Below, piece by piece: positions 1 to 57,955 of a stretch of DNA of 57,955 nt. The notes under the pieces were generated by a model. The model was not told the origin of the DNA and did no database searches. It was given only the letters and a program-made list of their open reading frames with translations. Both the position numbers and the translations under genes were made by a program. Position 1 is the first letter of the stretch; every line of letters begins with the position of its first letter. This DNA is from Pelagibacteraceae bacterium AG-422-B15 (GTDB lineage Bacteria; Pseudomonadota; Alphaproteobacteria; Pelagibacterales; AG-422-B15): assembly GCA_003213715.1 (NCBI GenBank), contig QCMN01000001.1:1-57955 (forward strand), given 5' to 3'.

Positions 1-2
1 CA

Positions 3-497
3 GACAAAAATAGGGAAACCATTTTTAATCTTTTAACGCATGGAAAAGAATTGGTAAAAGTTAACTTTAGTCTTGAAGAAGCAAAAGTAATTGATCTTTT
101 CGCTGGCACTGGTTCATTTAGCTTTGAAGCTTTGTCACGTGGTGCTAAACACGCAACCATGGTAGAGAACAATCAACAAATGATAGATATAATTTATAAA
201 AGCGCAAACAAGCTGGGGTATTTAGAAAAGATAGCTGTTATATCTGAAAATGCTTGTTCATTTGAAGAGTATTCTGAAGCTACAAAGTTCAATCTTGCTT
301 ATATAGATCCACCGTATGGGAAAAATCTTGGACTCAGAGCAATTAAAAATATTATTAAAAAAAACTTATTAGAAAAAGACAGTATAATCATCTTAGAGGA
401 AGAAAAAAAATCTAAACACATCGAACTCTCAGAAATAATACTTTTACGTGAAAAAGAATTAGGTAATTCTAAATTTAGTTTTTTTAAATTAATTTAA
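3..497 (+). CDS. rsmD: 16S rRNA (guanine966-N2)-methyltransferase RsmD, 5' end outside window
   Basis: VIDLFAGTGSFSFEALSRGA and LAYIDPPYG motifs; the frame stays open to nt 3 (DKNRETIFNLLTHGKELVKVNF), so the TTG at 51 is not the true start. Confidence 0.85.
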   Translation, partial: DKNRETIFNLLTHGKELVKVNFSLEEAKVIDLFAGTGSFSFEALSRGAKHATMVENNQQMIDIIYKSANKLGYLEKIAVISENACSFEEYSEATKFNLAYIDPPYGKNLGLRAIKNIIKKNLLEKDSIIILEEEKKSKHIELSEIILLREKELGNSKFSFFKLI

Positions 498-1514
498 ATA
501 ACCCTTTTGAATATCAACTGCATCTTGAGTAAAGGGGTCAACTTCTAATAATTGAGCAAGATAGATAACCCTTAACATTTCTGTTCCAAAAAAATGGCCG
601 ATCTTACTCATATCTTTATCTTTAAAAATATGTTTACTAGTATTCTCATTTATCTTTGATAACGATTTACTCATGGCATCAAGATGATTTGAAAGTGTGA
701 TATTAATCATATTCATTTTTGAGTATTCCATACCCATAATTTCAAAAAAAATATTTTTGGGTCCATCTAGATATAATTGTAAGAGACTGTGCTGGTCTTT
801 TGGCATTTCAGATACTACAGGTAGAAGACCTTTGGCCTTTTTACCCAATGACTCCGCATATAATTGTTTTCGCCAATTACCAATTTCAATAAGCTCATCA
901 CCATAAATTAAATAAGCAAATATATTCTTTCCATTTTTTATTCTTTTAAAATCTTCCTCAGCCATATTCTTTATTTGGTCTTTATCTTCTAATGCTTTTC
1001 TTCCTCCATTTAAAAACTCAGTGCACAGATCTTTATTAAAGTAAAAACTGGGGATAAGGCTATTATTACTAAAAATTGAAAATCTGCCTCCAATTTCGTT
1101 GCTTAGTTCAATAGTTTTTATTGATTTTTGTATAGACAAGTCTCTTAGTGGAGAAGACGCATTTTCTGTAAACGAATAGAAATTTTTTGAAAAATCAATA
1201 TTCCCATCTAGTTTTTTGATCATATATTCAAATATGGTTAACGTTTCAGATGTTTGTCCTGATTTTGATACGAAAATGAAACCAGTCTCATCTAGTTGAG
1301 TATTGTCTAACAATTCATTAATCTTAACAGAATTTAAATGATCAACATATTGAACACGTTTTTCATTTAAAAAATGATTAATTGCTTTTGATCCCTGAGA
1401 AGAGCCACCTATACCGACTACTAAAATTTTATTAAAGCTTTGATCCAGTATCCCTAACGATTCGGAATATGAGTTTTCAAGCTTATCAAAATCAAGAAAT
1501 GGATAATTCATCAT
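489..1514 (-). CDS. pgi: Glucose-6-phosphate isomerase (short form)
   Basis: VVGIGGSSQGSKAI, FVSKSGQTSETLT, DQHSLLQLYLDGP motifs. Confidence 0.85.
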   Translation of the reverse strand: MMNYPFLDFDKLENSYSESLGILDQSFNKILVVGIGGSSQGSKAINHFLNEKRVQYVDHLNSVKINELLDNTQLDETGFIFVSKSGQTSETLTIFEYMIKKLDGNIDFSKNFYSFTENASSPLRDLSIQKSIKTIELSNEIGGRFSIFSNNSLIPSFYFNKDLCTEFLNGGRKALEDKDQIKNMAEEDFKRIKNGKNIFAYLIYGDELIEIGNWRKQLYAESLGKKAKGLLPVVSEMPKDQHSLLQLYLDGPKNIFFEIMGMEYSKMNMINITLSNHLDAMSKSLSKINENTSKHIFKDKDMSKIGHFFGTEMLRVIYLAQLLEVDPFTQDAVDIQKGYLN

Positions 1515-2509
1515 CGTACTTCCTGACCAGCTGTTACGGTTGCTTGATCTATTTGCCTTTCAAACTCTCTCAATCTTTTATAAACACTTGCGAGTTCAAT
1601 AATTGTTGGCCAGGCTTTAAGAAGATATTGCATTGACCCCTCAACTCTACCAAATGCCCTGATTATTTGCTGCATTACACCAAGAGTAACTACCCCGGCA
1701 ACAATTGCAGGGGCTAAAAATACATAAGCTGATAAAACATTTGCCTGTAAAAATGCAATACGACCAATATCGAAATATAAATATCTTATATAACTTAAAA
1801 AATGAATTTGCCTTACATCATCAAATAATTCCTCAAGGGTTTTTGGTCTTACCGTTTCATCATCTTCAGCAATTACTAACATTTTTCTGTATGCCGCTTC
1901 TTGTTTTTGTAAATCGTATTCAATACCAACAAGCCTTAAAATTAAACCAAGTCCAATTAAAAATAATGTTCCTCCTATAGACCATAATAATGCACCAACG
2001 ACTAGACCATACTCCCATTCACCAAAGAAAAATATTGGAATTCCAATACTCAAGCCAAACAGTATTGGCATAAATTCTACCAGGATCATTAAAGCTTCAA
2101 TCAAACTTGTACCAAGAGACTCCATAATTCTTGAAAACTTTATGGTATCCTCTTGAACTCTTTGTGACGCACCCTCAATCTTACGCGCCTTATCATAGAC
2201 AGAGTGATACCACTCAACCATGGCAGTTCTCCATCTAAATAAAAAGTGATTAGTAAAATAACTTACAAGGACTGCAACTGCTACATACATTCCCGCTAGT
2301 GTTATAAAGGATAATAAACTTGCCCAATATTCTTCAATTGTAATGGCGTAAGGAGCAGACAATGCTTCCTGTATCATGTCGTAAAACTCACCAAACCATT
2401 CATTAATTTTTACATCAATTTGAACCTGAACCCACAGAGATGATAAGATAATAGCTGAACCGATGTATGCCCATAAAAACCATTTTGGATCTCTAAAAAA
2501 CTTAAACAT
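1511..2509 (-). CDS. SbmA/BacA-like inner-membrane peptide transporter
   Basis: FFRDPKWFLWAYIGSAIILSSLWVQVQIDVKINEWFGEFYDMIQ is typical of the SbmA/BacA family; multiple TM segments. Confidence 0.8.
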   Translation of the reverse strand: MFKFFRDPKWFLWAYIGSAIILSSLWVQVQIDVKINEWFGEFYDMIQEALSAPYAITIEEYWASLLSFITLAGMYVAVAVLVSYFTNHFLFRWRTAMVEWYHSVYDKARKIEGASQRVQEDTIKFSRIMESLGTSLIEALMILVEFMPILFGLSIGIPIFFFGEWEYGLVVGALLWSIGGTLFLIGLGLILRLVGIEYDLQKQEAAYRKMLVIAEDDETVRPKTLEELFDDVRQIHFLSYIRYLYFDIGRIAFLQANVLSAYVFLAPAIVAGVVTLGVMQQIIRAFGRVEGSMQYLLKAWPTIIELASVYKRLREFERQIDQATVTAGQEVR

Positions 2510-2520
2510 TTATAGAATAA

Positions 2521-3135
2521 TTAATTTTGATATGAGTTAAGTAAGTCATCCACCCTGTTAAGAAGATCATTCAAATCTTCGTTTTCATCAAAACTAGGAG
2601 CATCATCATACATTGTTTCATCAATTATTTCTGGCTTAAGCTGATCTTCTTCAGGAAGTGTTGTAATTTCGTCTGTGTTTGATATTCCTTCCAAAAACTC
2701 TTCCTCGCTCAAACCAATATTATCAGTTGTATCTAAAATGCTATCGTCATTTGTTACAACGTCTAATTCATTACTTTCAACAAGTGAATCTTCAATTACC
2801 TCATTAATAGGATCCTCAGGTAAAGTTGAATTATTTATATTTTGATCCTCGTTTCCAAAATTATTATCAATAAATTCGTCTAAGGATGATGTATCAGCAT
2901 TACTAGGCACGCTGGTGGATGAGTCTTGTGTAATGATATCTTGAATATCTTCAGCTGACTCACCTGTAGGCGCGGCCTCCTCTACTTCCTCTTCGCCAAC
3001 AACTGGTGGGGTTAGTTCAAAATCAGGAGGTATCTCTAGTGCTTTTTGCTTTAATGATGTGTAATCTCTGACTGTATTGTTAGTACAAGCAGCAAAAATT
3101 AATAAAAAAAATATAATTAAATAGTTACGTATCAT
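2521..3135 (-). CDS. Small acidic lipoprotein, DUF3035-like
   Basis: Likely start at 3135 (MIRNYLIIFFLLIFAACTNN, lipobox FAAC) overlapping the lspA stop; DYTSLKQKALEIPPDFELTPP resembles DUF3035. Confidence 0.65.
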   Translation of the reverse strand: MIRNYLIIFFLLIFAACTNNTVRDYTSLKQKALEIPPDFELTPPVVGEEEVEEAAPTGESAEDIQDIITQDSSTSVPSNADTSSLDEFIDNNFGNEDQNINNSTLPEDPINEVIEDSLVESNELDVVTNDDSILDTTDNIGLSEEEFLEGISNTDEITTLPEEDQLKPEIIDETMYDDAPSFDENEDLNDLLNRVDDLLNSYQN

Positions 3136-3640
3136 TTTTAACGGTTTTATCATTTTCTTTTTTTGAGAACAACTCAAGTAAAATAATCAAAATACAGCCA
3201 AGCGTGATACTTATATCAGCTATATTGAATACATACCAATGATAATTGTTATAATGTAAATCTATAAAGTCTAATACGGCAGAATATTGATATCTGTCGA
3301 GCAGGTTACCCAACGCTCCTCCTATAATTAAACTAAATCCATAATAATAAATTTTTTTATTAATACTTATTGCATAAAAAAATACTGCTATAGCAATTAT
3401 CGCCATAACAAACATATAAATATAATTAACCATCGAAATTTCATTTTGAAATATTCCAAATGCAAAGCCCTTATTCCATATCAAGTGAAAATTAAGATAT
3501 TTATTTATTGATGTTAAATATTGTGAACTGAGATTTGATACATCAATGTTATAAACATTGATTACATAAAACTTTGAGAGTTGATCAGCTGCAAAAATAA
3601 CCAGTATTAAAAATATAAATCTTCCAATGGTTTGTATCAT
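3125..3640 (-). CDS. lspA: Lipoprotein signal peptidase
   Basis: GGALGNLLDRYQYSAVLDFID and NIADISITLG motifs. Confidence 0.9.
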   Translation of the reverse strand: MIQTIGRFIFLILVIFAADQLSKFYVINVYNIDVSNLSSQYLTSINKYLNFHLIWNKGFAFGIFQNEISMVNYIYMFVMAIIAIAVFFYAISINKKIYYYGFSLIIGGALGNLLDRYQYSAVLDFIDLHYNNYHWYVFNIADISITLGCILIILLELFSKKENDKTVKNDT

Positions 3641-6450
3641 TTACTAAGCACTTCTTGACATCTATAGCAAACGTTACCTTTTAAATTAGAAAAATATTTC
3701 CAACAGCGCTCACATTTTTCACCATCGGTTTTACTTACATGCACTCCGATGTTTTTATCTAGTTCAGATATAAAGCTGTCACTTGAGGGCTTTTCATTTA
3801 CAATTTCTAATTCACTAATAATTGAAATATTTTCTAATACTTTTTGGTCAATCTTTTCGATTTCATCTTTAGATATGTAAAGTTTAACAGAGGCTTCAAG
3901 GCTGGATCCAAGAACTTTTTCTTTTCTCTTCACTTCGATTGCTCCGTTAATGACCTTTCTTAATTTTTTATACACTGCCCATTTAGTTGATAAATTTTTA
4001 TTTATTAAAGTATCATTTAATTTTGGAAAATCTTTTTCATGTATGCTGTTTTCAAATCCAAACCGACTTTGCCAGGCTTCTTCAGTGGTAAAACAGAGTA
4101 TTGGTGCAAGCAAACTTAATAAATCATGAAATAAAATATCTAGAACAGTGCGAGTAGATTTTCTTACTTTGTTATTTTTTGAATCACAATAAAGAGTATC
4201 TTTTCTTACATCAAAATAGAAAGATGATAAGTCGTTTGTACAAAAATTAAATATCGCAGAAAAAACTTTTTGATACTCAAATATTTTATAGTTTGAGATA
4301 ACTTCTTTTTTTAAACTCTCTAATTCTGATAAAATATATAAATCTAATTCATCAAGTTCATCCACAGATACTTTCTCGTCTTGATCAAAATCTGATAAAT
4401 TACCTAAAATAAAACGAAGTGTATTGCGAAGTCTTCTATAGCTATCAATGTTGCTTTTTATGATTTCAGGCCCGATCTTTAAATCCTCAGAGTAATCACT
4501 GCTTGCTACCCAGAGCCTTAGTATGTCAGCGCCTGATTTTTCAATGACCTCTGCTGGCGAGACAGTATTGGATGATGATTTACTCATCTTTAGGCCATCT
4601 TCATGAAGTATAAATCCATGAGTTAAAACAGACTCATAAGGCGCAACACCTCTTGTGCCACAAGATTCTAAAAGTGATGAATGAAACCAACCTCTGTGTT
4701 GATCTGTTCCTTCAAGATAAATAGATGCCGGCCAGATTTGATCATTTTTTCCATCTAAAACAAATGCATGTGTACAGCCTGAGTCAAACCATACATCTAA
4801 AATATCATTAACTTTTTTATATTCTTCCGGATTATAATTTGAACCTAATAATTCTTCTTTTGAATATTTAAACCACGCATCTGACCCTTCTTTTTCATAA
4901 AGTTTAATAATTTTTTCATTTATTTCTTTATCAACCAGCGGCTTTCCTGTTTTAATATTGTAAAAGATAGATAAAGGTACGCCCCATGCCCGTTGTCTTG
5001 ACACTACCCAATCAGGTCTTTCTTCAATCATTGAATAAATTCTATTTTTTCCCTGTTTTGGATACCATTTAACCTTTTCAATTTCGTTCAACGCTTTTTC
5101 TCTCAATTGATTTTTTTCCATACTGATGAACCATTGTGGAGTATTTCTAAAGATGACAGGAGCTTTTGATCTCCATGAATGAGGGTAGCTATGACGCAAT
5201 GAACCCTTGCCTGCTAAATTTTTATGCTTTTTTAGCTCAATGATAACTGCTACGTTTGCATCAGCATCTGATCCATCTTCATTAAAAATCTTTTTACCAT
5301 TAAATAATGGTACGTGGGGAAAGTATTCACCATTTTCATCTACTGTATCAGGAACTTCGATACCATTTGTAATACCCAAATTATAGTCATCAGCTCCATG
5401 GCCAGGTGCTATATGAACGAAACCCGTGCCTTGCTCCAAAGTAACAAAATCAGCATCAAAAATTCTTACCTCAAAATCATAACCAGATTTTTTAAAAGGG
5501 TGATTACAAATAATTTTGTCTAAGTTTTTTACTTCTGATATTTTTTTTAATTCTCTAATTTTGCATTGAACTTTTACATTATCTAAAAGTTCATCTGCAA
5601 TTATAATTTTATCTCCAACTTGTAAAGTACTGTGTTCTTCTAAACTTACTACTTCAAACATTGAATACGTTATTGATTTACTGTAAGCAATTGCTCTGTT
5701 TCCTGGAATTGTCCATGGAGTTGTTGTCCATATAATTACGGATGCGTCTTGACAATTTGTATCTGAACTCTCTTTTACTGGGAACTTTACGCAGATAGTT
5801 GTTGATTTATGTTCTTTATATTCAATCTCAGCTTCAGCTAATGCAGTCTTTTCAACGGTTGACCACATAACAGGCTTTGACCCACGATATAAACTTTCGT
5901 TCTCAAGAAACTTAAAAAATTCTCTTACAATTATAGACTCTGCCTCATATGACATTGTAGTATAGGGAGAGTACCAATCTCCATTTATTCCTAAGCGAAT
6001 AAATTCTTCTCTTTGTATATCAATCCATTTTTCAGCAAATTCTCTACATTCTTTTCTAAATTTTATAATATCGACATCATCTTTATTCTTTCCCTGTTCT
6101 CTATATTGCTCTTCTATTTTCCACTCAATTGGCAAGCCATGACAATCCCAGCCAGGAATGTAAGAACTATCATTTCCAAGCATTTGTTGTGATCTTACAA
6201 CAAAGTCTTTTAGTATTTTATTCAGGGCGTGCCCCATGTGTAAATGACCATTGGCGTAAGGGGGGCCATCATGTAATACGAATTTTTTTCTACTTTTTGA
6301 TTTTTCCCTTAATTTTTCATAAATATTATCCTTTGACCAGCCATCTAGAATTTTTGGCTCTTGCTCCGGTAGGCCAGCACGCATCGCAAAGGATGTCTTT
6401 GGTAAAAATAGAGTTTCACTAAAATCTATTTTATCATTTTTAGTGTTCAT
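3637..6450 (-). CDS. ileS: Isoleucyl-tRNA synthetase
   Basis: HDGPPYANGHLHMGHALNK, KMSKSSSN, C-terminal zinc motif CERCWKYF..CYRCQEV. Confidence 0.97.
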   Translation of the reverse strand: MNTKNDKIDFSETLFLPKTSFAMRAGLPEQEPKILDGWSKDNIYEKLREKSKSRKKFVLHDGPPYANGHLHMGHALNKILKDFVVRSQQMLGNDSSYIPGWDCHGLPIEWKIEEQYREQGKNKDDVDIIKFRKECREFAEKWIDIQREEFIRLGINGDWYSPYTTMSYEAESIIVREFFKFLENESLYRGSKPVMWSTVEKTALAEAEIEYKEHKSTTICVKFPVKESSDTNCQDASVIIWTTTPWTIPGNRAIAYSKSITYSMFEVVSLEEHSTLQVGDKIIIADELLDNVKVQCKIRELKKISEVKNLDKIICNHPFKKSGYDFEVRIFDADFVTLEQGTGFVHIAPGHGADDYNLGITNGIEVPDTVDENGEYFPHVPLFNGKKIFNEDGSDADANVAVIIELKKHKNLAGKGSLRHSYPHSWRSKAPVIFRNTPQWFISMEKNQLREKALNEIEKVKWYPKQGKNRIYSMIEERPDWVVSRQRAWGVPLSIFYNIKTGKPLVDKEINEKIIKLYEKEGSDAWFKYSKEELLGSNYNPEEYKKVNDILDVWFDSGCTHAFVLDGKNDQIWPASIYLEGTDQHRGWFHSSLLESCGTRGVAPYESVLTHGFILHEDGLKMSKSSSNTVSPAEVIEKSGADILRLWVASSDYSEDLKIGPEIIKSNIDSYRRLRNTLRFILGNLSDFDQDEKVSVDELDELDLYILSELESLKKEVISNYKIFEYQKVFSAIFNFCTNDLSSFYFDVRKDTLYCDSKNNKVRKSTRTVLDILFHDLLSLLAPILCFTTEEAWQSRFGFENSIHEKDFPKLNDTLINKNLSTKWAVYKKLRKVINGAIEVKRKEKVLGSSLEASVKLYISKDEIEKIDQKVLENISIISELEIVNEKPSSDSFISELDKNIGVHVSKTDGEKCERCWKYFSNLKGNVCYRCQEVLSK

Positions 6451-6455
6451 TTTAC

Positions 6456-7415
6456 TTAATTTAGAATTTTTTGTGCTTTAGATATATCTGATTTTAGTTG
6501 TTTTTTTAAGGCCTCTACTCCTGAAAATTTCTTTTCATGCCTTATAAATTCAACAAAGTCGACTTTTAGCAAAGAATTATAAATATTCAATTTAAATCTA
6601 AATAGATGAACTTCCAAAATTTCAGAATTCTTATGAAATGTTGGTCTGATACCAAAATTCGCAATTCCTTTAAGAGTTCTTTTCTTTGAATTTTTAAGTA
6701 ATGAAGCTTCAATAGCATATACTCCATATTTTGGTACCACGTATTCATTTATATTTAGATTAGCAGTTGGAACACCAATTTTTCTGCCTCGTTGATCTCC
6801 TTTTATAACTTTTGACGTTATACTAAAATTGTTTCCCAAAAAATTTTTTGCCAATTTTACATTGCCACTTGAAATAAGTTTTCTAATATTTGTAGACGAA
6901 TATATTTTCATCTTTGTTTTATTAAAAAGATGATTTGGTGTTTTTAATAATTTCACTGGGTTTACGTAAAATTGATTTTTTTTTCCAAAATTCAGAAGAA
7001 ACTTATAGTCGCCTGATCGTTTATTACCAAACTTAAAATTTTTACCAACTAAAATATATTTCATTGATATTCCTCTAAGTAATATTTTTTTACAAAAGCC
7101 ATTAGGTGTCATAGAGGATATTCTTTTATTAAATTTTATTATTATTGCATAATCGATACCGTAAGATTTTAAGATTTCGAGACGTTCGTTTAACTCTGTT
7201 AATAAGAAACTTTTAATATTTTTGTTAAAATATTTCCGTGGATGCGGATCAAAAAGTAACACACCTATTTTTGTTTTTTGTTTATTTGCAATTTTTTTTG
7301 CCGAATTAATTATTGATTGGTGCCCTTTATGAACTCCATCAAGATTTCCAATAATTAATACAGAATTCTTTGTATAATTTAATGTTATTCTATTTAAACT
7401 TTTAAAAACTTTCAT
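6456..7415 (-). CDS. ribF: Riboflavin kinase/FAD synthetase
   Basis: GNLDGVHKGHQSII, DPHPRKYF, GDQRGRKIGVPTANL. Confidence 0.92.
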   Translation of the reverse strand: MKVFKSLNRITLNYTKNSVLIIGNLDGVHKGHQSIINSAKKIANKQKTKIGVLLFDPHPRKYFNKNIKSFLLTELNERLEILKSYGIDYAIIIKFNKRISSMTPNGFCKKILLRGISMKYILVGKNFKFGNKRSGDYKFLLNFGKKNQFYVNPVKLLKTPNHLFNKTKMKIYSSTNIRKLISSGNVKLAKNFLGNNFSITSKVIKGDQRGRKIGVPTANLNINEYVVPKYGVYAIEASLLKNSKKRTLKGIANFGIRPTFHKNSEILEVHLFRFKLNIYNSLLKVDFVEFIRHEKKFSGVEALKKQLKSDISKAQKILN

Positions 7416-7422
7416 TTTTTAA

Positions 7423-8277
7423 TTAATTTAAAAATTCAGTATATATTAGAGTTTCGCAAGTTTCAGGTAAATTAGCTTTTGATATTCTCACTAAATCGTC
7501 ATCATTTGCAATTTCAGTTTTATGAATACCATTTTTTATAAATAAAAAATCTAAATCCGATTTGTGTGCCCCTAAGCAATCTGTTTTAAGGCTATCGCCT
7601 ATAGCTAATATTTCTTTTTTAATTGTTGTATCTTTGGACAATAAATCATTCATTACAAAATCATATATTTCTGGATAAGGTTTTCCGTAGTAAGTTACTT
7701 TACCTCCTAGTTTTTCGTAATATTTTCCAAGAGCACCTGCACAATATATGCGTGCCTGACCTCGGTAGACTATTTCATCTGGATTAACACATACTATTTC
7801 TAAATTTTGTTTAAGAAAATCCTCAAAAATATTTTTATAGTCCTCTGGGCGTTCATCGTTGTCATTATATAAGCCTGTGCAGACAACAAATTCTGAGGAC
7901 TCTATGTCATTAGTTTTTTGAATATTTATATTTTCTAACAAGTCATAATCTTTTTCTGGTCCCAAATGATAATATGATTGGCCATGAACTTTAGAATTTA
8001 TGTACTGTGTACCTGTATCGCCTGAAGTATAAATTTTTTTAAATAATTCAGGATTAAGATTAAGTTTATTTATTAGTCCATTTCTTACTACTGCCTCAGG
8101 TCTCGGAGCATTAGAAATCAAATAAACATCAATATTATGTTCTTTCATTACCTCAAGATAGGATTTTGCATCAGAGAATACTTCAACACCATTATGAATA
8201 ACGCCCCAAAGATCACAAAGTATGATTCTATAAGAAAGTGAAAATTCAGTAGCGCTTACGATTTTTTTAATTTCCAT
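7423..8277 (-). CDS. HAD-superfamily hydrolase (TIGR01459-like)
   Basis: ILCDLWGVIHNG, ISNAPRP, GKPYPEIYDF, AIGDSLKTDCLGA. Confidence 0.8.
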   Translation of the reverse strand: MEIKKIVSATEFSLSYRIILCDLWGVIHNGVEVFSDAKSYLEVMKEHNIDVYLISNAPRPEAVVRNGLINKLNLNPELFKKIYTSGDTGTQYINSKVHGQSYYHLGPEKDYDLLENINIQKTNDIESSEFVVCTGLYNDNDERPEDYKNIFEDFLKQNLEIVCVNPDEIVYRGQARIYCAGALGKYYEKLGGKVTYYGKPYPEIYDFVMNDLLSKDTTIKKEILAIGDSLKTDCLGAHKSDLDFLFIKNGIHKTEIANDDDLVRISKANLPETCETLIYTEFLN

Positions 8278-8341
8278 AATTATATTGAAATTATCCCATA
8301 AATTTATAATCTTCTTATAAATTATTATGATATTTAATTAA

Positions 8342-9109
8342 ATGACACTTTTTAACTTAAAAGATAAAAATGCTATAATCACAGGATCTTCGAGAGGAAT
8401 AGGCAAAGCTATAGCCTACAGAATGGCAGAGCATGGTGCAAAAGTCATTATCACAAGTCGAAAGCTTGATGCATGTGAAGCAGTCGCTAAAGAGATAAAT
8501 GATACATTTGGAGAGGGACATGCAACGGCAATTTCATGTAATATTTCGGACAAAGAGCAATTAAAAAATCTTTACAAAAAATCGTTAGACTTCTGTGGCA
8601 ATATTTCCACTCTTGTATGTAATGCTGCAATCAATCCATATTTTGGACCATCAAATAATATACCTGACGAGGCGTTTGAAAAAATAATGAAGTCAAACGT
8701 GCAAAGTAATTTTTGGCTCTGTAATGAGGTGCTCCCAGATATGATCAAAATGAAAAACGGTTCAATTATAATTATTTCCTCGATCGCAGGTTTGCGCGGC
8801 AACAGCATGTTGGGTGCTTATGCTATATCAAAAGCTGCGGATTCCCAGTTGGCAAGAAATATATCAGTGGAATATGGAAGAGATAATATTCGTGCAAATT
8901 GCATCTCACCTGGTTTAATAAAAACTGATTTTGCCAGAGCTTTATGGGAAAATGAGAGTATTTTAAAATCTATGACTGCCAAAGCAGCCTTAAAAAGGAT
9001 AGGAATGCCTGACGAAATTGCAGGCGCTGCAGTATATTTGGCCTCTGAAGCTGGATCTTTTATGACTGGTCAAAACATCGTAATTGATGGCGGTGAGTCA
9101 GAACAATAG
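8342..9109 (+). CDS. Short-chain dehydrogenase/reductase
   Basis: TGSSRGIGKAIA, YAISKAA, C-terminal GQNIVIDGGES. Confidence 0.9.
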   Translation: MTLFNLKDKNAIITGSSRGIGKAIAYRMAEHGAKVIITSRKLDACEAVAKEINDTFGEGHATAISCNISDKEQLKNLYKKSLDFCGNISTLVCNAAINPYFGPSNNIPDEAFEKIMKSNVQSNFWLCNEVLPDMIKMKNGSIIIISSIAGLRGNSMLGAYAISKAADSQLARNISVEYGRDNIRANCISPGLIKTDFARALWENESILKSMTAKAALKRIGMPDEIAGAAVYLASEAGSFMTGQNIVIDGGESEQ

Positions 9110-9170
9110 CAAATTATTGAAAATGCTCGTTTTTTAGCTAATTCCAATAAAATCGAAATATTTTCCACCC

Positions 9171-9200
9171 CTTGACACACTTGCCCTAGATCACTATATG
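9171..9200 (+). promoter_or_regulatory. groESL promoter (sigma70/RpoH type)
   Basis: CTTGACA -35, 16-bp spacing, CTATAT -10, upstream of groES. Confidence 0.6.
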
Positions 9201-9245
9201 CCTAGGTAATTAAGCTTTGTGCAAACATATTTAGGAGATTATGAC

Positions 9246-9560
9246 ATGAATTTTAGACCTTTACACGATCGTGTACTCGTTAGAAGACTGGATACTGAAG
9301 AGAAAACAGCAGGCGGTATTATCATACCAGATACTGCTCAGGAAAAACCTCAAGAAGGCCAAATTGTAGCCGTCGGAAATGGAACTAAAAGTGAAGATGG
9401 TAAAGTAACACCGCTTGATCTAAAGGTTGGCGATATCGTTCTTTTTGGTAAGTGGTCTGGAACAGAAGTAAAGGTTGATGGTGAAGAACTCTGTATTATG
9501 AAAGAGTCAGACATCATGGGCGTTATAGATACAAAATCTAAATCAAAAAAGAAAAAATAA
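9246..9560 (+). CDS. groES: Co-chaperonin GroES
   Basis: [14 protein letters not shown] start with AGGAG upstream; the ORF-track start at 9219 is probably too early. Confidence 0.95.
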
Positions 9561-9567
9561 ATATTAA

Positions 9568-11232
<1,665 letters not shown>

Positions 11233-11260
11233 GTTGAGCTCATTAAAGCTAATCTAAAAA

Positions 11261-11286
11261 AACCCGGCCTAGCCGGGTTTTTTTAT
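11261..11286. terminator. Bidirectional Rho-independent terminator between groEL and hisG
   Basis: AAAAAACCCGGCctaGCCGGGTTTTTTT. Confidence 0.9.
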
Positions 11287-11984
11287 GAAATCCTATCTAT
11301 AAAATAATTGAGTGTATTTTCTAAATTTTTATTCCACTCAGCTACATTTGAAGTAAAAATGTTTGCAGACGACTCTAGTATAAGTCCATCATCAAGTACT
11401 CTTAGATTATTAGCTCTTAATGTTTCTCCTGATGATGTGATGTCAGTAATTATTTCTGCAAAGCCATTGAATGGAGCGCTCTCGGTTGATCCATCACTTT
11501 CTACAGTCCTATAATCAACAACCCCACAATTTGAAAAATATTCATTTGTTAAATTCTTATATTTTGTTGCAACTCTAAGTCTTTTAGAGAATTTGGTTCT
11601 GTGCAAATGGCAGATTTCTTCTAAGTCGGCCATTGTCATTACGTCAATCCATATTTCTGGTATAGCAACAACTAAATTTGCTTTACCAAAATTTAACTTA
11701 AGTTTTTTTGAAACCTTCTTGTTATAATTAGTTATTTTTTCTTGCACTAAATCGTCACCAGTTAAACCAACATGAATGGATCCTTCATCAAGTCGATTTG
11801 TAATTTCTTTAGCACTTAAGAAATAAACAATTGCATTATCAAGACCCTCTATTGCTGCAATATACTCTCTATCATTTTCAAGATTACTAAAAATTATTTT
11901 TTTTTCTTCAAACAAAGACTCCATGTCTGTTCTCAATCTACCTTTACTTGGCAATGCAATCCGAAGTTTATTTTGTATATTCAT
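11283..11984 (-). CDS. hisG: ATP phosphoribosyltransferase, short form
   Basis: LRIALPSKGRL, VGLTGDDLVQE, IITDITSSGETLRAN. Confidence 0.92.
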   Translation of the reverse strand: MNIQNKLRIALPSKGRLRTDMESLFEEKKIIFSNLENDREYIAAIEGLDNAIVYFLSAKEITNRLDEGSIHVGLTGDDLVQEKITNYNKKVSKKLKLNFGKANLVVAIPEIWIDVMTMADLEEICHLHRTKFSKRLRVATKYKNLTNEYFSNCGVVDYRTVESDGSTESAPFNGFAEIITDITSSGETLRANNLRVLDDGLILESSANIFTSNVAEWNKNLENTLNYFIDRIS

Positions 11985-11986
11985 TC

Positions 11987-13114
11987 CTAAATCAGCTCAA
12001 TTATATTGTTATTATTAGTTGCAAATCCTACTGCTGATAAGTTCGATTTAGAGCCTAAATCTATAAGCAATTTATCATACCGCCCTCCACTGATTAATTC
12101 ACTTTGATTATCAGGATTATAAATTTCAAACATCATGCCGTCATAAAATTCGATTGAATGACCAAAGTCATTATCAAAATAATATTTTTCTATATTATTT
12201 TTTTCTGATACAGCATTCACAAAATTCTCCATTTCCTCTACTTCACTCTCAAATGAAGAAACATTATTTGATTTAGTAAATTCGCGAAGTAGTGATGGAA
12301 ATTCCGAAAGGTTACAACTTAATTTTAAAAAATTATTAATTAAATCAACAATTTTTTTTCCATCATTCTGACTTATTACATTTAGGCTTTTTAATTGAAA
12401 TCGATCAACAATTTCCTCAACAGTTCGAGCACCTAAACCTCGAACATTTTGTTTATTAATTAAATCTGTCAAGCCTTTGTCAGATACGTCATCTAAATTA
12501 AATTTCTCTTGAAGCATGCTATGCTTTTTTTCATTATCATACCCTACACCTTCACCTAATCTATCAAGTAAACTCCCGAAATATTTTCTTCTAAAAAAAT
12601 GTCTTACTAATCTCTGTTTCCATCTAATTGGCAGCTCTAATTTGTTGATAAACTGATTAAATAATTTAATGCTTCCAATTTTAATTTTATAGTTATCAAT
12701 ATTTAATTGACACATTGTATCTTCAGCTGTCTTTAAAATGTACGCATCCATCTCATGTATATTATTTAAATTTTTTTCAGAAAAAATGATCTCAATACCT
12801 GACTGATTTAATTCAATGGAATTATTTGATAACTCATTGGATGATCTGAATACAGGACCGCTGTAACATAACTTTGACTCACTGGATTTACTATTACTTG
12901 CAATAAAATTTTGACATGTTGGTACAGTCATGTCTGGTCTCAAACATTTTTCTTTTCCTGAAGTATCAGTAAACGAATACATCTTTCTTCTAATTTCTTC
13001 ACCTGAAGTTTCAAAAAATATATCCGCATCAAACAGCAATGGAAGTTCAATATAATTAAAACCAGAATTAATAAAATAATTCTTTAGATTGATATTTAAT
13101 TCTTGAAGTGACAT
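11987..13114 (-). CDS. hisZ: ATP phosphoribosyltransferase regulatory subunit
   Basis: HisS-like fold (LRPDMTVPTCQ, ISGGRYDKLL), located between hisS and hisG. Confidence 0.85.
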   Translation of the reverse strand: MSLQELNINLKNYFINSGFNYIELPLLFDADIFFETSGEEIRRKMYSFTDTSGKEKCLRPDMTVPTCQNFIASNSKSSESKLCYSGPVFRSSNELSNNSIELNQSGIEIIFSEKNLNNIHEMDAYILKTAEDTMCQLNIDNYKIKIGSIKLFNQFINKLELPIRWKQRLVRHFFRRKYFGSLLDRLGEGVGYDNEKKHSMLQEKFNLDDVSDKGLTDLINKQNVRGLGARTVEEIVDRFQLKSLNVISQNDGKKIVDLINNFLKLSCNLSEFPSLLREFTKSNNVSSFESEVEEMENFVNAVSEKNNIEKYYFDNDFGHSIEFYDGMMFEIYNPDNQSELISGGRYDKLLIDLGSKSNLSAVGFATNNNNIIELI

Positions 13115-13119
13115 TTTTT

Positions 13120-14508
13120 TTAATTCAAAATTTCATTTAATGCTGTCATCAGGTCAGAGCGATTAATTGTTTGTTGTCCAGCTTTTGCCTCTTTCCATTT
13201 GTCTCTATCGACAATATCTTTTGAAACCTCTTTACCTTTATTTAAATCCTTAATTGATATTTCACCCTTCTTTAATTCTTCATCACCAGCAATGATCACA
13301 ATATCTGCACCTTTGCGATCGCAATACTTTAATTGCTTTCCAAGGTTTTTAGATCCAAATGATATTTCACATGCAATACCTTCATTTCTAATTTCTTTAG
13401 CCATTGAAATATAATCCGGCATATTTTGATTATCTAAATTTGCAATTACCACTAATGGATTTTTCTTATTATCTAAAAGGTCTAATTGATTTAACGCCAC
13501 AATTAATCTATCAACACCTATAGATATACCAGTAGCTGGAACATCCTCTTTCCCAAATCTTGAAATAAGTCTGTCATATCTTCCACCGCCAGCAACTGAT
13601 CCAAATACAATTTTTTCACCTTTCTCATTTTTAATATCAACAAGAAGCTCTGCTTCAAAAATCATTCCAGTGTAATAGTCGAGACCGCGAACAACTGATG
13701 AGTCAAAACGAATTGGATAATCTGGCAAATTTTTTATATAGGAGTTGAATTCTTCCATCTGGGCGTTTGATTGGTTTGAATTGGTTATAAAAGAAATAAT
13801 TTTATCAGCATCTGTCTCGCTTAAGCCCACGCCCTCCATAAAGTCACCAGATACATCTTTTCTTCCTTTTTGAAGCAACTCATTAACGCCCTCTATACCT
13901 AATCGATCTTTTTTATCTACTGCTCTAAGAATTTTTGGCAAATCGTCCTCTTTAACATCTAAGTTCGAAAAAAGTTCTGTCCATATTTCCCTATTTGAAA
14001 ATTTTATTTCAAATTGTGAAGTATTTAGGCCAAGGTCAATTAAAATATCACATACCATTACACACAGCTCTGCATCAATTAGTGTTGAATCAACTCCCAC
14101 CACGTCAGCATCAAACTGAAAAAATTCTCTGTATCTACCTGGTCCTGGTTTTTCATTTCTCCAAACTAGTCCTGATTGATAACGTTTAAATGGCTTAACG
14201 AGGTCTTGATAATTTTGAGCTACGTATCTTGCTAAGGGGGCTGTTAAGTCATATCTCAGTGATAGCCATTTCTCATCATCGTCTTGAAATGAAAATACAC
14301 CTCCACTAGGCCTGTCTACATCAGGAAGAAACTTGCCAATGCTCTCAGTATATTCAATTGTGGATGTATCTAATTCAATAAATCCATACTTTAGACATTC
14401 CTTCTCTATTATCTTAGAAACTTTTTTTCTAAGATTTAAAATTTCAATGTCACTGTCTTTAAAACCCTTCGGCAAAATTGCCTTTGGATTATTTTTAATT
14501 TTACTCAT
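13120..14508 (-). CDS. hisS: Histidyl-tRNA synthetase
   Basis: LRYDLTAPLARYVA, VRGLDYYTGMIFE, GGGRYDRLI. Confidence 0.95.
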   Translation of the reverse strand: MSKIKNNPKAILPKGFKDSDIEILNLRKKVSKIIEKECLKYGFIELDTSTIEYTESIGKFLPDVDRPSGGVFSFQDDDEKWLSLRYDLTAPLARYVAQNYQDLVKPFKRYQSGLVWRNEKPGPGRYREFFQFDADVVGVDSTLIDAELCVMVCDILIDLGLNTSQFEIKFSNREIWTELFSNLDVKEDDLPKILRAVDKKDRLGIEGVNELLQKGRKDVSGDFMEGVGLSETDADKIISFITNSNQSNAQMEEFNSYIKNLPDYPIRFDSSVVRGLDYYTGMIFEAELLVDIKNEKGEKIVFGSVAGGGRYDRLISRFGKEDVPATGISIGVDRLIVALNQLDLLDNKKNPLVVIANLDNQNMPDYISMAKEIRNEGIACEISFGSKNLGKQLKYCDRKGADIVIIAGDEELKKGEISIKDLNKGKEVSKDIVDRDKWKEAKAGQQTINRSDLMTALNEILN

Positions 14509-14615
14509 TTTACTCCCACTGTAAGTAAGATACTACAAAGTGTGTTTATTTAATATAAAAAGGGGTTATTGCCCGCTGATTGTTTTTTTCAGCGAACTTA
14601 GATATGATAGTGATG

Positions 14616-14633
14616 ATGTTTAAATTTAAACAT
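14616..14633. repeat. 18-bp perfect palindrome in the hisS/MFS divergent intergenic region
   Basis: ATGTTTAAATTTAAACAT. Confidence 0.8.
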
Positions 14634-14727
14634 GAAGCTGAAATGCCTTATTTATTAATAAAAGTCAAATAATTTTAAATTTTTCTTAAAGTTTATAATA
14701 ATTGCACTATTTTTATCGAAAGTAGTT

Positions 14728-15918
14728 ATGGAAAATGATAGCAAATTAACAGTCACGTATGCCGCCTTAGGTCACTTACTAATGCATATGTTTGCTGCAT
14801 TCTATTTTGTTATAGTTCTAGCAATTGAAGACGACTGGAAGCTTAGCTACGATGAATTACTAAATCTTTGGTTTTTAGGATCTTTACTTGTGGGATTGGG
14901 AGCCCTTCCTGCTGGATGGATCAGTGACAGATGGAGTCGTTCTGGAATGATTGCAATTATGTTCATTGGCTTGGGAATTAGTTCATTATTATGTGGCTTG
15001 AGCGGAAATAAAGTTTCTTTATTTATCAGTTTATCATTGCTTGGATTGTTTTGCGCTATCTACCACCCCGCTGGAATTTCATGGGTTGTTAACACTTCAA
15101 AGGAAACTGGTAAAGCGCTTGGCTTTAATAATATTTTTGGGGGAGTAGGTATTGGATTAGGTGCCTTTTTTGCGGGTGTATTAATTGAACAATTTAATTG
15201 GCAAGCTGCCTTTATGCTGCCCGGATTGATCTCATTAGTAGTTGGACTAAGTCTAACCTATCATCTTAAATCAGGAAAAATATCATTAAAGAATATATCT
15301 TCAGAGCAATTTAAAGATAATCCTGAAAAAAATCAGATGCTAAAAATTGCAATTATTATGCTGTTAAGTATTACATGTTTGAGCTTTGTTTATCAAATTC
15401 TTCAGACAAGTCTTCCAAAGGCAATTGATATCAGACTTACTGATAGTCTTGATTTATCTACTTCAGATATCGGCTACATAGTTGCCGCGATATATATTGT
15501 AAGTGGTTTAATGAATTATGTTGGAGGTATTTTAACAGATAAATATTCTGAAAAGCTGATTTATTCAATTGGAATAGTTGGCCAAGGACTCCTCTTGCTC
15601 TTAATTGTTAGTCTTTCAAATTACTGGTTAATTGCAATAAGTCTTGCAATCGTTGCTTTTAATTCAAGTATACTGCCTGCAGAAAATTTATTACTTGCAA
15701 AATTTTCACCTGAAAAATATCAAAGCCTAGTCTACGGTATTAAATTTATTGTATCATTTACAGTTGGTCCTATTGCACTGATCATGATTTCGAGAAGCTA
15801 TGATTTAACAGGTGAATTTGGTGTACTCTACTTAGCTTTTGGATTTGTGATGATAATTATGTTTCTGATTGTATTAACTCTACCTGTAAAAAAAGTAATT
15901 ACTGGTACAGCTGGGTAG
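14728..15918 (+). CDS. MFS transporter
   Basis: 12-TM pattern, GWISDRWSRSGMI loop motif. Confidence 0.85.
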   Translation: MENDSKLTVTYAALGHLLMHMFAAFYFVIVLAIEDDWKLSYDELLNLWFLGSLLVGLGALPAGWISDRWSRSGMIAIMFIGLGISSLLCGLSGNKVSLFISLSLLGLFCAIYHPAGISWVVNTSKETGKALGFNNIFGGVGIGLGAFFAGVLIEQFNWQAAFMLPGLISLVVGLSLTYHLKSGKISLKNISSEQFKDNPEKNQMLKIAIIMLLSITCLSFVYQILQTSLPKAIDIRLTDSLDLSTSDIGYIVAAIYIVSGLMNYVGGILTDKYSEKLIYSIGIVGQGLLLLLIVSLSNYWLIAISLAIVAFNSSILPAENLLLAKFSPEKYQSLVYGIKFIVSFTVGPIALIMISRSYDLTGEFGVLYLAFGFVMIIMFLIVLTLPVKKVITGTAG

Positions 15919-15979
15919 ATTCGAACTACCGACCTCCTGAACCACAACCAGGCGCTCTAACCAACTGAGCTACAGCTGC
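15903..15979 (-). tRNA. tRNA-His(GTG)
   Basis: Cloverleaf GCAGCTG...TTGTGGT...GGTAGTTCGAATCTACC..CAGCTGT-A-CCA; A73 and no encoded G-1. Confidence 0.95.
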
Positions 15980-15984
15980 ATAAG

Positions 15985-16060
15985 TGGTGGCTCGAGGTGG
16001 AATTGAACCACCGACACAAGGATTTTCAGTCCTTTGCTCTACCAACTGAGCTATCGAGCC
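15985..16060 (-). tRNA. tRNA-Phe(GAA)
   Basis: Cloverleaf GGCTCGA...CTGAAAA...GGTTCAATTCC..TCGAGCC-A-CCA. Confidence 0.96.
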
Positions 16061-16129
16061 ATTTAATTAGTGATCCTAGTCTTTTATTCTATAACATTAA
16101 TTCGTGCAAAGAAAATATTCTGAATACAG

Positions 16130-16486
16130 TTAATCCAGAAAAACCTTTAATCTACTGATTAATTGGTCAACATTATCAAATGAATTCATCTCATGGGAAT
16201 TAATTATTAATTTAAATTCATCCTTCTCATTAATAAAAACACATGGTAGCTCTGTTTTCTCATCAACAAAATCAAGTTCTTTTAGATGATCAATATAGTA
16301 AAATCGGCTATGTGCATTTATATTATTAAGAAATTCTTTCCACTTTATTTCTTTACCTAAATTATTGTATGTAATTGAGCATAAGTTGCAGTCATAAGTT
16401 TTTGGCGATATTATTTTATGCGCCCAATCTATAAAGGCATTTCCGATACCACTTTTTGCATTATAAATAAAAATTAATTCAATCAT
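16130..16486 (-). CDS. Hypothetical protein
   Basis: 118-aa ORF overlapping the maf-like stop by ATGA-type coupling; IFIYNAKSGIGNAFIDWAHKII. Confidence 0.65.
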   Translation of the reverse strand: MIELIFIYNAKSGIGNAFIDWAHKIISPKTYDCNLCSITYNNLGKEIKWKEFLNNINAHSRFYYIDHLKELDFVDEKTELPCVFINEKDEFKLIINSHEMNSFDNVDQLISRLKVFLD

Positions 16487-17049
16487 TTATATCCAGCTGA
16501 AATAAGGAGATTTTTGACTTCAAATAAGGGTAAACCAACTACATTTGAGTAAGATCCATTTAGGGATTTGATAAAAGACTCTGCCATCCCTTGAATTTTA
16601 TATGACCCTGCAACACCTTGCCAGTCATTAGTTTTCATATAATCTTCTATATCTTGACCGCTTAATACTTTAAAACTAACAACTGTCGTAACGGTTTTTT
16701 TAAATATTCTATTTTCTAGATTTCTTATACAAATGGAAGTGCTGACTCTATGTCTTTTTCCCGATAGTCGAAGTAAGTTTTTATAAGCAATATTTTCGTC
16801 ATCTGTTTTATCTATGAGTTTTCTACCAGTATAGGCAATCGTATCAGCAGTTAAAATTACTGAGTCTTTATACTTATTTTGAAAATGTTTTAGTTTCTCA
16901 TGTGCTATACGTTTACAATATTGAAGAGGTAGCTCATTACTTTTAATGGACTCATCTATATTTGGGGAAACTATCTCACTTGGATTAATGTTAAGTTTTG
17001 CCAATAACTCAAGTCTTCGTGGAGATGCGCTGCCTAGAATTAGCTTCAA
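16483..17049 (-). CDS. maf: Maf-like nucleotide pyrophosphatase
   Basis: LILGSASPRRLELL, VILTADTIA, DWQGVAGSYKIQG. Confidence 0.93.
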   Translation of the reverse strand: MKLILGSASPRRLELLAKLNINPSEIVSPNIDESIKSNELPLQYCKRIAHEKLKHFQNKYKDSVILTADTIAYTGRKLIDKTDDENIAYKNLLRLSGKRHRVSTSICIRNLENRIFKKTVTTVVSFKVLSGQDIEDYMKTNDWQGVAGSYKIQGMAESFIKSLNGSYSNVVGLPLFEVKNLLISAGYK

Positions 17050-17061
17050 AATAATCTCAAA

Positions 17062-17280
17062 CTACTTATATCGAAATATTATTCTGCCTTTGGTTAGATC
17101 GTAAGGTGTAACCTGAACAAGAACCTCATCCCCGGCAAGTACTCTGATTCTATTTTTTCTCATTCTTCCTGCTGTATGTGCTAATACTTCATGGCCATTT
17201 TCTAACTCTACTTTAAACATTGCGTTGGGAAGTAAATCTGTAACCTTACCCTTGAACTCTAGTATTTCTTCTTTTGACAT
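17062..17280 (-). CDS. infA: Translation initiation factor IF-1
   Basis: [41 protein letters not shown]. Confidence 0.97.
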
Positions 17281-17283
17281 AAA

Positions 17284-18579
17284 TTATTTTTTTGTAAGCC
17301 TATATTCTATTGATCTTGAATGCCCGTCAAGACCTTCATTATCTGCGATTTTAATAGCACTATCTCCAACTTGTTCAATACCTTCTTTTGAAAATTCAAC
17401 AAGTGATATTTTTTTGAGAAAATCAAAAACAGATAGTCCAGAAGAAAATTTAGCACTTCTAGAAGTGGGAAGTACATGGCTTGGACCTGCTAAATAGTCT
17501 CCAAGTGCCTCAGGTGTGTTACGGCCCATAAAAACTGCTCCAGCATTTTTTATTCTTTTAAGAATATCTTCCGGATTATCAACTAATAATTCCAAGTGTT
17601 CTGGTGCTAATTTATTAGACAATAAAACAGCTTCTTCAAGATTTTGAGTGATAATTATCTTTCCATTATTTTCCCAGCTTGAAGCCGCTATATCCTTTCG
17701 AGGAAGGGAGTCTATCTGGTTCTCGACTTCTTTATTTACAGCATCTCCTAATTTCTGATCGGTTGTTAAAAGTATACTTTGTGCGCTTTGGTCATGTTCA
17801 GCTTGAGCAATGAGGTCGGCTGCAACAATTTTTGGATCATTTTTTTCATCAGCAATAATGACTACCTCTGATGGGCCGGCAAACATATCGATGCCTATGA
17901 AACCTGAAACTTGTCTTTTTGCTTCAGCAACATAAATATTGCCTGGCCCAACAATTTTATTAACAGATTTTATGGTCTTGGTTCCATATGCCAGAGCAGC
18001 AACAGCCTGGGCACCTCCTATACAGTATATTTTTTTTATTCCACAAATTTTTGCGGCATATAACACTGAAGAACTTATAGCGGTATTAGTCATTGGTGTA
18101 ACCATGGTGATATCTTCAACACCGGCTACAACCGCTGGTATTGTGTTCATAATTACTGTACTTGGATAACTTGCAGTACCACCTGGGACATAAACACCCA
18201 CTGACTCAACTGGACGCCAAACATATCCTAACTTTGAGTTAAGATTGTCTTCATAAACTAAATCATTCGGTAATTGCTTTTCATGATAAGTGCGAACACG
18301 ATCCATTGATACTTTAAGCGCATCACAAAGATCACTCGGCACGTCACGTGATTGCCTTTCAATTTCATCTTCTTCAAGCAGTATGTTGTTAATATCAAGG
18401 CTATTTTTATCAAATTGATGAGTATATTTCAAAAGCGCTTCATCTCCGTTTTTTCTAATATCGTCAATGATCGCTGCCACAGTCTGAGTAACGTCCGAGT
18501 CACTTGATCTGTTCATTGTGAGAAGATTATTAAAATCATTCTCAAAATTTTGATCTACAGAATTAATTATTTTTGTCAT
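17284..18579 (-). CDS. hisD: Histidinol dehydrogenase
   Basis: GVYVPGGTASYPSTVIMN, GPGNIYVAEAKR, APEHLEL. Confidence 0.97.
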   Translation of the reverse strand: MTKIINSVDQNFENDFNNLLTMNRSSDSDVTQTVAAIIDDIRKNGDEALLKYTHQFDKNSLDINNILLEEDEIERQSRDVPSDLCDALKVSMDRVRTYHEKQLPNDLVYEDNLNSKLGYVWRPVESVGVYVPGGTASYPSTVIMNTIPAVVAGVEDITMVTPMTNTAISSSVLYAAKICGIKKIYCIGGAQAVAALAYGTKTIKSVNKIVGPGNIYVAEAKRQVSGFIGIDMFAGPSEVVIIADEKNDPKIVAADLIAQAEHDQSAQSILLTTDQKLGDAVNKEVENQIDSLPRKDIAASSWENNGKIIITQNLEEAVLLSNKLAPEHLELLVDNPEDILKRIKNAGAVFMGRNTPEALGDYLAGPSHVLPTSRSAKFSSGLSVFDFLKKISLVEFSKEGIEQVGDSAIKIADNEGLDGHSRSIEYRLTKK

Positions 18580-18985
18580 TCTCTATTTTTTCAATATTCC
18601 AGGGTTCACCCTGATCTTCTAACTTGCATCTTATTATTTCAGTTTCGAGCTTTATAATTGCATCATTTTTGAAAAGCAATTCAATTTCTATATTTTTAGA
18701 ATTGTTAGGATAATAATTAAAAGTTACGAGTTCTAGTGTCTTATTTTTGTTCAATTGATCTATATTTTTTGAGTAAACCGATAAAACATCTTCAAAGCTT
18801 AGTACTGCTTTTATTCTTTGATCTACTTTATTTACTATTTTTTCCTCCCACATAAATCTAGTAATCATAAGAAAAAATGACCTAATTGATGGCAAATATT
18901 TGATATCGTTCACTTCAATAAGTCCGTCTTGAAGTATGGTTGAGATAATTTTTAGCTCGTCAGTATCAATTGCATTAAGATTCAT
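18563..18985 (-). CDS. DUF2948 family protein
   Basis: Size, conserved position between murA and hisD in Alphaproteobacteria. Confidence 0.7.
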   Translation of the reverse strand: MNLNAIDTDELKIISTILQDGLIEVNDIKYLPSIRSFFLMITRFMWEEKIVNKVDQRIKAVLSFEDVLSVYSKNIDQLNKNKTLELVTFNYYPNNSKNIEIELLFKNDAIIKLETEIIRCKLEDQGEPWNIEKIENDKNN

Positions 18986-18990
18986 TTATC

Positions 18991-20253
18991 CTAATTTATT
19001 CTCCGAATATCTGCACCACAAGCTTGCAATTTTTTCTCTATTTTCTCATAACCTCGATCAAGATGATAAATTCGGTTCAATGTTGTTTCACCTTTAGCAA
19101 CCAATCCAGCTAAAATTAAACTTACCGAGGCCCGTAAATCAGTTGCCATGACTTGAGCTGAAATAAACCCTTTGCATGGATTAATAATTGCTGTTTTCCC
19201 TTTGGTTTCAATATTAGCGCCCATACGGTTTAGTTCTGGAACATGCATGAATCTGTTTTCAAAAATGTTTTCGGTTATTTGTGATTTAGATTTTCCAAGA
19301 GATAATAAAACCATCATTTGTGCTTGTACATCAGTTGGGAACCCTGGATATTCCATTGTATTAATATCAATACCATCAGAGATCTCGGATTGATTAACAA
19401 TAATGCTATTCTCACCCATTGAGTAATTAATAGATAGCTCATTCAATAATTCCAATACATTGCTGATATGCTCAAGGTTCAGATTTGTAATCTTGAGATC
19501 GTTACCAATTATAGTTCCTCCAATTATATATGTGATTGCTTCTATGCGATCAGGGATAATTGAGTGGACAGCACCTTGAAGCTGGTCAACGCCTTGAATG
19601 TGAACATTTCTGTTTTCTCCTAATTCGATTTTAGCGCCCATCTTATTAAGACAATCAATAAGATCCATAACCTCAGGCTCAACTGCGATATTTCTAATTT
19701 CACTTTCTCCTCGAGCAAGCGATGCAGCCATAATTATGTTTTCAGTAGCTCCTACTGATACTTTTGAAAAATTAATTTTATTTCCTTTTAAGCCATTAGG
19801 CGCGCTACATTTAATATATCCACCATCTAATTCAAATGCTGCGCCAAGTTTCGTTAATGCATCTATGTGCAAATCTACTGGTCGCGCACCTATTGCGCAC
19901 CCCCCTGGAAGAGATACGCTAGCGTGCCTTTTACGTGCAAGTAATGGCCCAAGAACTAATATACTAGCCCTCATCTTTCTAACTAAATCGTACTCCGCTA
20001 TTGTACTTTCAGAGTCTGAATAACGAAGTGTAAAACGATTTGTATTAACATCTTTTTTTGTAACATTGACACCAAGCGATGATAAAACTGCTGACATTGT
20101 ATTTACATCAACTAAATCAGGTACGTTTTCGAGTTCTAAATTTTCATTAGTAAGAATACTTGCAGCCATTATTGGGAGAGATGCATTTTTTGATCCACTG
20201 ACAGGAACAGAACCCTGGAGAAGGTTTCCTCCATTTATCAATATCTTTTGCAT
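18991..20253 (-). CDS. murA: UDP-N-acetylglucosamine 1-carboxyvinyltransferase
   Basis: GSKNASLPIMAASILT, GGCAIGARPVDLH, DLRASVSLILAGL. Confidence 0.97.
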   Translation of the reverse strand: MQKILINGGNLLQGSVPVSGSKNASLPIMAASILTNENLELENVPDLVDVNTMSAVLSSLGVNVTKKDVNTNRFTLRYSDSESTIAEYDLVRKMRASILVLGPLLARKRHASVSLPGGCAIGARPVDLHIDALTKLGAAFELDGGYIKCSAPNGLKGNKINFSKVSVGATENIIMAASLARGESEIRNIAVEPEVMDLIDCLNKMGAKIELGENRNVHIQGVDQLQGAVHSIIPDRIEAITYIIGGTIIGNDLKITNLNLEHISNVLELLNELSINYSMGENSIIVNQSEISDGIDINTMEYPGFPTDVQAQMMVLLSLGKSKSQITENIFENRFMHVPELNRMGANIETKGKTAIINPCKGFISAQVMATDLRASVSLILAGLVAKGETTLNRIYHLDRGYEKIEKKLQACGADIRRIN

Positions 20254-20260
20254 GAACGAT

Positions 20261-20815
20261 TTAAAGCTTAGGTAAAGTAACCCCTGTTTGCATCATATAT
20301 TTACCTTTACGATCTTTATATGAAACTTCTGGTGGCGCTTCTCCCTTATAGAATAAAAACTGGCACGCTCCCTCATTAGCATAAATTTTTGCAGGTAATG
20401 GAGTTGTGTTAGAAAATTCTAAAGTTACATGACCCTCCCACTCTGGCTCGAGAGGAGTAACATTTACGATAATACCACATCTTGCATAAGTTGATTTTCC
20501 CAAACAAATTACAAGCACATCGCGAGGAATTCTAAAATACTCAACGGTTCTTGCTAATGCAAATGAGTTAGGTGGAATTATGCACTCTTTACCTGGCCGA
20601 TCTACAAACCCTTTATCATCAAAGTTTTTTGGATCGACTAAAGCAGAATCTACATTCGTAAAAATTTTAAATTCTTCTGAAACTCTTGCATCGTATCCAT
20701 ATGATGAAAGACCAAATGAAATTGTGCCTTCTTTTTTTTGTCCATCAACAAACGGTTCAATCATTCCTTCTTCTAAGGCTTTTTTCTTTATCCAGTTATC
20801 CGACATGATTGTCAT
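20261..20815 (-). CDS. dcd: dCTP deaminase
   Basis: [55 protein letters not shown] start at 20806 is also possible. Confidence 0.95.
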
Positions 20816-20816
20816 A

Positions 20817-20951
20817 TTAATCTTCTTTCTTTTGCCTTCTTTGAAACTCTTTTCTTTTTCTTAAATTTTGCCTTAGTGCCTCAGCAAGCCTTTCTGTGCT
20901 GTCGAGCTTTTTATCCTTTTGCTCTTCCTTCGAGGAATTGTTTGATTTCAT
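20817..20951 (-). CDS. 44-aa basic protein, absent from the ORF track
   Basis: Hand-translated: [44 protein letters not shown]. Confidence 0.6.
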
Positions 20952-21132
20952 CTTTATTTAACCCTGCTTTTTTTAATTCTTTGATGAGCTTTTCTTCTTC
21001 TTTTTTATCCGTGTTATCGGAAAACTTAGCCTCACGTTTCTGTTGCTTGGCCATCGCTCTCTCCCCACGTTTTGATTTATAATCGTGATGAATACCCATA
21101 ATTAACTCCATGAATTGCGCTACTTTATACAA
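20911..21132 (-). CDS. Small basic hypothetical protein
   Basis: GIHHDYKSKRGERAMAKQQKREAKF...; the true start may be internal (MGIHHD). Confidence 0.5.
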   Translation of the reverse strand: MYKVAQFMELIMGIHHDYKSKRGERAMAKQQKREAKFSDNTDKKEEEKLIKELKKAGLNKDEIKQFLEGRAKG

Positions 21133-21184
21133 TATTTAATGGATTCTCTAGTAAAAACAAGGGACGCTCATTCCCAGTTATCTG

Positions 21185-22354
21185 CTACTCTTTTATGAAT
21201 AAATCGCTTGAGAAATCTGAAAACTTTTCTGAGCCACTTTCTGTAACACGTAATGAGTGACTTGCCTCTACTCCCCAATCACCAAATTGCATAACAGCTA
21301 TCATATGAAAGGTTACATTTGGTTGTAAAATAGTTGGATCACCTTTTGATATGTTTATTGTGTGCTCACCCCAATCAGGTGGATAACCAATTCCAATGGA
21401 GTATCCAGTCCGAGATTCCTTTTTGATATCGTATTTATCTAATACTGCCCAAAATTTTTGCGCAACATCATCTGCTGTATTGCCTGGCTTTATGGCTGAT
21501 ATACCCTCATTTAGCGCCTCATTAGTTGCATTTATGGCGTCAATTTTTTTTTGTTCTGCTTTTCCAAGCAGAACTGTTCTTGCAAGTGGTGCATGATACC
21601 TTTTATAAACACCGGCAATTTCAATTATTGTTGCTTCGCCCTTAACAAATCTTTCCTGCGTAGCCGTTAGATGTGAGGCAGAAGTCCCAGCTCCAGTTGG
21701 AAGTAAAGTTGCTATACTTGAATATTCTCCTCCATACTCTGGAGTTCCATAAAACATTGCTTTTTGTATCTCTCCAACTGCATCACATTGTCTAACACCT
21801 GGATTGATAACATCAATTGCAGTTTGCATTGATTTATCAGTAATTAAAGCGGCGTTTTTCATTAGATCAATTTCTGCATCTGATTTCACAAATCGTACCC
21901 AATTCACAAGGCGCTCACAATCTTTCAGCGTGGCATCAGGAAGCCCATCTAATAATTTTTTATAACAAAATGCCGTGAAATAATGACTGTCCATTTCAAG
22001 TCCAATTGAAAGTTTGTCCCAATTTTTATTTTTAATTATTTTAATCAAATAATCATAAGGATGATTTGGCCATGTATGTATATATTTTTCAGCGTAAACA
22101 ATGATATTTTCTTGTGACCAGCAGTTTTGAAGGAATGCCCCTCCAGCATCTTGATCACGCACGAAAAGTAAAGGTTCTTCTGAGTCTATATGTATAATTA
22201 CACATTGAGCATAATAAAAAGACCATGCATCATAACCGGTAAGGTAATTTATGTTTGCTGTATCTTGAGAGACTAATAAATCAATACCTTTTTCTTGCAT
22301 TGATTTTTTTACTTTATTTAGTCTTTCAATATACTCACTTTTAGAAAATATCAT
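21185..22354 (-). CDS. M24 family metallopeptidase, ectoine hydrolase (DoeA)-like
   Basis: NYLTGYDAWSFYYAQC, HPYDYLI, M24 fold (EIAGVYKRYHAPLART); DoeA subfamily is a judgement by eye. Confidence 0.75.
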   Translation of the reverse strand: MIFSKSEYIERLNKVKKSMQEKGIDLLVSQDTANINYLTGYDAWSFYYAQCVIIHIDSEEPLLFVRDQDAGGAFLQNCWSQENIIVYAEKYIHTWPNHPYDYLIKIIKNKNWDKLSIGLEMDSHYFTAFCYKKLLDGLPDATLKDCERLVNWVRFVKSDAEIDLMKNAALITDKSMQTAIDVINPGVRQCDAVGEIQKAMFYGTPEYGGEYSSIATLLPTGAGTSASHLTATQERFVKGEATIIEIAGVYKRYHAPLARTVLLGKAEQKKIDAINATNEALNEGISAIKPGNTADDVAQKFWAVLDKYDIKKESRTGYSIGIGYPPDWGEHTINISKGDPTILQPNVTFHMIAVMQFGDWGVEASHSLRVTESGSEKFSDFSSDLFIKE

Positions 22355-23517
22355 TAATCATTAAGTCTTTCTTCAACAAGTTTAGACCAAAATGATGAAC
22401 CAATAACAAGAAGCTTGTCGTTAAAATCATAATTTGAAGAATGTAAAGATTGTCCATGCGTTCCTTCTGTTCCATTTCCAATTAAAATATAGCATCCAGG
22501 CTTAACCATTAGCATCTGGGCAAAATCCTCAGAAAATAATTTTGGATCACAATTTCCATCTACTTTATCCTCTCCAAATAGGTTAGCTGCAACCCTGCTT
22601 GCAAAAGCCGCTTGATCTTTAGAATTAATTGTCATGTTTGTTCTTGTGAGGTAGTTAAAATCATAATCGACACCATGTGCTTTCGCCGTTCCATCTACAA
22701 TATCTTTCATGCTGCGTTCAATAATTTGATTTGCTTCTGGTGACAACGCACGTGCATCACCTGAAATGATAGAATGACCGGGTAGTATATTTTCATTGCC
22801 ATCAGACTCAAATTTTGTGACTGAAACAACACCATTCATAGCTGGGTTTAGTTTTCTTGAAACAATTGATTGAAGGGCTGTTATTATTTGAGTGCCTACT
22901 GTAATAGTATCAACACCCATGTGTGGCAAGGCTGAATGACCTCCCTGACCTCTTAATTCAATTTTAAATAAACTTTCGCTTGCAGTGATAGTTCCTGCTC
23001 TTGTTGCAAAGGTTCCAAGTTCCATACCAGGCAAATTATGAAAAGCATATACCTCATCCATTGGGAACTTTTCAAACAGCCCATCATCTATCATTGCTTG
23101 AGCTCCCTGAGTTTTTTCTTCATCAGGTTGAAAAATAAAATAAACAGTTCCGTTAAAATTTTTTGTATTACATAAATATTTAGCCGCACCTAGAGCCATT
23201 GCTGTATGACCATCGTGACCACACGCATGCATTTTACCTTCGTGATTGGACTTATACGTGCAGTCATTTTCCTCTGTTACCGGTAATGCATCCATATCTG
23301 CTCGAATACCAATACTTTTATTACTGTTTCCATTTTTGAGAACAGCAACAATTCCGGTCTTACCTATGCCTTCATGTACTTCCAGTCCAAAACTCTTTAA
23401 AATATTTGCAACTTTTGATGAGGTTATATCTAAGTCAAAATTTAGCTCAGGATGCGCATGAAAATCATGACGCCACTCAAGCATTTCCTTCTCATAATTT
23501 TGTGTAACTGAATTCAT
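22354..23517 (-). CDS. M20 family amidohydrolase
   Basis: RADMDALPVTEEND, MHACGHDGHTAMALG, GGHSALPHMGVD. Confidence 0.93.
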   Translation of the reverse strand: MNSVTQNYEKEMLEWRHDFHAHPELNFDLDITSSKVANILKSFGLEVHEGIGKTGIVAVLKNGNSNKSIGIRADMDALPVTEENDCTYKSNHEGKMHACGHDGHTAMALGAAKYLCNTKNFNGTVYFIFQPDEEKTQGAQAMIDDGLFEKFPMDEVYAFHNLPGMELGTFATRAGTITASESLFKIELRGQGGHSALPHMGVDTITVGTQIITALQSIVSRKLNPAMNGVVSVTKFESDGNENILPGHSIISGDARALSPEANQIIERSMKDIVDGTAKAHGVDYDFNYLTRTNMTINSKDQAAFASRVAANLFGEDKVDGNCDPKLFSEDFAQMLMVKPGCYILIGNGTEGTHGQSLHSSNYDFNDKLLVIGSSFWSKLVEERLND

Positions 23518-23527
23518 ATGGAATAAT

Positions 23528-24670
23528 TTATAATTTTTTTCTTAGCCAGCTGTGAAATCTTTTAATTTCATACTCTTCAGGCATTAATGTTCCGTTTTTT
23601 CTTGTTGGATTATGTATGCCTTTTTGATTCAGTTCGCAAGCTTCTGCATCTTGTTTCATGACTAATACAGCAAAATCAACAACATTTTTCATTGAATATT
23701 TTTTATCCTTAAGAGTTTCTTTTCTAAATACCCACTCTGCTGTAACTTCTGTAAGTTCCTCTGATAAAGGAAGAATACGAACCATTCTTATATGGTCAGT
23801 AAATATTGCTAAAAACATAGAAGGCCAAGTAGTCATGTAAATGTAACCAGGAAAATCGGTTTGATTTTCCAAGTACTCTACTCGATGACCTTGTGCGCTT
23901 CCATTCATTGACCAAGTTTCAGTACCTTTTTTCATTCCACCTTTATACTTTGGATCATCATAATGAGTGAAACGTTTCCAGTTTGGATCATCTTTAATAT
24001 CTACTAACCTTCTTCCATAAATAGGGACTAGGTCAGATAGTTCAGGATGAAGATTGGGACAATGTAAACATTCACTATAATTTTCCCAAAATATTTTCCA
24101 ATTACACTTAATTTGCTTCTTCCAGGTATGACCTATTTTATAGTCACTGACATTGAGTTGAGAAAAAGCATCGCTGTAATCTGGAAAAACTTTTTTTGCA
24201 TTCCATTTAGCGTTTTTATTCATGTTAATAAAAACTAACCCATTCCAAACTTTAATTTTTACTTTTATTAGACAATTTTCATCTTTTCTAAAATTTTTAG
24301 GATCAATAATAGATGTAGTTCTAACTAAATTTCCATTGCTGGCGTTATATGACCATTGATGGTATGGGCAAACTAGTAAATTTGATTTTAGTTTGCCAGT
24401 TTTTTCTTTTTTTAAAATTGAACCTCGATGACTACATGAATTATAAAAAGCATTTATTTCTCCTTCTTTATCACGAACAATAAGTATATTAAATTTGCTA
24501 ATTTCAACTGTGTGAAAAGATAAAGGTTTTGAAATAGTATCCACGTGGCAAACATATAGCCACTCTTTAGACAAAACTTTTGAAATCTCTTTATCAAATT
24601 GCTTTTGATTGAAATACCAATGTAAAGGTAGAGATTTTTCAGTTTTTTTTAAAATATATCCTTCTGACAT
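23528..24670 (-). CDS. Rieske non-heme iron oxygenase, alpha subunit
   Basis: Rieske CSHRG...CPYHQWSY; NYSECLHCPNLHPEL iron-site region. Confidence 0.9.
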   Translation of the reverse strand: MSEGYILKKTEKSLPLHWYFNQKQFDKEISKVLSKEWLYVCHVDTISKPLSFHTVEISKFNILIVRDKEGEINAFYNSCSHRGSILKKEKTGKLKSNLLVCPYHQWSYNASNGNLVRTTSIIDPKNFRKDENCLIKVKIKVWNGLVFINMNKNAKWNAKKVFPDYSDAFSQLNVSDYKIGHTWKKQIKCNWKIFWENYSECLHCPNLHPELSDLVPIYGRRLVDIKDDPNWKRFTHYDDPKYKGGMKKGTETWSMNGSAQGHRVEYLENQTDFPGYIYMTTWPSMFLAIFTDHIRMVRILPLSEELTEVTAEWVFRKETLKDKKYSMKNVVDFAVLVMKQDAEACELNQKGIHNPTRKNGTLMPEEYEIKRFHSWLRKKL

Positions 24671-24778
24671 GCTTGTAAAAATTTTATACCCTTATATTGT
24701 CTATGACTAGATATTATGAGAAAATTATAACTAGAATGGCATGGTCTTCACCAATTTGGATAAAAAATAAATAAGTGA

Positions 24779-25402
24779 ATGTTACCAAAAGATCTCATCG
24801 ATAAATATAAAAACTGGAAGGAAAACTCTTTCGCACAAGAAAAAGATCACTTTGAAAGACTTGCAAGAGAAGGCCAGTCACCTAAATACATGATTATATC
24901 GTGCGTAGATTCAAGAGTTGATCCGAATGCTATATTCAAATCAAAAGCTGGTGAAATGCTAGTTCATAGAAATATTGCTAATATAGTACCACCCTATAGT
25001 CAATTAACGGAACATAGCGGAACAATTGCAGCTATCGAATTTGGTGTAACAGCATTAAATATTAAAAATATTATTATAATTGGGCACTCAGGATGTGGAG
25101 GTATAAAGAATGGGTATCATATGTGTCATGAAAATAATTTTGATGATAACTCATCAATTTCTAATTGGCTTAAGTTACTAAAACCAGTGTACGACAACAT
25201 TTCAGGCGAAGGAAACGACGAGAAAGTTAAGTACATGGAGAAAGAAAGCATTATCGTATCATTAGAGAATTTAAGTAAATATCCCTTTATAAATACTGAA
25301 GTAAAGTCAGGTGGAATTACGCTTTATGGGGTTTGGAATGATATTGGATCTGGATCTATAGAGACGTATGATTTTGAGAAAAAAAAGTTTGATTTAATTT
25401 AA
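24779..25402 (+). CDS. Beta-class carbonic anhydrase
   Basis: CVDSRVDPNAIF, VHRNIANIVPP, GHSGCGGI. Confidence 0.95.
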   Translation: MLPKDLIDKYKNWKENSFAQEKDHFERLAREGQSPKYMIISCVDSRVDPNAIFKSKAGEMLVHRNIANIVPPYSQLTEHSGTIAAIEFGVTALNIKNIIIIGHSGCGGIKNGYHMCHENNFDDNSSISNWLKLLKPVYDNISGEGNDEKVKYMEKESIIVSLENLSKYPFINTEVKSGGITLYGVWNDIGSGSIETYDFEKKKFDLI

Positions 25403-25403
25403 T

Positions 25404-26051
25404 CTAATTTAATTTAAGAACTTCTGAAGAATATACAGAATTTAAATACTCCGGATGATCAAGTTTCATTAATATTGAAGGACCATTTAGGGCAGAATCA
25501 GGTGTGCGATGAAGTATACCATTGCTACCACCGGTAAATATTGCAATGTTCCATTTATCAATGAAATTTAATTTACTTTTATCTCTAACGATCTTTTCAT
25601 TTGGTTCACCTGCCTCATAGGCTAGACGGTCAGCATCCTGATTTTGTATCCATTCTGTACCTTGTCCAGCATAAGTGACCAAAAGACGTCTTGGTACGTT
25701 ATCAACATGATAACGTCTACACTCTCGTTTTGTCCCAAGCCAAAAGCAAAGTGTATCAGTTTTTTCAATCAGTAAGAATGTCCTGCAAACGGTTTCCATA
25801 TCTGCAAGCCAATAATTATAAAACTCAGTTGAACTTAACTGGTTAGGAATTATTTCCTGGACCAAATTTTTTAAATCTTCTTTCAAATTAATTGAACTAA
25901 GAGTACCCTCAATTCCAAAGTCATTTTTCATTAATTTTTGAAAGAAAGAACCTGCACCTTCAGGTTGTTCACGCTCCAGTATACCTAATTTATAGTCTGT
26001 ATCCTTGAATTCTTCTAAAGATTCTAGATTGTCAGCTTTAAATAAGCTCAT
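25404..26051 (-). CDS. DUF1826 family protein
   Basis: CRRYHVDNVPRRLLVTYAGQGTEWI, downstream of znuA. Confidence 0.75.
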   Translation of the reverse strand: MSLFKADNLESLEEFKDTDYKLGILEREQPEGAGSFFQKLMKNDFGIEGTLSSINLKEDLKNLVQEIIPNQLSSTEFYNYWLADMETVCRTFLLIEKTDTLCFWLGTKRECRRYHVDNVPRRLLVTYAGQGTEWIQNQDADRLAYEAGEPNEKIVRDKSKLNFIDKWNIAIFTGGSNGILHRTPDSALNGPSILMKLDHPEYLNSVYSSEVLKLN

Positions 26052-26069
26052 GAAAAATATTTTGTAGAG

Positions 26070-27470
26070 TTAGCAACTTTCAAATGAAGAAGAGAGATCA
26101 TTTATAAGTTCAAAATATAGATCTTTTCCTAATTCTAATTCTGCCCCTAGTGGATCGATAACCGCGGCTTTTACACCTGTATCAGCTGCAATTGTCTCTG
26201 CAATAGTTGGGTTAAATTGTGGTTCAGAAAATAGACAATTAACATTTTCATGTTCAATAGCTTCTCTTATTTCAGATAATTGTTTTGCGCCTGGTAAAAC
26301 TTCAGGATTAACAGTTAAGGCTCCAACAACTTCTATACCAAATCTTTTTTCGAAGTATTGATAAGCATCATGAAATACTACGTATTTAGCATTACTATTA
26401 ATTTTACCCTTTGTAGCCGCTATTAATTGATCAATTTCAGATAAAGCTTTTGTCGCGTTTGAATTGTAAATTGACGCATTTGAGGGATCAAGTTCTGAAA
26501 GTTCACTAGATACAATCATTACAATTGTTTTTGCAATTTCAGGATCAAGCCAAAAGTGAATATCAAATTCTCCATGCGCATGTCCGTGATGATGATCATC
26601 ATGATGTCCAGAGTCTGGCTCCTGAGCAATAGGTTCGACATCGTTACCAGATAAATCCTTGAAAAAGTGTTCATCAGCTTCAAACTCAAATGGCATATGC
26701 TCTGTGAAGAAAGCATATTTTCCAGCTTCTTTAATCTCAACGCTAAAAACTGTAGTTTCCCTACTTTCGTCAAAATTTAACATGAAAGCTGAGTCATTGG
26801 CAGAAAGTGTACTACTATGATTTCTATCTGTTGAACTGCCTGATTCCAATAATTCTTCAGCTCTCTCTTCAGAGGACTCAATCTCATCAGACATAAGGAT
26901 TACCATTTTCATCGCAGGGTCAGCATATTCACCACCTACTTTTGCAAATGACCAATTATAAGTTCCTTCAGTTAAGTCGAAAACTCCTGCCCATTCAAAT
27001 CCATGATCGCCATGATCTTCGTGACCGTCTGCATGATCGTCATGTTCATCATGATCGTCACCATGTTCGTCTGCATGATCGTCATGATCGTCATGGTCTT
27101 CAAAAATATTTTTTTCTCTAAATTTTAGTAAATCTATCTGATCTGACTCCATTAAGGTTACTTTTCTGGCATCATTAGCAATTGAGTCTAGAGGGTCTTC
27201 TAGAAAAGACTCTAAATCTTCCCCAATCCAAAAAACTACATCAGCTTCTTGTAACATTGTTGCATGAGAAGGCTTTAATTGGAATGTATGAGGTGAGGCA
27301 CTACCATCGACTAATAAACTAGGCTTGCCCACTCCGTCCATCACATAGCTAACTAACGAATGAACTGGTTTGATTGAAACAACAACTTTTGTTTCTGCAT
27401 TAGCAAAAGATGAATATGACAGAATTGAAATAATTGATAATAAAAGTCCAAATTTGAGTTGTAATTTCAT
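26070..27470 (-). CDS. znuA: Zinc ABC transporter substrate-binding protein with His-rich insert
   Basis: Signal peptide from MKLQLKFGLLL (start 27470, not 27536); VVVSIKPVHSLVSYVMDG, SASPHTFQLKPS; His/Asp loops flank an insert. Confidence 0.92.
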   Translation of the reverse strand: MKLQLKFGLLLSIISILSYSSFANAETKVVVSIKPVHSLVSYVMDGVGKPSLLVDGSASPHTFQLKPSHATMLQEADVVFWIGEDLESFLEDPLDSIANDARKVTLMESDQIDLLKFREKNIFEDHDDHDDHADEHGDDHDEHDDHADGHEDHGDHGFEWAGVFDLTEGTYNWSFAKVGGEYADPAMKMVILMSDEIESSEERAEELLESGSSTDRNHSSTLSANDSAFMLNFDESRETTVFSVEIKEAGKYAFFTEHMPFEFEADEHFFKDLSGNDVEPIAQEPDSGHHDDHHHGHAHGEFDIHFWLDPEIAKTIVMIVSSELSELDPSNASIYNSNATKALSEIDQLIAATKGKINSNAKYVVFHDAYQYFEKRFGIEVVGALTVNPEVLPGAKQLSEIREAIEHENVNCLFSEPQFNPTIAETIAADTGVKAAVIDPLGAELELGKDLYFELINDLSSSFESC

Positions 27471-27503
27471 AGATTTATTGCTTTCATGGTTAAATAAATA
27501 TAG

Positions 27504-27518
27504 TGTTATAATATAACA
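27504..27518. promoter_or_regulatory. Putative Zur box, znuA/znuC divergent promoter
   Basis: Perfect palindrome TGTTATA-A-TATAACA. Confidence 0.85.
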
Positions 27519-27541
27519 AAAAAATTTATCAAGCATTATTT

Positions 27542-28291
27542 ATGAACGATAGTGAAACTCTAATTAGATTGACTAATGCAGGAATTTTTAAAAATAAAAA
27601 ATGGCTTGTTCGAGATGTTGATTTAGAAATAAAACGAGGGCAAATTGTAACGTTAATTGGTCCCAATGGTTCTGGTAAAACGACAACCGCTAAAATAGCT
27701 CTAGGTTTATATAAGACTATTAGTGGAAGAGTTGAGAGAAATACAACAAAAATATCCTATGTACCCCAAAAAGTGTCGATTGATTGGACATTGCCTTTAA
27801 GGGTTGCTGACTTCATGGTTTTAACTCAAAACTTAAAAGTAGATGATATTGATAGTGCTCTCAATTTAACTGGTGTGCAGCATTTAAAAGATAACAATCT
27901 TAGAGATTTGTCTGGAGGTGAGTTTCAAAGAGTTTTGTTAGCGCGCGCAATAGCAAAAAAACCTGAGCTCTTAGTTCTTGATGAGCCAGTACAGGGTGTA
28001 GATTTTACTGGAGAAGTTGCCTTGTACTCCCTAATAAAAACTATCTCTGAAGATCTAAACTGTGGGATACTCCTTATCTCTCATGATTTGCATGTGGTAA
28101 TGTCTGCAACTGACTACGTTGTTTGTTTGAATGGTCATGTATGTTGCTGTGGAACGCCAAGAGACGTTGCAGAAAGTAATCCTTATAAACAATTATTTGG
28201 AGAGAAATCTGCAAAACTGTTATCGATATATGAACACAACCATGATCATATTCATTCATCAGATGGTAATATCATTAAGGAAGTTGAGTAG
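27542..28291 (+). CDS. znuC: Zinc ABC transporter ATP-binding protein
   Basis: GPNGSGKTTTAK, LSGGEFQRVLLARA. Confidence 0.95.
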   Translation: MNDSETLIRLTNAGIFKNKKWLVRDVDLEIKRGQIVTLIGPNGSGKTTTAKIALGLYKTISGRVERNTTKISYVPQKVSIDWTLPLRVADFMVLTQNLKVDDIDSALNLTGVQHLKDNNLRDLSGGEFQRVLLARAIAKKPELLVLDEPVQGVDFTGEVALYSLIKTISEDLNCGILLISHDLHVVMSATDYVVCLNGHVCCCGTPRDVAESNPYKQLFGEKSAKLLSIYEHNHDHIHSSDGNIIKEVE

Positions 28292-28293
28292 CT

Positions 28294-29091
28294 ATGTTGG
28301 ATGATTTTATCGTAAGAGCTATAATAGCAGGTATTGGGATTGCCCTTGTTACTGGACCGTTAGGTTGTTTTGTGGTTTGGAGGAGATTATCTTTTTTTGG
28401 TGACACGTTAGCTCATTCAGCATTACTAGGTGTTTTAATTTCAATAACATTAGATATAAATGTTTCCTTAACTATCTTTGTTGTTGCATCTCTGGTTGCA
28501 ATACTTTTATTAAGGCTTGAAAGAACAACCAATCTAGCAGGGGACTCACTCCTAGGCCTGATATCACACTCATCACTAGCGATTGGGTTGGTAATACTTG
28601 GTTTTTTATCCTTTATAAGATTTGATGTTATGGGTGTTTTGTTTGGAGATATTCTCTCAGTTAATTCGAATGACTTGCTAGTAATATGGATTGGAGGGGC
28701 TTTGATACTTGTTGTTTTAAGCTATATTTGGAAACCTCTTTTTGCATCAACAGTAAATTATGAGTTAGCTGAAGCTGAAGGTATGAAGCCAGAAAGAGTA
28801 AATGCCATATTCACAATTTTACTTGCAGCCCTGATTGCGATATCTATTAAGATGATCGGCGTACTTCTTATAACTGGTTTACTAATTATACCAACTGCAA
28901 TGGCTCGTAATCTATCTGATAATCCAAGACAAATGGTAATACTATCTATTATTGGCGGTCTATTATCGGTTTTGATCGGACTGTATGCTTCTTTTGAAAT
29001 AAACACTTCATCAGGACCATCAATTGTTGTAGTTGCTTTAATTTTATTTATCCTATCATTAATGAGAATCAGAAAAAAAAATTATGAATAA
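28294..29091 (+). CDS. znuB: Zinc ABC transporter permease
   Basis: GCFVVWRRLSFFGDTLAHSALLGV, ABC-3 permease family. Confidence 0.95.
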   Translation: MLDDFIVRAIIAGIGIALVTGPLGCFVVWRRLSFFGDTLAHSALLGVLISITLDINVSLTIFVVASLVAILLLRLERTTNLAGDSLLGLISHSSLAIGLVILGFLSFIRFDVMGVLFGDILSVNSNDLLVIWIGGALILVVLSYIWKPLFASTVNYELAEAEGMKPERVNAIFTILLAALIAISIKMIGVLLITGLLIIPTAMARNLSDNPRQMVILSIIGGLLSVLIGLYASFEINTSSGPSIVVVALILFILSLMRIRKKNYE

Positions 29092-29503
29092 AAATAGTAA
29101 AAAGTTAACAAAAAACCAAAGAATTGTACTCGAGTTCGTACAAAAATCTAACAGACCCGTTAAAGCTTACTCTATTCTAAACAATGTCAATAAACGAGGA
29201 ATCAAAGCCCCTCCTCAAGTCTATAGAGCCCTAGAAAAGTTAATAAAAATTGGGGAAATACATAAAATTGAAAGTCAAAATGCATTTGTTGCTTGCAATT
29301 CAAAATGTGTGGAACCGCACGGAACAATTTTTTCAATTTGTAAAAGCTGTGATCAAATAGATGAGATAAGTGATAAAAAACTTTATAAATATTTGTCTGA
29401 AGTAAGAGATATGAATGGTCTTAAATTAAGTGGATATAATTTAGAGTTATTCGGTACTTGTAAGACATGTGATCAAAAACATCTTCAAAATACGAATCAA
29501 TAG
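29084..29503 (+). CDS. zur: Fur-family regulator, probably Zur
   Basis: Fur-like wHTH (KAPPQVYRALEKLIKIGEIHKIES), C-terminal CxxC pairs, in the znu operon. Confidence 0.88.
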   Translation: MNKNSKKLTKNQRIVLEFVQKSNRPVKAYSILNNVNKRGIKAPPQVYRALEKLIKIGEIHKIESQNAFVACNSKCVEPHGTIFSICKSCDQIDEISDKKLYKYLSEVRDMNGLKLSGYNLELFGTCKTCDQKHLQNTNQ

Positions 29504-29512
29504 ATTATACAA

Positions 29513-29527
29513 TGTTATAAAATAACA
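29513..29527. promoter_or_regulatory. Putative Zur box upstream of the DUF2796 gene
   Basis: TGTTATA-A-AATAACA, one mismatch to the perfect palindrome. Confidence 0.8.
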
Positions 29528-29587
29528 TTTTTCTAGACACACAAAATTTTTTTCAATAAAATTTTTTAAATTAAAAAGGGAGCATGG

Positions 29588-30253
29588 ATGAAAAAAAATA
29601 TTTACTATTCGCTACTAATATCTGCAATGGTATCAGTTTCGGCGGCTGAAGAAACAAGACAAGTTGATAAACATGAGCATGGTGTTGGTGAATTAAATAT
29701 TGCTATTGAAGGAAATGCCATAGATTTTGAATTTTTTATTCCTGGAGCTGATATTGTAGGTTTTGAATATGAAGCTAAAACTGAGTCTGATATTGCTCTT
29801 GTAAATGCAGCTTTAGAAAAATTTGAAAATTTTGATAATATTTTTAGTCTTCCCGAGTCCTCAAATTGTAATTTAGTAAATTCTGAAATTGGGATCAATC
29901 AAGACGATGACCATGATGAGCACGATGACCATGATGACCATGATGACCATGATGACCATGATGAGCATGATGACCATGATGAGCATGATGACCATGATGA
30001 TCACGATGACCATGATGAGCACGATGAGCATGATGACCATGATGAGCATGATGAAGAAGCTCATAACGAGTTTGTTGCACACTACTCATTTAATTGCGGA
30101 AATATAAAAGAAATTGACAGAATTAGCTTTCCATATTTTACTACTTTTCCAAACTCTGGAGAACTTGAGGTACAATTCGTATCAGAGATTGGTTCGACAA
30201 GTTTTGAAGTGGAGGGAGATGAGCCTTTCATAGACTTAAAAGGAAAAATCTAA
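29588..30253 (+). CDS. DUF2796 (ZrgA-like) periplasmic zinc-binding protein
   Basis: Signal peptide, KHEHGVGELNIAIEG, long DDH/DEH tract, GDEPFIDLKGK. Confidence 0.85.
   Translation: MKKNIYYSLLISAMVSVSAAEETRQVDKHEHGVGELNIAIEGNAIDFEFFIPGADIVGFEYEAKTESDIALVNAALEKFENFDNIFSLPESSNCNLVNSEIGINQDDDHDEHDDHDDHDDHDDHDEHDDHDEHDDHDDHDDHDEHDEHDDHDEHDEEAHNEFVAHYSFNCGNIKEIDRISFPYFTTFPNSGELEVQFVSEIGSTSFEVEGDEPFIDLKGKI
29903..30059 (+). repeat. 9-bp tandem repeat (GATGACCAT/GATGAGCAT) coding (DDH/DEH)n
   Basis: About 17 imperfect 9-bp units. Confidence 0.95.
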
Positions 30254-30952
30254 TTGGATGAAAGTATAATTAAAATTGATTCAGTAAGATTTTATTGGTC
30301 AAAAAAAAGTAATTTCAAGATATTTGTTCCAAACCTAGAAATTAAAAAAGGTGAAAAAGTTCTCTTATTGGGAGAAAGCGGCTCAGGCAAAACCACACTC
30401 CTTTCCCTAATGTGTGGTTTTCTTAATCCATTATCTGGAAATATAAGTATTAACGGTAACACTATTAACCAACTTTCATCTAAAACTAGGGATGAGTATC
30501 GTGCTGATAATATAGGAATTATTTTCCAACAATTTAACTTGCTGCCTTATGCGAATGTTGTTGATAATGTTTTACTACCTTTATATTTTTCAAAAGTAAG
30601 ATCAAACAACGTTTCCAACAAAAAAGAAAAGGTAATTGAACTTTTTAAACAATTGAGATTACCAGATGATATTGCACAATTTAGGGCAAGTAGTTTAAGT
30701 ATGGGTCAGCAACAAAGAGTGGCAGTGGCTCGGGCACTAATTGGGAACCCATCGCTGATCATTGCTGACGAACCAACTTCCTCACTTGATGCAGATGCGC
30801 AAAAGATTTTTTTAAATTTGATGTTTGAACAAATTTCAGAGAATAACTCTACGTTATTGATGGTTTCGCATGATAAATCGCTCTCTAATCAATTTGATCG
30901 ATTAATTGACATAAACGAAATACTCATAAGGGAAGATAAGTCATGTTATTAA
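30254..30952 (+). CDS. ABC transporter ATP-binding protein (LolD/MacB type)
   Basis: LGESGSGKTTLLSL, LSMGQQQRVAVARALIGNPSLIIADEPTSSLD; starts at TTG. Confidence 0.9.
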   Translation: MDESIIKIDSVRFYWSKKSNFKIFVPNLEIKKGEKVLLLGESGSGKTTLLSLMCGFLNPLSGNISINGNTINQLSSKTRDEYRADNIGIIFQQFNLLPYANVVDNVLLPLYFSKVRSNNVSNKKEKVIELFKQLRLPDDIAQFRASSLSMGQQQRVAVARALIGNPSLIIADEPTSSLDADAQKIFLNLMFEQISENNSTLLMVSHDKSLSNQFDRLIDINEILIREDKSCY

Positions 30953-32193
30953 AACTTTCGTTCAGCTCTCTTTATGCGCGCTTAGTTACTGTGGGTATGA
31001 CAATTCTTGCAATTTCAGTATCCCTTATGCTTTATATGAGTGTAGAAAAGTTAAGAACTTCAGCATATACAAGTTTTACCGATACAATCTCACAGACTGA
31101 TTTAATTGTTGGCGCAAGAGCTAGTTCAGTGCAACTGTTGTTATATTCAGTTTTTAGAATTGGAAACGCTACGAATAATATAACATGGGAGAGTTATTTA
31201 GACTTAGTGAGTAAAGAAGAAGTTGATTGGACAGTTCCAATTTCGTTGGGAGATAGCCATAAGGGATTTAGAGTAATGGGTACCAACAAAGAATTTTTTT
31301 CTCGATATAAATATAGAGGTAGTCAGTCTGTAAGTATTGATAAAGGTTATTTATTTGAGGATCTATACGACGTCGTTTTGGGTGCTGGGGTTGCTGAAAA
31401 ACTAGGATATAAAATCGGTACTTCACTTGTAGTTTCCCATGGATTACAGTCTTTTTCAGATCACGATGATCAACCTTTTAGAGTATCAGGGATACTTAAA
31501 AAGACAGGAACACCTGTAGATAATACTGTAATCGTCAGCCTGGCTGCTATTGAAGCAATTCATGTTGATTGGTCAACTGGAGCTAAAATACCAGGACAAC
31601 TAACACCTATTGATGAGATACGCGAAATGGATCTAACTCCTAAAAATATCACTGCTGCACTAGTAGGTGTTAAATCAAAATTAACTATCTTTCAACTTCA
31701 GCGCTGGATCAATGAGTATCCTGAAGAAGCGATGACTGCAATTCTTCCTGGCGCTGCGCTGCAGGAGCTATGGCGAGTAGTTGGAGTGATTGAAAACTTA
31801 TTATTAGGGATATCGGTGGTTGTAATATTCACAACACTCGTTGGGATGGCAGCGATTATGTTTTCAAGTTTAAGTGAGAGAAGAAGAGAAATGGCGATCT
31901 GGAGAGCTATGGGTGCATCTCCTTTCACAGTGATTGGTTTATTAATGCTTGAAGCAATATTTATTTCAATTCTAAGTATTACATTCAGTGTAGTATTATT
32001 ATTTTGTGTGTTAAATTTATTACAACCATGGATTGATTACAATTATGGCATCTTAGTAAACATTGAAATGTTAGCTATAAAAGATATGTATGTTTTTGCT
32101 GTGTTTATCATTGCCTCAATAACAGTCAGTTTATTACCAGCAATAAGAGCTTACTGGTTTTCTATTAATGATGGTATGACGATTAAATTATGA
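30943..32193 (+). CDS. ABC transporter permease, FtsX/MacB type
   Basis: FtsX-like C-terminal TM domain with SERRREMAIWRAMGASP. Confidence 0.9.
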   Translation: MLLKLSFSSLYARLVTVGMTILAISVSLMLYMSVEKLRTSAYTSFTDTISQTDLIVGARASSVQLLLYSVFRIGNATNNITWESYLDLVSKEEVDWTVPISLGDSHKGFRVMGTNKEFFSRYKYRGSQSVSIDKGYLFEDLYDVVLGAGVAEKLGYKIGTSLVVSHGLQSFSDHDDQPFRVSGILKKTGTPVDNTVIVSLAAIEAIHVDWSTGAKIPGQLTPIDEIREMDLTPKNITAALVGVKSKLTIFQLQRWINEYPEEAMTAILPGAALQELWRVVGVIENLLLGISVVVIFTTLVGMAAIMFSSLSERRREMAIWRAMGASPFTVIGLLMLEAIFISILSITFSVVLLFCVLNLLQPWIDYNYGILVNIEMLAIKDMYVFAVFIIASITVSLLPAIRAYWFSINDGMTIKL

Positions 32194-32654
32194 TTAAAAA
32201 ATTAAAAATCTTATTAATTATTTTTATTTTTATTCCGCTTTCTGCTTACTCAGCGCCAAAAGAAATAGACTGGGATGACCTAATACCATGGACATCTGTT
32301 TTTAGCCCCGGCGAGGTAAAGTTTAATAAAAATCTCGAAGATAAGGAAGTTAAGATCCCTGGATATGTTTTGCCATTGGATATGTACGGCCGAGGTATTA
32401 ACACCTTTTTGTTAGTTCCATACATTGGAGCATGCATTCATGTCCCTCCACCAGCGCCTAATCAAATCGTTTATGTAGAAGCGGAGAATCCTTGGGAAGG
32501 TCTAGCCTGGTGGGAACCTGTTTACGTAACTGGAAAAATTAAAATTGAAAATCAAAATATTGAAGACCTTGCAATCGTAGGCTATGAATTAGCTGCAAAC
32601 AATATCGAATATTATCGTGGTGAAACAGGGGTTCACGGATTCTTTGATTGGTAG
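32190..32654 (+). CDS. DUF3299 family secreted protein
   Basis: Signal peptide; VKIPGYVLPLDMYGRGINTFLLVPYIGACIHVPPPAPNQIVYV. Confidence 0.85.
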   Translation: MIKKLKILLIIFIFIPLSAYSAPKEIDWDDLIPWTSVFSPGEVKFNKNLEDKEVKIPGYVLPLDMYGRGINTFLLVPYIGACIHVPPPAPNQIVYVEAENPWEGLAWWEPVYVTGKIKIENQNIEDLAIVGYELAANNIEYYRGETGVHGFFDW

Positions 32655-32670
32655 GATTTTACGAGTCTAT

Positions 32671-33078
32671 TTACTTATCCTTAAAGTACTCAATTATATC
32701 TGATTTATAATCAAGAGGTGGGAACCTTCCAATAATATTTGATTGATAGTTCCTTGGCCTATCTCTTCTTCTGAGAAACCCATCTTTAGCTTTTGTATAC
32801 GATGATACTAACTTTTTTAGAGATGAAATATATAATGGTTTTTTTGGGTCTATATCTCCAAAAACGTAAGTAAAACGCTTATCGGCAGACAGAGAGATTG
32901 CACAAGACCGCTTGCAGCAACTCATACAATTTACACCTCTGATGATAACGTCATCTTGTCTTTTGAAACTGTTCACAATTTTTTTTGCAAAGCGCTCACC
33001 TCCTCGAGAATTATATTTTTCTTCTCGTCCATCTCGACAAGTTAAACAGATCGATAAAACAGGTTTAGTGTTGCTCAT
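32671..33078 (-). CDS. DUF1636 family metal-binding protein
   Basis: SICLTCRDG...NCMSCCKRSCAISL. Confidence 0.8.
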   Translation of the reverse strand: MSNTKPVLSICLTCRDGREEKYNSRGGERFAKKIVNSFKRQDDVIIRGVNCMSCCKRSCAISLSADKRFTYVFGDIDPKKPLYISSLKKLVSSYTKAKDGFLRRRDRPRNYQSNIIGRFPPLDYKSDIIEYFKDK

Positions 33079-33094
33079 AAATTGCTAAATTTAA

Positions 33095-33109
33095 TGTTAT
33101 AATATAACA
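33095..33109. promoter_or_regulatory. Putative Zur box, DUF1636/CobW divergent promoter
   Basis: Perfect palindrome TGTTATA-A-TATAACA, identical to 27504-27518. Confidence 0.85.
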
Positions 33110-33171
33110 ACTTGTATAATGCTTTTTTTTTAATTACAAGGTATGTTTAAAAAAAACTAATTTTGTAAAAT

Positions 33172-34146
33172 ATGGAAAATAGTTCATCGCAAGTACCAGT
33201 CACTGTATTAACAGGTTTTTTAGGAGCAGGTAAAACTACTTTATTAAATCGTATTTTAACTGAGCAACACGGTCGTCGTTATGCTGTAATTGTTAATGAG
33301 TTTGGTGAGCAAGGAATAGACAATGATCTCGTAGTTGATGCTGATGAAGAAGTTTTTGAAATGAACAATGGATGTATATGTTGCACAGTTAGGGGTGATT
33401 TAATACGTATACTTGGAGGTCTGATGAAGCGTGCAGACCAGCTGGATGCAATAATTGTAGAGACAACTGGACTTGCTGACCCTGCGCCCGTTGCTCAAAC
33501 ATTTTTTGTCGATCAAGATGTTGCAGACCGAACTAAATTAGACGCTATTGTCACTGTCGCAGATGCTGTCCACCTTAGTTCTCAACTAGGAGAACATCAT
33601 GAGGCTGAAGAGCAAATTGCTTTTGCAGATGTAGTACTGCTCAATAAGATTGATTTAGTTGATCAAAGTCAGATTACCGGCGTTAAGGATCGCATTCGAA
33701 AAATTAATCCTTATACAAAAATAATTGAAACAAACAGATGTGCGGCTCCTCTTGATGAAGTTCTTGGTCTTAATGCTTTTAGTCTTGATCGCGTCTTAGA
33801 GGTTGAACCTGATTTTTTGGACTCTGATCATGATCATGAACATGATGACGATGTAACCAGTGTTTCTTTTGTTTCTGACACTCCGCTTGACTTAGAAAAA
33901 TTTGAGAAGTGGTTTGGAAACCTATTACAGACGCATGGTCAAAATATTCTTAGATCAAAAGGCATTCTTGATTTTAAGAATGAAAAAGATCGCTACGTAT
34001 TTCAAGGAGTTCATATGCTCATGGATGCATCTCCTATGGGTCCATGGCCTGAGAAAAGTATTCGAAATTCCCGGGTTGTATTTATTGGTCGCAAATTAGA
34101 GACAATGAATTTGAAAGAGGGCTTCGAAAGTTGTAAATCAGATTAG
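33172..34146 (+). CDS. CobW/COG0523 GTPase (candidate zinc metallochaperone)
   Basis: TGFLGAGKTTLLNR, GCICCTVRGDL, NKIDLV, DHDHEHDDD patch. Confidence 0.93.
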   Translation: MENSSSQVPVTVLTGFLGAGKTTLLNRILTEQHGRRYAVIVNEFGEQGIDNDLVVDADEEVFEMNNGCICCTVRGDLIRILGGLMKRADQLDAIIVETTGLADPAPVAQTFFVDQDVADRTKLDAIVTVADAVHLSSQLGEHHEAEEQIAFADVVLLNKIDLVDQSQITGVKDRIRKINPYTKIIETNRCAAPLDEVLGLNAFSLDRVLEVEPDFLDSDHDHEHDDDVTSVSFVSDTPLDLEKFEKWFGNLLQTHGQNILRSKGILDFKNEKDRYVFQGVHMLMDASPMGPWPEKSIRNSRVVFIGRKLETMNLKEGFESCKSD

Positions 34147-34157
34147 TTCTGCTTTAG

Positions 34158-35177
34158 ATGAATAACGAATCTGTAATAAAATCCCGCTTTGAAGAAAATG
34201 GAAAGGTCTTTGAAACAGGCGCTCCTGTTACAGGTGCAGTTTCAATAGAGAATGCTGTTGCAGTTGGATTTGGAGACGGATCAATAAGGTTTTTTTGGCC
34301 AGATAATGATCCCTTAGAAGTTCAAGCGCACTCTGGCGCAATACTAAGCATAGCTTCAAGTAATGATGGGGTCATAACAGGCGGGCAAGATGGTCGTTTT
34401 TTAAAAATATCAACAAATGCTGAGGTCGAGGAAATTTACAATTTTGGAACACGTTGGGTAGATAATGTAGCGGCATATGAAAGTATGGTTTTATGTTCGT
34501 CTGGAAAAAATGTCTACATCTGGTCAGATGAAAATGATAAGCCAAAAATACTAGAGCATCAAAGTACGATAGGCGGTATCGCAATTGATCAAAATGGAAG
34601 GAGAATTGCTGTCTCATGTTATGGAGGAGTAACTTTGTGGAGATTAGAAAAAAACAAATGGAAATCATCGAAATTTGCTTGGAAAGGTTCACACGGTAAA
34701 GTTGGGTTTAGTCCAGATGGTAAGTATCTGGTGACAACAATGCAAGAAAATGAGCTTCATGCTTGGCGAATTCGAGATAAAGCAAGTTTTGCAATGTCAG
34801 GTTACCCGTCAAAAGTAAAAAGTTTTACATGGGCCGGAGACAACCCTTATCTAGTAACAGCGGGTGCAAAAGAAGCTATATGCTGGCCATTCGATGGCAA
34901 GGAGGGTCCTAAAGGACGCAAGCCTCTGTGCATTGCAAGTGGTGGTCAACAAAACGCAACTTTTGTTGAGTCATTGCCTGGGGAGAAAGCAGTTTTTGCT
35001 GGATTTCGAAATGGCATGGTTCTTCTCTCAGAATTATCAGAACATCCAAATGACGTCCTCATTCAAAATCCTACAGGATCAGAAGTATCAAATATTAGTA
35101 TTTCACCCGATCGATCACATATATTAGTCGGAGACTCAAAAGGCCAAATTTTATGGTCACCTCTTTGGGAGCAGTAA
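34158..35177 (+). CDS. WD40-repeat protein
   Basis: Repeated GHxx/WD-like blades (SIASSNDGVITGGQDGRFLKI; ISPDRSHILVGDSKGQILWSPLW). Confidence 0.8.
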   Translation: MNNESVIKSRFEENGKVFETGAPVTGAVSIENAVAVGFGDGSIRFFWPDNDPLEVQAHSGAILSIASSNDGVITGGQDGRFLKISTNAEVEEIYNFGTRWVDNVAAYESMVLCSSGKNVYIWSDENDKPKILEHQSTIGGIAIDQNGRRIAVSCYGGVTLWRLEKNKWKSSKFAWKGSHGKVGFSPDGKYLVTTMQENELHAWRIRDKASFAMSGYPSKVKSFTWAGDNPYLVTAGAKEAICWPFDGKEGPKGRKPLCIASGGQQNATFVESLPGEKAVFAGFRNGMVLLSELSEHPNDVLIQNPTGSEVSNISISPDRSHILVGDSKGQILWSPLWEQ

Positions 35178-35178
35178 A

Positions 35179-35445
35179 ATGCAGGGTATGTTTCAGAAAA
35201 AAAAATCAAATAAAAGTGCTACTCAAAATTTAAAAAATCTAATCATAGAGAAATTTAGATTAAATGAAGATACTACTGTAAGCATTGCTGAACTAAGCTG
35301 TCATGAACCAAATTGCCCACCAAAAGAAACAATTATTACGATTCATAAAGCTAAAGGAATTACTTCCAACTTACGCATTCATAAACCTCTAAATCAGATA
35401 AAGAGAGAAGACGTTGAGACATTAAAACGTGAAGAAAATTTTTAA
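35179..35445 (+). CDS. Small hypothetical protein with CHEPNCPP motif
   Basis: ELSCHEPNCPPKETIITIHKA; one base after the WD40 gene's stop. Confidence 0.65.
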   Translation: MQGMFQKKKSNKSATQNLKNLIIEKFRLNEDTTVSIAELSCHEPNCPPKETIITIHKAKGITSNLRIHKPLNQIKREDVETLKREENF

Positions 35446-35448
35446 TCT

Positions 35449-35476
35449 TTTCGGTGCCAGTACAACCGCACCGAAA
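35449..35476. terminator. Bidirectional hairpin between convergent ORFs
   Basis: TTTCGGTGC-cagtacaacc-GCACCGAAA. Confidence 0.5.
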
Positions 35477-35481
35477 GGATT

Positions 35482-35661
35482 TTAGCCACTAATGGAGAAA
35501 AACATCAAGCCAAGAAAACCTGTCGCGATCACAAAGCTTGATAAAAGTTTAGGGGTTCTAGAAAGTTTAAGCTTTGTGGTTGAAGGAATAATCACGAGAG
35601 TCGACTCACCGTTGTAGGATTGTCTTCTTATGTACTGAGGTTTCATCTTTGACTTTTTCAT
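35482..35661 (-). CDS. 59-aa single-TM small protein, absent from the ORF track
   Basis: Hand-translated: MKKSKMKPQYIRRQSYNGESTLVIIPSTTKLKLSRTPKLLSSFVIATGFLGLMFFSISG*. Confidence 0.5.
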   Translation of the reverse strand: MKKSKMKPQYIRRQSYNGESTLVIIPSTTKLKLSRTPKLLSSFVIATGFLGLMFFSISG

Positions 35662-35766
35662 GTTTGATAAAAATATACCTAAAAAGCAAGGCTTAATTTT
35701 GATAAAAATATGTTCAAAACAAGATAGAAGTGTTTATTTTCAAAAATTTGCTGATATAAGAGACCG

Positions 35767-36690
35767 ATGCAAAATGTCGTCTCAGTAAAAAATTTATCTA
35801 AAACTTACAGTAATCAATTTCAGGCGCTTAATAATATTAATTTAGATATCAAACAGAATGAAATATTTGCACTTCTTGGACCTAATGGTGCAGGTAAAAC
35901 AACTTTAATAAGTATTATTTGCGGAATTGTAACACCAAGTATTGGGACAGTTGAGGTTGGTAACTACGATATTATAAAAGATTATAGAAAAACTAGGTCA
36001 CAAATTGGACTCGTCCCTCAGGAGCTAACCTTAGAACAATTTGAAATTGTTTATAACAATGTATCCTACACGAGAGGCTTATACGGCAAACCTCCTAATC
36101 CTCAGCATATTGAAAAAATACTAAAAGATTTAAGTTTGTGGGATAAAAAAGACTCCAAAATTAACGAGCTTTCTGGTGGAATGAAAAGAAGAGTCTTGAT
36201 TGCAAAAGCTCTTTCTCATGAACCTTCGGTCTTATTTCTTGATGAGCCAACAGCCGGGGTTGATGTCGAATTAAGAAAAGACATGTGGGAAGTCATTAAG
36301 AATTTAAGAAATAAAGGTGTTACAATAATTTTAACAACTCATTATATAGAAGAAGCAGAGGCAATTGCTGACCGGGTAGCAGTAATTAATAAAGGTGAGA
36401 TGATAATAGTTGATGAGACTTCAAATTTAATAAAAAGTTTAGGCCAGAAAACACTAACAATTGATTTACATGAAACAGTTAAGACATTACCTGAATCACT
36501 TAAAAATTATAAACTTACTATAGTTAATGAAGGTTTATCAATTGATTACCAATACGATACACAAAGCAAACAAACTGGAATAACCTCTCTCTTACAAGAT
36601 ATGAAAGAAGCTGGATTAAAACTAAAAGATTTAAATACAGAACAAAGTTCACTTGAAAAAATCTTTGTAGAATTGGTAAAGGAAAAATAA
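35767..36690 (+). CDS. ABC-2 type transporter ATP-binding protein
   Basis: GPNGAGKTTLISII, LSGGMKRRVLIAKAL. Confidence 0.93.
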   Translation: MQNVVSVKNLSKTYSNQFQALNNINLDIKQNEIFALLGPNGAGKTTLISIICGIVTPSIGTVEVGNYDIIKDYRKTRSQIGLVPQELTLEQFEIVYNNVSYTRGLYGKPPNPQHIEKILKDLSLWDKKDSKINELSGGMKRRVLIAKALSHEPSVLFLDEPTAGVDVELRKDMWEVIKNLRNKGVTIILTTHYIEEAEAIADRVAVINKGEMIIVDETSNLIKSLGQKTLTIDLHETVKTLPESLKNYKLTIVNEGLSIDYQYDTQSKQTGITSLLQDMKEAGLKLKDLNTEQSSLEKIFVELVKEK

Positions 36691-37451
36691 TGAATTTTTA
36701 CGCTATTAGAGCAATTTATTTTCATGAAATGGATCGAATGAGAAGAACACTTTTTCAAAGCGTGCTTTCACCTGTGCTTTCGACTTCTTTATATTTCATT
36801 GTATTTGGTTCAGTTATTGGGGGTATGATTCCGCAAATTGAAGGTGTTAGTTATGGATCATTCATCGTACCTGGTTTATTAATGCTGACTTTGTTAACTC
36901 AAAGTATATCAAACTCATCGTTTGGAATATTTTTTCCAAAATTTACTGGATCGATTTATGAAGTCCTTGCGGCACCTATTTCCTCTTTAGAAATTATCAT
37001 AGGATTTGTTGGCGCAAGTGCAACTAAATCACTTATTGTTGGTGTCATTATACTTATTACTGCAACTTTTTTTGTCGAGCTAGAAATTCAATATCCATTA
37101 TTAATGCTTTTTCTTTTGGTATTAACATGTCTTACATTTAGTCTTTTTGGATTTCTAATTGGACTACTCAGTGAAAATTTTGAACAGTTGCAAGTTGTAC
37201 CACTTATCATCGTCACTCCTTTAGTTTTTTTAGGCGGTAGTCTCTATACTGTAGAAATGCTTCCAGAATTTTGGCAAAATGTAACTTACTTTAATCCTGT
37301 TTTATATCTTGTGAATGGTATGAGATGGTCTTTTTACGGGGCATCCGATATTAATATTTGGGTCAGTGTAATTTCTTTAGTTGCTTTCTTAAGCATTTGT
37401 GTTGCTGGCGTGGCAATTGCTATTACAAAAGGCTATGGTACTAAGGAGTAA
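36690..37451 (+). CDS. ABC-2 type transporter permease
   Basis: Multiple TMs; VPLIIVTPLVFLGGSLYTVEMLPEFW. Confidence 0.9.
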   Translation: MNFYAIRAIYFHEMDRMRRTLFQSVLSPVLSTSLYFIVFGSVIGGMIPQIEGVSYGSFIVPGLLMLTLLTQSISNSSFGIFFPKFTGSIYEVLAAPISSLEIIIGFVGASATKSLIVGVIILITATFFVELEIQYPLLMLFLLVLTCLTFSLFGFLIGLLSENFEQLQVVPLIIVTPLVFLGGSLYTVEMLPEFWQNVTYFNPVLYLVNGMRWSFYGASDINIWVSVISLVAFLSICVAGVAIAITKGYGTKE

Positions 37452-37596
37452 TTTCTATTTTCTAACTGTTACATAATTTCTTAAAAAAATTAGTGATGCG
37501 AATCTTTACACTTGCCAACATGAAACCTTCAAAAAAAAATTAAACATAATTTTTATATTACTAAATAGTGTCTGTAATTTTAGTGATAAAAATAAA

Positions 37597-37612
37597 TGAC
37601 AATTATTTGTCA
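37597..37612. promoter_or_regulatory. Inverted repeat upstream of ureD, candidate operator
   Basis: TGACAA-ttat-TTGTCA. Confidence 0.4.
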
Positions 37613-37641
37613 ACTTGAAATTAAAACACTATGATAATTTC

Positions 37642-38439
37642 ATGAAAGTAAATCTTCAAAAATCTATAGGCACAATTGATGTAGGATTTATAAATAATGA
37701 TGTTGAAAAATTATATCAGCAAGGATGCCTTAAAGCTTTACTACCTCAATCCTACTCTAGTTTGTCTCAACTAGTTTTAGTTAATACATCTGGAGGCGTA
37801 ACGAGTGGGGACAAGTTTAATACCAATATAGACTTACACAATACACATATGCTCGCTACAAATCAGGCTGCTGAAAAATTATATAGTGGATATGGAGACG
37901 CGGCCAAACTTAAATATACAATTAACATTGATAACAGCACTCTTTTTTGGATACCAAATGAAACAATCCTCTTTGATAACTGTAACCTGAGACGTCAAAT
38001 TGATGTCAATCTTTTAAATAATTCAAATTTATTTTTTTGTGAAACAGTTGTTTATGGTAGATCAGCAATGAATGAAACAATTGAAAAAGGTTACTACTCT
38101 GATCGTTGGAAAATATTTAATGAAAATAAAATTGCTCATCTTGAGATCAATGGCTTTGAGGATAATGTAAAAAGAATGCGGGTAAATAAATTTATGCTTA
38201 ATGATAATATTGCAGTTAATACAATAATAATACTCGGTTCAGAAATGAATAAATTTTATACTGTATTAAAGGATAATATACATGATGAAAAAAGTGTAAC
38301 TACTGGTATTTCAGAGTGGGATGGTAAGATAGTAATAAGGAGCATTTCATCTAATAACTATTATTTAAAAAAATTTACAAAAAATATCGTATCAATCGTG
38401 ATGAATGACAAAATTCCTTACATGTGGGGTGCTGCATGA
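37642..38439 (+). CDS. ureD: Urease accessory protein UreD
   Basis: [18 protein letters not shown], first gene of the urease operon; ATG at 37642 preferred over TTG at 37615. Confidence 0.9.
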
Positions 38440-38738
38440 AGCTTTCTCCAAGAGAGATTGATAAAATGATGGTCAGCATGGCTGCAATAGTTGCTCGAAA
38501 GAGGTTAGACCGTGGTGTTAAGTTAAATTACCCTGAAGCCGTATCAATTATTTCTGATTATGTTGTTGAAGGTGCAAGGGACGGCAAATCTGTAGCTGAA
38601 CTAATGGAAAGTGCAGCACATGTTCTAAAAAAAGATGACTGTATGGACGGAGTTGCTGAAATGATTGCCGAAGTGCAGACAGAAGCAACTTTTCCGGATG
38701 GAACAAAGTTAGTCACGGTGCATAAACCCATAAGGTAA
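38424..38738 (+). CDS. ureA: Urease gamma subunit
   Basis: [36 protein letters not shown]. Confidence 0.97.
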
Positions 38739-38745
38739 GAATTAT

Positions 38746-39054
38746 ATGATTCCAGGAGAAATAATTACAAGTGATAGTGACATAATTTTAAATAAAGATT
38801 TAGTGAGTTTGACAATGAAAGTCTCCAATACTGGTGACCGGCCAATTCAAGTCGGTAGCCATTATCACTTTGGCGAAGCAAATGAAAGTCTTGAATTCGA
38901 TAGAAAGAAAGCCTTAGGCATGAGACTTAACATTCCATCTGGAACCGCAGTTAGATTTGAACCAGGGCAAACAAGAGATATTGAACTCATTGAAATACAG
39001 GGACTAAAAAAGTTATTTGGATTTAATAAAAAAGTCATGGGAAAAATTAAATGA
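38746..39054 (+). CDS. ureB: Urease beta subunit
   Basis: [30 protein letters not shown]. Confidence 0.97.
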
Positions 39055-40757
39055 AAAAAATTCCAAGACAATCTTATGCAGCTATGTACGGCCCCACAAC
39101 AGGCGATAAAGTAAGGTTAGCTGATACTGAGCTTTTCATTGAGGTTGAAAAAGACCTCACAGTCTATGGTGAGGAAGTCAAGTTTGGTGGTGGAAAAGTT
39201 ATTCGCGATGGAATGGGACAGTCTCAGGTTTCAAGAAGTGATGGAGCAGTAGACACAGTTATTACTAATGCTCTAATACTAGATGTCACAGGGATATTTA
39301 AAGCAGATATTGGACTAAAGAACGGAAATATTGATCATATTGGAAAAGCTGGTAACCCTGATACACAACCTGGTGTGGATATTATAATTGGTCCAGGTAC
39401 TGAGGTTATTGCAGGTGAAGGTAAAATTGTAACGGCGGGCGGCTTTGATAGTCATATACATTTCATATGTCCTCAGCAAATTGATGACGCCTTACATTCT
39501 GGCATTACGACGATGTTGGGTGGAGGTACTGGACCAGCACATGGAACATTAGCAACTACTTGCACACCTGGGCCATGGCACATAGGCAGGATGCTTCAAT
39601 CATCTGATGCTTTCTCGATGAATTTAGCTTATGCAGGCAAAGGAAATTCTTCGATGCCTTCTGGTTTAGAGGAACAAGTTCTTGGTGGAGCAGCTGCTCT
39701 CAAACTTCACGAGGACTGGGGCTCTACTCCTGGTGCAATTGATAATTGTTTAAATGTTGCTGATAAATTCGACGTTCAGGTCATGATACATACTGATACA
39801 CTCAATGAAAGTGGCTTTGTGGAAAATACAATCAATGCAATTAATAAAAGAACCATTCATACATTTCATACTGAAGGTGCTGGTGGTGGACACGCGCCTG
39901 ATATAATAAAAATTTGTGGTGAACCGTATGTTTTGCCATCCTCAACTAATCCAACACGACCATTTACTGTTAACACTGTTGAAGAGCACTTAGATATGCT
40001 GATGGTTTGCCATCACCTTGATAAATCAATACCTGAAGACGTCGCTTTTGCGGAAAGTCGAATACGCAGAGAGACAATGGCTGCTGAGGACATACTGCAC
40101 GATATGGGTGCTTTCTCAATCATCGCATCTGATAGTCAAGCTATGGGACGCGTTGGTGAGGTTATTATTAGAACATGGCAAACGGCTCATAAAATGAAAG
40201 TGCAACGAGGAAGACTATCTGAAGAGCAAGGTGATAATGATAATTTAAGAGTTAAACGTTACCTTGCAAAATATACAATAAACCCATCAATTGCTCATGG
40301 AATCTCTTCTTATGTTGGCAGTCTCGAAAAAAATAAAAGAGCCGATATCGTTATCTGGGACCCAGCTTTTTTTGGTGTTAAGCCTGAGATTATAATAATG
40401 GGTGGAAGTATTGCCTGCGCTCAAATGGGCGATCCAAACGCATCGATTCCAACTCCTCAACCTGTGTATACACGTCCAATGTTTGGAAGTTATGGAAGAT
40501 CGCTTGAAAATTCATCGGTAACTTTTGTCAGTAAGAGTTCACTGGAAGCAGATAGCCTAAATCATCTGAATATACAAAAAACTTTGTTACCAGTAAGCAA
40601 TACAAGGTCAATTTCAAAAAAAGATATGGTATTAAACGATGTTTGCCCAACTATAGATGTAAATCCTGAAACATATGAGGTTAGAGCAAATGGAGAAATT
40701 ATAACATGTGAACCGGCAGAAGAATTACCAATGGCACAAAAATATTTTATGTACTGA
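39051..40757 (+). CDS. ureC: Urease alpha subunit
   Basis: ALKLHEDWG carbamyl-Lys site, [22 protein letters not shown] flap. Confidence 0.98.
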
Positions 40758-40759
40758 CT

Positions 40760-41203
40760 ATGGAAATTTGTAATTCAATTTTAAGTTACTATGATTTCTC
40801 TGAAGAGGTGGATACAATTTCCCTATCTTATGAGGAGAGATTCATGCGACGCAAAAAATTAGTTTCTGACAAAGGCCATGAATTTCTAGTTGATCTTGAT
40901 GAAATGAAATCAGTCTTGAGTAATCAAGCTTTCAAACTTCAGAGTGGAAAATTAATTACTATAAAATCAAAAAAAGAAAATTTAATTGAGATCAAGTCAG
41001 AAAATTTAAATAAGTTAATATGGCATATCGGAAATAGACATATCCCCTGTCAGATTGAAGCTACAAGAATCTTAATACAAAATGACCATATCATTGAGGA
41101 TATGGTGAGAAGACTTGGGGGGAAGACAAAATCTGTGGTTGAACAATTTAATCCTGAAGGAGGGGCTTATGGTATGGGAAGAACGCATGGTCACCAACAT
41201 TAA
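40760..41203 (+). CDS. ureE: Urease accessory protein UreE
   Basis: IWHIGNRHIPCQ, His-containing tail RTHGHQH. Confidence 0.93.
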   Translation: MEICNSILSYYDFSEEVDTISLSYEERFMRRKKLVSDKGHEFLVDLDEMKSVLSNQAFKLQSGKLITIKSKKENLIEIKSENLNKLIWHIGNRHIPCQIEATRILIQNDHIIEDMVRRLGGKTKSVVEQFNPEGGAYGMGRTHGHQH

Positions 41204-41846
41204 AGATAAAAACCCATTAGATTTAAAATCTCATCAAATTTTGCATCTTTGGTTTTCATCTTCATTTCCTATTGGTTCATACGCTTATTCGCATGGTCTC
41301 GAGGCTATAATTGATGACAAGCTTATCAAAAATAAAAATGACGTATTAGAATTTATTAAGAGTATTCTCTTTGAGGGAACCTGCAGAAATGAGTATATCT
41401 TTATAAAGGCTACCTATGATGGTATTGATATAAATGATTTAGTGCTTGCAAGCTGCGCATCTAAGGAACGTCAACTTGAAACACTCAAAATGGGCGATGC
41501 CTTCAGAAAAATTATGTCTGAGAGTTGGAACTATACAATAAATAATGAGACTGCTTTTCCAGTCTGTATTGCTCAAGCAGGGATTAAATTTCATATTGCT
41601 TTTGATGATTTAGTTGATTTTTATATTCAATCATTCATCTCAAACTTAATTAATATGTGCGTTAAACATATACCTTTAAGTCAAAAAGATGGTCAAGATT
41701 GTATGTTTTCATTTCTTGGTATGATGAAAAGTTTTCATAATACGATGAAAGAATTAAGCTTAGACGATTTACGCAGTTCAATGTTTTGTGCGGATATTTA
41801 TAGTATGAAACACGAAAATCTTAAATCTAGAATTTACGTCACGTGA
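41187..41846 (+). CDS. ureF: Urease accessory protein UreF
   Basis: [23 protein letters not shown] at 41187 more plausible than 41115. Confidence 0.9.
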
Positions 41847-42463
41847 ATAATTTTCGAGGACCTTTAAAAATTGGTATTGGTGGCCCCGTCGGTGCAGGTA
41901 AAACAAGTCTTACTGAGGCTTTGTGCAAAAATTTATCTAAAAATATTTCAATGGCAGTTATATCGAATGATATTTATACAATAGAAGATGCCGAGTATTT
42001 AATGAGAGCTCAAGTTTTACCAATTGAGAGAATTAAAGGTGTTGAAACTGGTGGATGCCCTCATACCGCAATTCGAGAGGATGCTTCGATTAACCTCTTA
42101 GCTGTAGAAGAAATGAAACAAAAATTTCCTGATTTACAATTGCTATTGATTGAGTCAGGTGGAGATAATTTGGCTGCAACGTTTAGTCCAGAGTTAGTAG
42201 ATTTATCAATCTATGTGATTGATGTTGGAATGGGAGGTGATATCCCTCGCAAAGGTGGGCCAGCAATAAGAAAATCTGATTTACTAATCATCAATAAAAC
42301 TGATTTAGCAAATCACGTAAATGTTGATTTGGATCAAATGAAATTAGATGTTGAAACTGCCCGATCAGGCATGCCTTATATTTTTTGTGAAATGAAGAAT
42401 AATAAGGGTATAGAAAATATTGCTGAGTTTCTCAAAACTGAGGGTGGCCTTGAAATAAACTAA
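41843..42463 (+). CDS. ureG: Urease accessory GTPase UreG
   Basis: [48 protein letters not shown]. Confidence 0.97.
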
Positions 42464-42474
42464 AATCCACTTTC
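42459..42474. repeat. 16-bp direct repeat, left copy
   Basis: ACTAAAATCCACTTTC, identical to 42766-42781. Confidence 0.95.
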
Positions 42475-42525
42475 CTGAATGAGTATTGAGGTAGTAGTAT
42501 TAAATATGTTTTGTAAGGTGTTCAT
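42460..42525 (-). pseudogene. Decayed copy of the 3' end of the M50/HlyD gene
   Basis: Minus strand reads [21 protein letters not shown]; the intact gene ends QNLFNLVSSTLIRESGF* (11 of last 17 residues identical, same stop). Confidence 0.6.
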
Positions 42526-42610
42526 TCATGTATGAATATATATCAATGGCTTAAATCATATCCAATCATGAAAAAAATGTGTTATTATGCATAAAAGCTA
42601 GAAATTACAG

Positions 42611-42642
42611 TCTGTGTAACTGCTGCATTATTGCTACACAGA
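42611..42642. repeat. Hairpin upstream of the tRNA-like element
   Basis: TCTGTGTA-16 nt-TACACAGA. Confidence 0.6.
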
Positions 42643-42692
42643 AAATAATTCAACATTGTATAAACGATATTACTGTTTGATATCAATGCTTT

Positions 42693-42766
42693 GCCCCTAT
42701 CGCTTAATAGTAAAGCAGATCATTGGTAATGATCAGCCGCTGGAGCGTAACCAGCTAGGGGCACCA
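42693..42766 (+). tRNA. Non-canonical tRNA-Thr(GGT)-like element
   Basis: Acceptor GCCCCTA/TAGGGGC, D stem GCTT/AAGC, anticodon arm GATCA-TTGGTAA-TGATC, T stem GCTGG/CCAGC, A73-CCA; D loop AATAGTA lacks GG, T loop AGCGTAA lacks TTC. Confidence 0.6.
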
Positions 42767-42781
42767 CTAAAATCCACTTTC
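42766..42781. repeat. 16-bp direct repeat, right copy
   Basis: ACTAAAATCCACTTTC, covers the M50 gene's stop and last codons. Confidence 0.95.
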
Positions 42782-44875
42782 TCTAATTAATGTTGATGAA
42801 ACCAAATTAAATAGATTTTGAAAAATATTATAGTTTTCAGTTTGAATTTTTACTTTACCTGCTGTTTGCCATTGAACAGTCTCAACTTCTGTACTTGTAG
42901 AAAAATTAAGCTGATATAATGCTTCTTCTGGTCGATAAATAATTTTTCCATCTCCCTTCACTTCACGAGATGCAATTGATCCACCATAAGTAGATACTAA
43001 TGATAAGTAAGGAAGTTCTTCTGTCGATGTATTATTTTGTGAAACCAAGACAACTTCTGCTTCATCAAATTCATTATTTTTTGGCACAAAATAACCACTA
43101 GTATTATCTTCAAGTTTATACAAATCATTTTCGCTAATGAATGCAACGACTTTTGTGTCATTGAATTGAACAATAGAAAATAATTTTTCTTTTATATTCA
43201 CCCACTGTCCATTATTTAAATACTTAAGATCTTTTATCACCCCACCCATTGGTGCATAAATGGATAGATTTTCATTTTCCTCTTTGAGACTTTTAAGAAT
43301 TTCAAATTCTACTTTTAATTGGTTTTCTAATACCATGAGGTTTTTCATATCAGCCTCTGATCCAATTCGACGGTCTAGTTTTTGTTGTATCATCTTCACG
43401 CGCTCAATTGCTTTATCAACTTTATTTGATAGAGATGGGCTCATCATTGTTATTAATAAATCACCTTTTTCGACTTGTTGATCTGAGATAACAAAAATCT
43501 CTTTTATCTCTGAATCTTCTGTTGGATAGATATCGACTACTTCACCTCGATCAATCACCGCTGGAAGACTGAGTGAACTTCGCCATGGTACCAACATTGC
43601 TGCCAAAAATACTGAGAAAATAATAATTGATCTTAAAGAAGTCCAATTAAAACGCATGTACCTTCTAAGTCCCCACCACTGTTTAATTTCTCTCCAAATT
43701 GGTAGTAAAATGAACCAAACAATCTCAATTATGAACAGAATGATACCAAGAATTTTGAATGTTAAATAATAAACCAATAAGGCAATTCCAATAAATATGA
43801 AGAAGCGATATATCCATGTCATCCAAGCGTAAATAATGAAAGTCCACCGTCTTTGACTCATGAGTTGCTCCGGTGGTTGGAATTTAAATCCAAAGATCCA
43901 TTCTCTAATCTGCCATCGACCTAAAGCAAAAGAGCGCGGTTGAAGATTTTCCGCTTTAAGAAAATCCGAGAGCACATAGTAACCGTCAAATCTCATAAAC
44001 GGGCTAATATTAATAAGAAGTGATGATATCCAGCTTGAAGTCGCAATAAAAAATGAAGCACTTTTGATAACGCCTTCAGGACTTACAGCCCAAACAAATG
44101 TAGCGAGAAGGGCAAGATGCAATTCTGTCAGCATGCCAGCAAAATTAATCAGTAAGCGTTTTCGATGATCAGTTAATTTATAAGCATCGGTTGTATCTGT
44201 GTACAAGAAGGGAAAAAAAACCAGCATTGCAAGACCAATTGAAGAAACTTTGCATTTATAATAAGTGGCAACATAAGCATGCCCTAGTTCGTGCAAGGCT
44301 TTTACAAAAACAATCGTTATCCCAAATAAAATCAATCCATTAACATTAAAGAAATAAGAAAATGTTGTTAAAAATGTTTCATAGTTTTGGATTGTTAAAA
44401 AAATACCAATGATCCCCAGAATATAAATTATAAGTCTGCTAGTTTGCGATCCAAGAAACAATGCAAAAGGTAAACTGTTTTCAAGACCATTCCCAGGTTT
44501 GAATAATGGGATTTTAAAGAACAAATAATTATGAATAATTTTTAACAACCAATGCTTGTTAAGTTTCTCTTTTTGAACAACTAAAGATTTAACTTCATCG
44601 CCAGTTTTTTTAATAGTTAAATTGTTGAGATTTAGAAAACTGATAAATTCTTCAATTTCTTCTTGTGTAATAGACAGATTACTTTTTTTAATTTTTTCTA
44701 TAAATTCAGTTGTGTCAATTCCACTTGACCAATTTTTAAGTAGATCAAATGCTTTTTTATTTATCGAAAAGTATTTATTTCTTAAGGAGTCATATAGAAG
44801 CCATGACGCTGATCCGTCCTCTTTCTTGGGTCCCTCACTGAGTTTTAAATCTTGTCGAATAGACGGTACAATCAT
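42767..44875 (-). CDS. PqqD-like/peptidase M50-type membrane protein with HlyD-like C-terminus
   Basis: KALHELGHAYVATYYKCKVSSIGLAMLVFFPFLYTDTTDAYKL (HExxH), LLINISPFMRFDGYYVLSDFL, HlyD-like GEVVDIYPTEDSEIKEIFVISDQQVEKGDLLI. Confidence 0.85.
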   Translation of the reverse strand: MIVPSIRQDLKLSEGPKKEDGSASWLLYDSLRNKYFSINKKAFDLLKNWSSGIDTTEFIEKIKKSNLSITQEEIEEFISFLNLNNLTIKKTGDEVKSLVVQKEKLNKHWLLKIIHNYLFFKIPLFKPGNGLENSLPFALFLGSQTSRLIIYILGIIGIFLTIQNYETFLTTFSYFFNVNGLILFGITIVFVKALHELGHAYVATYYKCKVSSIGLAMLVFFPFLYTDTTDAYKLTDHRKRLLINFAGMLTELHLALLATFVWAVSPEGVIKSASFFIATSSWISSLLINISPFMRFDGYYVLSDFLKAENLQPRSFALGRWQIREWIFGFKFQPPEQLMSQRRWTFIIYAWMTWIYRFFIFIGIALLVYYLTFKILGIILFIIEIVWFILLPIWREIKQWWGLRRYMRFNWTSLRSIIIFSVFLAAMLVPWRSSLSLPAVIDRGEVVDIYPTEDSEIKEIFVISDQQVEKGDLLITMMSPSLSNKVDKAIERVKMIQQKLDRRIGSEADMKNLMVLENQLKVEFEILKSLKEENENLSIYAPMGGVIKDLKYLNNGQWVNIKEKLFSIVQFNDTKVVAFISENDLYKLEDNTSGYFVPKNNEFDEAEVVLVSQNNTSTEELPYLSLVSTYGGSIASREVKGDGKIIYRPEEALYQLNFSTSTEVETVQWQTAGKVKIQTENYNIFQNLFNLVSSTLIRESGF

Positions 44876-46213
44876 TTATATTCCCAAAAATTGACGACTG
44901 ATATTGATTGGAACTCTGAAGATATAATAAAAAAGAGATGTCCGATCTCCATAAATTTTTGCTGATCCTCGTAATCCAATGCGTGGTGGCTCAATATTAT
45001 CCTCAAGACTCGCATGTATTTTATAAGCTAAAATATTCTCAGCAGTTAATTCAGGCTTGTAAGAAGTTCTTAATATTTTACCTTCAATTGAGCTTAGTGG
45101 GCTACTGTCCAAAAACACCTTAACTCTTGCGGATTTTTCAATAAATAGTGAATCTTTGGTCGGCAGGTAAATTAAGAACTCAATATCATCAGAATTTGCA
45201 ATAGTTAGTATTTTTTCACCTATATTTACAGGACGACCTTGCCAATCAATAAAATCTTCAACAACAGCAACGCCTGAAACCTCTGCTTTAATAACAGAAT
45301 ATTTTAATTGTTCTTCGGCGTAAGCGACTTGCTTTTTCTTCAACGCAACTTCAGTTGATAGTTCAACCAGCTTTGCTTTTGCCTCATCATTTGTAAATGA
45401 GGATTGCTTGGCTCTAAGTAATTCTGCTTCAGCAACTTCTAATTCTTGCAAGTTTATTTCATACTGTGATTTAAAATTGAGATCATCTAATTTTACAAGC
45501 TCCATACCAACATCAACAACATCATTAGTATTTACTAATACTTTTTTCACTACACCATTTACTGGCGATGTAACAACTGAAGGATTTTTAGCAATTACTT
45601 CAACTGGAGCCACTGCGGATATGTTAATTGGCATAAACATTGCAAGTGCAATTCCTGATAATATTAGCCATTTTAGCCAACCTGAAAAAATTCTACCAAA
45701 GAAGGATAAAATCGATCCTCTCGATAAAAATGAGTCCAATGCGTGGCTGAATGTTTCAGCAATATGTTGCAGAAGTTCTTTCTCTGTATTTGAAATTTTA
45801 TTAGATCGTACAATAACTAGAGAACCTAAATCACCCTTTGTTCTTGAAATTAATGGAACAACCATTAACTCATTTGGAAAATTTTCAGGTAAGTCTAAAT
45901 TTGAACCATCTTCTCTTAAATCACTAATTGAAACTTCTGAAAAGACTCCTGTTTCAACCTTATTTTTATTTATTAATCTTTCAACAAAAGTAACTGTCGG
46001 TGCTGTTCTATCAACAACAGAAATATCTGAAATTGTTTGAACTTTCTGTCGACCCGTAGCAGATTTTGTAAGAAAAAATAGAAAATTATAATCAACAACA
46101 CTTCTTAACTCATTCGCACAAATGAAACCGAGTTCGGATAAGTTTTCTGCTGTCCGAAATTTTTTCTCAAGAGTAATTAATCTTGCTATTTTTATTGAAG
46201 TATTATCATTCAA
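44876..46213 (-). CDS. GAF-domain HlyD-family membrane fusion protein
   Basis: N-terminal GAF-like region, one TM, then PVNGVVKKVLVNTNDVVDVGMELVKLDDLNF. Confidence 0.8.
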   Translation of the reverse strand: MNDNTSIKIARLITLEKKFRTAENLSELGFICANELRSVVDYNFLFFLTKSATGRQKVQTISDISVVDRTAPTVTFVERLINKNKVETGVFSEVSISDLREDGSNLDLPENFPNELMVVPLISRTKGDLGSLVIVRSNKISNTEKELLQHIAETFSHALDSFLSRGSILSFFGRIFSGWLKWLILSGIALAMFMPINISAVAPVEVIAKNPSVVTSPVNGVVKKVLVNTNDVVDVGMELVKLDDLNFKSQYEINLQELEVAEAELLRAKQSSFTNDEAKAKLVELSTEVALKKKQVAYAEEQLKYSVIKAEVSGVAVVEDFIDWQGRPVNIGEKILTIANSDDIEFLIYLPTKDSLFIEKSARVKVFLDSSPLSSIEGKILRTSYKPELTAENILAYKIHASLEDNIEPPRIGLRGSAKIYGDRTSLFYYIFRVPINISRQFLGI

Positions 46214-46929
46214 AACGTTGCTGTCCCACTCATGCCTGGCAGTAATGTATCATAATTTTCATCAAATTTTGCAGTAATGTCGATTGTTTGACTAACAGGA
46301 TCAATATCAACGCCAATAGTATGAATTTTGGCGTTATATGTTTGACCGTTTTCATCAATGCTGATTTTCATTGGATAACCCTCATCAATCCAAGTCAGCC
46401 ATTTACTTGAAACAATCAGTTTCGCCTCAAGAATTCCAGAGCCAATGATTTCAACCAAAGGCTGCTGCCTTTCAATACTCTCAAACTCGTTTACAAACAA
46501 TTTGGATACTTTGCCATCGTATGGGGCTTTAATAATGCATCGATCTGTATTGAGTTGAGCAATCTGTAATTCAGCTTCTGCGCGCTTTACATCGATTTCT
46601 GATAACTGAACCTCATATTCACCAATAGATCTCATCAAGGCAAGATCTTGGTTACTCTGTAAAGTTACTCTTGCACTCTCCAGCTGAGCCTCAACTACTT
46701 TTCTTTGCTCTTCAAAGAATGAGCAATCGAATTTAATTAAAATATCAGACTCTTTAAATTTAGATCCTTCATCAACTGGAATTGACTCAACTTTTGCAGC
46801 AAGTTCACTTGAGAGTGTTGCCTCCTCAGTAGCCGTTACCAAAACTCGTGTAGAATATTCTTCTGCTGACAAATTATATGGCAGTAATATACAGCAAGCC
46901 GTTACTGCAAATGTTACAATTTTATTCAT
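46210..46929 (-). CDS. HlyD/RND-type periplasmic adaptor
   Basis: Signal peptide; PVDEGSKFKESDILIKFDCSFFEEQRKVVEAQ, KAPYDGKVSKLFVNEFE. Confidence 0.85.
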   Translation of the reverse strand: MNKIVTFAVTACCILLPYNLSAEEYSTRVLVTATEEATLSSELAAKVESIPVDEGSKFKESDILIKFDCSFFEEQRKVVEAQLESARVTLQSNQDLALMRSIGEYEVQLSEIDVKRAEAELQIAQLNTDRCIIKAPYDGKVSKLFVNEFESIERQQPLVEIIGSGILEAKLIVSSKWLTWIDEGYPMKISIDENGQTYNAKIHTIGVDIDPVSQTIDITAKFDENYDTLLPGMSGTATF

Positions 46930-46940
46930 AAGGGTAATTA

Positions 46941-49900
46941 TTAACTTACTAGAGATACAATTTTTTCGCCATAGCTATCTGCTGACTTCGCATGTAGCTC
47001 TAATTGTTCATCAAGAGGAATGAAAGAAATTTCATCATTTGTTTCTGAATTTTCACTTTCCGACTCAGTCTCTGTTATTTCATTTAGATCAATCTCAACT
47101 TCAATAACTCTTTCTTTTCCATCTTCATCCTCAGCAATAATTTTTAGTTCAAGAACTTTTAGGCTTTCTGTTAAGAATGCAGGAGCTGCAGAGCCAGTTC
47201 GACCTTTTGAAGGGTCAGCTGAAATTTTTCCAGTCTCCGGATTAATTGTAATCCAATCAGGCAGTGTACCGCCACCTTTAAGTTCTGCTTTATACATTTT
47301 GACATTTGTTTGATTGTCATCAATCACATCAAATGTAAATTGACCTGCATCCATTTGAAGACCGCTTAACTTCATTGTACCATCAAAGTCTGTCTGAGCA
47401 TTTAAATTATTATTTTCAGTATTATTAGATGAACTATTGTTACCTCTAATTAAGTTTACATTTGCATCGTTATCAACAACAACTCTTGCCTGATCAATTG
47501 CTCCTCTTGTAAAGTCTTGGTCACCTTTTATTTTAGCTTTATCTAAAACAATATTAATATCCCTTGTATTACCATCTTTATCAAGAGCAACTAATTGGAC
47601 CTCCACTGCTTCGACTCCTTCAGGCATATCTGCAGTTGTTTCGCCTGTTTCAGGATTTACTTTAATCCATTCTGGTAAGGTTTCACCATTTGAAAGCTGA
47701 CCTGAATATAGCTCAACATTTTTTTGATTATCATCATTTAATTTCACGCCAACTTTTAAATCGGACTCTGCATCCCCTGACACTTCATTTGCAACAGCAT
47801 CCATCAATCTTAAACCGCCATTAAATTTTAGAGGTTTTGAGAGAGATGCTGTATCGGCAATTGATACTGTATCAAGTGTAAAGCCGTCATCACCATCAAT
47901 TGAAGATCCTTCATTAATTGTTTCATTAATAGCTGCCAAGTAATCTTTCTTTGGTTTAATTATTACTGGGTCAAAGTTTTGTGGAGCTTCTTCAACTATT
48001 TCTTTTTCACCTATATACCCTGGTGCGGGTCTTACTGTAATTGTGAAAGTAAAATCAGAATAAAGTCCTGCTCCGTCAATAGCTCTGATTGTGATTGTAT
48101 ATGTTCCTGGCTCACTGATACTTCCAGTTAATTTATTTTGTTTTAATCTAAGGCCATCTGGAAGACTAGTTTCTGTCTCTGTTTCTTCATCTATAATTTT
48201 GTATTCAGCGATATCAAATGCACCTCTATCAGGATCATCAAAAATTTGCTTATGCTTAATGTTGATTGTTTGGCCAGTGAAAACAATAGGATCATCGATA
48301 GGGTACAAGACTTCAGGAGGGTCGTTTTTACCTGTAACAGTAATTGCAATTTCAGCTGCAACTGAAGTATCTGTATCATTGGCTGTATATGTAAAGTATT
48401 CTGTAGCTGTTTCACCAGGATTTAATGCTTTCGCATTGTCGGCGCTATAGCTATAGCTACCATCAGCGTTCATCGTTAAACTTCCATATCTACCTGGCAA
48501 GGCTGTACCAATTGTACCTGATGTCCCTGTTTTATTTTCACGGCCAGTTCTAATTGTGTCGACAGTTAAAGTATCTCCATCAGGGTCTGTATCATTAATT
48601 AATACTCCCTGAGTTGAATCTTTTTCTGTTTGTGCGCCTGCACCGATTTGTAAAGTATCATCAACAGGCTCTGGTGGGTCACTGATACCTTCAACTGTGA
48701 ATGCAATTACTCCCGTGTCTGTTCTTTCGCCATCAGTTACTGTGTAGTTAAAATAATCAATGGCACTATCGCCTCTTTTAAGAGCATTAGCAGCATCCTG
48801 ATCCGCAGCATAAGTATAACTTCCATCAGCGTTTAGGGTTAAAGTACCATAAGTCCCCTTCAGGGTAGTGCCAACTTTAGCAGGGCCTCCTTTACCTCCA
48901 CCTTCAACTTGACCTGTTCGCACCTCAGAAATGGTTAGAGTCTCTCCGTCGGCATCTGTATCATCTGCATTAATAGCAAGCGTTGAATCTTTATCACGGG
49001 TGATTGAGGCGTCGCGTTTAACGGTATCTGTATCATCTACGGCAACCGGATCGTTATCATTGATACCTGTAACGGTGAATGAAAGTTCAGCTGTTGAAGT
49101 TTCATTCCCATCGCTCACTGTGTATGTAAATGTATCAGTCCCGGTTTGGCCTGTGACCAGTTGATCTGATTTATTTTGATCAGCAACATAGGTGTATGAT
49201 CCATCAGCATTAACAGTAAGTGTTCCATATTCACCAGTTAGTGCCACACCAACTTCTCCATCAGTGGTTCCTGATGATGAAGATTTTGGACCAGTTCTAA
49301 TATCTGTAATTGTAAAGTTTCCACTTGTATCATCACCATCAACATCGGTGTCGTCATGGTCTAACTCTTGATCGTCACTTACTGTTCGACTGATAGTTGC
49401 ATCCTCGTTAACACTATCTGTATCATCAACGGCAACGATTGCATCGTTTGCTCCATTGATTGTAAATGTAAGCGTTGCGGTTGATGAGTTTTTGTCATCA
49501 TCATCCTTTACAGTATAAGTAAATACTTCGGTAACAGTATCACCTGCATCCAATGCTTCTGCAGCAGCTGTGTTTGGTGTGTATGTGTAACTTCCATTAG
49601 CTGCAATAGTCAAAGTACCATACGTTCCTAAAACTCCTTCACCAGCAGTGCCTGTATTGCCCGTACCACCAGATTCAATATTTGTAACAGCGAGACTTTC
49701 TGTATCTCCACCAGTATCGTTAGTTAATACTCCACCTGCCTCATTGACTGTCAATGTCTGACTTTCAGTGGCAGTAGCTGTGTCCGCTGAACCAACTGGA
49801 CCTACACCTGTTACAGTAATGACTAAATTTGCTGTATCAGTTGTTCCACCATTTTCATCACTTACGGTATAAGTGAAAGTATCGGTTGCAGTTGCACCAT

Positions 49901-52900
49901 GAGCTAACCCATCAGCACCACTTGTATTTGCGGTGTATACATAACTACCATCAGAATTGAGTGTGAGTGTACCGTATGTTCCCGTTATTGCTTGACCTAC
50001 TGTTCCACCGTTGATACCTGAAACTGATAAAGTTGCATTTGAGTCAGCATCTGTATCATTTGATAACACACCACTTCCAGCACTGATTGATATTTGTGCA
50101 TCCTCATTGACGGCACCTGCATCGTTAACACCTACAGGGTCATCATCTATACCTGTCACTGTTATTGTGATCGTAGCTTGATCCTGTAAGTTTCCAGTTC
50201 CGTCATCCTGAAGTGTATATGTGAATGTATCTGTAGCCTGAACCCCAGTACCTAGTGCATCAGCTGCTGCTTGGTTGGCCCTATATACATAGCTACCATC
50301 AGCAGCTATTGTTAATTCTCCATATGTACCTGTAACAGCTGATCCTACAGATCCTCCAGATATAGCCACTACAGAAATATCATCTCCATCTGGATCAGTA
50401 TCATTTGATTCAGCGCCGCTGGCTGCATTTACTGTAAGCGTTGCATCTTCATTAACAGATCCAGTATCATTATTGGCAACAGGGTTATTATTACCTCCTG
50501 CATCAATTCCCGTCACGGTTATTGCAAGTTGTCCTGTATCTGTATCACCACTGTTATGATCTCTGACAGTGTATGTAAAGTAATCAACTGCAGTTGCACC
50601 ATCTTCTAAATTCATTGCACCACTTTGATTGGCAGCGTAGGAATATGATCCGTCGGCATTGATTGTTACTGTTCCGTAAGTGGTAGTAAACGCTTGTCCA
50701 ACTGTTTTTGTCGTACCACTACCTGACTCCTGTCCTGTTCGTATCGCTGTAATGGTAAAGCTACCAGGAACATCATCGGCGTCATCATCTGTATCATCAT
50801 GGTCAAGTTCCTGTGCATCGCTCGTACTTCTTGAGATTGATGAACCCGCATTTACCGCATCTGTGTCATCAACGGCAGTAATATCGTCATTAATACCAGT
50901 CACCGTAATAGTTAACGTTGCGGAACTGGAATTTTTATCAGCATCGTCTTTGACGGTGTAGGTGAATACATCAGTCACTTGATCACCTGGATCAAGGGCG
51001 TCAGCTGCTGATTGGTTCGCAACATATTCATAGCTCCCATCAGCTGCCATAGTTAAAACACCGTATGTTCCAGTAACAGCCTGTGCAGCGTTACCACTGT
51101 TACCAGTAACGCCGTGTGATACGCCAGTTATAGCTAAACTCTCAACATCAAAGCTTGCATTGTCATCGTCATTACTGATTACACCAGATGCTTCATTAAC
51201 TGTTAACGTAGCATCTTCATTGACGGCACCAGTATCAGCAACGGCTTGTGGACCAACTCCAGTTACTGTAATTGTTAAAGTTGCTGTATCAGTTGTTCCA
51301 CCACCATCACTAACAGTATAAGTAAATACATCGGTTGCAGTGGCATCGGCTGCAAGACCATCTTCACTTCTACCATTTGCAACATACTCATAGCTACCAT
51401 TGGCATTTAAAGTCAGAACACCATACGTTCCATTTAATGCTTGACCAACTGTGCCGCCCGAAATTGCAGAAACTGTAAGACTCGCGCTGTCATCTGCATC
51501 AGTATCATTTGATAATACCCCGCTTCCCGAACTAACAGTTAAGGTTTTATCCTCATTGATAGCGCCCGTATCATTCACGCCCACTGGATCATCATCAAGA
51601 CCTGTTATCGTAATTGTAAGAGTTGCCGTGTCTGAGTTAACGTCATTATCATCTTTAACGGTGTAGGTAAAAATATCAGTAATAGTATCAGTTGCATCCA
51701 GTGCTTCTGCTGCTGCTGTATTTGCAACATAAGTATAACTGCCGTCAGCTGCGACCGTAAGAGTACCATATGTTCCAAGAACGCCTTGAGCTGCGTTGCC
51801 ACTATTTCCTGTCGCATTTGAACTGACGTTGGTAACTGCAAGACTTTCCGTATCACCGCCTGTATCATTTGCAATCACACCCGCTCCAGCATTTGCTGTT
51901 AAAGTTGCATTTTCATTAACCGCACCAGTATCATTGCTTGCGCTTGGACCAACACCTGTAACAGTAATTGCTAGTTCAGCAGTATCAGTATCATTTGGAC
52001 TGCTTGAGTGATCCCTTACTGTATAAGTAAAGTAATCAATTGCTGTAACTCCTGCCTCCAACGCGTCTGCTCCGCTTCTTGTTGCGGCATAACTATAACT
52101 ACCATCTGCAGCAAGAGTTAAGACTCCATAAGTACCATTTAGAGCCTGTCCTATTGTTCCCGCTGTTGTTCCACTGGTTGCAGACTCTCTTCCTGTTCTG
52201 ATTGCAGTGATGGTAAAGCTTCCAGATGCATCGTCTTCATCAGGGTCGGTGTCATCATGATCTAATTCTTGCGAGTCCGAAGTACTTCGATTAATTGTTG
52301 CATCTTCATTCACCGCATCTGTATCGTTTACAGCTGTTATTGGATCATTAACTCCTGTGATAGTTATCGTGAGCGTTGCGGTATCTGTATCGGTTCCATC
52401 GGATACTGTGTATGTAAATGTATCCGTCTCCGTATCACCCGGATCAAGAGGGTCTGCAGCGTCTCTATTTGCGGTATAAGTGTAGCTGCCATTTGCATTC
52501 ATGGTTAGCTGTCCGTATGTACCATTTAGAGCTGATCCAAGAGAGCCTCCTGATATTGCACTTACAGTTAGTGAATCACCGTCAGCATCTGTATCATTTG
52601 ATAAAACACCACTACCTGAACTTACTGAAACGCTCGCATCCTCATTGACTGCTCCAGTATCATTATTACCAACAGGTTCGTTATTATCTTCTGGAGCTCT
52701 TGTTACCACACGAATGAAGTCACCTTTTTCTCCATTATCGGCTGACAATGTTATTGTTTTATTAGAGTTTGAAATAGACCAACCATCACTGCCTGATGTC
52801 AAACTTCCAGGTGCGCCTCCAGAATACTCAAAATCCCTTTTACCGACTTTCTGAGCACTACTTGAAGGATAAGCAGAACTTCCCTTATCCGTATAACCTG

Positions 52901-53930
52901 ACATAAAAATAGTGTTATCAGGTGTCGTGAACACACCTAAAATTTCATAGGTAAAGGTGACTATACCGCGGTCACTCGATCCCCGTCGATTGATGTAATC
53001 ATTCAGATAGACCATGTAAACGTGAACTGGACCGTCTGTATCTGGATCCCAACTATTTACAGCCACACCAACATCAAAGGTCAGTGTACTACCAGTAGTC
53101 ACATCAGCTTTTTCCTGTGTGATGATCCATCGATCACTGCTATCCTGTTGTCCGTTCTTATTGCCGGAGAAATTTCCACCACCTGCTTTTAAATTGGTCG
53201 CACCATGTATTTCAACTGCATTTTGAACAGCTGTAACATCTCTGTCCAGAGAATGGTTATAATTGACGACACTCACATTTCGAGTTTCTACAACACCCAC
53301 ATGCTTTTCTAAATCCCAATCTCCACCTTGACCAGTAATATCGTCAGATGCTGCAATATCCGCTTGAGTTATATCAGCGAGTTGCTTAATGAAGACCTCT
53401 CCATTTAAATCAGCCGCAACATTACAACCATAAAACAATATATCACCTTGCTCGGTTAAACTTAAACCAATCGTTTTTAACGAATCTCTGTAAGTATCAA
53501 GAGTATCACTATTTAAAACAGCTGTTCCAAATGCTATTTGACCGACACTACCGTGACCAATGATATGCAACGCATCAATATCAGATTCGTTGGATAAAAT
53601 ATTTTCAATTTCTGTAAACCCGTCTTGTTCACTTTGTATGATGTGTACTTCAGTGTTGTTATCAAAACTTTCAATTAAAACTTCAATATCATCAACTGCA
53701 CTGTCAATGAATACAAATTGTTTGGTTCTTGCATTCTGATTTGTACTTTCACGATTTACAAATGGAAGTTTTGTATCTTGGTCGGTTTTAAAATTATTTT
53801 CTTTTATTTTTTTATCTAAATCAGTCTTATTCAAATTTGCTAAATCGTCGATGGTATCAATTGCAGTTGCGACTGCAGCCCCATCGAGCATCATGCGCGG
53901 TTCAAGTGCCTGAATAAGTTTTTTAGACAT
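46941..53930 (-). CDS. Giant LEPR/DUF4347 protein with VCBS/cadherin-like tandem repeats (2329 aa)
   Basis: MSKKLIQALEPRMMLDGAAVATA; DUF4347-like region (FIDSAVDDIEVLIESF...HIIGHGSVGQIAFG...DILFYGCNVAADLNG); 12 repeats of ~100-130 aa; CADG-like C-terminus. Confidence 0.9.
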   Translation of the reverse strand: MSKKLIQALEPRMMLDGAAVATAIDTIDDLANLNKTDLDKKIKENNFKTDQDTKLPFVNRESTNQNARTKQFVFIDSAVDDIEVLIESFDNNTEVHIIQSEQDGFTEIENILSNESDIDALHIIGHGSVGQIAFGTAVLNSDTLDTYRDSLKTIGLSLTEQGDILFYGCNVAADLNGEVFIKQLADITQADIAASDDITGQGGDWDLEKHVGVVETRNVSVVNYNHSLDRDVTAVQNAVEIHGATNLKAGGGNFSGNKNGQQDSSDRWIITQEKADVTTGSTLTFDVGVAVNSWDPDTDGPVHVYMVYLNDYINRRGSSDRGIVTFTYEILGVFTTPDNTIFMSGYTDKGSSAYPSSSAQKVGKRDFEYSGGAPGSLTSGSDGWSISNSNKTITLSADNGEKGDFIRVVTRAPEDNNEPVGNNDTGAVNEDASVSVSSGSGVLSNDTDADGDSLTVSAISGGSLGSALNGTYGQLTMNANGSYTYTANRDAADPLDPGDTETDTFTYTVSDGTDTDTATLTITITGVNDPITAVNDTDAVNEDATINRSTSDSQELDHDDTDPDEDDASGSFTITAIRTGRESATSGTTAGTIGQALNGTYGVLTLAADGSYSYAATRSGADALEAGVTAIDYFTYTVRDHSSSPNDTDTAELAITVTGVGPSASNDTGAVNENATLTANAGAGVIANDTGGDTESLAVTNVSSNATGNSGNAAQGVLGTYGTLTVAADGSYTYVANTAAAEALDATDTITDIFTYTVKDDNDVNSDTATLTITITGLDDDPVGVNDTGAINEDKTLTVSSGSGVLSNDTDADDSASLTVSAISGGTVGQALNGTYGVLTLNANGSYEYVANGRSEDGLAADATATDVFTYTVSDGGGTTDTATLTITVTGVGPQAVADTGAVNEDATLTVNEASGVISNDDDNASFDVESLAITGVSHGVTGNSGNAAQAVTGTYGVLTMAADGSYEYVANQSAADALDPGDQVTDVFTYTVKDDADKNSSSATLTITVTGINDDITAVDDTDAVNAGSSISRSTSDAQELDHDDTDDDADDVPGSFTITAIRTGQESGSGTTKTVGQAFTTTYGTVTINADGSYSYAANQSGAMNLEDGATAVDYFTYTVRDHNSGDTDTGQLAITVTGIDAGGNNNPVANNDTGSVNEDATLTVNAASGAESNDTDPDGDDISVVAISGGSVGSAVTGTYGELTIAADGSYVYRANQAAADALGTGVQATDTFTYTLQDDGTGNLQDQATITITVTGIDDDPVGVNDAGAVNEDAQISISAGSGVLSNDTDADSNATLSVSGINGGTVGQAITGTYGTLTLNSDGSYVYTANTSGADGLAHGATATDTFTYTVSDENGGTTDTANLVITVTGVGPVGSADTATATESQTLTVNEAGGVLTNDTGGDTESLAVTNIESGGTGNTGTAGEGVLGTYGTLTIAANGSYTYTPNTAAAEALDAGDTVTEVFTYTVKDDDDKNSSTATLTFTINGANDAIVAVDDTDSVNEDATISRTVSDDQELDHDDTDVDGDDTSGNFTITDIRTGPKSSSSGTTDGEVGVALTGEYGTLTVNADGSYTYVADQNKSDQLVTGQTGTDTFTYTVSDGNETSTAELSFTVTGINDNDPVAVDDTDTVKRDASITRDKDSTLAINADDTDADGETLTISEVRTGQVEGGGKGGPAKVGTTLKGTYGTLTLNADGSYTYAADQDAANALKRGDSAIDYFNYTVTDGERTDTGVIAFTVEGISDPPEPVDDTLQIGAGAQTEKDSTQGVLINDTDPDGDTLTVDTIRTGRENKTGTSGTIGTALPGRYGSLTMNADGSYSYSADNAKALNPGETATEYFTYTANDTDTSVAAEIAITVTGKNDPPEVLYPIDDPIVFTGQTINIKHKQIFDDPDRGAFDIAEYKIIDEETETETSLPDGLRLKQNKLTGSISEPGTYTITIRAIDGAGLYSDFTFTITVRPAPGYIGEKEIVEEAPQNFDPVIIKPKKDYLAAINETINEGSSIDGDDGFTLDTVSIADTASLSKPLKFNGGLRLMDAVANEVSGDAESDLKVGVKLNDDNQKNVELYSGQLSNGETLPEWIKVNPETGETTADMPEGVEAVEVQLVALDKDGNTRDINIVLDKAKIKGDQDFTRGAIDQARVVVDNDANVNLIRGNNSSSNNTENNNLNAQTDFDGTMKLSGLQMDAGQFTFDVIDDNQTNVKMYKAELKGGGTLPDWITINPETGKISADPSKGRTGSAAPAFLTESLKVLELKIIAEDEDGKERVIEVEIDLNEITETESESENSETNDEISFIPLDEQLELHAKSADSYGEKIVSLVS
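48320..52690 (-). repeat. Array of 12 VCBS-type repeats inside the giant gene
   Basis: Recurring DDTxAVNEDATxxV...NGTYGxLTxxADGSYxYxAN...DxFTYTVxD...LTITVTG. Confidence 0.9.
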
Positions 53931-54137
53931 GATATTTTTTATAAATAAAATTTAGTAATTTATTGATAAATATACCTTTTCTATATACAGCAGTAATGCT
54001 ACTAAATGTAGCAAGATCGAAAAAAAAACCCAAAATGGGCGGTTATATGTGCAATGAAATTGCTAAAGTTTGGTATTACTTGCGCCGGATACGGTTACCC
54101 TTTATGACAGTATCTTGGTTTTTATAAAAACAAATAA

Positions 54138-56960
54138 ATGGTCAACCCAATAAAAAAATTATTTATAGTTTTCATATGTTTGGCGCTCGTTGCTTGTGCG
54201 CGATCTCCAAAAGTAATTGATGAAGAATCTCTAAGTTTTTCAATTGCTGAAGATATTTCTCAACTTGAAGTTAATGCAACTTTACAAAATATTGATTTAC
54301 ACTCCGCAATTGCAATAGCAGTTAGAAACAATCGTGATTTAAGATTAAGTGTTATGGAATCTGCTCTTTCGCAAAGGCAAGCAGATTTACAAAAATTCGA
54401 TATGCTTCCTGACATCGCACTCAATGCTGGGTATTCAAAATTTACTGAACTTCAGCCGTCAACAAGTGTGACCGTTGCAAATGATTCAGAACCATCTCCA
54501 GATTTAGATGGCAATCAATCATATACTATCTCGAGAGATAGATCACAAGCAACTAGAAATATTGAGTTTACATGGAATGCGTTAGATTTTGGTCTCTCAT
54601 ATATACGTGCAGGACAACAAGCCGATAGATATTTAATTGCTAAAGAACTCGAGAGAAAAGCTATTCAAAATATTACTCGAGATATCATTAGATCTTATTG
54701 GAAAGCTCAAGCATCTGAAAACCTTCTAGAAAAACTCAATCCACTTTTAAAGAGGGTTGAAGACGCTCTTGCAGACTCTCAATATATAGAAGAACTTTTG
54801 ATTTCTGCTCCAATGGACTCGTTGCTATATCAAAAAGAGTTGCTCGATGTACAGCGGACGCTTCAAACTCAACAACGTGCACTTATAAATTCTAAAAATG
54901 AACTTGCGTCTCTCATGGGTCTAATGCCAAGTCAAAAATTTACGCTGGCAGAAAATAATACGTTTTTAACAAATCTAAACATGGATATACAAACCATGGA
55001 GGAAATAGCACTTCTTTCAAGACCTGAACTTATGGAAAGCCGATACCAAAAAAGGATTTCAAGTAAAGACACGAGAGCTGCTATGCTCGCACTTATACCA
55101 AGTTTAAAAATTAATGCAGCATATGGATATACAAATAATAATTACTTACTTAATCAAGATACGACTGAATACGGTGCATCAATTGGTGGTAATTTATTTG
55201 ATATCTTCTCTATTGGAGCCGCAAGAAAAGCTTCTAAGGCAAATCAAGAAGTAATTGCTGAACGACATCTAGCGATAGCGATGACAGTTGTTTCGCAAGT
55301 ACATTTATCGAATATAAACTATGACCTTGCTATCGAAGAATACGATACAGCGCAGAGGTATTTAGATGTAGCTGAAAGAATTAGTAAACAAGTAAAAAAT
55401 GCACAAAAGGTATCAAGGTTTGGGGAACTAGAAGTAATTAGAGAAGAAGCTAGCCTACTAGTTGCAGAGTTGAGAAAAGACATAGCTTTTTCTGAAATGC
55501 AGCACAGTATTGGCCAGATTTATGCATCAATTGGTAAGGATCTGGTTCCTGAAAATCATCAAAATATGACAATTGAAGATCTAAGCAACATCATAAAAGC
55601 TAATTTAGCTGAATGGGGAACATCTTACCAAGCATCCGTAAATGTTCCTTTGGAGGAACAAAACCCACAACTTCTGATCATCAATGACCCAATCAATACG
55701 AAACAAAAAAGTAATAAATTTAAGATATCGAAAAATACATTTAATATCTCGGGTCCTGGTAAATTAAGATATTCAGTTACTCAACAAGATGGCAGTGATT
55801 TACCTCGATGGCTTGCATTCTTAACTTCAGACTTATCCATAGTTGGTAATCCCCCGGAAGACGTAACAGGTATAAAACTAAAAATCACTGCTGCTAATGC
55901 TCTAGTATCAACAGAAGATGATTTCATACTTCGATTTGTTGACGAAGAAACATTCCTTGCAAACGAAAGCTTAAAAGCAAGAGAAGAGCTTACGCGTATG
56001 TCTAAATTAAGTAAAGAAGACGAAGCATTGCCAGTTGAGCAAGTTGAAGAAAATACAATTGAGGAAGTTTTGATTGATGATGCAATAGAATTTGAAGAAA
56101 CTCCACCAGAGCCAATTAAAACAGAATACGAGTTTAGTAATGTAACAGCTGAGGATTTAAACAATCTTTTGGACTCGGTAGACCAATTGCTAGAGGGATC
56201 ACTTGATCAATTGAATAAAGAGCAAGACTCACTAGAATTTAATAATCAACTTTTTGATGAAAGTGCTGATGCAAATACTGAAGAGGAAGTTGTAACTGCA
56301 AATGAAGCAACTGCTAATGCAGCTGAAGAAAATAATATTTTGCCAACAAAAAAAATTATTCAAGAAAACGAACAGCTTCTAGCTGATAATGAACAACTTT
56401 TAGCTGACAATAAGCAACTACTCTCTGAAACGGCTGAAGTAAAAGAAGAACTAGCTCAACTAGTTGAAGAAAATAAACAAAAGGAGTTAGCAGAAAAAAA
56501 AGCTCAAGAAGAGCTTGAAGAAAAGTTAGCAAAAGACACTGAAGAGGCTTTAGAGAACTTAAATGAACTGATGGCTTCAGGCATTGATACTGAAACTAGT
56601 TCTTTCAGCGCTCAGGCAAGTGAGGCAACAACTGAATCAGATGATAATATTTCAGAAAGTTCATCAAATGCCGAATATGCTTATATTAAGATAGGTTCAT
56701 ATAAACGAGGAAACTCTGCAAATAGTCTCATGAATTACATATATGATTTAATGGGCTTTGATACCCGTTTCCTTAAATATGACATCAACGTTGAAAAATT
56801 TGATAGAAATAATTTCTCAGTGGTAATTGGACCTGTTCCAATGAATGAAGCTAAATCGATGTTGGAGGAACTTGATACTAAATTAAGTTCTGAAAATAGC
56901 TCAATTGTTGACGCTGAACTTACTTGTAATGAAGAAGTCATTCTAATGTGCTCAATTTAA
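54138..56960 (+). CDS. TolC-like outer-membrane lipoprotein with cadherin-like, coiled-coil and SPOR-like C-terminal extension
   Basis: Lipobox LVACARS; TolC/OEP-like helical repeats (aa ~50-450); LPRWLAFLTSDLSIVGNPPEDVTGIKLKITA; AYIKIGSYKRGNSANSLMNYIYD..FSVVIGPVPMNEAKSMLEEL. Confidence 0.85.
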   Translation: MVNPIKKLFIVFICLALVACARSPKVIDEESLSFSIAEDISQLEVNATLQNIDLHSAIAIAVRNNRDLRLSVMESALSQRQADLQKFDMLPDIALNAGYSKFTELQPSTSVTVANDSEPSPDLDGNQSYTISRDRSQATRNIEFTWNALDFGLSYIRAGQQADRYLIAKELERKAIQNITRDIIRSYWKAQASENLLEKLNPLLKRVEDALADSQYIEELLISAPMDSLLYQKELLDVQRTLQTQQRALINSKNELASLMGLMPSQKFTLAENNTFLTNLNMDIQTMEEIALLSRPELMESRYQKRISSKDTRAAMLALIPSLKINAAYGYTNNNYLLNQDTTEYGASIGGNLFDIFSIGAARKASKANQEVIAERHLAIAMTVVSQVHLSNINYDLAIEEYDTAQRYLDVAERISKQVKNAQKVSRFGELEVIREEASLLVAELRKDIAFSEMQHSIGQIYASIGKDLVPENHQNMTIEDLSNIIKANLAEWGTSYQASVNVPLEEQNPQLLIINDPINTKQKSNKFKISKNTFNISGPGKLRYSVTQQDGSDLPRWLAFLTSDLSIVGNPPEDVTGIKLKITAANALVSTEDDFILRFVDEETFLANESLKAREELTRMSKLSKEDEALPVEQVEENTIEEVLIDDAIEFEETPPEPIKTEYEFSNVTAEDLNNLLDSVDQLLEGSLDQLNKEQDSLEFNNQLFDESADANTEEEVVTANEATANAAEENNILPTKKIIQENEQLLADNEQLLADNKQLLSETAEVKEELAQLVEENKQKELAEKKAQEELEEKLAKDTEEALENLNELMASGIDTETSSFSAQASEATTESDDNISESSSNAEYAYIKIGSYKRGNSANSLMNYIYDLMGFDTRFLKYDINVEKFDRNNFSVVIGPVPMNEAKSMLEELDTKLSSENSSIVDAELTCNEEVILMCSI

Positions 56961-57955
56961 TTCGTTAAATCCTCATAAATATTGAAATAAAAGTTCATCA
57001 TTTCAGTAAAAGTTAATTCTTTAAATTTTAAAAAAATATCCACCTCTCCATTGAGTTTTGGATAATTAATCCGATAAATATTTCTGCCTTTTTTCTTCAA
57101 ATGTTTCAATTCAATTAATTTCTTACTAGATCGTCTTACAGTTTCACGTGGCATTTTTGCTGCCTCAGAAATCGAAGATAGGTTTGTTGGAAGAAGATGT
57201 TCACTCTCATATAAATCTTCAATTGATTTATACTTTAATAAACCGTGTCTGTTTTTAAAATATACTGCAGCTGAGAGTATTATGCGATCAGTTGGTAAAA
57301 GTGATTGATCGCTTCCTTCTAAAGTAAGAATTCTTACCCAGAAGTGATATAAATGTAATCGTACTCTGTTCCATTTAGGTTGTGATAATTTATTTGTATT
57401 GATTGAAGTTAAGGGCTTTAAATTAAAATTGATTTGAAAATAATCTTCAAGATTTACTATAAAATCGTTTAATGAGCGCATGACTGATTTATAGATATTA
57501 TTTAATGAGTTGGTAAATATATATGCTTGATAAGCTTCAAAATTTACAAGATATCCATATTTTGAGTCCTTGGTTATCAGATCACTTTCTAAAACTGAAT
57601 TTAGATATCTTCTCATACTTTCTTTTGGAATATTGAAATGAGCTGAAAGTGAGCTGATCGTAATTTTTTTGCCAATGAATTGGGTAAATGATGACTGATA
57701 AATTGAATTATTAAGAAAATCTTCTGGATGCATTGCTAAAATTTCATTTCTATGTTCTTTGAATAAATCTTCATCGTGGTATGCGTTAGTAAATGAAAAA
57801 AGTATTATAAAAGACAAAATAGCAATGACTTCATCTTGCAGTCTTTGATCCTTTGTAATCCAATCTGTTGGGCTATCTTCCCAATCTGATGGTTCGTGAA
57901 TAAATAGATTTTGATGACGAGAAAGTTGAATTAACAATAAAAGAGCAAGTCGGTC
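56957..57955 (-). CDS. Regulator with two winged-HTH segments, 5' end outside window
   Basis: ITISSLSAHFNIPKESMRRYLNSVLESDLI and SSISEAAKMPRETVRRSSKKLIELKHL; open to the window edge (DRLALL before the TTG at 57937). Confidence 0.7.
   Translation of the reverse strand, partial: DRLALLLLIQLSRHQNLFIHEPSDWEDSPTDWITKDQRLQDEVIAILSFIILFSFTNAYHDEDLFKEHRNEILAMHPEDFLNNSIYQSSFTQFIGKKITISSLSAHFNIPKESMRRYLNSVLESDLITKDSKYGYLVNFEAYQAYIFTNSLNNIYKSVMRSLNDFIVNLEDYFQINFNLKPLTSINTNKLSQPKWNRVRLHLYHFWVRILTLEGSDQSLLPTDRIILSAAVYFKNRHGLLKYKSIEDLYESEHLLPTNLSSISEAAKMPRETVRRSSKKLIELKHLKKKGRNIYRINYPKLNGEVDIFLKFKELTFTEMMNFYFNIYEDLTN

Follow-up and report, generated by a model that had tools for sequence, protein, structure and literature searches.

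In the tRNA elbow the bases G18, U55 (as pseudouridine) and the U54-A58 pair are treated as near-universal. Altered D- and T-loop identities are known from the non-proteinogenic tRNA-Gly of staphylococci, which coexist with canonical proteinogenic siblings. Pseudouridine 55 has been called universally conserved in a review (PMC4810234). Eukaryotic tRNA-Ala carries A54/A58 and R15/A48, unusual pairs that were reported as unseen in bacteria or archaea (PMC7566577), and the initiator tRNA carries A54-A58 (PMC7912444). tRNA-Pyl and the type II mitochondrial tRNAs function although they lack the usual G18 G19 and T-psi-C (PMC7609411). Phage tRNAs that evade tRNA-targeting defences have also been described (PMC10264068, PMC11555353); the change named in the title of the first of these papers is in the anticodon loop, and a search of its text turned up neither the D and T loops nor the elbow. 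No description of an A18-G55 elbow was found in the open literature, a scope outside which older work on 54-58 and 18-55 lies.

The window analysed here is a stretch of 57,955 nucleotides from Pelagibacteraceae bacterium AG-422-B15, and contains a real tRNA gene of 74 nt with a perfect tRNA-Thr(GGU) cloverleaf (Table 1). The arms are joined by TC between the acceptor and D stems and by a single A between the D and anticodon stems. The original prediction for this locus had given the coordinates, strand, stem lengths, anticodon loop TTGGTAA, A73 and CCA, all of which match the sequence, and the covariance-model check that it proposed gave a match to the Rfam tRNA family RF00005 of 53.6 bits against a gathering threshold of 29. 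Folding returned the cloverleaf at -28.4 kcal/mol (z = -3.7). ARAGORN made no call at this position, and a promoter scan around the gene revealed nothing above chance. The anticodon GGU is accompanied by G1-C72 and C2-G71, threonyl identity determinants of the E. coli set, and both pairs are invariant across seven bacterial forms of the gene.

Table 1. Positions of the tRNA gene, its parts and associated features. Coordinates without a locus prefix are those of the window.
Feature	Position	Strand	Basis or context
tRNA-Thr(GGU) gene, alternative elbow, CCA encoded	42693-42766	+	Rfam RF00005, cloverleaf fold, conservation
Acceptor stem, 5' strand GCCCCTA	42693-42699	+	sequence, pair counts
Acceptor stem, 3' strand TAGGGGC	42756-42762	+	sequence, pair counts
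D arm GCTT-AATAGTA-AAGC	42702-42716	+	sequence; A18 linkage to T loop
D-arm bases A15; A18 (for G18); G19 (kept)	42707; 42709; 42710	+	sequence
Anticodon arm GATCA-TTGGTAA-TGATC	42718-42734	+	sequence; compensatory changes in relatives
Anticodon GGT	42725-42727	+	sequence
Variable region AGCC (C48 at 42738)	42735-42738	+	sequence
T arm GCTGG-AGCGTAA-CCAGC	42739-42755	+	sequence; linkage to A18
T-loop bases A54; G55; C56 (kept); G57; U58	42744; 42745; 42746; 42747; 42748	+	sequence
Discriminator A73; CCA	42763; 42764-42766	+	sequence
Urease gene island, ureD to ureG	37500-42692	+	between ABC-permease gene and tRNA
Urease operon island	37452-42692		inserted between ABC-permease gene and tRNA
5' fragment of window-type tRNA	L070:4034 (G010 C5)		
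5' fragment of window-type tRNA	L071 (G010 C6:5815)		
5' fragment of window-type tRNA	L072 (G011 C3:75929)		
5' fragment of window-type tRNA	L128:3273	-	
5' fragment of window-type tRNA	L133:4165		
G025 chromosomal A18-G55 tRNA-His(GTG)	L529:2566-2639		
G025 chromosomal A18-G55 tRNA-Val(GAC)	L516:1498-1572		
G025 chromosomal A18-G55 tRNA-Phe(GAA)	L508:1501-1575		

The D loop AATAGTA reads A14 A15 U16 A18 G19 U20 A21 in standard numbering, so that G18 alone is lost. The prediction that the loop lacks both G18 and G19 therefore stood for the first base and fell for the second, since G19 and its partner C56 are present. The T loop AGCGTAA reads A54 G55 C56 G57 U58 A59 A60, and the predicted loss of U54, U55 and A58 was borne out, the three bases being A54, G55 and U58. 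Overall G18-U55 is exchanged for A18-G55 and U54-A58 for A54-U58, G19-C56 is unchanged, and A15-C48 replaces the Levitt pair. Elbow loss of the staphylococcal tRNA-Gly type had been proposed; what was found instead is that the partners are exchanged in a linked way, to A18-G55 together with A54-U58, and judged by these bases the elbow is replaced by another matching set, not eroded. In the folded molecule the D loop would meet the T loop via alternative tertiary contacts, with A18 predicted to face G55 in place of G18-pseudouridine55 and A54-U58 to take over from U54-A58 in closing the T-loop turn, while G19-C56 would be kept.

The full gene was present in 16 genomes of the genus, window included. 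Fourteen relatives differed from the window tRNA at one position, and one further relative at five, four of which make two compensated anticodon-stem pairs. A search of GTDB genomes with the three loops fixed and all stems free gave 51 matches, and 50 of these were perfect or near-perfect cloverleafs, representing six distinct sequences, and the record titles name Pelagibacteraceae, HIMB59 or other alphaproteobacteria. Conservation of the gene extends from the genus to the family of the window (SAR11-like Pelagibacterales) and to HIMB59-type genomes, and from these matches it is far beyond chance. When the seven distinct bacterial forms (window included) were compared, 99.3% of the stem cells were paired and 10 of the 21 pairs had changed on both sides. 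None of 500 shuffles scored as high, and sliding the partner columns by 1-3 positions destroyed the signal. Compensatory changes in relatives had been named beforehand as a check, and the covarying stems and the conservation of the gene uphold the view that intact stems point to retained function and not to random decay. Origin as a pseudogene or by chance was ruled out by the same two results.

In most relatives the ABC-permease gene is followed directly by the tRNA and then by a membrane-fusion gene, and the urease island is absent from this place. In the relative G011 the full tRNA and a 20-nt 5' fragment of it enclose a urease operon, and in G010, L128 and L133 38-nt 5' fragments lie at the far ends of islands of 2.7-9.5 kb, in which no integrase was recognised by eye. 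These small islands have a 5' tRNA fragment (20-38 nt) at one end and the full tRNA at the other, an arrangement which we take to resemble the tRNA-targeted, tycheposon-like integrative elements known from streamlined marine bacteria. Judged from this architecture, the tRNA gene is a hotspot for islands. The same fragments, and the several genomic positions occupied by the gene, could be cited for its being a decaying or foreign tRNA fragment from an integrated element, but 50 genomes have an intact full-length copy, with compensated stem changes, CCA and identity bases. This reading, which the covariation has largely refuted already, is scarcely credible.

Several other features were observed in these regions. 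Two of the islands encode proteins resembling T5orf172/GIY-YIG and repeat proteins. A 58-nt direct repeat (42459-42516 and 42766-42823, 72% identity, first 16 nt identical, 307 bp apart) brackets the interval from ureG to the tRNA. An Rfam 5_ureB_sRNA (RF02514) match of 105 bits lies antisense to ureC (39204-39489, minus strand), and may reflect coding-sequence homology rather than an sRNA. A 2329-residue protein with many Asp-rich repeat domains (VCBS/cadherin-like) is encoded beside membrane-fusion proteins (46941-53930, minus strand).

The window's own genome is 85% complete, while G020, G039 and G040 of the same family are 99%, 100% and 98% complete. The full tRNA list of G020 contained 31 matches, among which the typed tRNAs include Thr(UGU) but no ordinary tRNA-Thr(GGU). 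Searches with three patterns likewise gave no ordinary tRNA-Thr(GGU) in the sampled genomes of the window's family, including G039 and G040. Two matches to an ordinary-Thr(GGU) pattern were rejected, as they do not resemble the anticodon-to-T-arm segments of a tRNA; matches in G040 and G042 were likewise unlike such segments. In the sister family an ordinary tRNA-Thr(GGU) was found by pattern search in several genera and was called by ARAGORN in G024 and G025. The codons ACC and ACU account for 435 of the 932 threonine codons in the long open reading frames of the window. Because no ordinary tRNA-Thr(GGU) was found in the near-complete genomes of the family, the window tRNA most likely decodes ACC and ACU and is most likely the sole tRNA-Thr(GGU) of its cell. 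A tRNA-Thr(UGU) could in principle read ACU and ACC, so its status as sole decoder is something we infer, unlike that of the tRNA-His described below.

Lists of host tRNAs from four genomes of Pelagibacterales gave 97 in total, of which six were non-canonical, all six having A18 with G55, and the rest were ordinary. G025, a Pelagibacter-type genome in a single contig of 1.2 Mb, carries three A18-G55 tRNAs (Table 1), each the only one of its kind in the genome; tRNA-His and tRNA-Val(GAC) have the full alternative elbow, and tRNA-Phe combines A18-G55 with U54-A58. Both histidine codons need the single tRNA-His of G025, and the alternative elbow therefore works on the ribosome. From these sole tRNAs it follows that the A18-G55 elbow must work in translation. 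The tRNA-His locus (tRNA-Phe, tRNA-His, then a common gene) occupies the same place in G025, G030 and G036, with closely similar flanks, and its elbow is ordinary in the sister species G030 and G036 and alternative in G025, which suggests in-place switching of this tRNA. The alternative tRNA-His pattern was matched by 14 sampled genomes of the same genus as G025. In two of these 14 the Pelagibacter tRNA-His (L480, L484) has an intermediate T loop, GGCAGAA (G54, G58), and retains A18 and G55.

A short-loop pattern open to any anticodon gave tRNA-like matches in 7 of 385 alphaproteobacterial genomes, and in a phylum sample of 399 genomes only the window's own genome gave a tRNA-like match; two other matches from the phylum scan were judged by eye to be chance. 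These patterns miss five-base variable regions, such as that of the G025 tRNA-Val, as well as other T loops, and the bacterial count is therefore a lower bound.

The same elbow was found in phage tRNAs. A search with the anticodon loop TTGGTAA and the T loop fixed recovered tRNA-Thr(GGU) genes on phage contigs that have the same D loop, which had not been requested. Opening the anticodon gave approximately 170 distinct phage-contig tRNAs with the T loop AGCGTAA and more than 20 anticodons, including two CTA suppressors, and by A18, G19 and this T loop the window tRNA belongs to the same class. Most of these contigs have one alternative-elbow tRNA, often in a large set of ordinary tRNAs (across the loci, 204 against 992), and three sampled contigs contained phage gene families including DNA ligase and homing endonuclease. 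A scan of viral sequences with a pattern one base longer gave members with a five-base variable region; as the search patterns were confined to a single T loop and to short variable regions, the distribution found is a minimum. The discriminator base was G in 12/12 tRNA-Asp and 7/7 tRNA-Asn, U in 5/5 tRNA-Cys, C in 9/10 tRNA-His and A in 31/32 tRNA-Phe. These bases match the amino acid, indicating that the phage tRNAs are kept for charging. The A15/C48 combination was present in 86 of 170 alternative-elbow tRNAs, compared to 49 of 1045 ordinary tRNAs in the same loci.

Among the named phages of INPHARED no good match to the window tRNA was found, and the tRNA-Met of Salmonella phage Arash was rejected as a member of the class, having G18-G19 with the T loop ATCGTAC. 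The tRNA-Phe of phage T5 has an ordinary elbow. In the T5-like Escherichia phage EscoHU1 the tRNA-Phe (L539:8884-8958, minus strand) has the 54-58 flip alone, with the T loop ATCGTTA and G18 kept, and the two tRNA-Phe offer a tractable series for laboratory work. Erythrobacter phage vB_EliS-L02, a phage that has been isolated, contains an unannotated gene resembling tRNA-Val(GAC) (L537:201-275), in which A18 accompanies the T loop GGCAGCA. Programs that search for tRNAs by the standard motifs overlook phage tRNAs and also essential tRNA genes of SAR11.

Linkage between the two loops was measured in phage-contig tRNAs picked by the T loop AGCGTAA regardless of the D loop, position 18 being assigned by rule from the loop sequences. 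All 61 had A18-G19, while 1010 of 1045 tRNAs with ordinary T loops in the same loci had G18-G19 by a strict rule that misreads loops such as AATAGGTA to the disadvantage of the linkage (Fisher p ~6e-78). A structure-only scan gave 832 strict phage cloverleafs, in which positions 18 and 55 were G,U in 602, A,G in 159, A,U in 24 and G,G in 4. Positions 54-58 of the A18/G55 tRNAs were A-U (92), U-A (32), G-G (27) or C-A (6), the last three groups lying outside every search pattern used, and approximately 65 A18/G55 tRNAs had other T loops (UGCRA, GGCRG, CGCRA). A further 19 tRNAs combined G18/U55 with A-U at 54-58. From these combinations the elbow can be divided into two separable modules, 18-55 and 54-58, and on this division the window tRNA is switched in both. 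The modules would switch in a linked fashion, with the remaining tRNA obeying the ordinary rules.

Taken together, these comparative data make it very probable that the window tRNA is a functional elongator that reads ACC and ACU through alternative elbow contacts, and most likely the sole tRNA-Thr(GGU) of its cell. It would be charged, delivered by EF-Tu and used on the ribosome. The class occurs broadly among phage tRNAs of diverse specificity, and in Pelagibacterales and HIMB59-type bacteria it has been fixed in chromosomal tRNAs present as single copies. The original prediction allowed for a non-ribosomal or regulatory role, as in a tRNA diverted from translation that avoids EF-Tu like the staphylococcal cell-wall tRNA-Gly. 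The missing G18, U54, U55 and A58 superficially resemble such an elbow loss, but the elbow positions were swapped in a linked fashion and not lost, the same elbow occurs in more than 20 phage anticodon types with correct discriminators and retained aminoacylation identity bases, and A18-G55 tRNAs are the only tRNA-His, tRNA-Phe and tRNA-Val(GAC) of a related SAR11 genome. A normal tRNA-Thr(GGT) alongside it, which the prediction had asked about, was looked for in the near-complete G020, G039 and G040 and none was found. A non-ribosomal role is unsupported by these results, is unnecessary to explain them and is most improbable.

With the window tRNA read as a working elongator, its origin may be considered separately. 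A captured phage-type tRNA could have displaced the host tRNA-Thr(GGU), its retention perhaps tied to the islands integrating there, a history compatible with the elongator reading. Stem identity between the window tRNA and phage Thr(GGU) tRNAs that carry these loops reaches 66%, the class is common in phages and scarce in the sampled bacteria, and the gene is an island hotspot. However, the ordinary tRNA-Thr of the sister family is nearly as similar (57%; the HIMB59 form gave 64%), and the Pelagibacter tRNA-His, which kept the alphaproteobacterial A73 and matching flanks, apparently switched in place. As stem identities over 74 nt do not by themselves fix the direction of transfer, capture is put forward tentatively and seems somewhat doubtful. 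A broader proposal, for which the balance falls a little short of even, is that A18-G55, often with A54-U58 and A15-C48, forms a second self-consistent elbow code without the usual substrate bases of TrmH (G18), TrmA (U54) and TruB (U55). Such a code may have arisen or spread in phages, perhaps because it frees tRNAs from host enzymes or defences that recognise the elbow, or hides tRNAs from them. Streamlined marine bacteria may have fixed it in essential tRNAs on several occasions.

Because numerous phage tRNAs and essential single-copy tRNAs of SAR11 share this elbow, a textbook invariant of tRNA structure has an alternative that works in nature. This natural, repeated and linked replacement supports the 18-55 and 54-58 contacts with direct evidence from evolution, and shows G19-C56 as the part of the elbow most resistant to change. 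The need of elbow modifications, RNase P, EF-Tu and ribosome contacts for the elbow bases becomes testable, and the SAR11 bacteria whose essential tRNA genes were missed are among the most abundant cells of the ocean.

When compared with the known systems, the window tRNA shares with ordinary bacterial elongator tRNAs (RF00005) the cloverleaf, stem lengths, U8, A14, G19-C56, G53-C61, U33, CCA and a threonyl anticodon, and differs in having A-G rather than G-pseudouridine at 18-55, A-U rather than U-A at 54-58 and A-C in place of the Levitt pair at 15-48. The staphylococcal tRNA-Gly also have altered D- and T-loop identities, whereas the window tRNA apparently has no canonical sibling, none having been met beside window-type tRNAs in G020, G039 and G040. 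Like the defence-evading phage tRNAs, the class covers many specificities and is distinct from host tRNAs. Eukaryotic tRNA-Ala and initiator tRNA are likewise working tRNAs with a natural replacement of 54-58, accompanied in tRNA-Ala by a changed 15-48; the changes reported there keep A58 and include none at 18-55, while in the window tRNA 54-58 is inverted and 18-55 replaced. In tRNA-Pyl and the type II mitochondrial tRNAs the interaction is absent or rebuilt with altered arms, whereas the window tRNA has a standard cloverleaf in which the contact partners alone are changed.
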